Part shown: one piece after another, positions 1 through 37,517 of the stretch
Layout of the letters: every line of letters starts with the position of its first letter
Numbering within the stretch: position 1 is the first letter of the stretch
From: Deltaproteobacteria bacterium CG11_big_fil_rev_8_21_14_0_20_42_23
GTDB lineage: Bacteria > UBA10199 > 2-02-FULL-44-16
Direction: 5' to 3'
Assembly: GCA_002796345.1 (NCBI GenBank)
Contig: PCXC01000032.1
Location: 1-37,517, forward strand
Length of the DNA stretch: 37,517 nucleotides
Notes under the pieces: generated by a model
What the model was told of the DNA's origin: nothing
What the model saw: the letters and a program-made list of their open reading frames with translations, nothing else
The model's database searches: none
Translations under genes and position numbers: made by a program

Positions 1-38
1 TCACGAATACGCTCATATTGAGCTTTTGTAAGTTCCAT
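1..38 (-). CDS. IS5-family transposase, N-terminal fragment (runs off window)
   Basis: An ATG on the minus strand at 38 opens a frame reading MELTKAQYERIR before leaving the window. A GGGAGGG Shine-Dalgarno-like stretch lies just upstream. This N-terminus matches what I know of IS5-family (IS427-like) transposase first ORFs, which often begin MELTxxQYERI and continue with a short helix-turn-helix region. Only 12 residues are visible, so the call rests on this short match plus the terminal-repeat-like sequence beside it. Whether the element is intact cannot be seen. Confidence 0.55.
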   Translation of the reverse strand, partial: MELTKAQYERIR

Positions 39-93
39 CCCTCCCACATCTCACTTTATCTCTTCTTTGTCAATTAGTGTTAACACGCCCTAA
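1..93 (-). mobile_element. Right end of an IS5-family insertion sequence
   Basis: Read on the minus strand, 93 to 39 starts TTAGGGCGTGTTAACACTAA and leads through about 55 bases to the transposase ATG. That is the usual spacing between an IS5-family terminal repeat and its transposase. The flanking CTAA fits the short TA-type target used by IS427-group elements (family knowledge). The other end and the target duplication are outside the window. The same 11-base tip, TTAGGGCGTGT, recurs at 21848-21858 and 24788-24798. Confidence 0.5.
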
Positions 94-3000
94 ACTGAAA
101 CTCCTTCCTCGCGGCCTTCATCCGGCACGTTTTGGAGAAATCTTCGCTCAGTTTTTCAACAGCAAAACTATTTCTGACGATAGAGTCATCGACAGCACTG
201 AAGAGTATGGACAAATAAAAAGCTTTTTGAATGAACTTGCCTTTCAAGATCTCTTGGAAAAAGGAAAAAAATTCTTAGAAGGCTCTTCTTCGCAGGTTGA
301 AGACTTTACACGTGATGATTTTTTTGTCCTTCAGCAAATACTTGAGAAGCGATTTTCGCATTTTGTTACAGCAAATCAACACGAACGACTCACAGAGTTT
401 TACAACAGACTCGATCTTAAAAAACTAAGCAGTGAAAGCGCGCTTCATTCTCTTGAAGACAAAATCCCTTCGCTCAGTCAGCTCACCGGCTCTTTATTGG
501 AAAACAAATCTCTTGATGAACGAAAGCAGCTCGAAGTTGATGGCTTTATTCTCTCTGTGCTAAAACATAAGCCCGAACACATAAGTATTACCATCTTCAA
601 TGACATTTTAAAGCAGCTCAACCATAGATCTGAAACTTTACAAAATGCTATCCTTGGAAAACCTGGAAAATCGCCCAGTTCAATTTATGCTGATTTTCTT
701 CAAAAAGCCGAAGAAGGCATCGGCCCATCTGGAGCCAGTGATTACAAGCATATCCTCGTGTGGGGAACTCATGTTGGGCATCCAGCTGCTTACGCAGCTT
801 ACTTGCATGTTCTTCAACATTCATCCCATCCATTTTGGAAAATAAATCCAGAAGGAAAACAAACAGAATGGTTGTCACTCTCACCATTCATTAAATACGA
901 TCTTATTGAAAATATTCTTTCTCGTGATGATGTCCCCTCTGGAATAAGAGCAGATCTTAAAGCTGGTTTTCAAAGCTTTCGAGAGAAAGCAAAAGCTACA
1001 GTCTCTGAAGAATACCGAAAATATACTCCAGTTGGTATCGCGCTGTTGATTGAAGTTCAAAGTTTCCGTGACAAAAAACTTTTTGGAAATCTAGAAGAAA
1101 TTTACAAACAAAACCATTCAAAAAAAGAATACAAAGAACCAGACTATTCCAACCTGGGCACAGCACTGATCAATGATATGTTTAACAACTCAGGAGCTAC
1201 AAGCATTGCAATGACCCTAGCAGACCTGTCTCTCTGGCGCGGTAATTCAATTGGCATGGAAGAACTGAAGCGAGTGGTCAACGAAGGACAAGGTGGAGTA
1301 AGCGAAAGCTTAGATGAACTCTTTACCATTGAATCTCTTGCTTCACAAAGTAGAAATGTCATGGAAGAGAGACCTATTGCACCAGAATTGGATGAAAAAC
1401 AAAAACAATGTTCTGAAGATGCATTCGATTTTTTTGATAATGGCATCAATGTAAAAGCCGTTCTTGCTTGGACTGAGAAAAAAGCTCAGGGAGGTGGAAA
1501 TAGTGGCATTTATCAAATTCAGAGAACTTTTTTAAAATTCGAAGATCTCCTCAAAAAATATCCCAAAAAAATAATCCACAACGCATATGAAATTTATATT
1601 GGGGGCGTAAAAGCAAAACAAAATGATCTCGACTTAGGTTTCATTGATACACTCGAACGCAGCGGAAAATATAAGAGCGAACAAGAAAAACCCATCGATG
1701 CGCTTGCCTTTGTTTTTCGCAATGAAGACGACAGAAGAAATGAAAAGGCCTTTGGAATTATTACACAACTTGCCACGGAAGCATTGAAGGAAGATGGCAG
1801 CAGAGATCAAAATACTTTAGCAAAAAAAATGCTCGAAGATTTAGAATCTGCCCTGGTCTCTAGCGAGCATATCCAAGCCTTGCTCGAGCAAGCGAGCTAC
1901 GAGCATGACGATAGACTACAATTCAAGATGCATTTTCAGTATAACAGCAAAGCATTTTTGAATGACACGCCAAAGTTCAAGCAAGATGCTGAACACCTCA
2001 AGCAAAACAAAAATGTTTATGTGGGAATTTTAAAACGTGCAGCAGAAGAAGACGGCACATTTACTCTCAGATCAGCAGGAAAATTATTAGAAATGTATCA
2101 ATTATTTCATGAAACCAAAAATGAACCCTTTTTAAAAGAAACTTTGGTCACTTTGGATATTCAATCCATTGTTAAACACTTTGAAACCCGAAGACCATCA
2201 AATACATCAGCAACTATTATTATGAGACTTGCCATGCTTGGAAACCAAAAGGCCATGCAATATCTCTTCACGGCTTGGAAGGCGAATCCTCGTAATATAA
2301 ACTATCTTCTTACTGAAATGCTTAATAATGATAACTTTGAACAAGCTCAGCAAGAAGTGCTCAACTTCGTGGAAACTCAGCTGTATGGCGAACATCCCGA
2401 CGAAGCCTTTTTACTTTTAAAAGCTGCTGCCAACAATAGAGTTGTGGGTTCGTTCGAAATTCTTGGCCGCTTAGCACGCTTTGATGAACAGTTTCGCGAT
2501 CAAGCCGTTGAACTTATCTTCACCCGAAATGCAGATGGAGCGCCTTCGTTTGAACAAGAGCTTGTTCGCAATCAACTGATCAACGACTGGGTAAATCTTG
2601 TAGACAGTGATCAAGCGAGTGAAGAGTTCATTTCTTATTTAAGCGATATTGCAAACAGTGAAAATTCTGTTCCTCTTTACGATTTAGAAGATAGCATCGC
2701 CTCCTACAACGAACGCAGAGCTGAAGAAGCAAAAGCAGCGGCCGAAGAAGAAGCAAGGAAAGCGGAAGCTCCAGCAGAAGCACCTGAAGATTCAACTCCA
2801 GCTATCACCCTTGGCGCTATTCCAAATAGTGTTGATAGTGAAAACGAAGATGATGTCGACCTACAAGAAGTTTACAGCCAAGCCTTAAACACAACAAACA
2901 TCGGCATCAGAAGCCATGCCATTGATGTACTTTTTGAACATATCAACTCGCCAACCCAAGGTGCAGATGCCGCTGGATACCTTCGTGAACTTACGCTCAA

Positions 3001-3244
3001 TCTTCCAGTTAATGAAAACGGAAGTATGTTTATCGAAAATATTATAAGTGGGCTCTTGCTTACACCAACTTCTACCACAAACACGATAGATGCTCTTGAT
3101 GACCTTGTGGCATACTGCGAATCTTATATCAGCACCGAAACCGAACGTTGCAGTGTCATCTTAAGTGCCATGAAGGAAAGCGATACTGCACCCTATTCAA
3201 GTTTGGCTGCGGATTTGCTCGCTACTCTTGAGAGTGAAGAATAG
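77..3244 (+). CDS. Large helical protein of unknown function, possibly 5'-disrupted by the IS
   Basis: This long frame encodes up to 1055 residues. I recognise no family. The protein is soluble-looking, charged and rich in predicted helices, without an obvious signal peptide or membrane span, and resembles an alpha-solenoid in texture (inference). Residues of about 880-925 form a Glu/Ala/Lys-rich stretch, likely coiled coil or linker, ending in a Pro/Ala-rich patch. The only start near the 5' end is a GTG at 77 that lies inside the IS terminal repeat and has no Shine-Dalgarno. The first in-frame ATG is several hundred residues in. The native start has therefore probably been lost or replaced by the insertion. 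The reading frame is otherwise open to the TAG at 3242-3244. Confidence 0.6.
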   Translation: MLTRPKLKLLPRGLHPARFGEIFAQFFNSKTISDDRVIDSTEEYGQIKSFLNELAFQDLLEKGKKFLEGSSSQVEDFTRDDFFVLQQILEKRFSHFVTANQHERLTEFYNRLDLKKLSSESALHSLEDKIPSLSQLTGSLLENKSLDERKQLEVDGFILSVLKHKPEHISITIFNDILKQLNHRSETLQNAILGKPGKSPSSIYADFLQKAEEGIGPSGASDYKHILVWGTHVGHPAAYAAYLHVLQHSSHPFWKINPEGKQTEWLSLSPFIKYDLIENILSRDDVPSGIRADLKAGFQSFREKAKATVSEEYRKYTPVGIALLIEVQSFRDKKLFGNLEEIYKQNHSKKEYKEPDYSNLGTALINDMFNNSGATSIAMTLADLSLWRGNSIGMEELKRVVNEGQGGVSESLDELFTIESLASQSRNVMEERPIAPELDEKQKQCSEDAFDFFDNGINVKAVLAWTEKKAQGGGNSGIYQIQRTFLKFEDLLKKYPKKIIHNAYEIYIGGVKAKQNDLDLGFIDTLERSGKYKSEQEKPIDALAFVFRNEDDRRNEKAFGIITQLATEALKEDGSRDQNTLAKKMLEDLESALVSSEHIQALLEQASYEHDDRLQFKMHFQYNSKAFLNDTPKFKQDAEHLKQNKNVYVGILKRAAEEDGTFTLRSAGKLLEMYQLFHETKNEPFLKETLVTLDIQSIVKHFETRRPSNTSATIIMRLAMLGNQKAMQYLFTAWKANPRNINYLLTEMLNNDNFEQAQQEVLNFVETQLYGEHPDEAFLLLKAAANNRVVGSFEILGRLARFDEQFRDQAVELIFTRNADGAPSFEQELVRNQLINDWVNLVDSDQASEEFISYLSDIANSENSVPLYDLEDSIASYNERRAEEAKAAAEEEARKAEAPAEAPEDSTPAITLGAIPNSVDSENEDDVDLQEVYSQALNTTNIGIRSHAIDVLFEHINSPTQGADAAGYLRELTLNLPVNENGSMFIENIISGLLLTPTSTTNTIDALDDLVAYCESYISTETERCSVILSAMKESDTAPYSSLAADLLATLESEE

Positions 3245-3313
3245 AAACACTTCACTTGCAGAGCTAGATAAGGCTTGCTAGGACATGCGGTGCTTTAATA
3301 AAATTTAGCGCAT

Positions 3314-3427
3314 GTCATCGCGAGGAACTGAAAGTGACGTGGCGATCTCGATTTTAGAATTGTCAGAGGGGATTGCCCGCCTGCCGGACGGGCAGGCCGC
3401 GCTTTGCTTCGCAAAACTCGCAATGAC
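3314..3427. repeat. Dispersed palindromic intergenic repeat (GTCAT...ATGAC), copy 1
   Basis: This intergenic element is bounded by GTCATCGCGAG at 3314-3324 and CTCGCAATGAC ending at 3427, which are near-perfect inverted ends. Its core matches, in reverse orientation, the copy at 13164-13238. It carries an extra small hairpin at 3379-3397 (GCCTGCC, 5-base loop, GGCAGGC) that the 13164 copy lacks. An open frame across the repeat (3312-3512) has no sign of being a gene. The rest of 3245-3456 holds only an 8-bp inverted repeat (3282-3289 with 3309-3316). Confidence 0.8.
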
Positions 3428-3456
3428 AGAATTAGCAATATTGTCTACACGCCGTA

Positions 3457-5160
3457 ATGAGCAAGCCTATGAAAAAGCAATTATCTTCATTTCCTCATTC
3501 ATTTTTTTCTAAACGCCACATCTTTTTTCTGGCGCTGCTTCTTTCTCTTGTTCATATCTCCTCACTTTCTGCAGAGACAAACAAAACCTTTTCACAGCTA
3601 ATGCAGCAGCCAAAGGTCTTGGCGCAAATTACGCCACGAGATATCTCTCCCAAAACTCTCCACACTTTTTATGCATCACATCACTACAAACAATTCTGGA
3701 CTGATGAAAAAAAATTGAATGACGCCGGAATTGAACTGATCAAAATAGTACTGAGCAGTAATAAAAAAGGACTCTCACCAAAAGATTATCACCAAGATCT
3801 TATCGTAAAATTGTTGGCAACGAAAAAAGGAAAAATAAAGTGGAAGCGAAAATTAAAACCACAAGAGATAGCTTCGCTTGAACTTGCTCTCACTAATGCA
3901 GCCCTCAACTACACTGTTCATCTGCATCGCGGAAAGTTAAACGATGAAACATACACTCCACGAAAAGTAAGTGACGTTGAAAGACAAAATATAGCGCCTC
4001 ATCTTTTTAAAGCTGCAACTGAAAAAAAACTTGAAGATTTTTTTTCGGCATATGAGCCCACATTAAAACTTTATGCCAATTTATTGGATCTTTTAGAAGA
4101 AATAGAAGAGTTCGTTGAAAAAACTTCAGAATGGAAAACTATTCCACCTCAAGAAACCATTGAAACCCTGAATGAAGAAAAACCATCTCTCCCGCTTATC
4201 CGCTCTAGGCTTGCGTTTTGGGGCGATCTTAAATCACGCCATGATAATGCAAGCATGCTTTATTCTGAAGAAGTAAAAGAAGCAATTATCACTTTTCAAC
4301 ATCGTCACGGTTTAGAATCTGATGGAAAAATAGGCAGACAAACCATTCAAGCATTAAATGTGAATCCTCAAGAGAGAAAAAATCAAATCATCGCCAACCT
4401 CGAACGTCTTCGCCATCTTCCTCATACCTTAGAAAATCGTTACCTTTGGGTGAACGTTCCCAACTACAGCTTGCAGCTGTTTGAAAATGAAAACGAACTC
4501 ATCAACATGAAAGTAATTGTAGGCCAAGAAAAACGGCCCACTCCAATTTTTCACAACACCATCCGCTATATTGTTTTTAGTCCTGTTTGGAATGTACCCT
4601 ACACTATTGCCGTTGAAGACAAAGTGCCTGAACTTATACAAGATCCAAGCTATGCAGAAAAAATGAACTTACTTGTTTATCACGCCGCAAATGGAAAAGA
4701 AGAAATTGATCCCACAACTATTGAATGGGAAAAATACAAAGATGCAAAAGAAGATGAATTCCCTTTTCGCTTTGTTCAAGCGCCTGGAAACAACAATGCT
4801 CTTGGCCATATGAAATTTATGTTTCCCAATAAGCATGCGGTTTATCTTCACGACACTTCAAGTAGATCGCTCTTTCAGAAACACCACCGCGCTTTTAGCT
4901 CTGGATGTATTCGCCTGGAAAAGCCCATGTGGCTTGCGCAATATCTCCTAAACGATAAAAAAAATTGGGGCGAAAAGAAAATCTTTGAATCCATGAACAA
5001 ACCAGAAGAAACAACAGTCTATATCAAAAAACCACTTCCTATTTACATCAATTATTGGACCGCATGGAAAAACAAAGAAGATAAAATGGAATTTCGCGAA
5101 GACATTTACAAGCTCGATCGAAATATTTCAAACCATTTGCTGTCGACGGGAAAGCATTGA
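3457..5160 (+). CDS. L,D-transpeptidase, YcbB/LdtD-like
   Basis: The 567-residue product starts with basic residues and a hydrophobic signal segment (about residues 20-40, ending near SLSAET), so it is exported to the periplasm. A peptidoglycan-binding helical domain lies near residues 270-300 (EEVKEAIITFQHRHGLESDG). A YkuD catalytic domain follows at roughly 328-510, with the signature HD..S and SSGCIRL; Cys484 is the expected nucleophile. The long N-terminal region and total length fit the E. coli YcbB/LdtD type, which makes 3-3 peptide crosslinks in murein (family knowledge). ATG 3457 and ATG 3469 are both possible starts, and neither has a good ribosome-binding site. It converges with the abiE-like pair 17 bases downstream. 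Confidence 0.9.
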   Translation: MSKPMKKQLSSFPHSFFSKRHIFFLALLLSLVHISSLSAETNKTFSQLMQQPKVLAQITPRDISPKTLHTFYASHHYKQFWTDEKKLNDAGIELIKIVLSSNKKGLSPKDYHQDLIVKLLATKKGKIKWKRKLKPQEIASLELALTNAALNYTVHLHRGKLNDETYTPRKVSDVERQNIAPHLFKAATEKKLEDFFSAYEPTLKLYANLLDLLEEIEEFVEKTSEWKTIPPQETIETLNEEKPSLPLIRSRLAFWGDLKSRHDNASMLYSEEVKEAIITFQHRHGLESDGKIGRQTIQALNVNPQERKNQIIANLERLRHLPHTLENRYLWVNVPNYSLQLFENENELINMKVIVGQEKRPTPIFHNTIRYIVFSPVWNVPYTIAVEDKVPELIQDPSYAEKMNLLVYHAANGKEEIDPTTIEWEKYKDAKEDEFPFRFVQAPGNNNALGHMKFMFPNKHAVYLHDTSSRSLFQKHHRAFSSGCIRLEKPMWLAQYLLNDKKNWGEKKIFESMNKPEETTVYIKKPLPIYINYWTAWKNKEDKMEFREDIYKLDRNISNHLLSTGKH

Positions 5161-5177
5161 TGGGATTATGTTTATCG

Positions 5178-5903
5178 CTACAATAACTCACAAATTTGAA
5201 AAAGAGCTATTTTGATTTTTTTATCTAACCCAGCTCTTTCTTCCAAAAGTAAATAATCTCTTAGTTCATCATCAATGTCTTTTTGTGTGAGCTTTTTAGC
5301 TTGATCCATTAACCTTTCTTTAAATTCTTTAAACGTCATTTGTTTTGGTAATTTCACTTTTCTTTGCGAGTGAACATTTTTCAAACGCACTTTCAACGTT
5401 TCTTTATCCGGTTTGATTTTTAAAATAGAGTGGAAAAAGTAGATATCATAAAGATCCCTTATTAAACCTCGTTCATTCCAAGCGGCTAATTTATTTGAAA
5501 GCGAAACATCAAAACTCATTACCGAAACAATATGCGGGAATTGATTATTTTGCTTTGAAAGCGAACTTGTACTTATAGGTTCTGTCTTACACGCTTTCGA
5601 AACATTCACCTCAATTTGAGTTTGATACTGTTGATATTGTATTGATACGCGAAGCGAAGTTGAGTGAAATGCTGCTTCAATTTTTGCGCCTGGCAATTCT
5701 TGAAGCAATTTTTTAATCAAAGGATACACCTCTTTTTTTGATGAAAAAGGAACAAAAACATAATCCAGATCATTTGTATAACGAGGACAATCCAGCAGCC
5801 GCAAAACCATACCTCCCTTGAGAATAGCGTTCTTAGGATAAAGTTCAGCCATTCGGTTTATAATCCAAACCATCAGTGCTTCATTTGAATGAATATCAAT
5901 CAT
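5178..5903 (-). CDS. AbiEii-like nucleotidyltransferase toxin
   Basis: The 241-residue product has the AbiEii/AbiGii nucleotidyltransferase signature near its N-terminus: LKGGMVLRLL followed by CPRYTNDLDYVF (Lys29, Gly30-Gly31, Arg41, Thr43, Asp45, Asp47). The Gly-Gly helix start and the two Asp residues are the expected nucleotide and metal site. A later segment, LAAWNERGLIRDLYDIYFF (about 165-185), matches the conserved Lys/Arg-Asp helix of the family. It overlaps the upstream regulator gene by 8 bases, so the two are translationally coupled, as in type IV AbiE systems that limit phage or stabilise plasmids (family knowledge). The gene and its partner look more AT-rich than their neighbours, suggesting transfer. 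The actual target is unknown. Confidence 0.82.
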   Translation of the reverse strand: MIDIHSNEALMVWIINRMAELYPKNAILKGGMVLRLLDCPRYTNDLDYVFVPFSSKKEVYPLIKKLLQELPGAKIEAAFHSTSLRVSIQYQQYQTQIEVNVSKACKTEPISTSSLSKQNNQFPHIVSVMSFDVSLSNKLAAWNERGLIRDLYDIYFFHSILKIKPDKETLKVRLKNVHSQRKVKLPKQMTFKEFKERLMDQAKKLTQKDIDDELRDYLLLEERAGLDKKIKIALFQICELL

Positions 5904-6495
5904 GAAAGAAACTCCTTACAAAGCTTACAAATTTTTTATTTTTATATTTTTTGAGATAACGATCTATAATTTTTAAATTAAGTTTCTCGAGGGCAATGTC
6001 GGAAAAAATATCGAAAGAGTATCGTTGTCCCTTAAGGTGATAATAGAGCGTGTCTAAAAAAGCTTTTTCTTTATTTGCCATCCAAATGCCGTTACTCACT
6101 TCAAAACCAAAAAACAAATGTGGTGAAATACCTAAATGAATAATCTCCCCATATGTACTTTGGTATTTTCTTTTTTTCCCAATTTTTATTGCATATACGG
6201 TTTTTGCTGGAACTGAACCAATCAGCATGTGTTTGCTTAAGGCAGTACCTAAACTTAGATATGATTTTGCTTGAAGTCTTTGACTTAGCACTTCTAAATT
6301 TGGATTTTGAGAAACAAATATTCCTCGAATAAATGAAGTGAGAATGCCTTCTTTTTCTAACTTACTCACCTCGCGATAAAACTGAAGTTTACTTCCAACT
6401 TGTAAAAGGGTTTGTAGCTCTGAAGTACTGAAAACCCCTTCATTTTTCACCAAAAAATCAGCTATAACTTCCTGTTTTTTCTTGTTTAATTTCAT
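5896..6495 (-). CDS. AbiEi-like antitoxin / transcriptional regulator
   Basis: The 199-residue product begins with a winged-helix-like N-terminus (about residues 1-65, including GVFSTSELQTLLQVGSKLQF), followed by an AbiEi-type body with KTVYAIKIGKKRKYQ and MANKEKAFLDTLYYHLKG. Family members neutralise the AbiEii toxin and repress their own promoter by binding inverted repeats (established for Streptococcus AbiE). It lies directly upstream of the nucleotidyltransferase and overlaps it by 8 bases. The start at 6495 sits about 10 bases from a strong -10 box with no Shine-Dalgarno, so the mRNA appears nearly leaderless. I am confident of the pairing, less so of the exact subfamily. Confidence 0.8.
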   Translation of the reverse strand: MKLNKKKQEVIADFLVKNEGVFSTSELQTLLQVGSKLQFYREVSKLEKEGILTSFIRGIFVSQNPNLEVLSQRLQAKSYLSLGTALSKHMLIGSVPAKTVYAIKIGKKRKYQSTYGEIIHLGISPHLFFGFEVSNGIWMANKEKAFLDTLYYHLKGQRYSFDIFSDIALEKLNLKIIDRYLKKYKNKKFVSFVRSFFHD

Positions 6496-6537
6496 ACGGA
6501 CAGTAACTATACAAAAACTGATACTTTCTGTCCATAT
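6494..6537 (-). promoter_or_regulatory. abiE-like promoter within an inverted-repeat operator
   Basis: On the minus strand a TGGACA -35 box (6529-6534) and a TATAGT -10 box (6506-6511) are separated by exactly 17 bases. An inverted repeat, ATACGGACAG (6494-6503) and CTGTCCATAT (6528-6537), matches in 9 of 10 positions. One arm covers the -35 box and the other covers the expected transcription start and the ATG. Binding of a dimer or multimer of the regulator would block polymerase. The expected start site (about 6498-6500) leaves only a few bases before the start codon. Confidence 0.7.
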
Positions 6538-6575
6538 AAAAATTCTGGTACTAGCTCCTGCGTCTCATCCATCGC

Positions 6576-8354
6576 TTACAATTTTGCTTCAATGGCCCGC
6601 GCTATTTGATTTCTCACTTCGTACAGCGCATTTGGATCTACCGCTGTCACTCCTTGCACATCCGGAAACAGTTGCTGTGCAAATGCCTTTGCAAGATCTT
6701 CTTCGCCTAGACTTTTGAGCATATTCAAATATTCGTAGTCTTCTAAACCCTCGCGAATAAGCTTAAGCCGCATTGAAGCAAGTGGAATACCTCGTTCACC
6801 ACCGATACGAGACGGCAAACCCGGATACAACAAGGTTCCGTCGCCTGATCCTGAGAAAGCACACAAACCTCCCTCATTCCATGAGCTGGAGAGTTGTTCG
6901 GCAACTGAAAAATAAAGTTCTCCTCCAACATCCTGCTGGAACGTAAACCATTCCATTGCTCTTGCTTGCAACGCTGAAGCATCTATCACATACGAAGGAT
7001 AACCCGTAAACCCTTCTCCCACGCTGGTTTCACAACCATTTCCACATCCATGGGAAAGACAAGATTGATACCACCACAATTCATGCTTTGGATTTGAGCT
7101 GAGAAAATCATCGTAATCGTCGCGCTCTCCAAACGGCAAACCTGTGCCAACCCAGTTAATTGCGGGAACTAAAATATCAATCAGTGAAGTAAGATTATTT
7201 GCCTTCGCTTGAGGAAAACCTGTGGTCACCAAAGTCTGCATGCCAGACAATTGAACAGCAGGCGCTATTTGCTGAATGGACTGCCAAGTACAACCGTTTG
7301 GTGGCTCATCACAAGTGTAGTGAAAAAGTGTTGTTCCGTTCCAAGCTTTTTCTTGCCAATGCTGCATGCGGAAGAGCAGCTCTTGCGGAATGTTTTGCAC
7401 ACCTGCTGCGAGTTCAGATCGCATGCTGGTAAGTTTTGCGAAGGGAAGCCGTGTTTTATTACTCCCTTTTAAAAAGGGTTCGTAGAGTTCATCAAAGTGA
7501 TTCCAACTCTGCCCTTGCCGTGGCCAGCCGTACACAAATGAATCGAGTGAAATGCGATGGTCCAAAGCAAAACGTGCATACATCGTATTGTAATATTCTA
7601 TTCCAGCATCTCCACCACACTCATTGTACCCTCCATGATGTGCACCGCACGCAGCATCCCAGCCAATACCAAACGCAGTTTTCAAACTTGAAGTTGAAGG
7701 AAGCGCAAAATTATAGACATGAAGCGAAATGGGAACACTCATATCGCCGTCGCTCGTTTGAAGGTTTACCGTTCCCAAATACGAGCCAGCCTCAGCATCT
7801 TGTGGAACTAAAACTTCAATCCACAATACTCTGGTTTCGTTTGGAGCAATCGACAAAGGAAAGATATTTCTTTTTTCATGAAACACTTCATCTTCTGCTG
7901 GAATAAGAGGATCTGGCCAAAACCCTGCGGCACCTTCATCGTTTGAAGCTTGGGGCACGTGATAAAGTTCCTCAAGATAAACAGTAAATTGCTCTTTTGG
8001 AATGACATGGTTATTTTGATGAGAGAGATCCGAAAGCGTAACAGCCTCAATCTGCTTTCCCAAAGCTTCACCATTCATCACCACCTGAAAAGCTTCGAAT
8101 TCATTTTTCGCTGCAGAAATGCCAAATGTTTCAACGTAAGGAACAGCATCTTGAGGTCTGTATTTTCTGTTCACTTGATCAAGCCCTATCCATTTCGGAA
8201 CAGCGCTGACATCCACACCAATTTCTTCAATGACTGGCGTTGTGGGAAACCCTTCCGAAGGTGGCGGTGACGACGTGAGGCTCTTTGTTTTTGTTCCCGA
8301 CGAACCGCAAGAAAGAAGAAAAAGGAAAGAACAGAACAAGGTGAAGCGCTTCAT
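6576..8354 (-). CDS. Lipoprotein with DUF4091-type glycoside-hydrolase-like domain
   Basis: The 592-residue product has a lipoprotein signal peptide with lipobox LLSC (Cys16) and a Ser/Thr/Pro-rich linker, so it should be membrane-anchored on the outer side. The N-terminal half contains a beta-sandwich region with the phrase VPQDAEAGSYLGTVNLQ, typical of proteins carrying DUF4091. The C-terminus has the DUF4091 signature RLKLIREGLEDYEYLNML (about residues 540-557). Such proteins resemble glycoside hydrolases, but their substrates are mostly unknown. There is a strong ribosome-binding site, GGAGG, just before the ATG. The downstream end faces the abiE promoter region. Confidence 0.8.
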   Translation of the reverse strand: MKRFTLFCSFLFLLSCGSSGTKTKSLTSSPPPSEGFPTTPVIEEIGVDVSAVPKWIGLDQVNRKYRPQDAVPYVETFGISAAKNEFEAFQVVMNGEALGKQIEAVTLSDLSHQNNHVIPKEQFTVYLEELYHVPQASNDEGAAGFWPDPLIPAEDEVFHEKRNIFPLSIAPNETRVLWIEVLVPQDAEAGSYLGTVNLQTSDGDMSVPISLHVYNFALPSTSSLKTAFGIGWDAACGAHHGGYNECGGDAGIEYYNTMYARFALDHRISLDSFVYGWPRQGQSWNHFDELYEPFLKGSNKTRLPFAKLTSMRSELAAGVQNIPQELLFRMQHWQEKAWNGTTLFHYTCDEPPNGCTWQSIQQIAPAVQLSGMQTLVTTGFPQAKANNLTSLIDILVPAINWVGTGLPFGERDDYDDFLSSNPKHELWWYQSCLSHGCGNGCETSVGEGFTGYPSYVIDASALQARAMEWFTFQQDVGGELYFSVAEQLSSSWNEGGLCAFSGSGDGTLLYPGLPSRIGGERGIPLASMRLKLIREGLEDYEYLNMLKSLGEEDLAKAFAQQLFPDVQGVTAVDPNALYEVRNQIARAIEAKL

Positions 8355-8426
8355 CGAAAGCCTCCTTTTTTAGATATTTTTTTCATAGGCCGCCGAGTCT
8401 AAACTTTCTTTTTAGGGGAGAGCAAG

Positions 8427-8466
8427 ATTAAAAAAACAGGAACCATTTCTTCTGAGGTTCCTGTTT
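8427..8466 (-). terminator. Rho-independent terminator of the aldolase gene
   Basis: The arms AAACAGGAACC (8434-8444) and GGTTCCTGTTT (8456-8466) form an 11-bp stem with an 11-base loop. On the minus strand the stem runs into a T-rich tract, placed about 40 bases after the aldolase stop codon. Confidence 0.85.
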
Positions 8467-8504
8467 AAATATTTGAAATACATCATAATTTTTAAAGCGA
8501 GCTC

Positions 8505-9509
8505 TTAGCCAGCAGTATACTTTCCCAAAGTAGCAAGGCCGTTGCATTCAATGCGGTGAAGAAAAACTTTTTTTGCTGAAGAAATGTTTTCTTTTTTTCC
8601 AGCCCAAGCTTTTAGCGTGTCTTCTTGCAAAGCCCGACCATAGGAAAAACTTAGATTCCAAGGCAAATCACCAAGTTTATTCATGGCATTTAAATGTTCA
8701 GTTGCCGCGATAGAACTTTGGCCGCCAGAAAGAAAGACGATACTGGGAACTTCCGCTGGCACGTATTCTTTCAGAAGAGTCACCGTTTCTTTTGCCACTT
8801 CATCAACACTTGCTTGCTGTGCACATTTTTTTCCAGAGATGATCATGTTTGGTTTCAACACCATGCCTGGCAAATAAACTTTTGCTGCGCGAAGTTCATC
8901 AAACACAATTTTCCATACTTTTGCAGTTACTTCACGACAACGCGAAAGCGTGTGAGCCCCGTCCATCAACACTTCCGGCTCGACAATGGGAACAATGTTG
9001 TTCTCTTGGCAAAGAGCAGCATAGCGTGCAAGCGCATGCGCATTTGCTTTTATGCAATAATCACTTGGAAGAATTTCGTTGATTTCAATCACCGCTCTCC
9101 ACTTTGCAAAGCGAGCGCCAAGTTCGTAATATTCCTTCAAGCGCGTTGAAAGCCCATCGAGCCCTTCGGTAATTTTTTCACCTGGAAAGTTGGGCAAATC
9201 TTTGGCACCCATATCCACTTTGATTCCCGGGATCACTCCATTTTGCTCAAGGTATTTTGGAAATGGAACACCATCGTCAGTTGATTGACGAATCGTTTCA
9301 TCGTAGAGGATAACTCCGCTCATAAACTGCTCGGCACCTTCTGTTGTGAAAAGAAGTTGGCGGTAGGCTTGTCTGTTTTTTTCGCTTGATTCAACTTGAA
9401 TGGTATCAAAACGTTTTTTAATCGTTCCATTGCTTTCGTCCGCGGCAAGAATGCCTTTTCCTTTTGCTCCCATTGCCTTGGCAACGCGCTCTAACTGTGA
9501 TGTGTCCAT
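8505..9509 (-). CDS. Class I fructose-bisphosphate aldolase
   Basis: The 334-residue product is a classical (animal/plant-like) class I aldolase, which cleaves fructose 1,6-bisphosphate to two triose phosphates through a lysine Schiff base. Visible motifs are the N-terminal GKGILAADESNGTIKKRF, the acid segment PIVEPEVLMDGAH, the Schiff-base lysine in MVLKPNMIISG, and the C-terminal FLSGGQSS phosphate-binding loop. The length is near the usual 340-360 residues. A strong GGAGGAG ribosome-binding site precedes ATG 9509, and a terminator follows the stop. It is 67 bases downstream of the glutamate-synthase-like gene and may share its transcript. Confidence 0.93.
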   Translation of the reverse strand: MDTSQLERVAKAMGAKGKGILAADESNGTIKKRFDTIQVESSEKNRQAYRQLLFTTEGAEQFMSGVILYDETIRQSTDDGVPFPKYLEQNGVIPGIKVDMGAKDLPNFPGEKITEGLDGLSTRLKEYYELGARFAKWRAVIEINEILPSDYCIKANAHALARYAALCQENNIVPIVEPEVLMDGAHTLSRCREVTAKVWKIVFDELRAAKVYLPGMVLKPNMIISGKKCAQQASVDEVAKETVTLLKEYVPAEVPSIVFLSGGQSSIAATEHLNAMNKLGDLPWNLSFSYGRALQEDTLKAWAGKKENISSAKKVFLHRIECNGLATLGKYTAG

Positions 9510-9576
9510 ATTCTCCTCCTTGTCCCTCGTTTGGCTATCGCCTTAATCCCTCACTCTTTGAAGTACAAGAAAAAAA

Positions 9577-11172
9577 TCAGTTCATCTCATCTCCATTTGC
9601 AAAGGAATCTGGGTGCGAACATTTCATGGCAAGCGAGAAGGACTGAGGAATATTTCCCGTTAATAACTGGTGGGGTTTGAGGTATTCGTACAGTTGTCCA
9701 TAATGTTTTACTTCGTTATTGCTCACTCTTCTTATGACATGATGCGGGCTTAACCCTTCGTGTGATTTCAAGCCCATGGCGCCAATGAGTTCAGCCATCC
9801 CCTTCATGGTTTCTTTATGGTACATCATCACACGTGTTCTTTTGTCACTCACCACCAAGCCCGCAACAAGCTGAGGGTCTTGAGTGGTCACACCTGTTGG
9901 ACAATTATTTGTATTGCATCGCAGTGCCTGAATGCATCCCAGCGAAAGCATGAACGCGCGCGCAGCATAGATGGCATCTGCACCTAAGGCGAGCCGCTTA
10001 ATCATGCCAAAGGCTGAGGTCATTTTTCCCGCGGCAATAATTTTAATCATGCCTCGTAAGCCAAAACCAACAAGGGCATTGTGAATAAAGATAAGCGATT
10101 CTGTCGTTGGTGTTCCTACATGGTTGGAAAATTCTAGTGGCGCAGCGCCCGTTCCCCCTTCGCCGCCATCTACAGCAATATAATCTGGAGTGATTCCGGT
10201 TTTATGCATTGCTTTGCACAAGGCCATAAACTCTCTCTGCTTCCCCAAGCAAAGCTTGATGCCAACTGGTTTTCCGCCAGAGAGTTCTCGAAGCTTTTGA
10301 ATAAACTGCATCATTTGAACTGGCGTTGAAAAAGTAGAATGCGCTGGTGGCGAAATAACAGGCTTGCCAAGAGGAACATCTCTTATCTGCGAAATTTCTA
10401 GATCTACTTTTCGGCCTGGAAGAATTCCACCATGGCCAGGTTTCGCCCCTTGCGAAAGTTTGAGTTCAATCATTTTCACATTGTGATGCGTTGCTTTGCG
10501 GGCGAAGGTGGTTTCGCAAAAAGTTCCATCTTCTCTTCTGCAGCCAAAATATCCCGTTCCAATTTGCCAAATAATATCGGCACCAGGTTCAAGGTGATAC
10601 TTGGTGATTCCTCCCTCACCTGTATTTAAGGCGAAGTGACCGTCTTTTGCGCCGCCACTTAAGGCCATAATTGCATTTTTGCTGATGGCTCCAAAGCTCA
10701 TAGCAGAAATATTCAAAATGCTTGCGGTATAGGGTTGTGTGCAACGTGGTCCACCAATAGTGATGCGAAGATGTTCGGGATCAAGATGTTGGGGTGCAAG
10801 TGAATGGTTTACCCACTCATACCCGGAAGCATAGACATCACGCTGAGTTCCGAAGGGCAAGGTATCTAGCTGCAATTTTGAACGTTGATACACCACGGAT
10901 CTTTTTTCTCTGCTAAAAGGCTTTCCGTCCGTATTTGATTCAACGAAATATTGATTTATTTCCGGGCGAATAGATTCAAAGAGATAGCGAAAACGCCCAA
11001 GGATTGGGAAGTTACGACGAATGGTACTTTTTTTCTGAAAGTAATCTTGAAAGCCAAGCAGCAAAAAAGGCCCTACCAAAACAAGTGACCACAGCAAAAC
11101 CGGGAAGGAAAAATAAAACCAAACCTCTACTATTATGAGTGTTATTGAAATAAATAAAAAAATTCTTCTCAT
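9577..11172 (-). CDS. Membrane-anchored FMN-binding glutamate-synthase-family protein
   Basis: The 531-residue product starts with two hydrophobic segments (about residues 3-20 and 24-42). The rest is a glutamate synthase central/FMN barrel domain: ISAMSFGAISKNAIMALSGG, TGEGGITKYHLEPGAD, KPGHGGILPGRK and AVDGGEGGTGAAPLEF. A Cys cluster near residues 405-420 (CIQALRCNTNNCPTG) is the expected Fe-S ligand loop. The glutaminase domain of full GltB is absent and no gltD is nearby, so this is the stand-alone YerD-like type, whose physiological reaction is not well known. AAGGGGGAA precedes ATG 11172. The start overlaps the stop of a possible small upstream gene (ATGA). Confidence 0.88.
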   Translation of the reverse strand: MRRIFLFISITLIIVEVWFYFSFPVLLWSLVLVGPFLLLGFQDYFQKKSTIRRNFPILGRFRYLFESIRPEINQYFVESNTDGKPFSREKRSVVYQRSKLQLDTLPFGTQRDVYASGYEWVNHSLAPQHLDPEHLRITIGGPRCTQPYTASILNISAMSFGAISKNAIMALSGGAKDGHFALNTGEGGITKYHLEPGADIIWQIGTGYFGCRREDGTFCETTFARKATHHNVKMIELKLSQGAKPGHGGILPGRKVDLEISQIRDVPLGKPVISPPAHSTFSTPVQMMQFIQKLRELSGGKPVGIKLCLGKQREFMALCKAMHKTGITPDYIAVDGGEGGTGAAPLEFSNHVGTPTTESLIFIHNALVGFGLRGMIKIIAAGKMTSAFGMIKRLALGADAIYAARAFMLSLGCIQALRCNTNNCPTGVTTQDPQLVAGLVVSDKRTRVMMYHKETMKGMAELIGAMGLKSHEGLSPHHVIRRVSNNEVKHYGQLYEYLKPHQLLTGNIPQSFSLAMKCSHPDSFANGDEMN

Positions 11173-11309
11173 ATTTCCCCCTTAAGCTCCATTTCTTTAG
11201 CGTACTTAAAATACTCTGTCGACCTTTCATGTTTTAGCTCTTGACACATCGCCCGCAAATGCATATACGGCGAGGAATGCAGAACAGACTTCATCATCAT
11301 GCTCATCAT
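11169..11309 (-). CDS. Possible 46-aa small protein, coupled to the glutamate-synthase-like gene
   Basis: A short frame from ATG 11309 gives a 46-residue, Met-rich then helical and charged peptide (containing CQELKHERSTEYFKYAKEME). Its TGA stop overlaps the next gene's ATG in an ATGA arrangement, and its last codons contain that gene's ribosome-binding site. This is typical of translational coupling. Against it, no Shine-Dalgarno is visible before its own start. The frame also continues open further upstream, through a hairpin and a repeat-free divergent region, so the exact start is uncertain. I recognise no family. Confidence 0.33.
   Translation of the reverse strand: MMSMMMKSVLHSSPYMHLRAMCQELKHERSTEYFKYAKEMELKGEI
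11241..11269 (+). promoter_or_regulatory. Sigma70-like promoter upstream of the hydrolase
   Basis: A perfect TTGACA (11241-11246) and TATACG (11264-11269) are separated by 17 bases. The predicted start, near 11277, lies about 85 bases before a rho-independent hairpin and about 170 bases before the hydrolase start. It lies antisense to the possible small gene at 11169-11309. Confidence 0.45.
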
Positions 11310-11361
11310 ATCCCATAGGGGAAGGTGAACGTGTAAGCTGCAAAAAGAACAAACACTCTCA

Positions 11362-11394
11362 ACACCGACCCCCAAAGGTCGGTGTTTTTGTTTT
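11362..11394 (+). terminator. Orphan rho-independent terminator or attenuator
   Basis: The arms ACACCGACC (11362-11370) and GGTCGGTGT (11377-11385) form a 9-bp GC-rich stem with a 6-base loop, followed by TTTTGTTTT. It points in the plus direction, but no plus-strand gene ends upstream. It could end a short RNA from the promoter at 11241, or act as an attenuator for the hydrolase gene. Confidence 0.75.
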
Positions 11395-11445
11395 ATCTGT
11401 TCATTGTAAACACTGACGAAAGGGGGAAAAAAAGGATAGAAAAAC

Positions 11446-13152
11446 GTGACCTCAACATTTTCTCCGCTGGCCACATTACCAACACTTTCCACACCACTTC
11501 GCCTACCAGCATTGCAAGCTTGGTGGACATCTCCAAGTCTCACTCAACATCGCCAACTTGTCTTGCAGCACGCAAAAACACTTGGTTCTTTAAACCCTCA
11601 ACAAGCGCAAGAGCTTAAACTCATTGAAGAAGCCGGCGATAAGCTTCCCGCAGCAAATGCCTTTGAACTTGTGCGTAATCACAAAATTGATGCTCTTTTG
11701 AAATCGATCAAACCAAAATCTCAAGGAGCTCGCTACTATACAGACAGAACTGAAAGGCTCTGGACACAACAACTTCCCTTTATTCTCAACTGGATGGATC
11801 AAGCTCTTATTACCGTAAACGCAAGAAAAGCACCAAACAGATTTGGCATTGATACCAGCACATTTGCCGCAGCTTGTAGATTGGAACGAGGCGCACTTTC
11901 TGTACTGCTCGCTTCTTCAAAATGGAAAGAAATTGCCAGAGCTTACCAAGACAGTTTTCGCGATGAAAACATTCCAGTTGGAAATCCTCTCTTCACAGAT
12001 GAAGTCTTAGAAGTTGTAAAAAACGAAGCTCAAAAAAAAGCTAGCGCTCCGTTCACCCTTACTTTCAACAAATCTCTTCGAGCTGAAACCTTTGTTCCAT
12101 CTCGTTTTGCTGCCGACGCACCTCAAGTACAAGGTGCACTCTTTTGTTATCCTGGCATTGGCAGGCTGGGATATTCTGATTTGCCTTCACTTTTTCCTGC
12201 AGCCTCAATTCTTTCGGATCTTCGAGAGGCTGATGGTCCAAAACGGATTGTAAATCACCAAGCCGCAAAGCTTTTTGCAACGGGTCTTTCCTGGCCACAC
12301 CATGGTGGAGGCGATCAAGATCTTCCACTTGAAGAGCTGATCACAACTATTGATGCACACGCGAACTCCGTTGAAAACAATACCCTTCCCAAAATTGCAT
12401 TAGGCCGTAGCTTTGGTGGCAGCACTTTGCTAGACTACATTCTCGCGCATCCCCAAACCTTTGCATCAGCATTTATTGTTTCAGCTTACAGCCCTGCGTT
12501 TACCAACTTTGTTTTGGCTTCGCTTGGAAATGAGGCGCGAGAGTTTAACTATCCCGGTTGGAAATGGGTCTTGGAACTTGATGGTTACTTTGAAGGAGAC
12601 ACTCCGGAAAGCCTTAGCCCAGAAGTATTTCAAGCCATGCAAGATGCTGCAAAGAAAACATCAACAGCCGCATATTGGAAAGCAAAAGCTGCACACTCAC
12701 AATGGAAAATCCCAAAAAAACTTGAAGCACGTTTATCTGAGCTAAGAAAACTTGATCCAAACATCGATGAATTGTGGAAGCGTGATTGGTCGTTAGAAAC
12801 AGAAGATGAAACAAGAGCGCGTGAAGAAAAACTGAAAGCGCTTCGAACTGAAGCAGGTTTTGACGAAATAAAAACTGAAGTAACTTTATTATGGGGAACA
12901 AACGACGATCAATATCCTCAAGGAGTAAATAACGAAAATCCCCTCTTCACCACTCGCTCTTTTTATCAGGCACTAAGCATAGCCTTTGGCTTTAAACTTT
13001 TGCCTTACTGTGGCGGACACGATCCGTTCAACACGAGAACGACAAATCAAAGAGTACGTGAAGAGGTGATTGCAACACTTAGAGCTAAGGTAAGAGAAAG
13101 TGTGGATTCTTCCACCTTGTCATCCTCGCGAACGCGGGGACCCAGCAATTAA
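11446..13152 (+). CDS. Alpha/beta-hydrolase-fold protein of unknown substrate
   Basis: The 568-residue product has an alpha-helical N-terminal half and a C-terminal alpha/beta hydrolase domain. The nucleophile elbow is GRSFGGS with Ser322. The acid is Asp487 or Asp488 in WGTNDDQYP, and the base is probably His525 in GGHDPF, so a Ser-Asp-His triad is complete. There is no signal peptide. The start is GTG 11446 with AAAGGATAG upstream. The last 15 or so residues (SSTLSSSRTRGPSN) are encoded by a dispersed intergenic repeat that begins at 13119, so the native C-terminus has been replaced or extended. It converges with the glutamate-cysteine ligase gene. Confidence 0.72.
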   Translation: MTSTFSPLATLPTLSTPLRLPALQAWWTSPSLTQHRQLVLQHAKTLGSLNPQQAQELKLIEEAGDKLPAANAFELVRNHKIDALLKSIKPKSQGARYYTDRTERLWTQQLPFILNWMDQALITVNARKAPNRFGIDTSTFAAACRLERGALSVLLASSKWKEIARAYQDSFRDENIPVGNPLFTDEVLEVVKNEAQKKASAPFTLTFNKSLRAETFVPSRFAADAPQVQGALFCYPGIGRLGYSDLPSLFPAASILSDLREADGPKRIVNHQAAKLFATGLSWPHHGGGDQDLPLEELITTIDAHANSVENNTLPKIALGRSFGGSTLLDYILAHPQTFASAFIVSAYSPAFTNFVLASLGNEAREFNYPGWKWVLELDGYFEGDTPESLSPEVFQAMQDAAKKTSTAAYWKAKAAHSQWKIPKKLEARLSELRKLDPNIDELWKRDWSLETEDETRAREEKLKALRTEAGFDEIKTEVTLLWGTNDDQYPQGVNNENPLFTTRSFYQALSIAFGFKLLPYCGGHDPFNTRTTNQRVREEVIATLRAKVRESVDSSTLSSSRTRGPSN

Positions 13153-13238
13153 AACACTTTGCTGTCATTGCGAACGAAGTGAAGCAATCTCCTCTGACAA
13201 TTCTAAAACCGAGATCGCCACGTTTCACTCGCGATGAC
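13119..13238. repeat. Dispersed intergenic repeats, copy 2 (two units)
   Basis: The first unit starts at 13119 (GTCATCCTCGCGAACGCGGG) and supplies the hydrolase C-terminus. The second, 13164-13238, runs from GTCATTGCGAA to CTCGCGATGAC and is a 75-bp inverted-end element matching copy 1 in reverse. Both are empty forms: they lack the small GCCTGCC palindrome seen in copies 1, 4 and 5. Confidence 0.8.
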
Positions 13239-13249
13239 AAAGCGGTAAA

Positions 13250-14581
13250 TTACGCACCACAGAAAAGATCACTCTCAAGCACGATGTCTCTTAAGTTTTT
13301 TCCTTTTTCATATGCAGACAGCAAAAGATCTGCTGGTGAGCTTTTGCGGATGATGGCCATTTCTTCAAGTTGTGCGAAGGCTTTTTCTTCGAAGGGTGAA
13401 ATGAGTTTTTTTAGCTTAAGCCTTTCAAGTCCGCTGCGAGCAAGTTTCATCACTTGTGCTGCACATTCCAAAAAAGGATAAGGCCCAAACATGCCTTGCA
13501 TTCCCTCTTTTGCTGCAGACGTAAGCGCTTCCCTGCAAACTGACACGTCAACAAAATCAAGCAAGAGCGAAAGATCGTTCAACGCTTCTTCATCATACAC
13601 AAGCGACTTCAGCAAAACTGGAAGTGCAAAGGCTAAAACACAAGCTTGACGATCACAACTTCGCACTTCCAAAAATGACTTCAAACGAATTTCGGGAAAC
13701 AATGTAGAAAGATGCAGATTCCAATCATCACTGTTTGCTTCATGTTTCTCAAAACCATTTTGCAAAAAATTTCGAAAGGTTTGATGCTTGTTCACTACCA
13801 CTTTTCCATCACGAATTAAAAAGAACATGGGCACATCAAGCGCATATTCAACATAGTGTTGGAACGAAAAACTTTTTTCAAAAAAAAGCGGATGCACTCC
13901 ACAACGGTCTGCATCGGTATACTGCCAAATATAGGCCCGGTAAGACTTGTAGCCGTTTGGTTTTCCTTCTGAAAAACATGAATTCGAAAAAAGTGCAGTG
14001 AGCAATGGAGATAATTTAATTAACGTTTGAAATTTTTTGCACGCATCTGCTTCATCTTTAAAATCAAGCGAGACCTGCAACGATGAAGTTTGCTTCATCA
14101 TCGCTGCTGCCAACTTCCCTTTCGTAGGAAGATAAGCACGCATCACTTTGTAACGCTCTTTTTCAAGCCATTCAATTTCATCTACCTTTGCAAACGGCTG
14201 CATGCCAAGCCCGCTGGTGATGATATCCCAATCTTTGGTGAGCGCTTTTATTTCTTTCAAGTGTGCTTGCTCGTAGTGAAAGGCATGATCGGTGAATACG
14301 TCTTGAACACTTGAAAGCTCTAACTGACCTCCCGGCTCTAAGGACAAAAGCTCATGCCCACGCTCAAGAGAAATGATGAGGCCATTTTCAACACAAGGCA
14401 TCCAGTGATAGTGATCCACCAATTGCTGGCAAAGTTCCTGGATGCTTCGTTTTCCTGTTACGGAGAGAGGAAGAAGGGTCTTGGCATCGAGCAAAAACTT
14501 CTCAAGTTCTAAGCCTACTTTTTCTTCGTAGGCTCCCGTCACAGAAAAGGGCTGAAGGAGATCTTTGGCTGATAATGTCAT
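13250..14581 (-). CDS. gshA: Glutamate-cysteine ligase, GCS2 family
   Basis: The 443-residue product matches the plant/proteobacterial-type glutamate-cysteine ligase family, which joins glutamate and cysteine in the first step of glutathione (or ergothioneine) synthesis. Visible motifs are KVGLELEKF near the N-terminus, EPGGQLELSS, SSLQVSLDF, SYRAYIWQYTDADRCG and the late FLEVRSCDRQ. Together these line the ATP/glutamate site. I chose ATG 14581; a GTG at 14602 would add 7 residues, and neither has a clear Shine-Dalgarno. No gshB or egtB is in the window, so glutathione versus another thiol pathway cannot be decided here. It is divergent from the TSP3 lipoprotein gene. Confidence 0.82.
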   Translation of the reverse strand: MTLSAKDLLQPFSVTGAYEEKVGLELEKFLLDAKTLLPLSVTGKRSIQELCQQLVDHYHWMPCVENGLIISLERGHELLSLEPGGQLELSSVQDVFTDHAFHYEQAHLKEIKALTKDWDIITSGLGMQPFAKVDEIEWLEKERYKVMRAYLPTKGKLAAAMMKQTSSLQVSLDFKDEADACKKFQTLIKLSPLLTALFSNSCFSEGKPNGYKSYRAYIWQYTDADRCGVHPLFFEKSFSFQHYVEYALDVPMFFLIRDGKVVVNKHQTFRNFLQNGFEKHEANSDDWNLHLSTLFPEIRLKSFLEVRSCDRQACVLAFALPVLLKSLVYDEEALNDLSLLLDFVDVSVCREALTSAAKEGMQGMFGPYPFLECAAQVMKLARSGLERLKLKKLISPFEEKAFAQLEEMAIIRKSSPADLLLSAYEKGKNLRDIVLESDLFCGA

Positions 14582-14690
14582 AGCTATGGTCTTTCTGGGC
14601 ACATCAAAACTTAAAAAGAACTAAAAGAATCAAGACTTTAGGGCATTTAACCCAAAAAGGGAATAAAAAAGAACTTTCCCAAAGCTACGC

Positions 14691-14719
14691 TTGTTTCTGG
14701 GGCTTAAAAAAGCTATACT
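14691..14719 (+). promoter_or_regulatory. Promoter of the TSP3 lipoprotein gene
   Basis: TTGTTT (14691-14696) and TATACT (14714-14719) are spaced by 17 bases. The predicted start is about 60 bases upstream of the lipoprotein ATG at 14787, and GAGGAA lies just before that ATG. Confidence 0.55.
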
Positions 14720-14786
14720 TATCAGATATTTAAAAAACTTGTTTTGAGCATTTCAGCTCGCAAGCTCACATCTGAGGAATAACACC

Positions 14787-16467
14787 ATGAAGAAAAAATA
14801 TTTCACCATTCTCTGCCTGGTTCTTTTTGCTCTTGCGTCATGCTCTGGTGACAGCGCGCCTGCTCCAGTTGTTCCTCCTGCGCCTGGCATTAGCCCCAAC
14901 GATCTCGATGGCGATGGAATTCCCAACAATGCAGACAACTGCCCTCTTGTTTCAAACGCCGATCAAGCCAACACCGATGGTGATGCCACCGGAGATGCCT
15001 GCGACGAAGATGAGAATGGTGACGTAGATGGCGATGGACTCCACAATGGCGTTGATAACTGCCCGAATGCTGCAAACGCCGACCAGCTTGACTTAGACGC
15101 CGATGGCATTGGTGATGTGTGCGATGACGACATGGATGGTGACGGCATTGCCAATATTGATGATGACTTAAGCACCTGTGCCAACGCAGCGGGTTCTGAT
15201 GCTCATATATTTCGTGGCAATGTTACGGCAGCTACTCTCCACCTCCTCTCCCCCGAACAGTGTCTCATTGAGGGAAGTATCCACTTAACTGGAGTTGTTG
15301 ATATTTTAAAGTGGCAACAGTTGGAAAAAATTGGAAAGGTTACTCAAAATATTAACATTCATGACAACAATGCCTTAGTTGAATTCAAGATGCCGTACCT
15401 CAAAGAAACGGATAACATTTTCGTTACAAGCAACCCACAACTTGAAATGATCAACTTGCAACATTTGACATCTACCACAACCATCACGCTTCAAGAAAAT
15501 AGTGAGTTGGCTTCTGTAGATTTTACTTTTTTAACCCAAACAGATTCACTTATCCTTCAATCAAACAGTCTTACTGATATAAATTTTCCTTCTTTGCTTA
15601 CAGCAAACCTTACTATTAGCGATGGAAATGACGAACACCTTGAAGGAACAATTACAAGCATCAACCTTCCCCTTTTCAGCACGGGATCCCTCACAGTTAG
15701 AAACGCAGAAATTCTGCAAAGTTTATCTGCACCATCACTAACTGAAGCAAACAATATTTATCTCCATGGACTCATAAATCTTGAGCAACTTGACTTAAGC
15801 AATCTGCAAAAAGTAAACGAAAAACTCATGCTACGTGGTTACATGAGAAAACTCAAAACACTCAACCTTTCACAGCTTGAGCGTGTAAATGGTTTATTCA
15901 AAGTCTATCTTCTTACAGAACTTGAAACACTATCACTTGATAAGCTAAACGTTGTTACTGGAAGTCTTTCCCTCATTATCATTGCCCAAGTTAAAAAATA
16001 TAAGTGCACCAGCCTTAACTTCTGTATTTGAGGATATTCTTTTGGCACACCTTTCAGAATTAACTTCTGTAGAAATGCCAGTGCTTACAAACACAAATGG
16101 TGCATTGATTCTTTATAACAATAGCAAGCTTGGTAGCCTTAATTTTTCAAGCCTCAGATCACTTGGTTTAAAAAAATTTGGAGGAACTTCTCAGTTTACT
16201 GAAGTAAGTTTTTTTGAAGGAGAGATTCCTGATGTCCTTGAAGAAATGGGAAGAAATGTTGATCCAAGTTGGAATAAAACAATCGAAAAATCCAGCATCG
16301 TTATTGGAAGAAATGTTCGTTTCAATTATACTGCCCAACATAAACTGCTTTCAACTGCTACTAGCCTTGCAAAAAACACTTTGATGAATACCACTCTCCC
16401 GCAAGCACAGTTCGATTTTGGAAAAATAAGATCAGTCCAAGGCTCTGTGTTTGTGTTTGGGAATTAG
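14787..16467 (+). pseudogene. Lipoprotein with thrombospondin type-3 repeats and a leucine-rich-like domain, frameshifted
   Basis: The first frame (14787-16031) encodes a lipobox LASC (Cys19), then about three calcium-binding TSP3-type repeats rich in DxDGDG and NADNCP motifs (residues of about 37-130). A beta-solenoid-like domain of repeated LEQLDLSNLQKV-type units resembles bacterial receptor-L/leucine-rich lipoproteins. Near 15965-15985 the homologous reading moves to another frame. There the overlapping frame 15952-16467 continues the same repeat pattern (SLPKLKNISAPALTSV) to a proper stop followed by a terminator. A one-base gain or two-base loss explains this. It may be a true pseudogene, phase variation or an assembly error. 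The intact product would be about 560 residues, exported and anchored in a membrane. Confidence 0.75.
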
Positions 16468-16479
16468 TAAGTGAAAAAA

Positions 16480-16510
16480 AAGCCAATTCCTTTTCAAGAA
16501 TTGGCTTTTT
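16480..16510. terminator. Bidirectional terminator between the lipoprotein and peroxiredoxin genes
   Basis: AAGCCAATTC (16480-16489) pairs with GAATTGGCTT (16498-16507). The stem is flanked by A8 on the left and T5 on the right, so it can end transcripts from both convergent genes. Confidence 0.88.
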
Positions 16511-16533
16511 GCTTTTCATTTTGTTCTACTTCA

Positions 16534-17076
16534 TTACTGAGGACGAAGGGTTTCGCCGCCTGGCTTCCAGTTAACGGGGCATGCTTCAGCGCCGCCTGAT
16601 TTTTCTACATACTGAATAGCCTGAAGCACGCGAAGAACTTCGTCTACATTTCTGCCAATGCCAAGATCATGAACAAGTTGATAATGAAGTTTATTGTCTG
16701 GGCCAATAATGAAAAGTCCGCGAAGAGCAATACCAGCATCTTCAAGCAAAACACCATAATCACGAGCTACTTGCTTTGAAAGGTCAGCTGCAAGAGCATG
16801 TTTCATTTCGCCAAGATCAGACTGGATCCATGCTCTGTGGCTGAATTTGCTGTCGGTACTGCATCCAATAACAGTGGTATTGAGAGCTTCAAATTCTGCA
16901 ATACGTTCGTTGAAGGCGGTAATTTCAGTTGGGCACACAAACGTGAAATCGAGCGGATAGAAGTAAAGTACTTTCCATTTTCCTTCTAATTTATCTGAAG
17001 AAACGGTAACAAAATCACCTTTTCCAATAACAGCATCCATAGTGAAACGGGGAGCTTTCTGACCTATCTGCAACAT
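16534..17076 (-). CDS. Typical 2-Cys peroxiredoxin (AhpC/Prx1 type)
   Basis: The 180-residue product reduces hydrogen peroxide and organic peroxides. The peroxidatic cysteine is Cys48 in DFTFVCPTE, and the resolving cysteine is Cys166 in ACPVNW near the C-terminus, as in the Prx1/AhpC class of obligate dimers. The reductant (AhpF, thioredoxin or other) is not encoded nearby. A GGAGG site precedes ATG 17076, and a bidirectional terminator follows the stop. It is the last gene of a probable minus-strand operon with the aquaporin (89-base gap) and the M42 peptidase. Confidence 0.92.
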   Translation of the reverse strand: MLQIGQKAPRFTMDAVIGKGDFVTVSSDKLEGKWKVLYFYPLDFTFVCPTEITAFNERIAEFEALNTTVIGCSTDSKFSHRAWIQSDLGEMKHALAADLSKQVARDYGVLLEDAGIALRGLFIIGPDNKLHYQLVHDLGIGRNVDEVLRVLQAIQYVEKSGGAEACPVNWKPGGETLRPQ

Positions 17077-17165
17077 AATGCCTCCATAGCTTTAGGGTTA
17101 ACAATCGCGTAGTCTCTAACAGACAGCTTCCAAGCTCGTCAACCCCAATTTGGAAGGGAAAATCT

Positions 17166-17849
17166 TCAACAACACCCCGCTGGGCCGCTTCCAGTCTCTT
17201 TTTTACACTGAATGCTTTTGTAAACAACAGCGCCTGCAATGGCGCCACAAAGAGGTGCAACAAGATAAAGCCACAGTCCTGAAAAATCTTGCGCTAGAAT
17301 TGCTGGTCCAATACTGCGAGCAGGATTAAGTGAAGCGCCTGTCAAACTTCCCCCCACAAGGGCAGCCAGCGCCACTGTTGTTCCAATCGCAATGCCCGCC
17401 ATTTCACCTATGGCACGCGTATCGGTTGCAACACTCATAATCACAAACATCAGCAAAAAGGTGAGCGTAAATTCAATGCCAAAACTTGGCCAGATGCCCA
17501 AAACAAAATGCGTCATTCCAAAATCGTGGCCAGAAGGAAAAAGTTTAAGGTGTAAATATGAAGCCGAAAGCGCGCCGAAGCACTGCGCCAATATATAGCC
17601 AAATACTTTCCGCATCGGGAAATGCCTGGCCACACAAAAGGCAATGGTCACCGCGGGGTTGAAGTGTGCTCCAGAAATATGTCCCAGCGTATACACCATC
17701 ACCGAAATAATTGCGCCAAACGCAAGAGGCACCATGGCCGCAGATACAAACCCCAACTGCGAAAGCAGCACGGCACCACAAGCAATTAAGACCAAGAAAA
17801 ATGTTCCGAAAAATTCAGCAACGTAAGGTGCAAGATTATAACGTTTCAT
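17166..17849 (-). CDS. Aquaporin / MIP-family channel
   Basis: The 227-residue membrane protein has six predicted spans and the two NPA half-helix motifs of the MIP family, SGAHFNPAVT and TGASLNPARSIGPA. The second is followed by the conserved Arg of the selectivity filter. Its length matches AqpZ-type water channels rather than longer glycerol facilitators. The C-terminus ends QCKKETGSGPAGCC, an unusual cysteine-rich tail. AAGGAG precedes the ATG. It sits 13 bases after the M42 peptidase and 89 bases before the peroxiredoxin, a setting compatible with water or hydrogen peroxide conductance (inference). Confidence 0.9.
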   Translation of the reverse strand: MKRYNLAPYVAEFFGTFFLVLIACGAVLLSQLGFVSAAMVPLAFGAIISVMVYTLGHISGAHFNPAVTIAFCVARHFPMRKVFGYILAQCFGALSASYLHLKLFPSGHDFGMTHFVLGIWPSFGIEFTLTFLLMFVIMSVATDTRAIGEMAGIAIGTTVALAALVGGSLTGASLNPARSIGPAILAQDFSGLWLYLVAPLCGAIAGAVVYKSIQCKKETGSGPAGCC

Positions 17850-17862
17850 AAAAACTCCTTGT

Positions 17863-18915
17863 TTAATACGTAAAGGTTGAAGTGTGAATCTCCTGCAATG
17901 CTGCCGAAAGCAAACTCACTCCTGCCTGCAAATCTTTTTTGTGGGCGGCTTCCACAACCGTATGCACATATCTGGTGGGGATGGACATGGTCATCACCGC
18001 AGCACCACTGCCTGCCCGCTGAATACCACCAGCATCGGTTCCGCCACGAGTAAGTAATTCGAGTTGGTATTTAATTTTCTTTTTGTCCGCAACACTTCTC
18101 ATAAAACGAACCAGTTTTGGATTGCTAATGGCCGCGGCATTCGTAATTTGTAAAGCTGGACCATCGCCAAGTTTGCTGATGAAGTTTTCCTCTTTCACTC
18201 CTGGAATATCACACGCAAGTGTTACATCCACCGCAATGCCCACATCGGGGTCTACGTGGAAAGCGCTGGCAATAGCGCCTCTGAGGCCAACCTCCTCTTG
18301 AGTGGTAAACACGGCGTAAATATCAGCGCCGCACTTTTTGCTTTTGAGGTTTTGTAACGTTTTTAGTAAGGTCCACACCGCCACGCGATTATCGAGCGAC
18401 TTTGCGGTAACCAAATCACCAATTTCGGCAAACTCTTGCACCAAAGTAACAGGATCTCCAATTTCAATGTCCTTTTTTACCTTTGCAACAGAAAGTCCCA
18501 GGTCAACAAAGAGTTCCGAAAGGTCTGGCACTTTTTTCTTTTCTTCGTCACTCAACACATGCGCAGGTTTTGTGCCCACCAAACCAAGATGCGAACCAAA
18601 TCTGCCATGCACCATCACTCTTTTTGCTATAAGCGTTTTGGGATCAAAACCACCAAGCGGGCTTAGGCGAAGAAAACCTTGTGCATCAATGAAACGAACC
18701 ACAAATCCAATCTCATCCATATGTCCAGCCAACATCACTTTAAGCGCTGGCTTCTTGCCCTTTATTGATGCCTTTTTGAGGGCGATGACACTTCCCATTT
18801 TATCAATTTTAATTTCATCAACAAGCCCCTTCAGTTCGCGCAAAACAATCTTGCGAATGTCATCTTCAAATCCTGGGGCACCAAAAGCTTCCGTCAATTC
18901 TTTCAATAAGTGCAT
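17863..18915 (-). CDS. M42-family metallo-aminopeptidase
   Basis: The 350-residue product is an M42 peptidase (FrvX/YsdC/glutamyl aminopeptidase group), a cytosolic di-metal enzyme that often forms dodecameric tetrahedral shells. Metal and catalytic residues are visible in order: the His of LAGHMDEIG, the Asp of KSLDNRVA, the Glu pair of TTQEEVGLRG, the Asp of AVDVT and the late His of TRYVHTVVE. GGAGGTG lies just before the ATG. It is the first gene of a probable three-gene minus-strand operon with the aquaporin and peroxiredoxin. The natural substrates of such peptidases are usually short peptides. Confidence 0.92.
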   Translation of the reverse strand: MHLLKELTEAFGAPGFEDDIRKIVLRELKGLVDEIKIDKMGSVIALKKASIKGKKPALKVMLAGHMDEIGFVVRFIDAQGFLRLSPLGGFDPKTLIAKRVMVHGRFGSHLGLVGTKPAHVLSDEEKKKVPDLSELFVDLGLSVAKVKKDIEIGDPVTLVQEFAEIGDLVTAKSLDNRVAVWTLLKTLQNLKSKKCGADIYAVFTTQEEVGLRGAIASAFHVDPDVGIAVDVTLACDIPGVKEENFISKLGDGPALQITNAAAISNPKLVRFMRSVADKKKIKYQLELLTRGGTDAGGIQRAGSGAAVMTMSIPTRYVHTVVEAAHKKDLQAGVSLLSAALQEIHTSTFTY

Positions 18916-18995
18916 AGCACCTCCTTAAGTAACGAACGCTCTACAAAGCTTTCTGCGGAAAATCAACTGAATCTCTGTAATTGAGGAGACTTGCA

Positions 18996-19127
18996 GTCAT
19001 TGCGGAGCGGCTGCGGCAAACTCCTCTGGCAATTCTTACAATTTGCTTGTCATCACGAGGAACGTAGTGACGTGGTGATCTCTTCGGCCAATTGTCAGAG
19101 GAGATCCTTCGTTACACTCAGGATGAC
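18996..19127. repeat. Dispersed palindromic intergenic repeats, copy 3
   Basis: Units run from GTCATTGCGG (18996) through GTCATCACGAGG (19049) to CAGGATGAC (19127). They share the core AATTGTCAGAGGAGATCC with copies 6 and 8. The junction 19075/19076 (GACGTGG then TGATC) is the empty counterpart of the filled site at 24705-24726. The 18916-19209 gap holds only this repeat, the short-word repeat that follows it and the flanking non-coding sequence. Confidence 0.8.
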
Positions 19128-19134
19128 AAACAAA

Positions 19135-19174
19135 ACACCATTGCACTATTGCACCATTGAACCATCGAACTATC
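19135..19174. repeat. Short degenerate tandem repeat (ACCATTGAACC-type)
   Basis: Imperfect tandem copies of a roughly 9-10-base word (CACCATTGC, CACCATTGAAC, CATCGAACTAT) are found here. The same words recur at 34741-34776, also right after a GTCAT-type repeat. Confidence 0.6.
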
Positions 19175-19209
19175 TTGCACCGGAAACGCAACTGCGATAG
19201 TTTCACAAA

Positions 19210-21423
19210 ATGTTTGGGGGCTTAAAGCAGATCTTATTTTTTCACCGTTACCTAAAAGGATATTTTTCCTTTTTTCTTTTTGCGCTTTTTTTCACCGCCG
19301 TTGCAGTTTTGCTCTCGCTCTTAGCGCCGCTGCTCACACGGGTTTTATTCGATTACGCCTATCCTCTGCACAGCCTGCAACTGCTCAACGTTTGCATTAT
19401 GGGCATCGTTGCCATTTACATTTCTCAACTTTTGCTAGGCGCTGTTTCAGATTACCTCGAACTCTATGCCCAACAAGAAGCAACACACAAACTGATGTAC
19501 CAGCTTTATCAGCATTTGCAGGAACTGCCGCTGGCGTTTCACCAAGAGAAAAGCAGCGGAGATCTTATGCACCGTCTTACCGAAGACGTTGGCAACAGCA
19601 TGGGCATGATTATGTCATTGTTGCCAACGCTTCTCATCGACGGCGGAAGGTTTGTGGTAGTGCTTTTGCTGGCTTTTTACATGAACCCAAAACTCACTCT
19701 TTTGGCCACACTCGCTATTCCTCTTTATATTTTAGAAACAAAATTTTTCGCTCATCGCTTACAAAGTGTAAAAAATGAAGCCATCGATTCGGACACCGAA
19801 ATCATGAGCCTTTTGCACGAGAAAATTCCCAGCATCCGTACCATCAAGGCTTTTGGGCAAGAAACACAAGAAGCCCTTTCGTTTTCTAGACTCGTGCAAA
19901 ACCGCTTCAAGATTGGGCTTAAAGAACGCTTGCTTGAAATCACGCATAGTTTTTCCAACTCGCTCACCCTTCAAATGTGGGGCGTTTTTCTTACGTGGTA
20001 TCTTGGTTACAATGTTGTGGTGGGCAAACTCAGCATTGGCGAAATTGTAGCGCTCATGCTGTATTTGGAAATGCTTGGCGATCCCATTAAATCTTTCATC
20101 CATCTTTTTACTTCATGGAAAACAAATGTAGTTTCCATGCAAAGAGTGCGAGAAGTTTTCTCCAACCGAAGTGAACTTAAAAAGAAGAAAGCAGAAAAAG
20201 AACTTGAAGTCACAAGCGGAGCCATATCAACCAAGGCCCTTAGCTTTGAATATCAAAAAGATGAACACATTCTAGAAGATCTCAACGTACAATTTCCCGC
20301 AAAGTCACTCACTGCCATTGTTGGCCAAAGTGGTGCTGGAAAATCAACGCTGGTCAATTTGCTGATGCGTTTTTTTGAGCCTAGCCTCGGTGCCATTTTT
20401 ATTGATCAGCAAAACATCTGTGAAGTAAGCGTGAATAGCCTCAGAAATCATATTGGCATGATTGCTCAAGACTTCAATTTATTCAAAGGAACTGTGCTGG
20501 AAAATATTTTGTACGGCAATGAAAGCAGAACTGAAGCTGATGCTATAGATGCAGCACGTTTTGCGGGCGCCTATGATTTCATCCAAAAGCTTCCTCACGG
20601 AATTCATAGCCAGGTTGGTTTTGCGGGCGAGCTTCTTTCTGGCGGACAACGCCAACGCGTTGCAATTGCGCGCACGCTTTTGCGAGATCCCGATCTTATT
20701 ATTTTTGATGAAGCTACAAGCGCGCTTGACAGTGAAAGCGAATTGAAAATTCAAGAAACCATTTTAAAACTTCGCCAGCACAAAACGGTTATTGTCATTG
20801 CTCACAGACTTTCCACCATCAAAACTGCCGACAACATTCTGGTGCTTGAAGATGGCCACTTAAAAGAACAAGGAAGCTTCGAAGAATTGTTGGCAAAAAA
20901 AGAAGCTTTCTATCGCTACTATTGGAACCAGTTTGGCGGGCTCTCTCACTTTAAACAACAACTCGATCAAGAATTTGAGCGCAGTGTCCGTTACCGATCT
21001 CAATTTTCTTTGGCTATGCTGCAAATACTTAATTACAAAACCATTGCTAAAAACACATCGTTTGCAGCCGACCAGCTTATGCACGAAGTTGATTTCGCCC
21101 TCAAAAAACTGATTCGTCTTGGCGACAATATTGCTTATTACAAAGATGGACTTTTTCTTTTCTTACTTCCAGAAATTGATGATGAACATTTAAATGGTTT
21201 TTTTGCTCGTATGAGTTCAACGCTGCCAAGCTATGACATTCCATCACTGGGTCGCCCGCTAAACCAAACAGACCTTCGTTTTTGCGGCGCTGCCTTTAAA
21301 GGAAAGCTGTTTAAAAATTCAGAATTTCTTCTTCAAGCTTTGGAACGTTTTACTCAAAATGATGACAGCTCTGGTTCTTATCAGATTGAACAAGAAGTTT
21401 TAATGGAAAATTATGAGAACTAA
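19210..21423 (+). CDS. ABC exporter (permease-ATPase) with C-terminal degenerate GGDEF domain
   Basis: The 737-residue product has a six-span exporter membrane domain (residues of about 15-300) and a complete ATPase: Walker A GQSGAGKST (372-380), signature LSGGQRQR (from 476), Walker B into DEATSALD (Asp500, Glu501) and H-loop His532. After the normal end near 580 comes an extra domain of about 155 residues. Its sequence FERSVRYRSQFSLAMLQI and then IRLGDNIAYYKDGLFLFLLP aligns by eye with diguanylate cyclases. The catalytic GGDEF five are here KDGLF (645-649), so cyclase activity is not expected. The fold may be regulatory, for nucleotide binding or dimerisation (inference). The substrate is unknown. 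The stop overlaps the next small gene by 11 bases. No Shine-Dalgarno is obvious. Confidence 0.85.
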   Translation: MFGGLKQILFFHRYLKGYFSFFLFALFFTAVAVLLSLLAPLLTRVLFDYAYPLHSLQLLNVCIMGIVAIYISQLLLGAVSDYLELYAQQEATHKLMYQLYQHLQELPLAFHQEKSSGDLMHRLTEDVGNSMGMIMSLLPTLLIDGGRFVVVLLLAFYMNPKLTLLATLAIPLYILETKFFAHRLQSVKNEAIDSDTEIMSLLHEKIPSIRTIKAFGQETQEALSFSRLVQNRFKIGLKERLLEITHSFSNSLTLQMWGVFLTWYLGYNVVVGKLSIGEIVALMLYLEMLGDPIKSFIHLFTSWKTNVVSMQRVREVFSNRSELKKKKAEKELEVTSGAISTKALSFEYQKDEHILEDLNVQFPAKSLTAIVGQSGAGKSTLVNLLMRFFEPSLGAIFIDQQNICEVSVNSLRNHIGMIAQDFNLFKGTVLENILYGNESRTEADAIDAARFAGAYDFIQKLPHGIHSQVGFAGELLSGGQRQRVAIARTLLRDPDLIIFDEATSALDSESELKIQETILKLRQHKTVIVIAHRLSTIKTADNILVLEDGHLKEQGSFEELLAKKEAFYRYYWNQFGGLSHFKQQLDQEFERSVRYRSQFSLAMLQILNYKTIAKNTSFAADQLMHEVDFALKKLIRLGDNIAYYKDGLFLFLLPEIDDEHLNGFFARMSSTLPSYDIPSLGRPLNQTDLRFCGAAFKGKLFKNSEFLLQALERFTQNDDSSGSYQIEQEVLMENYEN

Positions 21424-21607
21424 TCTTTTAGAAAAAACCTTTGAAAGTTTTACTCTTGGCCTCAACAAAACCAAAGCATGGCTGCTGGTCTTGCTTGGAG
21501 CGTTGTTGACGCTGGCACTTCTTTTTGCAGCTGTCTGGTATTTTCAAAACCCTCTTCAGCTCGAAACAAATCGCACATCCCTGCAACAACTGCTTATGCA
21601 AAAGTAA
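21413..21607 (+). CDS. 64-aa single-span membrane protein coupled to the ABC exporter
   Basis: This small frame starts at ATG 21413, inside the last codons of the exporter gene (11-base overlap). It encodes an N-terminal amphipathic or charged part (residues 1-20), one strong transmembrane helix (about 22-44, KAWLLVLLGALLTLALLFAA) and a polar tail of 20 residues. I know no family for it. Overlap and topology suggest an accessory subunit made together with the exporter (inference). A repeat cluster begins just after its stop. Confidence 0.6.
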   Translation: MRTNLLEKTFESFTLGLNKTKAWLLVLLGALLTLALLFAAVWYFQNPLQLETNRTSLQQLLMQK

Positions 21608-21622
21608 TTCTGGCAATTCTGT

Positions 21623-21830
21623 GTCATTACGAAGGAAGAGATTTAAGTTTGTCATCCTCGCGCTTGCCTGCCTTTGGCAGGAAGGCGGGGATCCAGCAAT
21701 TCAAACACTTTGCTGTCATCCTGAGTGTAACGAAGGATCTCCTCTAACATTTGAACGAGGAGATTGCCACAGTCGCTACGCTCCTTCGCAATGACAGAAA
21801 ATTGTGGGTTCCCGCCTTCGCGGGAATGAC
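21623..21830. repeat. Dispersed intergenic repeat cluster, copy 4
   Basis: Several units of the GTCAT...ATGAC family are joined here (starts at 21623, 21650 and 21714, ending CGCGGGAATGAC at 21830). The unit at 21650 carries a small palindrome at 21663-21681 (CCTGCC, TTT, GGCAGG) between CTCGCG and AAGGCGGGG. The empty form of this site is seen at 13130/13131. Open frames over this region are repeat artefacts. Confidence 0.8.
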
Positions 21831-21847
21831 AAGCTCTCAAATTGAGA

Positions 21848-21858
21848 ACACGCCCTAA
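21848..21858 (-). mobile_element. Solo IS5-like terminal motif TTAGGGCGTGT at the arsC-like stop codon
   Basis: The 11-base motif is identical to the tip of the element end at 83-93 and to 24788-24798. Its first bases supply the TAG stop codon of the ArsC-like gene. No second inverted end was found nearby, so it may be a remnant. Confidence 0.4.
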
Positions 21859-22283
21859 ACTTCAGAACTAATCTGCTCTAGCAATTCTTTCACTCTTCGT
21901 TCGATATCATCTCTTGTCTCTCGCAAAACCTTTTGTTCATTGAGCGTGCCAACAGCGCGATAAGGATCTGGGATTGACCAGTGCAAAACTTTTTTGGCTT
22001 CAGGAACATAAGGACAATGTTCTTTGGCGTTGTCGCAAACAGTAACGACATAATCCATCGTCTTCAACAAGTTAGAATTTATTTTCTCTGAAGTATGACC
22101 TGAAATATCAATCCCAAGCTCACCCATGGTTTCAATGGCAACCGGATGCACTCCACTTGCCATCACGCCTGCACTGAACACTTCAACTTTATCAGCACCA
22201 TAGTGACGCGCAAACCCTTCTGCCATCTGCGATCGAAAGGCGTTACCCGTACAAATAAAAATAATTCGAGTTTTCTTTTTCAT
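21855..22283 (-). CDS. arsC: Arsenate reductase / low-molecular-weight phosphatase family (ArsC, thioredoxin type)
   Basis: The 142-residue product has the LMW tyrosine-phosphatase fold with P-loop CTGNAFRS (Cys11, Arg17). It carries the extra redox pair VCDNAKEHC (Cys83, Cys90), which distinguishes thioredoxin-coupled arsenate reductases from plain phosphatases. The general-acid Asp lies in IPDPY. It would reduce arsenate to arsenite through a cysteine relay (family knowledge). No arsR, arsB or acr3 is adjacent. It follows kbl with a gap of 55 bases containing a GC-rich hairpin. Its stop codon is formed by the IS5-like end motif. Confidence 0.85.
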   Translation of the reverse strand: MKKKTRIIFICTGNAFRSQMAEGFARHYGADKVEVFSAGVMASGVHPVAIETMGELGIDISGHTSEKINSNLLKTMDYVVTVCDNAKEHCPYVPEAKKVLHWSIPDPYRAVGTLNEQKVLRETRDDIERRVKELLEQISSEV

Positions 22284-22298
22284 GTTTCAACTTTTTCT

Positions 22299-22317
22299 CC
22301 CCTCCTAGCGGGAGGGG
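22299..22317. repeat. GC-rich hairpin upstream of the ArsC-like gene
   Basis: CCCCTCC (22299-22305), a five-base loop and GGAGGGG (22311-22317) form a 7-bp stem in an otherwise AT-rich gap. No T-run follows on the minus strand. The stem contains the only strong GGAGG-like sequence ahead of the gene, about 15 bases from its ATG. Confidence 0.5.
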
Positions 22318-22338
22318 ATTAAGGGGAGGGAGAAAATC

Positions 22339-23520
22339 TTATTTCTTCGTTACAACGCTACTAAACGCATCAATGGTTTTATCAAGCTGCTCCCGCGTAT
22401 GAGCTGCAGAAACCTGGCAACGAATGCGAGCTTTTCCTTTTGGCACCACTGGAAAAGAAAAGCCTTTTACATAAACTCCCTTTGCAAGCATAGCCTTTGC
22501 CACATCATTTGCTTTTTTTGCATCGTAAAACATTACGGGGACAATGGGATGTTCACCTTCTAAAAGATCGAGCCCTGCTTGTTTCAATCCACTTCGGAAA
22601 TACTTTGTATTTTCATTAAGCTTCACACGAAGCTCATTACTGTTGAAAATAAGGTCAAGGGCAACAAGTGTAGCTGCAGCAATCATTGGCGGGAGGGCAT
22701 TTGAAAAAAGATATGGACGTGAACGCTGACGCAAAAATTGAATCAGTTCTTTTTTTCCAGTTGTAAATCCGCCAGCAGCGCCTCCAAGCGCTTTTCCCAA
22801 GGTTGAAGTGATAATGTCCACTTGATCCATCACCTTGCAATATTCCGGAGAACCTCTACCTTCTTTTCCCACAAAACCTGTGGCGTGGCTATCATCCACC
22901 ATTACGATGGCATTGTATTTTTTTGCCAAAGCGCAAATTTCATCCAACTTTGCAATGTAGCCATCCATGGAAAACACACCATCAGTTGCAATGAGTTTTA
23001 AAACAGCTTTTTCTTCATCAGCTTTTTGTAAGGCAGTTTCCAATTCTTGCATGTTTGAATTTTCATAGCGATAACGCTTCGCCTTGCAAAGCCGCACGCC
23101 ATCTATGATAGAGGCGTGATTCAAACTGTCGCTGATAATGGCATCGTGCTCACCTAAAATGGTTTCAAACAACCCTTCGTTCGCTTCATAGCAAGAAGAA
23201 TAGAGAATAGTATCTTCTGTGCCCATAAATGTTGTGATGGCTTGCTCCAAATCTTCATGAACCGAAAACGTTCCGCAGATAAAACGAACAGATGCTGTTC
23301 CATAGCCAAATTCATCAAGAGCTTTTTTTGCAGCAGCAATAAGTTGTGGATGATTGGCAAGGCCAAGATAATTATTGGCGCAGAAATTTATCACATCGCC
23401 CTGCTGCGCACGAATGACGGCACTTTGCGAAGAGTAGATAGCCCACTCTTCCTTCCACAAAGCAGCCTCTTCAATGGAAACCAATTCTTGTTTTAGTTTT
23501 TTTTGAAGGTCTTGATACAT
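22339..23520 (-). CDS. kbl: Glycine C-acetyltransferase (2-amino-3-ketobutyrate CoA ligase)
   Basis: The 393-residue PLP enzyme converts 2-amino-3-ketobutyrate and CoA to glycine and acetyl-CoA, the second step of threonine breakdown. Motifs of the alpha-oxoamine synthase family are clear: [47 protein letters not shown] and the PLP lysine in [13 protein letters not shown]. The identity is firmly supported by tdh directly upstream, and the length matches E. coli Kbl (398). A repeat unit of about 50 bases separates it from tdh. Confidence 0.95.
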
Positions 23521-23536
23521 AAATTATCCCTATCTT

Positions 23537-23587
23537 GTCATCCTCGCGCTTGCCTGCCTTTGGCAGGAACGCGGGGACCCACAATTC
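23537..23587. repeat. Dispersed intergenic repeat inside the tdh-kbl operon, copy 5
   Basis: The unit GTCATCCTCGCG...AACGCGGGGACCCACAATT matches the start of copy 2 (13119). It contains a 19-base insert at 23549-23567 carrying CCTGCC-TTT-GGCAGG, absent from copy 2. Confidence 0.8.
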
Positions 23588-23613
23588 ACTTCTCTTCACT
23601 CAACAAATAATTC

Positions 23614-24648
23614 TTAAACATTCAGCACAATTTTTCCGCACTTCATTTCTTTTGCATTTAAGAGCGACATTGCTTCTGCAATATTTTCTAGTGGGAATTC
23701 GTGTGTGATGACATGTGAAACATCAATTTGCTTCGAGCTTAATAATTCAGCCATGTGATCCCACGTTTCAAACATTTTTCTGCCGTTAATGGCCTTAAGC
23801 GTTGCACCTTTGAAAATGAGATCGTTGGCAAAGTTGATTTCTACTGGCTTTGAGGGAATTCCAAACGCAACAAAAGTTCCTGCACGTTTCATCACTGCAA
23901 AACCATCGTGAATAGCACGTGCCGAGCCGCTCATTTCCAGTACCACATCAACACCGTGGCCAGTAGTAACTGACATGATGGCTTCTTCCGCATTTTGATC
24001 TTTCACATTAATCACATGATCCGGTGAAAACGTGCGCATAAGATCAAGGCGATACGGCTGCATGCCAAGTGCAATCACGGTTTCAGCCCCGGCAGCTCTT
24101 GCAAGTGCACACGAAAAAATTCCAATGGGACCATCGCCAAAAATGGCAACGGTTTTTCCGCGAACGTTTCCTTCGTCTACAGTATAGACTGCATTTCCCA
24201 ACGGTTCCAAAATGGCGCCCAGTTTCCACGGCAAAGATTTTTCCTGTTTCACACAACACAAAGCTGGGAGCGAAAGGTATTCTGCAAAACTACCAGGCCT
24301 GTCGATGCCCACAATCTGCAAATGCTGGCAGAGATGCCTATTGCCGGTGTGACACTGATAACATTTTCCACAAGGGATATGAGTTTCAACGGCAATGTGA
24401 TCTCCCACTTTCAACTCTGTAACACCTTTTCCCAATTCCACTACTTCACCAGCGCATTCATGGCCAATCACAAGTGGAGGCGCAATGCGGCTTGCAGCCC
24501 ACTCGTCCCAATTGTAAATGTGCACATCCGTTCCACACAAAGAGGTGGCCATTACGCGAATAAGCACTTGGCCATCTGCAGGTTTTGGAGTTGGAGCATC
24601 AATTAAGGTTAGGCCGGGTGCTGCAGTTTGCTTGGAAAGCGCTTTCAT
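23614..24648 (-). CDS. tdh: L-threonine 3-dehydrogenase
   Basis: The 344-residue zinc-dependent, NAD-linked dehydrogenase oxidises threonine to 2-amino-3-ketobutyrate, which Kbl then splits. Visible features are the catalytic-zinc site (SLCGTDVHIYNWDEW, GHECAGEVVELG), the four-Cys structural zinc loop (PCGKCYQCHTGNRHLC), the Rossmann motif VAIFGDGPIGIFS and a final KCGKIVLNV. ATG 24648 is chosen because AAAGAGAAAATT precedes it and the length then fits the family (341 in E. coli). An upstream ATG at 24669 would add seven residues. Confidence 0.95.
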   Translation of the reverse strand: MKALSKQTAAPGLTLIDAPTPKPADGQVLIRVMATSLCGTDVHIYNWDEWAASRIAPPLVIGHECAGEVVELGKGVTELKVGDHIAVETHIPCGKCYQCHTGNRHLCQHLQIVGIDRPGSFAEYLSLPALCCVKQEKSLPWKLGAILEPLGNAVYTVDEGNVRGKTVAIFGDGPIGIFSCALARAAGAETVIALGMQPYRLDLMRTFSPDHVINVKDQNAEEAIMSVTTGHGVDVVLEMSGSARAIHDGFAVMKRAGTFVAFGIPSKPVEINFANDLIFKGATLKAINGRKMFETWDHMAELLSSKQIDVSHVITHEFPLENIAEAMSLLNAKEMKCGKIVLNV

Positions 24649-24677
24649 AATTTTCTCTTTTGCACACATGTCACCTC

Positions 24678-24778
24678 GTCATCACGAGGAGCACAGCGAC
24701 GTGGCCTGCCTGCCGGTCAGGCAAGGTGATCTCCTCGGTCAATTGTCAGAGGAGATCCTTCGTTTCACTCAGGATGAC
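24678..24778. repeat. Dispersed palindromic intergenic repeat, copy 6 (filled form)
   Basis: Bounded by GTCATCACGAGG and CAGGATGAC, it is the same unit as 19049-19127 apart from small substitutions and a 22-base insert at 24705-24726. The insert contains TGCCTG, CCGGT and CAGGCA and sits between GACGTGG and TGATC. Confidence 0.8.
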
Positions 24779-24787
24779 AAAATAAGG

Positions 24788-24798
24788 ACACGCCCTAA
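24788..24798 (-). mobile_element. Solo IS5-like terminal motif TTAGGGCGTGT at the pfkA stop codon
   Basis: This third copy of the 11-base motif is in the same orientation as the other two. It supplies the TAG stop of the phosphofructokinase gene. A GTCAT-type repeat ends 10 bases away, as at 21830-21848. Confidence 0.4.
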
Positions 24799-25856
24799 TA
24801 TCCCCAAAAGGTTTTACTCATTTCATAAAGTTCATCATCCACTGTTTTGATACCACTAGCAACGGTTGAAAGTGGAACTTCAACAATATCTTTTCCTTGC
24901 AACGCAACCATCACTCCAAAATGTTTTGAGTGAATAGCATCCATCGCTGCAACACCAAACTTTGTAGCAAGCACACGGTCGTGTGATGTAGGTGTGCCGC
25001 CACGTTGCACATGGCCAAGCACGGTTACTCTTGTATCGTAGCCTGTGCATTTTTGAATGGACTTCGACAAGACCTCCCCAATTCCACCCAACTGAACGTG
25101 TCCAAACTCATCACGTTTTTCAGACGACAACACTTCTCGCTGTCCATCTTCTTCTTTTATTTTTGCTCCTTCAGCCACAACTACGATGCTAAAGTGCACT
25201 CCCTTTTTGTGACGCTCATTCAGCAAGTCGCAAACTTCTGCAAGATCAATGGGTTTTTCGGGAATAAGAATCACATCGGCACCACCCGCAAGTCCAGAGT
25301 GCATCGCAATCCAACCAGCATGCCTTCCCATCACTTCCACCACAAGCACGCGGTGATGTGATTCTGCTGTAGTGTGCAAACGATCAATAGCTTGTGTTGC
25401 AATTTCAACTGCCGTATCAAAACCAAACGTGTAATCGGTTCCCAGCAAATCGTTGTCGATGGTTTTGGGAACGCCAACTACATTGTAGCCTTCGGCAGAA
25501 AGCTTTGCCGCTACACCCAAGGTGTCCTCTCCACCAATAGCAACAAGGCCTTCCAAGTGAAGGCTTTTTAAATTACTTATAGCTTTTTTATAAAGTTCAT
25601 CCGTTTTGTAGATATTGGTGCGCGAAGTACCAAGAAGAGTTCCACCTTTTACTAAAATTCCTCGAACTGCTTCTCGGTCTAAAGTAAACACATCTTTTTC
25701 AACTAATCCTTTCCAACCATTTCGAATACCCACAATTTCATAGCCATCGTGATGAAGTGCTCGCCTCACAACTGCACGTATAACAGCGTTTAAGCCTGGA
25801 CAATCTCCACCACCTGTTAATATCCCAACACGTTTTTTTGAACTTAAGCCAAACAT
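24795..25856 (-). CDS. pfkA: 6-phosphofructokinase, probably pyrophosphate-dependent type
   Basis: The 353-residue product phosphorylates fructose 6-phosphate. The glycine-rich start GILTGGGDCPGLNAVIRAVV, the loop PKTIDNDLLGTDYTFGFDTA and VMGRHAGWIAMHSGLA identify the PfkA family. The two residues that separate donor types are Asp111 in GGEDTLG and Lys131 in PKTIDND. Both are of the pyrophosphate-using kind (ATP enzymes usually have Gly at both sites), closest to actinobacterial group III. The start at 25856 is set by GGAGGAA six bases upstream; an ATG at 25868 overlaps that site. It follows ctpA by 15 bases. Its stop codon lies on the TTAGGGCGTGT motif. Confidence 0.93.
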   Translation of the reverse strand: MFGLSSKKRVGILTGGGDCPGLNAVIRAVVRRALHHDGYEIVGIRNGWKGLVEKDVFTLDREAVRGILVKGGTLLGTSRTNIYKTDELYKKAISNLKSLHLEGLVAIGGEDTLGVAAKLSAEGYNVVGVPKTIDNDLLGTDYTFGFDTAVEIATQAIDRLHTTAESHHRVLVVEVMGRHAGWIAMHSGLAGGADVILIPEKPIDLAEVCDLLNERHKKGVHFSIVVVAEGAKIKEEDGQREVLSSEKRDEFGHVQLGGIGEVLSKSIQKCTGYDTRVTVLGHVQRGGTPTSHDRVLATKFGVAAMDAIHSKHFGVMVALQGKDIVEVPLSTVASGIKTVDDELYEMSKTFWGY

Positions 25857-25871
25857 AAGTTCCTCCATTTT

Positions 25872-27101
25872 TTATTCTGCTCTTTTAAAGACTGCCCAAC
25901 TTTTTAAATAATCAAGTGCAACTTCTTTTTGATAGTCATCTAAAACAGTGCGATCGTTTTTCACTTTTCTGTCTTCTGAAACTTCAAGATGACGAACTAA
26001 ATCACTTTCGCGAATGCGGCGTTTTTCTTCTTGAGGACGTTTTGCAGAAATAACAATATCTGGCGTAATTCCTGAAGCTTGAATTGAAGTTCCCGATGGC
26101 GTGAAATATTGAGCAATAGTGAGTTTGAGGGCTCCACCATCATCAAGTTCCAGTACGTTTTGTACCGAACCTTTTCCAAAGGTTTGCACTCCCAAAACTA
26201 CCGCTCGTTTATTGTCCTTCAAAGCGCCTGCCACAATTTCAGAAGCCGATGCTGATCCACCATCCACCAAAACAATCAAAGGCAAGTTTGGTAATGTCAC
26301 TTCGCTTGTGGCTTCAAACCTATCAACTTCTGCACCTCTGCTTTCGGTGGTTACAATGACACCTTGATCGAGAAACAAATCCGCAACTTTAATTCCCTCA
26401 TCCAACAAGCCTCCAGGATTTCCGCGTACATCGAGAATCATTCCTTTTACGTCGTGATTTTTCAGCAGACGTTCTAGTTGTTTGCGTAAAGCTTTTGCGG
26501 TTGAACGTTGAAAACTGGAAATGCTTGCATAGACATAATGGTCTTCAAGCAAATCGGTGTTGATATTTGGCACTTTAATCAACTGACGTGTCAGTAAAAA
26601 TTCATGCAGATTTTGTTCTTCATTTCTGCGAATCGATAATTTCACTTTTGAACCACGGTCACCTCGCATAATTTTAACCGCTTCAATTAAAGTCATATTG
26701 CGAGTAGTTTTTCCGTTGATGCGTACAATTTGATCGCCTGGAAGAATGCCTTTTTTATCGGCCGGACTTCCTTTGATGGGAGCAACTACCGTAAGCACTC
26801 CATCGCGAACGGCAATCTCAATGCCCACACCTTCAAAGTGACCTCTGGTATCAACTTTCAGCTCTTTATAAATCTCGGCAGACATATACTGTGAGTGAGG
26901 ATCCAGCGTTTCAAGCATCCCTCGAATAGCTCCGCGGATAAGTTCTTCTTCATCCACTTTGCGCACATAATTTTTTTCTGCATAGTGCAAAACATTGGTA
27001 AGCACATGCAGTTCTTTGTAGCCTTTTTCTGAAAGCGCATTTGCTTGCGGCGAGAAAGGTAAGACGAAAAAAAGAAACAAAAGAAAAGCTCGTAACTTCA
27101 T
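25872..27101 (-). CDS. ctpA: C-terminal processing protease, S41 family
   Basis: The 409-residue product has a signal peptide (about residues 1-21, ending QANA), so it acts in the periplasm. Order of domains: N-terminal helices with the LDPHSQYM motif, a PDZ domain (GVLTVVAPIKGSPADKKGIL and GDQIVRINGK), then the S41 catalytic core. The core has the DVRGNPGGLLDEGIKVADLF segment, the nucleophile motif GGSASASEIVAGAL and the general-base lysine in TFGKGSVQ. It trims C-termini of envelope proteins and often regulates murein hydrolases. The start at 27101 is fixed by AAGGAG and the signal peptide. It lies between murI and pfkA on the minus strand. Confidence 0.93.
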   Translation of the reverse strand: MKLRAFLLFLFFVLPFSPQANALSEKGYKELHVLTNVLHYAEKNYVRKVDEEELIRGAIRGMLETLDPHSQYMSAEIYKELKVDTRGHFEGVGIEIAVRDGVLTVVAPIKGSPADKKGILPGDQIVRINGKTTRNMTLIEAVKIMRGDRGSKVKLSIRRNEEQNLHEFLLTRQLIKVPNINTDLLEDHYVYASISSFQRSTAKALRKQLERLLKNHDVKGMILDVRGNPGGLLDEGIKVADLFLDQGVIVTTESRGAEVDRFEATSEVTLPNLPLIVLVDGGSASASEIVAGALKDNKRAVVLGVQTFGKGSVQNVLELDDGGALKLTIAQYFTPSGTSIQASGITPDIVISAKRPQEEKRRIRESDLVRHLEVSEDRKVKNDRTVLDDYQKEVALDYLKSWAVFKRAE

Positions 27102-27220
27102 GGTATTCTCCTTGGATGTAGACCCGAAAACGTTATGCGCATGTTTAGTCACAAGACACAAAAATGAAAACAGTTTTTCTTTCACTTTGTACAAAGGCAA
27201 AAAGGTGGGAGGTGCAAAGG

Positions 27221-28024
27221 TTAGAGTGATACTGTTTCTATCTTTGCGTTCAGATCTGCTGGGAGGATTTTATCCACTAGTGATTCAAGCCAAGTGTTGT
27301 GATCGGTGGTTAAAATGCGACAAGTTTTTTTGTGGACATCAGCCAACAAAGCCTTTTCCTGTAACAATTCCTTCAGCTCTTCTGCACAAGCCGCCGCCGA
27401 ACTTACTAACCTTACCTTTTCCCCAATCACTTTGCGTAAAAGTGGAATTAAGAGAGGATAATGAGTGCAACCCAAAACTAAAGTATCCAGAGGATATTCG
27501 TCAAAGGCGCTCAAATACTTGCGTGCAATCAATTCGCTGGCCTCTTCTTCAAGCCATGCTTCTTCTACAAGCGGCACAAACAAAGGACATGCTTGTGAAT
27601 AAACTTTTGCGGCTTTATCCAAGGCGGTGATGGCCTGTTCGTAGGCATTACTTTTGATGGTGCCGTACGTTCCAATGACGCCGATGTGTTTTGAGCGCGT
27701 TACTCTTAGGGCCGCCTTGGCACCAGGCTCTATCACACCCAAAACCGGAACGTCGAAGGCAGCTTGAAGGTGCGAAAGCGCATACGCCGATGCCGTGTTA
27801 CACGCCACCACTATGGCTTTCACGTTTTGCTTCAAAAGAAATTGAGCAATTTCGAGCGAATATTTTATGAGCGTTTCAGGAGTTTTGTTTCCGTATGGAA
27901 GCCTGGCGGTATCACCAAGATACACAAAAGATTCTTGCGGAAGCGCTTCCATCAAAGCCGCTACCACCGTAAGTCCGCCGATGCCGGAGTCGAAAACTGC
28001 AATGGGACGAGAGTCAGATAACAT
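27221..28024 (-). CDS. murI: Glutamate racemase
   Basis: The 267-residue product interconverts L- and D-glutamate for peptidoglycan precursor synthesis. Motifs are FDSGIGGLTV at the start, GDTARLPYG, the first catalytic cysteine Cys75 in VACNTAS and the second, Cys186, in LGCTHYP, as expected for the two-cysteine mechanism. I chose ATG 28024 because the conserved region begins eight residues later; longer starts up to 28090 add a poorly conserved extension. No Shine-Dalgarno is clear. It is divergent from tolQ across a 183-base region and lies 119 bases upstream of ctpA. Confidence 0.93.
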   Translation of the reverse strand: MLSDSRPIAVFDSGIGGLTVVAALMEALPQESFVYLGDTARLPYGNKTPETLIKYSLEIAQFLLKQNVKAIVVACNTASAYALSHLQAAFDVPVLGVIEPGAKAALRVTRSKHIGVIGTYGTIKSNAYEQAITALDKAAKVYSQACPLFVPLVEEAWLEEEASELIARKYLSAFDEYPLDTLVLGCTHYPLLIPLLRKVIGEKVRLVSSAAACAEELKELLQEKALLADVHKKTCRILTTDHNTWLESLVDKILPADLNAKIETVSL

Positions 28025-28122
28025 GCGCGATATATGAAGCATGAAAAAAGAAAAGCAAGTGGAAAGTTGAAGCCGAAATCTATAACTCAACGCGTCAGCT
28101 TCTCACTTTTCAGAGACAGCTA

Positions 28123-28149
28123 TTGACCACATAGAAGCACTCTTATAGT
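28123..28149 (+). promoter_or_regulatory. Possible tol operon promoter
   Basis: TTGACC (28123-28128) and TATAGT (28144-28149) lie about 60 bases before tolQ. Their spacing is 15 bases, shorter than ideal, so this is tentative. Confidence 0.3.
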
Positions 28150-28207
28150 ATCCAAAAACTTTCATCTCCTGAAATATGCAATCACGAAAGTACGAAAGGA
28201 ATTCAGC

Positions 28208-28915
28208 ATGTTGTCTACACTCGCGCTTCTCGCGCAAACAGCACAAACAGAAGCCACCGAGGCTGTTCAGCAAGTCAGCCAAAACCACAGCATCCTTGCG
28301 CTTATGTGGAATGCTAATATCGTGGTGAAACTCACACTTTTGTTGCTTATTATTTTTTCAATTGTGTGCTGGGCCATCATCGGCAGCAAATACAAGCAAA
28401 TAAAGCGTTACCAGTCCTCATCAAAAGATTTCTTCAAGCTTTTTTGGGATGCTCCAAGCATTGCTGATCTTATCGAAAAGAAAAAATTTAACCGTAGCCC
28501 TGCTTTTTCCATTTTCAAATCTGGCGTCGATTCCCTTCGTGAACACAAAAATGATGGCTTCATGATCGAGCGCGATATCAAGCAAAGTTTGGAAGAACAA
28601 ATCGAAACCATGGAATACGGCGTTCCCTTTTTGGCCACCACCGCAAGTGCCGCTCCTTTCATTGGATTGTTTGGAACCGTGTGGGGGATTCTTCAAGCTT
28701 TTTGGGAAATTGGAAAAACGGGTGCATCAAGTCTTGCCATTGTAGGCCCTTACATTGCTGAAGCGCTGATAGCCACTGCCATTGGACTTGCGGCGGCCAT
28801 CCCTGCTGCAATTTTTTACAACTTTTACTCAAACCGCATTCGCTTGATGACAAAACGCTTAGAAGATTTCTCGGTGGCGTTTCTCAATCGCATGAACAAA
28901 GAATATTTTTCTTAG
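28208..28915 (+). CDS. tolQ: TolQ/ExbB-type inner-membrane proton channel subunit
   Basis: The 235-residue product has three membrane spans (about residues 38-60, 138-162 and 172-197). It carries the family motif GTVWGILQAFWEIGKTGASS and the late IAEALIATAIGLAAAIPA helix that lines the proton path. With TolR it powers TolA movement, which draws the outer membrane inwards at division. AAAGGAATTC precedes the ATG. It is the first gene of a tightly spaced operon, tolQ-tolR-tolA-tolB-ppx-eamA, and the context with TolB separates it from ExbB. Confidence 0.93.
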   Translation: MLSTLALLAQTAQTEATEAVQQVSQNHSILALMWNANIVVKLTLLLLIIFSIVCWAIIGSKYKQIKRYQSSSKDFFKLFWDAPSIADLIEKKKFNRSPAFSIFKSGVDSLREHKNDGFMIERDIKQSLEEQIETMEYGVPFLATTASAAPFIGLFGTVWGILQAFWEIGKTGASSLAIVGPYIAEALIATAIGLAAAIPAAIFYNFYSNRIRLMTKRLEDFSVAFLNRMNKEYFS

Positions 28916-28925
28916 AGGATTAAGC

Positions 28926-29348
28926 ATGGCTCTTATTAGCTCATCTTCACGAGAACGCAGAACTCTTTCGGAAATTAACATCACTCCTTTTGTGGATGTC
29001 ATGTTGGTGCTGCTCATTATTTTTATGGTTACGGCACCAATGCTGCAGCAAGGCCTTCCCGTAAACTTGCCTGAAGCTTCGGCTCCCTCGCTAAAGCGCA
29101 CCAAACAAGACGTTGTGGTTACCATCAAAAATAACGGCACCCTTTTTCTTGGAGATGACAGCAAAACCTTAAGCATGGAAGATTTAGAATCTGAGCTCAA
29201 AGCTATTTATGCTTTAAAGGAAAACAAAGACTTATTCATTAAAGCTGACAGTGATTTGTTATATGGAAAAGTAGTAAAGATAATGGCCATCGCAAAAAAA
29301 GCGGGAGCCAGCCGAATTGGAATGCTCACTCAGCCGGAGCGAGGATAA
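28926..29348 (+). CDS. tolR: TolR/ExbD-type inner-membrane protein
   Basis: The 140-residue product has a short cytoplasmic start ending SEINITPFVDVMLVLLIIFMV, where Asp24 in the single membrane helix is the conserved proton-carrying residue. It is followed by a periplasmic ExbD/TolR domain (VVVTIKNNGTLFLGD and KADSDLLYGKVVKIMAIAKKAG). It starts 10 bases after tolQ with GAGG upstream, and its stop is four bases before tolA. Confidence 0.93.
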   Translation: MALISSSSRERRTLSEINITPFVDVMLVLLIIFMVTAPMLQQGLPVNLPEASAPSLKRTKQDVVVTIKNNGTLFLGDDSKTLSMEDLESELKAIYALKENKDLFIKADSDLLYGKVVKIMAIAKKAGASRIGMLTQPERG

Positions 29349-29352
29349 GCGT

Positions 29353-30171
29353 GTGCACAGGAAAACTCCTTCAGAAGCCCTTCTGCTCAAGCAAGCTCTA
29401 AAAAAATCTGCATATTTTCATCTTGCGCTTCTTCTTATTTCATTTTTGTATTCGGCTTTTTTTCAGAGCAAATCGCTTGAGAGCAAAGCCATTTGGGTGG
29501 AACTTCCGCGCGGACTCAGTGAAGATATTGGCACTGGCGTAAAAGAAGCTAAAACACTTCCACGCACAACTCCTCAAGATAAACTTCGTGGTGAAGAAAA
29601 AGATGGCGCCCTGCCCCTGGCCAAAAAACCAGACACAGAAACAAAGCTTGCGGATAAAATGTCCACTCCCAAAAAGAAGCCTGAGAAAAAGCAAGCTCCT
29701 CAGAAAAAATTGAGCGCTGCCGACCAAAAGATGCAAGCCGCGCTAGCCCGCATCAACAAACAACTTGGCGAACGTAGCAAAGCTCCCGAAACAGCTCAGG
29801 TAAAAGAAAGTGGCGAAGGATTTAAATACGGTACAAGTGATACTCCACTAAAAGTATCGCCTGATGATCCGGAATATTTAAAATACCAAGCCATGGTGCG
29901 TGCAAAAATTATTGAACAGTGGATTGTGCCTCCTCGTTATACCGAGGAAAGTATCGCAGCATCAGCAAGAGCAAGACTCGTGGTAAACATTGATCACAGC
30001 GGCGCCATTACCAATACTGCTTGGGAATTGAGATCGGATGATTCAGCTTTCGATGCATCCGCTTTACGTGCAGTACAACGATCATCGCCACTTCCCGTTC
30101 CACCAGAGCGTTTGCAATGGGAAGCTTATCACGAAGGATTTTTGGTGGAGTTTGATCCAAAATTAAAATAA
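29353..30171 (+). CDS. tolA: TolA/TonB-like energy-transducing protein
   Basis: The 272-residue product has an N-terminal membrane anchor (about residues 20-38, FHLALLLISFLYSAFF) and a Lys/Pro/Glu-rich periplasmic rod (about 60-160). A C-terminal TonB/TolA-type domain follows, containing RAKIIEQWIVPPRY and ARLVVNIDHSGAITNTAW. Position between tolR and tolB makes TolA the best name, although the rod is shorter than in E. coli. GTG 29353 is chosen because GAGG lies at a proper distance and the frame then starts right after tolR. Longer starts inside tolR are unlikely. Confidence 0.85.
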   Translation: MHRKTPSEALLLKQALKKSAYFHLALLLISFLYSAFFQSKSLESKAIWVELPRGLSEDIGTGVKEAKTLPRTTPQDKLRGEEKDGALPLAKKPDTETKLADKMSTPKKKPEKKQAPQKKLSAADQKMQAALARINKQLGERSKAPETAQVKESGEGFKYGTSDTPLKVSPDDPEYLKYQAMVRAKIIEQWIVPPRYTEESIAASARARLVVNIDHSGAITNTAWELRSDDSAFDASALRAVQRSSPLPVPPERLQWEAYHEGFLVEFDPKLK

Positions 30172-30193
30172 TTTTTTCACTCGAGGACACAAC

Positions 30194-31462
30194 ATGAAAC
30201 GCATTTCCTTTTTTCTTCTTTTCACTTTTATCTCCATTTCAGCCCACGCGCGAATTTATATTCCTGTTGATCAAGCCTCGGAAAAGCCCTTCCCCATTGC
30301 AATTGCCGACCTTGTTGGTTCAAAGGGTGACGACGTTGCAAACATTATTCGAAACGACTTAGACCTTTCTGGCTACTTTAATGTGATTGATCCTCATGTT
30401 TTTGAAGTAAGGGCAAAACAAGAAGGCATTACCCTGGAAAGCATTCGCTTTAGTTATTGGAATGTCTTGGAAACACAGGCTTTGGTGAAGGGAAGCGTTG
30501 AAGCAAAACGCGGAGAATACGATATCACCTTACGCCTCTTTGACCCCAGCACACCAAGCCTTTTGGTAGAAAAAAAATATACCGTCACAAAAAAAAATCT
30601 GCGCATGGCAGCGCATCGTTTTTCAGATGAAATTATGGCAGCACTCACTGGAATTCCTGGACCTTTCACCACACAAATTACCTTCACCGCTTCGGATAGA
30701 AAAAATACCAAAAATATTTACCTCATGGACTTCGACGGTGAAAACATGAGCCGCGTAACCAACATGAAAGAATCAAGTTTTGCTTCAAGCCTTTCTCCAA
30801 ATGGAAATGAAATTGTTTTCACTTCTTTTCAAGGTGGACAAGCCAATATTTACGGCATCAAAAGCAACGGCTCACATTTGCAAAAACTCACTTCTAGCCG
30901 TGGATCAAAAATCACTCCTACATGGTCGCCCGATGGAAATTCTATTTTGTACTCCTCTGCAGAATCTGGTGAAGCTGATTTATATCGCATGAGCAGTAAA
31001 GGTAAAAATGTAAAACGCATCGCGGCCATTCCTGGCATTGATTTAGCGCCAAGCTTTTCTCCCGATGGACAGGAAATTGTGTTTGCATCTGAACAAGCCG
31101 GCAAGCTGCACTTGTTTAAAATGCCAAGCACCGGTGGAGCTTCGACACGTCTCACCTATGTAGGCTACCAAAATGATATGCCAGCGTGGTCACCAAGAGC
31201 TGATAAAATCGCCTTTTGCGGACGAGACCTTGGAGCTTTCGATATTTTTATTATGAATCCAGACGGAAGCAATATTCAACGGCTTACTTTGGGAACTGGT
31301 GATAATGAGCATCCCCGTTTTTCTCCCGATGGAAGGCTGATTACTTTTTCTTCGACACGTCATGGCGGAAGTGCAATCTACATCATGCGAACAGACGGAT
31401 CGAATCAACGCAAAGTTTCAAAAGGAAACGGCATTCTCCCTTCGTGGGGGCCAAGAAGATAG
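30194..31462 (+). CDS. tolB: TolB, periplasmic beta-propeller of the Tol system
   Basis: The 422-residue product has a signal peptide (ending near AHA, residue 19) and an N-terminal alpha/beta domain (AIADLVGSKGDDVANIIRND). A beta-propeller of repeated blades follows, marked by SPNGNEIVF, SPDGNSILY, SPDGQEIVF, SPRADKIAF and SPDGRLITF. It binds TolA and, in most species, the lipoprotein Pal. No pal gene follows in this operon. GAGGACAC precedes the ATG. It starts 22 bases after tolA. Confidence 0.95.
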   Translation: MKRISFFLLFTFISISAHARIYIPVDQASEKPFPIAIADLVGSKGDDVANIIRNDLDLSGYFNVIDPHVFEVRAKQEGITLESIRFSYWNVLETQALVKGSVEAKRGEYDITLRLFDPSTPSLLVEKKYTVTKKNLRMAAHRFSDEIMAALTGIPGPFTTQITFTASDRKNTKNIYLMDFDGENMSRVTNMKESSFASSLSPNGNEIVFTSFQGGQANIYGIKSNGSHLQKLTSSRGSKITPTWSPDGNSILYSSAESGEADLYRMSSKGKNVKRIAAIPGIDLAPSFSPDGQEIVFASEQAGKLHLFKMPSTGGASTRLTYVGYQNDMPAWSPRADKIAFCGRDLGAFDIFIMNPDGSNIQRLTLGTGDNEHPRFSPDGRLITFSSTRHGGSAIYIMRTDGSNQRKVSKGNGILPSWGPRR

Positions 31463-31471
31463 AAAGAAATT

Positions 31472-32425
31472 ATGTACGCTGCCATCGACATTGGAACCAA
31501 CACCGCCATCTTGCTGATTGGCGAGGTGAAAAAAGACGGAAGCATTCGCACCGTGCTTGATACAGCGCGTATTCCGCGGCTTGGCCAAGGGCTGACCACT
31601 TCGAAGTATTTACATCCTGATGCAAAAGAACGAACGCTTGCTACCTTTCAAGAATTTAAACTGCTGTGCGACCAACACAATGTGGAACGCATTGCCGCCG
31701 TGGGAACAGCTGCTCTCAGAAAAGCTGACGATGGAAAAGACTTCGCACAAAGTGTACACGAATCACTTGGCATCGACTTGCAAATTATTTCCGGCGAAGA
31801 AGAAGCCTTTCTCACCTACATTGCTTCAGCTCACGATTTTGGAAATGATATTTTTGTTCTCGATATTGGAGGTGGATCCACCGAACTCATCTCCCTCAAA
31901 CAAGCATCAGATAAAAGTTTGCAGCCCAACGCAAAAAACACAGAAGAGCTCAATATTGCCAGCATTCCGTTTGGAACTGTCTTGCTGATGGAGGAACACT
32001 TCCATTCAGACCCTGTGAGTGATGAAGAATACAAAAAACTTTGCACACACATCCATGCTTTACTTGAAGAATATTTTCCTCATTCCCTTTATGGAGTGGT
32101 GAGAGAAAAAACTTTTGTTGCCACCGCAGGAACTGCAACAACACTTGCCGCTATCAACCTTGGCTTAAAACACTACGATGCCGAAAAAGTACATGGCAGC
32201 AAACTTAGCTATGATACCGTTTTGCAACTCACCAAAAAACTACGTTCTCTCTCATTTTCCGAACGAAAAAAAATTATCGGCCTTCATCCTAAACGCGCTG
32301 ATGTGATTGTGGTAGGCTCTACCCTCTTACTCAAAGTGATGGAACATTTACAGTGCAAGCAACTTACCGTAAGCGACAAAGGTGTGCGTTACGGTTTATT
32401 TGCTCAACAATTTTTACCCTTATGA
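31472..32425 (+). CDS. Ppx/GppA-family phosphatase
   Basis: The 317-residue product has the actin-like fold motifs of the family: AIDIGTNTAILLIGEV, GTAALRKADDGKDF, IISGEEEAFLTY and VLDIGGGSTELIS, then ATAGTATTLAAINLGL. It would hydrolyse polyphosphate chains or the 5'-phosphate of pppGpp. The short length (no HD or C-terminal extension) fits the single-domain-pair type, so exopolyphosphatase versus GppA cannot be told. It begins 9 bases after tolB and overlaps the next gene by ATGA, so it belongs to the tol transcript. Confidence 0.9.
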   Translation: MYAAIDIGTNTAILLIGEVKKDGSIRTVLDTARIPRLGQGLTTSKYLHPDAKERTLATFQEFKLLCDQHNVERIAAVGTAALRKADDGKDFAQSVHESLGIDLQIISGEEEAFLTYIASAHDFGNDIFVLDIGGGSTELISLKQASDKSLQPNAKNTEELNIASIPFGTVLLMEEHFHSDPVSDEEYKKLCTHIHALLEEYFPHSLYGVVREKTFVATAGTATTLAAINLGLKHYDAEKVHGSKLSYDTVLQLTKKLRSLSFSERKKIIGLHPKRADVIVVGSTLLLKVMEHLQCKQLTVSDKGVRYGLFAQQFLPL

Positions 32426-33318
32426 ACATCAGTGAAAAATCAAAACAAGTCTTAGCGCTCTGCGGCCTCGTGTTAGCAACACTTTCCTGGGGCGTTGCTT
32501 TTATTTTAGTAAAATGGGCGATGGTGGAAATGACGCCCGAGTTTTATCTTTTTCTGCGTTTCGCTGTTGGCACTTTTTGCCTTGTCATTCTCTTCTGGAA
32601 AAAATTAAAAAACATTCCCATGAGCACAGTGTGGCATGCTGCTCTTTTAAGCATCTATCTTTGCGGTGCGCTCTTCACACAAACGGCAGGGCTCAAATTT
32701 ACCACCGCTTCTAACTCTGCTCTGATCACTGGCTTGTATCTTGTTTTCATTCCTTTCATCGCACACTTTGCGCTGAAGCAAGTTATTCCCGCCACCTCTC
32801 TTGCGGGTGCTCTGTTTTCGTTCATCGGCCTTTTTTTTCTTACGCAGTATAACGTGAATGCCATGAACATTGGTGATCTGCTCACGTTGATATGCGCTGC
32901 ATTTGCTGCACTTCATATTGTGACCACTGATATCTACAGTAAAAAAGATCGGCTCATTCCTCTTGTGGTGCTGCAACTTCTGTTTAGCACTTTTTTCACT
33001 GGAGCTTATGCCGTTTTTACTCGCAGCATCCATTGGGATCTCTCAGCTACAACGTGGGGCACGGTGCTGCTTACCGGAATTGTGGCAACAGCCTTGGCCT
33101 TCACCCTTCAAACTTTTGCTCAACGCGTTATTGATCCAACCCGAGCTGGAGTTATTTTTTCGCTGGAGTCTGTTTTTGGAAGTTACTTTGGATGGCTCTT
33201 GGGCGGAGAAACGTTCACCCAGCTTGCCCTCTTCGGAGCCATCCTCATGGTGATGGGCATGATTATTTCAGAACTCAAACCCGTGATTCGCTATCTTATC
33301 GATAAAATTACAGGCTAA
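32422..33318 (+). CDS. EamA/DMT-family membrane transporter
   Basis: The 298-residue product has about ten membrane helices in two EamA repeats, e.g. LATLSWGVAFILVKWAMVE in the first and TALAFTLQTFAQRVIDPTRA followed by SLESVFGSYFGWLLGGE in the second. These proteins export or import small metabolites or amino acids; the substrate cannot be read from sequence. ATG 32422 overlaps the ppx stop codon (ATGA), showing translational coupling. An upstream start at 32353 would lie inside ppx and is unlikely. Confidence 0.9.
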   Translation: MNISEKSKQVLALCGLVLATLSWGVAFILVKWAMVEMTPEFYLFLRFAVGTFCLVILFWKKLKNIPMSTVWHAALLSIYLCGALFTQTAGLKFTTASNSALITGLYLVFIPFIAHFALKQVIPATSLAGALFSFIGLFFLTQYNVNAMNIGDLLTLICAAFAALHIVTTDIYSKKDRLIPLVVLQLLFSTFFTGAYAVFTRSIHWDLSATTWGTVLLTGIVATALAFTLQTFAQRVIDPTRAGVIFSLESVFGSYFGWLLGGETFTQLALFGAILMVMGMIISELKPVIRYLIDKITG

Positions 33319-33323
33319 CAAAC

Positions 33324-33484
33324 GGGGACGGTTCTCCCTTTACAACTTGTTGAAATCACTTTGAAATAAGTCGCAACTTTGCTTTTTTGGAACAATTCCA
33401 ACAACTAAAAACTTCTCAACAAACGTTCATATCACCCTTATTTTCTTAATAATTTTAATGGGTTACAAGACGAGAACCGTCCCC
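33324..33484. mobile_element. MITE-like element with 13-bp perfect inverted ends
   Basis: GGGGACGGTTCTC (33324-33336) is repeated in perfect inversion as GAGAACCGTCCCC (33472-33484), enclosing 135 AT-rich bases without a gene. Such ends are typical of small non-autonomous elements. No clear target duplication is visible, and no transposase with these ends is in the window. Confidence 0.6.
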
Positions 33485-33534
33485 TAAAAATATTTCGGCA
33501 ACTTTTTGGCATGAGTTGCGATAAGGAAAGAGAT

Positions 33535-33894
33535 ATGAAACGGATCATCTTCACCATCTGCGTCGCAATCGTACTTGTGCTTTCGCTACAGGCCAGGGGA
33601 CTAGCGTGTGGAGAAAGTGTTGAGCATTTGTCGGAGTTGGCTCCGTGTATGGCTCCATTTGCAAATGGAGCTGGCACCGTTGCTGTTCGCACAGGCAGTG
33701 GAGGCAGTGATTATGAAGACGGCATGCAGCTGTATCGTATGATGCAGTATCAAAATCCTACTCCACCACAATATGCGCCCGTCTCTTGGGGCTCTGGTGT
33801 TTACCTCCGCAGCTTTTATCAGCCCTATTACACTTCCACCGTTCGCATCCGCACGGGAAGTGGCATTTATTTCACCTTTGGGACGGGGTATTGA
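33535..33894 (+). CDS. Small exported protein of unknown function
   Basis: The 119-residue product has a clear signal peptide (MKRIIFTICVAIVLVLSLQA, cleavage near residue 22-25). The mature part is Gly-, Tyr- and Ser-rich with two cysteines (ACGES and APCMAP) and a repeated RTGSG motif (VAVRTGSGGS and VRIRTGSGIY). The C-terminal half is aromatic and beta-like. I recognise no family. AAGGAAAGAG precedes ATG 33535, which is preferred to an upstream start at 33511. Confidence 0.65.
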   Translation: MKRIIFTICVAIVLVLSLQARGLACGESVEHLSELAPCMAPFANGAGTVAVRTGSGGSDYEDGMQLYRMMQYQNPTPPQYAPVSWGSGVYLRSFYQPYYTSTVRIRTGSGIYFTFGTGY

Positions 33895-33955
33895 ATCCTT
33901 GACAGCAAAGGCTTGATATTATTAAGTCCGCCGAACTTTAACAGAAAGGGCTATC

Positions 33956-34609
33956 ATGACTCACATCACTCCTGCAGCTGCAACACTTCCTCCCATGCTC
34001 CAAAGCTTTGCAACGGCCCTTGTTCAGCAACCTCGCTTTGCAGATTCACGTTTTGCTCAAGGTGTGCGCGTTGAGGGCATACGTTCACATAAAAAACATA
34101 CCATCACCATGGACTATAATGGCGCAAGACAAGAAAAGAATCCCCTCGTTGCCGATATGGCAAATGCCTTGCGCCTTTCCTTAAAGCAATATCGCGCGGC
34201 TGATGAAGCGCAATGTCCCTTAAATGCTTCTCCTGCTAGGCAAAGAGACATTGCAAAAGCGCTTACACCAATCAGGTATACGTTTACATTTCCCGATACA
34301 ACCAGCACCGGTATTCTGCAACTTTCACATGATTTAGATAGTCTTGATTTTCGTGCTTTACGCTCAGCTGAGCTCACGCTTGAAAGCGGAAAATTCTTTT
34401 TCGGCATAAGCACTCCTCAAACACTACAAGTTGATCTTGATTTTGGAAATGTATGGTTTGAAAATGCGGATCCCTTTGGCGTATTGCGATTGTTAAAAGC
34501 CCAGCTTGAAGGGGTGTTGAAGAGAACACTAGAACCTAAATCTACTGTCCCAAGAAAAGGCCCACTTAGTGGTGGAGGTAGTGGTTTTTGGGGCGAAGGG
34601 TATTTGTAA
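33956..34609 (+). CDS. Hypothetical soluble protein
   Basis: The 217-residue product begins at ATG 33956 with AAAGGGCT upstream. It is soluble-looking, without signal peptide or membrane helix. The N-terminal third is helical (LPPMLQSFATALVQQPRF). The middle contains beta-type segments (RYTFTFPDTTSTGILQLSHD and TLQVDLDFGNVWFEN), and the tail is Gly-rich (PLSGGGSGFWGEG). I recognise no family. A TTGACA lies about 57 bases upstream, without a convincing -10 partner. A dispersed repeat begins 11 bases after its stop. Confidence 0.6.
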   Translation: MTHITPAAATLPPMLQSFATALVQQPRFADSRFAQGVRVEGIRSHKKHTITMDYNGARQEKNPLVADMANALRLSLKQYRAADEAQCPLNASPARQRDIAKALTPIRYTFTFPDTTSTGILQLSHDLDSLDFRALRSAELTLESGKFFFGISTPQTLQVDLDFGNVWFENADPFGVLRLLKAQLEGVLKRTLEPKSTVPRKGPLSGGGSGFWGEGYL

Positions 34610-34619
34610 TAGAACTCAA

Positions 34620-34710
34620 CAATTGCCAGAGGAGATTCCCGCTTCAAGCATGCGGGAATGACAGAGAGTTGTCAGAATTTCTGGATCCCCTGGTCAAGCC
34701 AGAGGATGAC
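34620..34710. repeat. Dispersed intergenic repeat, copy 7
   Basis: It contains CAATTGCCAGAGGAGATTCC and ends CCAGAGGATGAC, related to copies 3, 4, 6 and 8, and follows the hypothetical gene directly. Confidence 0.7.
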
Positions 34711-34740
34711 AAACAAAGACCAAAGAACCAAGCACTAAGT

Positions 34741-34776
34741 ACCAAGTACCATCGCACTATTGAACCATTGAACTAT
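34741..34776. repeat. Short degenerate tandem repeat (ACCATTGAACT-type)
   Basis: ATCGCACTATTGAACCATTG and neighbours match the words at 19135-19174. A stretch of AGTACCA copies precedes it (34737-34750). Confidence 0.6.
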
Positions 34777-34785
34777 CCCACCACA

Positions 34786-34817
34786 AAAAAAGCCTCCCAT
34801 TTCTGAGAGGCTTTTTT
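34786..34817 (-). terminator. Terminator of ahcY (bidirectional)
   Basis: AAAAAAGCCTC (34786-34796) pairs with GAGGCTTTTTT (34807-34817) around a 10-base loop. On the minus strand the stem ends in T7, placed 20 bases after the ahcY stop codon. It can also end plus-strand transcription from the hypothetical gene. Confidence 0.9.
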
Positions 34818-34836
34818 GTTTTTATTTTGTGCTTCG

Positions 34837-36174
34837 TTAATAGCGGTAGAACTCTGGCTTGTATGGGCCATCAACGGGAACTGATAAGTATTCGGCTTGT
34901 TCTGCTGTGAGCTTTGTCAGTTTTACGCCAAGTTTTCGTAAGTGAAGCCGTGCTACTTCTTCATCTAGTTTTTTTGGAAGCATATGAACGCCAACTTCAT
35001 AGGTGTTGTTGAAGAGTTCAATTTGCGCCAAGCATTGGTTGGTGAACGAGCTGCTCATCACAAATGATGGATGGCCAGTCGCACAGCCAAGGTTCACCAG
35101 GCGGCCTTCTGCCAAGATGATCACTTGGTGATTATCTTCAAAGGTGTAGACATCAACTTGTGGTTTCACTTCCATTTTCTTTACTTCAGCATGATCTTTA
35201 AACCAGCTCATTTCAATTTCGTTGTCAAAGTGACCGATATTACAAATGATGGCTTTGTCTTTCATTTTTTTCATGTGCTCGCCGGTAATTACTTTGTAGC
35301 AGCCTGTTGCGGTTACGAAGATATCTCCGCGTGAACATGCTTCGTCCATTGTAATTACTTCGTAGCCTTCCATCGCCGCTTGAAGTGCGTTGATAGGATC
35401 AATTTCAGTAATGAGCACTCGTGCGCCAAGGCCTTTCATGGATTGCGCACAACCTTTGCCCACATCGCCGTAACCTGCAACCACCACCACTTTGCCGGCA
35501 ATCATAATGTCTGTTGCGCGTTTGATTCCATCAGCCAAAGATTCGCGGCAACCGTAAAGGTTATCGAATTTTGATTTGGTAACGGAATCATTCACGTTGA
35601 TGCATGGGGTTTTCAACAAGCCTTTTTCCATCATCTGATACAAACGATGTACACCAGTTGTAGTTTCTTCGCTGATACCTTTTACTTCTTTCAGCATCTC
35701 TGGATATTTTTCATAAATGATTTGAGTAAGATCGCCACCATCATCAAGCAACATGTTGGGGCCTTTGCCATCTGCAAATTTCAAGCTTTCTTCAACACAC
35801 CACCAGTATTCTTCTTCAGTCTCACCTTTCCAGGCAAAGACAGGAGTGCCAGCTTTAGCAACAGCTGCAGCGGCATGGTCTTGCGTTGAGAAAATGTTGC
35901 AGCTCGACCAACGCACATCGGCACCAAGTTTTTGAAGCGTTTCAATAAGCACCGCTGTTTGAATGGTCATGTGCAAGCAGCCTGCAATGCGAGCACCTTT
36001 TAGTGGCTGTTTTGCAGCATATTTTTCGCGAATAGCCATAAGGCCCGGCATTTCTTGCTCGGCCAAAATAATTTCTTTTCTGCCCCACTCGGCAAGGCCC
36101 AAATCTTTTACTTTGTAGTCACTTCCCATACATGATCCTTCCTGACATGAAATATCCTTCACTTTTGTGGCCAT
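34837..36174 (-). CDS. ahcY: S-adenosylhomocysteine hydrolase
   Basis: The 445-residue product splits S-adenosylhomocysteine into adenosine and homocysteine and so keeps methylation going. Clear motifs are [36 protein letters not shown], the catalytic [18 protein letters not shown], the NAD fold [20 protein letters not shown] and the C-terminal KPEFYRY. The length is within the usual 430-480. AAAGGGGACG precedes the ATG, and a strong terminator follows. No SAH riboswitch pattern is visible in the 85-base leader. It lies downstream of mltG. Confidence 0.96.
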
Positions 36175-36259
36175 AACGTCCCCTTTGTGTTGTCATTAAA
36201 GTAGTTGCAGGTCATGCCCCAAATGGGCAAAGAGATCAAGCCTAAATCTGGCAAGAAAT

Positions 36260-37291
36260 CTACTTCTTCTGCTTACGAAAATACTCGATTTGATATTTGT
36301 GAACTGCCCGCAAATGCTCTGTGAGCGTGGAGGAGAAGTAATGGCTTCCGTCATTTTTGGAAACAAAGTACAAAAACTGCGTTTTCGCCGGCGCCAAAAC
36401 GGCTTCAATAGCTTCTTTGCCCACACTGCAAATAGGGCCAAGCGGCAAACCTGCATGAACATAGGTGTTAAAAGGATGTGGGTCAGTAATATCTTTTTTT
36501 CGAATATTTCCATCATACTGTTTAAGCCCATAAATAATAGTGGGATCACTTTGCAGCAACATGCCACGTTGCAAGCGATTCAAAAACACTCCGGCAATAA
36601 CAGGTCGCTCTTCAGCAACGCCAGTTTCTTTTTCTACAATCGAAGCTAAGGTAAGCACTTGATGCACACTCATCTTCATGTTTCGTGCACGCGCTTGCAA
36701 AAGCGGCTCATATCGTTTTTGAAAAACAGAATAAATTTGTGTGATAAAACTTTTTGCGGTCTTGGGACGGTTGATTTTATAGGTATCAGCAAGCAGGTAA
36801 CCTTCGAGTGAAGGAACATTTTTTAGTCCAAGGCTTTCTAAAAATGTTTTATCGTAAGCCAAACTCAAAAAATCTTCTGCAAAACTTTTTCCGCCAAATT
36901 CTTGATTTGCTGCTAGGCTACGAGCAACGTCTTGAAGCGTTTTGCCTTCAATAATCTGAAAACGATCGACTATCACATCGCCAAAGTAAAGTTTTCTGGC
37001 TACTTGCGAAAGGGATACGCCTTTTTCAAAATGATAGACACCAGCGTGCATCTTGTTTTCCCAGCCATTCACTTTAATCCAAAAGCGAAACACATGCGGC
37101 GTTTTCACAACACGCTGCTCTTTCAAAAGCTGTGCAATATCTTTTACACTTGAGCCTTCTTGCACTTCCAATTCAACAGCCGCAGGAGAAGAAACTTTGT
37201 TGATAGCACCATAGAGAGCTGCAAGCGAGACGAGGCTGAAGAGAAAGGCAATGAAGAAAGTGTATTTCAGGATTTTGAATATGATATTCAT
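36260..37291 (-). CDS. mltG: Endolytic murein transglycosylase MltG
   Basis: The 343-residue product has one N-terminal membrane helix (about residues 9-30) and a LysM-like region (VELEVQEGSSVKDIAQLLKE). The YceG catalytic domain has the active-site glutamate in ASIVEKETG (Glu220) and the motif LQSDPTIIYGL. It cuts nascent glycan strands and sets their length. ATG 37291 is chosen because the membrane anchor starts there; the frame continues upstream to 37486, but only through dispersed repeat sequence. No good ribosome-binding site is visible. Confidence 0.9.
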   Translation of the reverse strand: MNIIFKILKYTFFIAFLFSLVSLAALYGAINKVSSPAAVELEVQEGSSVKDIAQLLKEQRVVKTPHVFRFWIKVNGWENKMHAGVYHFEKGVSLSQVARKLYFGDVIVDRFQIIEGKTLQDVARSLAANQEFGGKSFAEDFLSLAYDKTFLESLGLKNVPSLEGYLLADTYKINRPKTAKSFITQIYSVFQKRYEPLLQARARNMKMSVHQVLTLASIVEKETGVAEERPVIAGVFLNRLQRGMLLQSDPTIIYGLKQYDGNIRKKDITDPHPFNTYVHAGLPLGPICSVGKEAIEAVLAPAKTQFLYFVSKNDGSHYFSSTLTEHLRAVHKYQIEYFRKQKK

Positions 37292-37325
37292 AGTTTGTTT
37301 TAATTTTGATAAGTGTTTCAGTACT

Positions 37326-37436
37326 GTCATTCTGAGCTCACGCGAAGAATCTCCTCTGGCAACTTTTTGCTGTCTTCGCAAATGTGGAGATCTACAATTG
37401 CTCAGAGGAGATCCTTCGTTGCACTCAGGATGGGCA
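37326..37436. repeat. Dispersed intergenic repeat, copy 8
   Basis: GTCATTCTGAG begins at 37326. The core CTCAGAGGAGATCCTTCGTT matches copies 3, 4 and 6, and the end is CAGGATGGGCAT. It overlaps a false N-terminal extension of mltG. Beyond it, 37437-37517 shows only a repeated TAAATTCAAA word and no gene. Confidence 0.7.
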
Positions 37437-37517
37437 TAATGGCAAAAAATGTGTGCTCGAGTTACCACTATCCTAAATAAATTCAAATAGTTGTTGATAC
37501 TAAATTCAAACTGGTTT

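Follow-up and report, generated by a model that had tools for sequence, protein, structure and literature searches.

An ABC exporter gene with a C-terminal extension

The window analyzed here is the whole 37,517-nucleotide stretch of contig PCXC01000032.1, and the exporter gene, its domains and the small gene next to it lie on its plus strand. A single open reading frame with an ATG start (19210–21423) encodes a 737-residue ABC exporter half-transporter with a C-terminal domain that we assign as a degenerate GGDEF domain. Residues 23–290 (19276–20079) match the transmembrane domain ABC_membrane (PF00664) with 134.5 bits in Pfam, the nucleotide-binding domain occupies residues ~335–574 (20212–20931), with ABC_tran (PF00005) matching residues 355–504 at 104.9 bits, and residues 580–737 (20947–21420) form the extension, identified from PF00990, AlphaFold2 and Foldseek. 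The ATPase motifs are all intact: Walker A (20323–20349), the LSGGQ signature (20635–20649), Walker B with its Glu (20695–20712) and the H-switch (20803–20805). With a transmembrane domain and an ATPase carrying each of these motifs, the product of 19210–21423 is a complete ABC exporter half-transporter, for which ATP-driven transport is predicted from the motifs. Two specific identities were ruled out by score: the MsbA lipid A exporter (383.5 bits against an NCBIfam equivalog cut-off of 602) and the HlyB type I secretion ATPase (362.9 bits against a subfamily cut-off of 725.55).

An initial annotation had begun the extension at 20945, which is two bases out of frame; the codon of residue 580 begins at 20947. 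Its quotation of the domain stretch, IRLGDNIAYYKDGLFLFLLP, with KDGLF in place of GGDEF (21142–21156, read from the sequence), is exact, but it overlooked an RxxD motif inside that stretch, to which we return below.

A small single-TM protein encoded next to the exporter

The initial annotation also overlooked a conserved small gene downstream of the exporter. This gene (21413–21607, plus strand) encodes a 64-residue protein with a single transmembrane segment, and its start overlaps the exporter gene by 11 nt. In all ten genomes that carry the fusion (see below), a single-TM open reading frame starts at −32 to +7 nt relative to where the exporter's stop codon ends. The encoded proteins are 44–153 residues long, the copy in G005 having 44 residues and that in G007 being cut by the contig end. 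Those of the closest members have in common an N-terminal LxDxxIxxFSxKDLxxRV-like stretch before the transmembrane segment, and several of the neighbor proteins terminate in a W/Y-x-x-L-L/W-like motif. No match was returned by an NCBIfam search of three long copies, and Pfam gave only a weak, sub-threshold HlyD_3 match (E = 0.014) for the G012 copy. No other neighbor was seen in common to all ten loci. From its linkage, the small bitopic protein is probably an accessory subunit of the exporter.

Other features of the loci are less widespread. In G008 and G004, and not in the other members, the same run of three genes is found close to the exporter (L035 2368–4844, L038 13010–15378); by eye, it encodes an isochorismatase-like hydrolase, a thioredoxin-reductase-like oxidoreductase and a radical-SAM-like protein. 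In the window, a short dispersed intergenic repeat with a CTTCGCAATGACA core is present in three copies, versus 0.1 expected; it is found at 21600–21840, just downstream of the two-gene unit, and also at 13163–13175. RNA elements, including c-di-GMP riboswitches, were not found in the window at the gathering threshold.

Fold of the C-terminal domain

The proposal that a complete exporter ATPase is followed by a GGDEF-type extension is borne out by four approaches that agree with one another: (i) PF00990 (GGDEF) matches residues 580–680 with 31.0 bits in the full protein and 33.9 bits for the domain alone, above the curated Pfam cut-off of 23.8 bits. (ii) A profile built from eight members of the fusion family and searched against the PDB matches solved GGDEF domains with E-values down to 1.3e-15. 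(iii) Structure prediction, which had been suggested as a check on the extension, returned a GGDEF fold; the AlphaFold2 model of the domain alone has a pLDDT of 83.5 and a pTM of 0.81. (iv) With this model as the Foldseek query, the best 50 PDB matches are all GGDEF proteins, with probability 1.00, and the fold matches include SadC, DgcR, WspR and PleD. In the full-length AlphaFold2 model (pLDDT 78, pTM 0.57), the helices of the exporter are followed along the sequence by the ATPase domain and then by structural elements in GGDEF order. The C-terminal domain therefore almost certainly has a GGDEF fold. A chance likeness is ruled out by the profile, the fold and the conservation of the fusion, and an annotation or frameshift artefact by the single open frame and the occurrence of the same fusion in ten genomes.

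Distribution and phylogeny of the fusion

A search for the same architecture in related genomes, also suggested earlier, covered 46 genomes of the class and recovered the fusion in ten, all from uncultured bacteria and spread over seven families: the window's genome and G004, G005, G006, G007, G008, G012, G024, G029 and G045. Pairwise identity among the ten members is 19–65%. The initial annotation had named homologous exporters without any conservation of the extension as a refutation; this was not seen, and the extension is conserved. In a tree of the ABC parts, a branch with 100/100 support separates the ten members from 16 other ABC exporters, which is most simply explained by the fusion having arisen once. 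G005 and G012 form long branches whose exact placement is unsure.

The fusion was not seen among ~450 genomes outside the class in a domain-profile search, in which the matching proteins have 249–579 residues and are too short for it, and a plasmid search gave no relatives. A 741-residue GGDEF protein of G043 was considered as a further degenerate member and ruled out, since it is not an ABC protein.

Loss of the active site and retention of the I-site

We aligned the ten family domains with 22 intact GG(D/E)EF sequences from the same and other genomes and compared them column by column; the family sample comprises ten sequences from one class, and its rows are not independent. Lost or variable in the family are the metal aspartates, the FK and ND motifs, the GGDEF loop and the C-terminal DxxxYxxKxxGRN. 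The signature and the GTP- and metal-binding residues are gone in all ten members, so an active diguanylate cyclase is ruled out and the description of the domain as catalytically dead holds. The same losses weigh against the idea that a modified active site lets the domain bind and sense GTP or some other nucleotide. Such sensing has precedents among degenerate GGDEF domains, namely the GTP-sensing Caulobacter CC3396 (PMC7288161) and YybT/GdpP, which shows weak ATP hydrolysis (PMC10243994), but across the present family the positions of the metal, phosphate and guanine contacts (D605, D607, F609, K610, N613, D614, D621, GGDEF, K719 and N724) are all lost or variable, and we regard this explanation as most improbable.

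Against this background of decay, a small set of residues is invariant. Of the 38 columns conserved at ≥95% in the 22 active cyclases, four (E588, R594, R636 and D639) are present in all ten members, and the other 34 do not hold throughout the family. The chance that the four retained columns would include all three I-site columns is P = 4.7e-4 (hypergeometric), a value that ignores shared ancestry and serves as an indication only. Present in ten of ten members are the primary I-site RxxD, R636-x-x-D639 (21115–21126), both arginines at the secondary I-site positions, R591 and R594 (20980–20991), and R667 (21208–21210). In the active cyclases, by comparison, arginine occupies the R591 position in 77%, and the R667 position holds 13 Arg and 9 Lys. 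From the 6zxm alignment and residue spacing, we take R591 to be equivalent to PleD R313, R636/D639 to R359/D362, and R667 to R390. In DgcR, R594 corresponds to R163 and R636/D639 to R206/D209 in the printed alignment to 6zxm. The I-site of PleD consists of R359, D362 and R390 together with R313 from the neighboring domain (PMC7288161), and that of DgcR of R206xxD209 together with R163 from the neighbor; arginines are enriched at either of the secondary positions (PMC8041772). R591 and R594 represent alternative secondary-arginine positions, and perhaps only one of the two acts.

Of the ten columns that are invariant in the family domain, five are the charged I-site residues R591, R594, R636, D639 and R667. 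This proportion bears on the earlier suggestion of a dimerization module, here taken in the form that the domain is a structural leftover that joins the nucleotide-binding domains without binding a nucleotide. GGDEF domains can indeed pack as dimers, and most of the domain surface is free to vary, but packing would favor hydrophobic contacts over charged ones. Dimerization alone accounts less well for the invariant Arg/Asp set, and we consider it distinctly unlikely as the sole role. RxxD is also found in 22 of 22 sampled active cyclases, and its retention might reflect inheritance or a structural need, even though 34 other columns of equal conservation decayed.

The domain combines a dead active site with a conserved RxxD and supporting arginines, the features of degenerate GGDEF receptors of the I-site type. 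Because the active site is gone and all known I-site residues are invariant, the domain's likely ligand is c-di-GMP, held at the allosteric site. Judged from these residues, the C-terminal domain quite probably binds c-di-GMP at its I-site. Of the roles put forward initially, second-messenger sensing is the one favored, specifically of c-di-GMP at the I-site; sensing of a substrate nucleotide is less likely.

Family members that have lost the ATPase motifs

The ATPase motifs are intact in eight of the ten members, that of the window included. In G005 and G012, Walker A, the signature, Walker B, the D-loop and the H-switch are all destroyed, while their open reading frames are intact and the complete I-site set is retained. 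The ATPase-dead exporter homologs with an intact frame and I-site lie at L039 10048–12264 and L044 7082–9187. More than any other observation, retention of the I-site despite a dead ATPase hints at a role of the domain that is selected in its own right, and the two dead ATPases show that ATP-driven export is dispensable in some lineages. Transport may not be the sole output of the fusion protein.

One explanation takes this further and regards the whole protein as a transmembrane c-di-GMP signaling receptor on an ABC exporter frame, in which ligand binding would act on both the membrane part and the bitopic partner protein, with ATP-driven transport secondary or dispensable. In its favor, G005 and G012 keep the open reading frame, the I-site and the small partner in the absence of ATPase motifs, and that partner is the most constant neighbor. 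Perfect ATPase motifs in eight of ten members, however, are not expected from pure signaling, and the G005 partner is reduced to 44 residues; as an account of the family it is unlikely. A related, evolutionary version, that a lineage of exporters is evolving into a membrane-bound receptor for c-di-GMP whose conserved core is the I-site domain and the small bitopic partner, is doubtful as well. If it were true, the ATPase would have died in at least two lineages while the receptor was kept, leaving an inside-out c-di-GMP signaling device built on a former pump.

A model for control of the exporter by c-di-GMP

Two cyclases with intact GGEEF, two HD-GYP-type domains and four PilZ proteins are encoded in the window's genome, in which no EAL domain was found; synthesis and removal of c-di-GMP in this cell are therefore very likely. 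Separate from the exporter, the window's genome, G000, encodes a ~510-residue protein with a degenerate GGDEF and an HD-GYP-type domain (C40:7440–8507, L003), and G001, which belongs to the same family, encodes a similar protein of 514 residues (L049 4534–6075).

We propose that the exporter is controlled by c-di-GMP through its fused degenerate GGDEF receptor. The functional unit would be a homodimeric ABC exporter with two GGDEF-derived domains suspended from the nucleotide-binding domains and acting as the c-di-GMP receptor. In the monomer model the domain follows the ATPase domain directly, a position in which the two copies of a homodimer could come into contact. The I-sites of PleD and DgcR hold a c-di-GMP dimer that links RxxD on one GGDEF domain to an arginine on the other (PMC7288161, PMC8041772). 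By analogy, (c-di-GMP)2 would bridge RxxD and R667 of one domain to R591/R594 of the other, and this bridge would staple together or reposition both domains and alter the opening and closing of the ATPase domains, so that c-di-GMP would switch export through the pump. In this model the small bitopic protein is taken as an accessory subunit. We favor this proposal as a whole, with reservation: an effect of c-di-GMP on transport is somewhat less likely than binding at the I-site. If c-di-GMP is bound as predicted, the protein would be an export pump under direct second-messenger control, and from its homodimeric layout follows a clear prediction for the structure, in which a dinucleotide spans the two domains linked to the ATPases.

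Comparison with known systems

Residues 1–575 of the window protein align over their full length with exporters of the MsbA, HlyB and P-glycoprotein type. The scores are all far under the respective family cut-offs, and no match among those listed extends over the C-terminal domain. The initial annotation knew of no described exporter with this fusion, and our literature searches for an ABC exporter fused to a GGDEF or other c-di-GMP receptor, partial in coverage, likewise found no description. The elements are each known, and their combination, an ABC exporter with a degenerate GGDEF domain, appears to be new.

With PleD and DgcR (the latter in complex with c-di-GMP in 6zxm) the domain has in common the fold and the same five contact positions; it differs in that the catalytic residues are absent and the input and output domains are replaced by an ABC exporter. 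In function, the nearest likeness, together with OpuA (below), is to PelD and BcsE, degenerate GGDEF receptors that bind c-di-GMP via RxxD (PMC7439463): each has a catalytically dead GGDEF fold with the RxxD I-site kept and serves an inner-membrane export system, and BcsE is partnered by BcsF, a short membrane polypeptide (PMC7439463), comparable to the small neighbor described here. Neither PelD nor BcsE is among the PDB sequence or fold matches listed for the domain, and in both the receptor forms a subunit of its own within a polysaccharide system of the synthase-dependent kind, whereas here it is fused to the ATPase of an ABC exporter. The ammonium transporters 8qj3, 8qj4 and 8qpf in the PDB also combine a transporter and a GGDEF-like stretch in one chain, as indicated by sequence match, but the transporter has the Amt fold. 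A precedent for the proposed mode of control is the glycine-betaine ABC importer OpuA/BusA, in which c-di-AMP gates transport by way of CBS domains attached to the ATPase (PMC10243994). There, as we propose here, a cyclic-dinucleotide receptor domain on an ABC ATPase controls transport; OpuA/BusA joins an importer, CBS domains and c-di-AMP, and the present protein an exporter, a GGDEF domain and presumably c-di-GMP.
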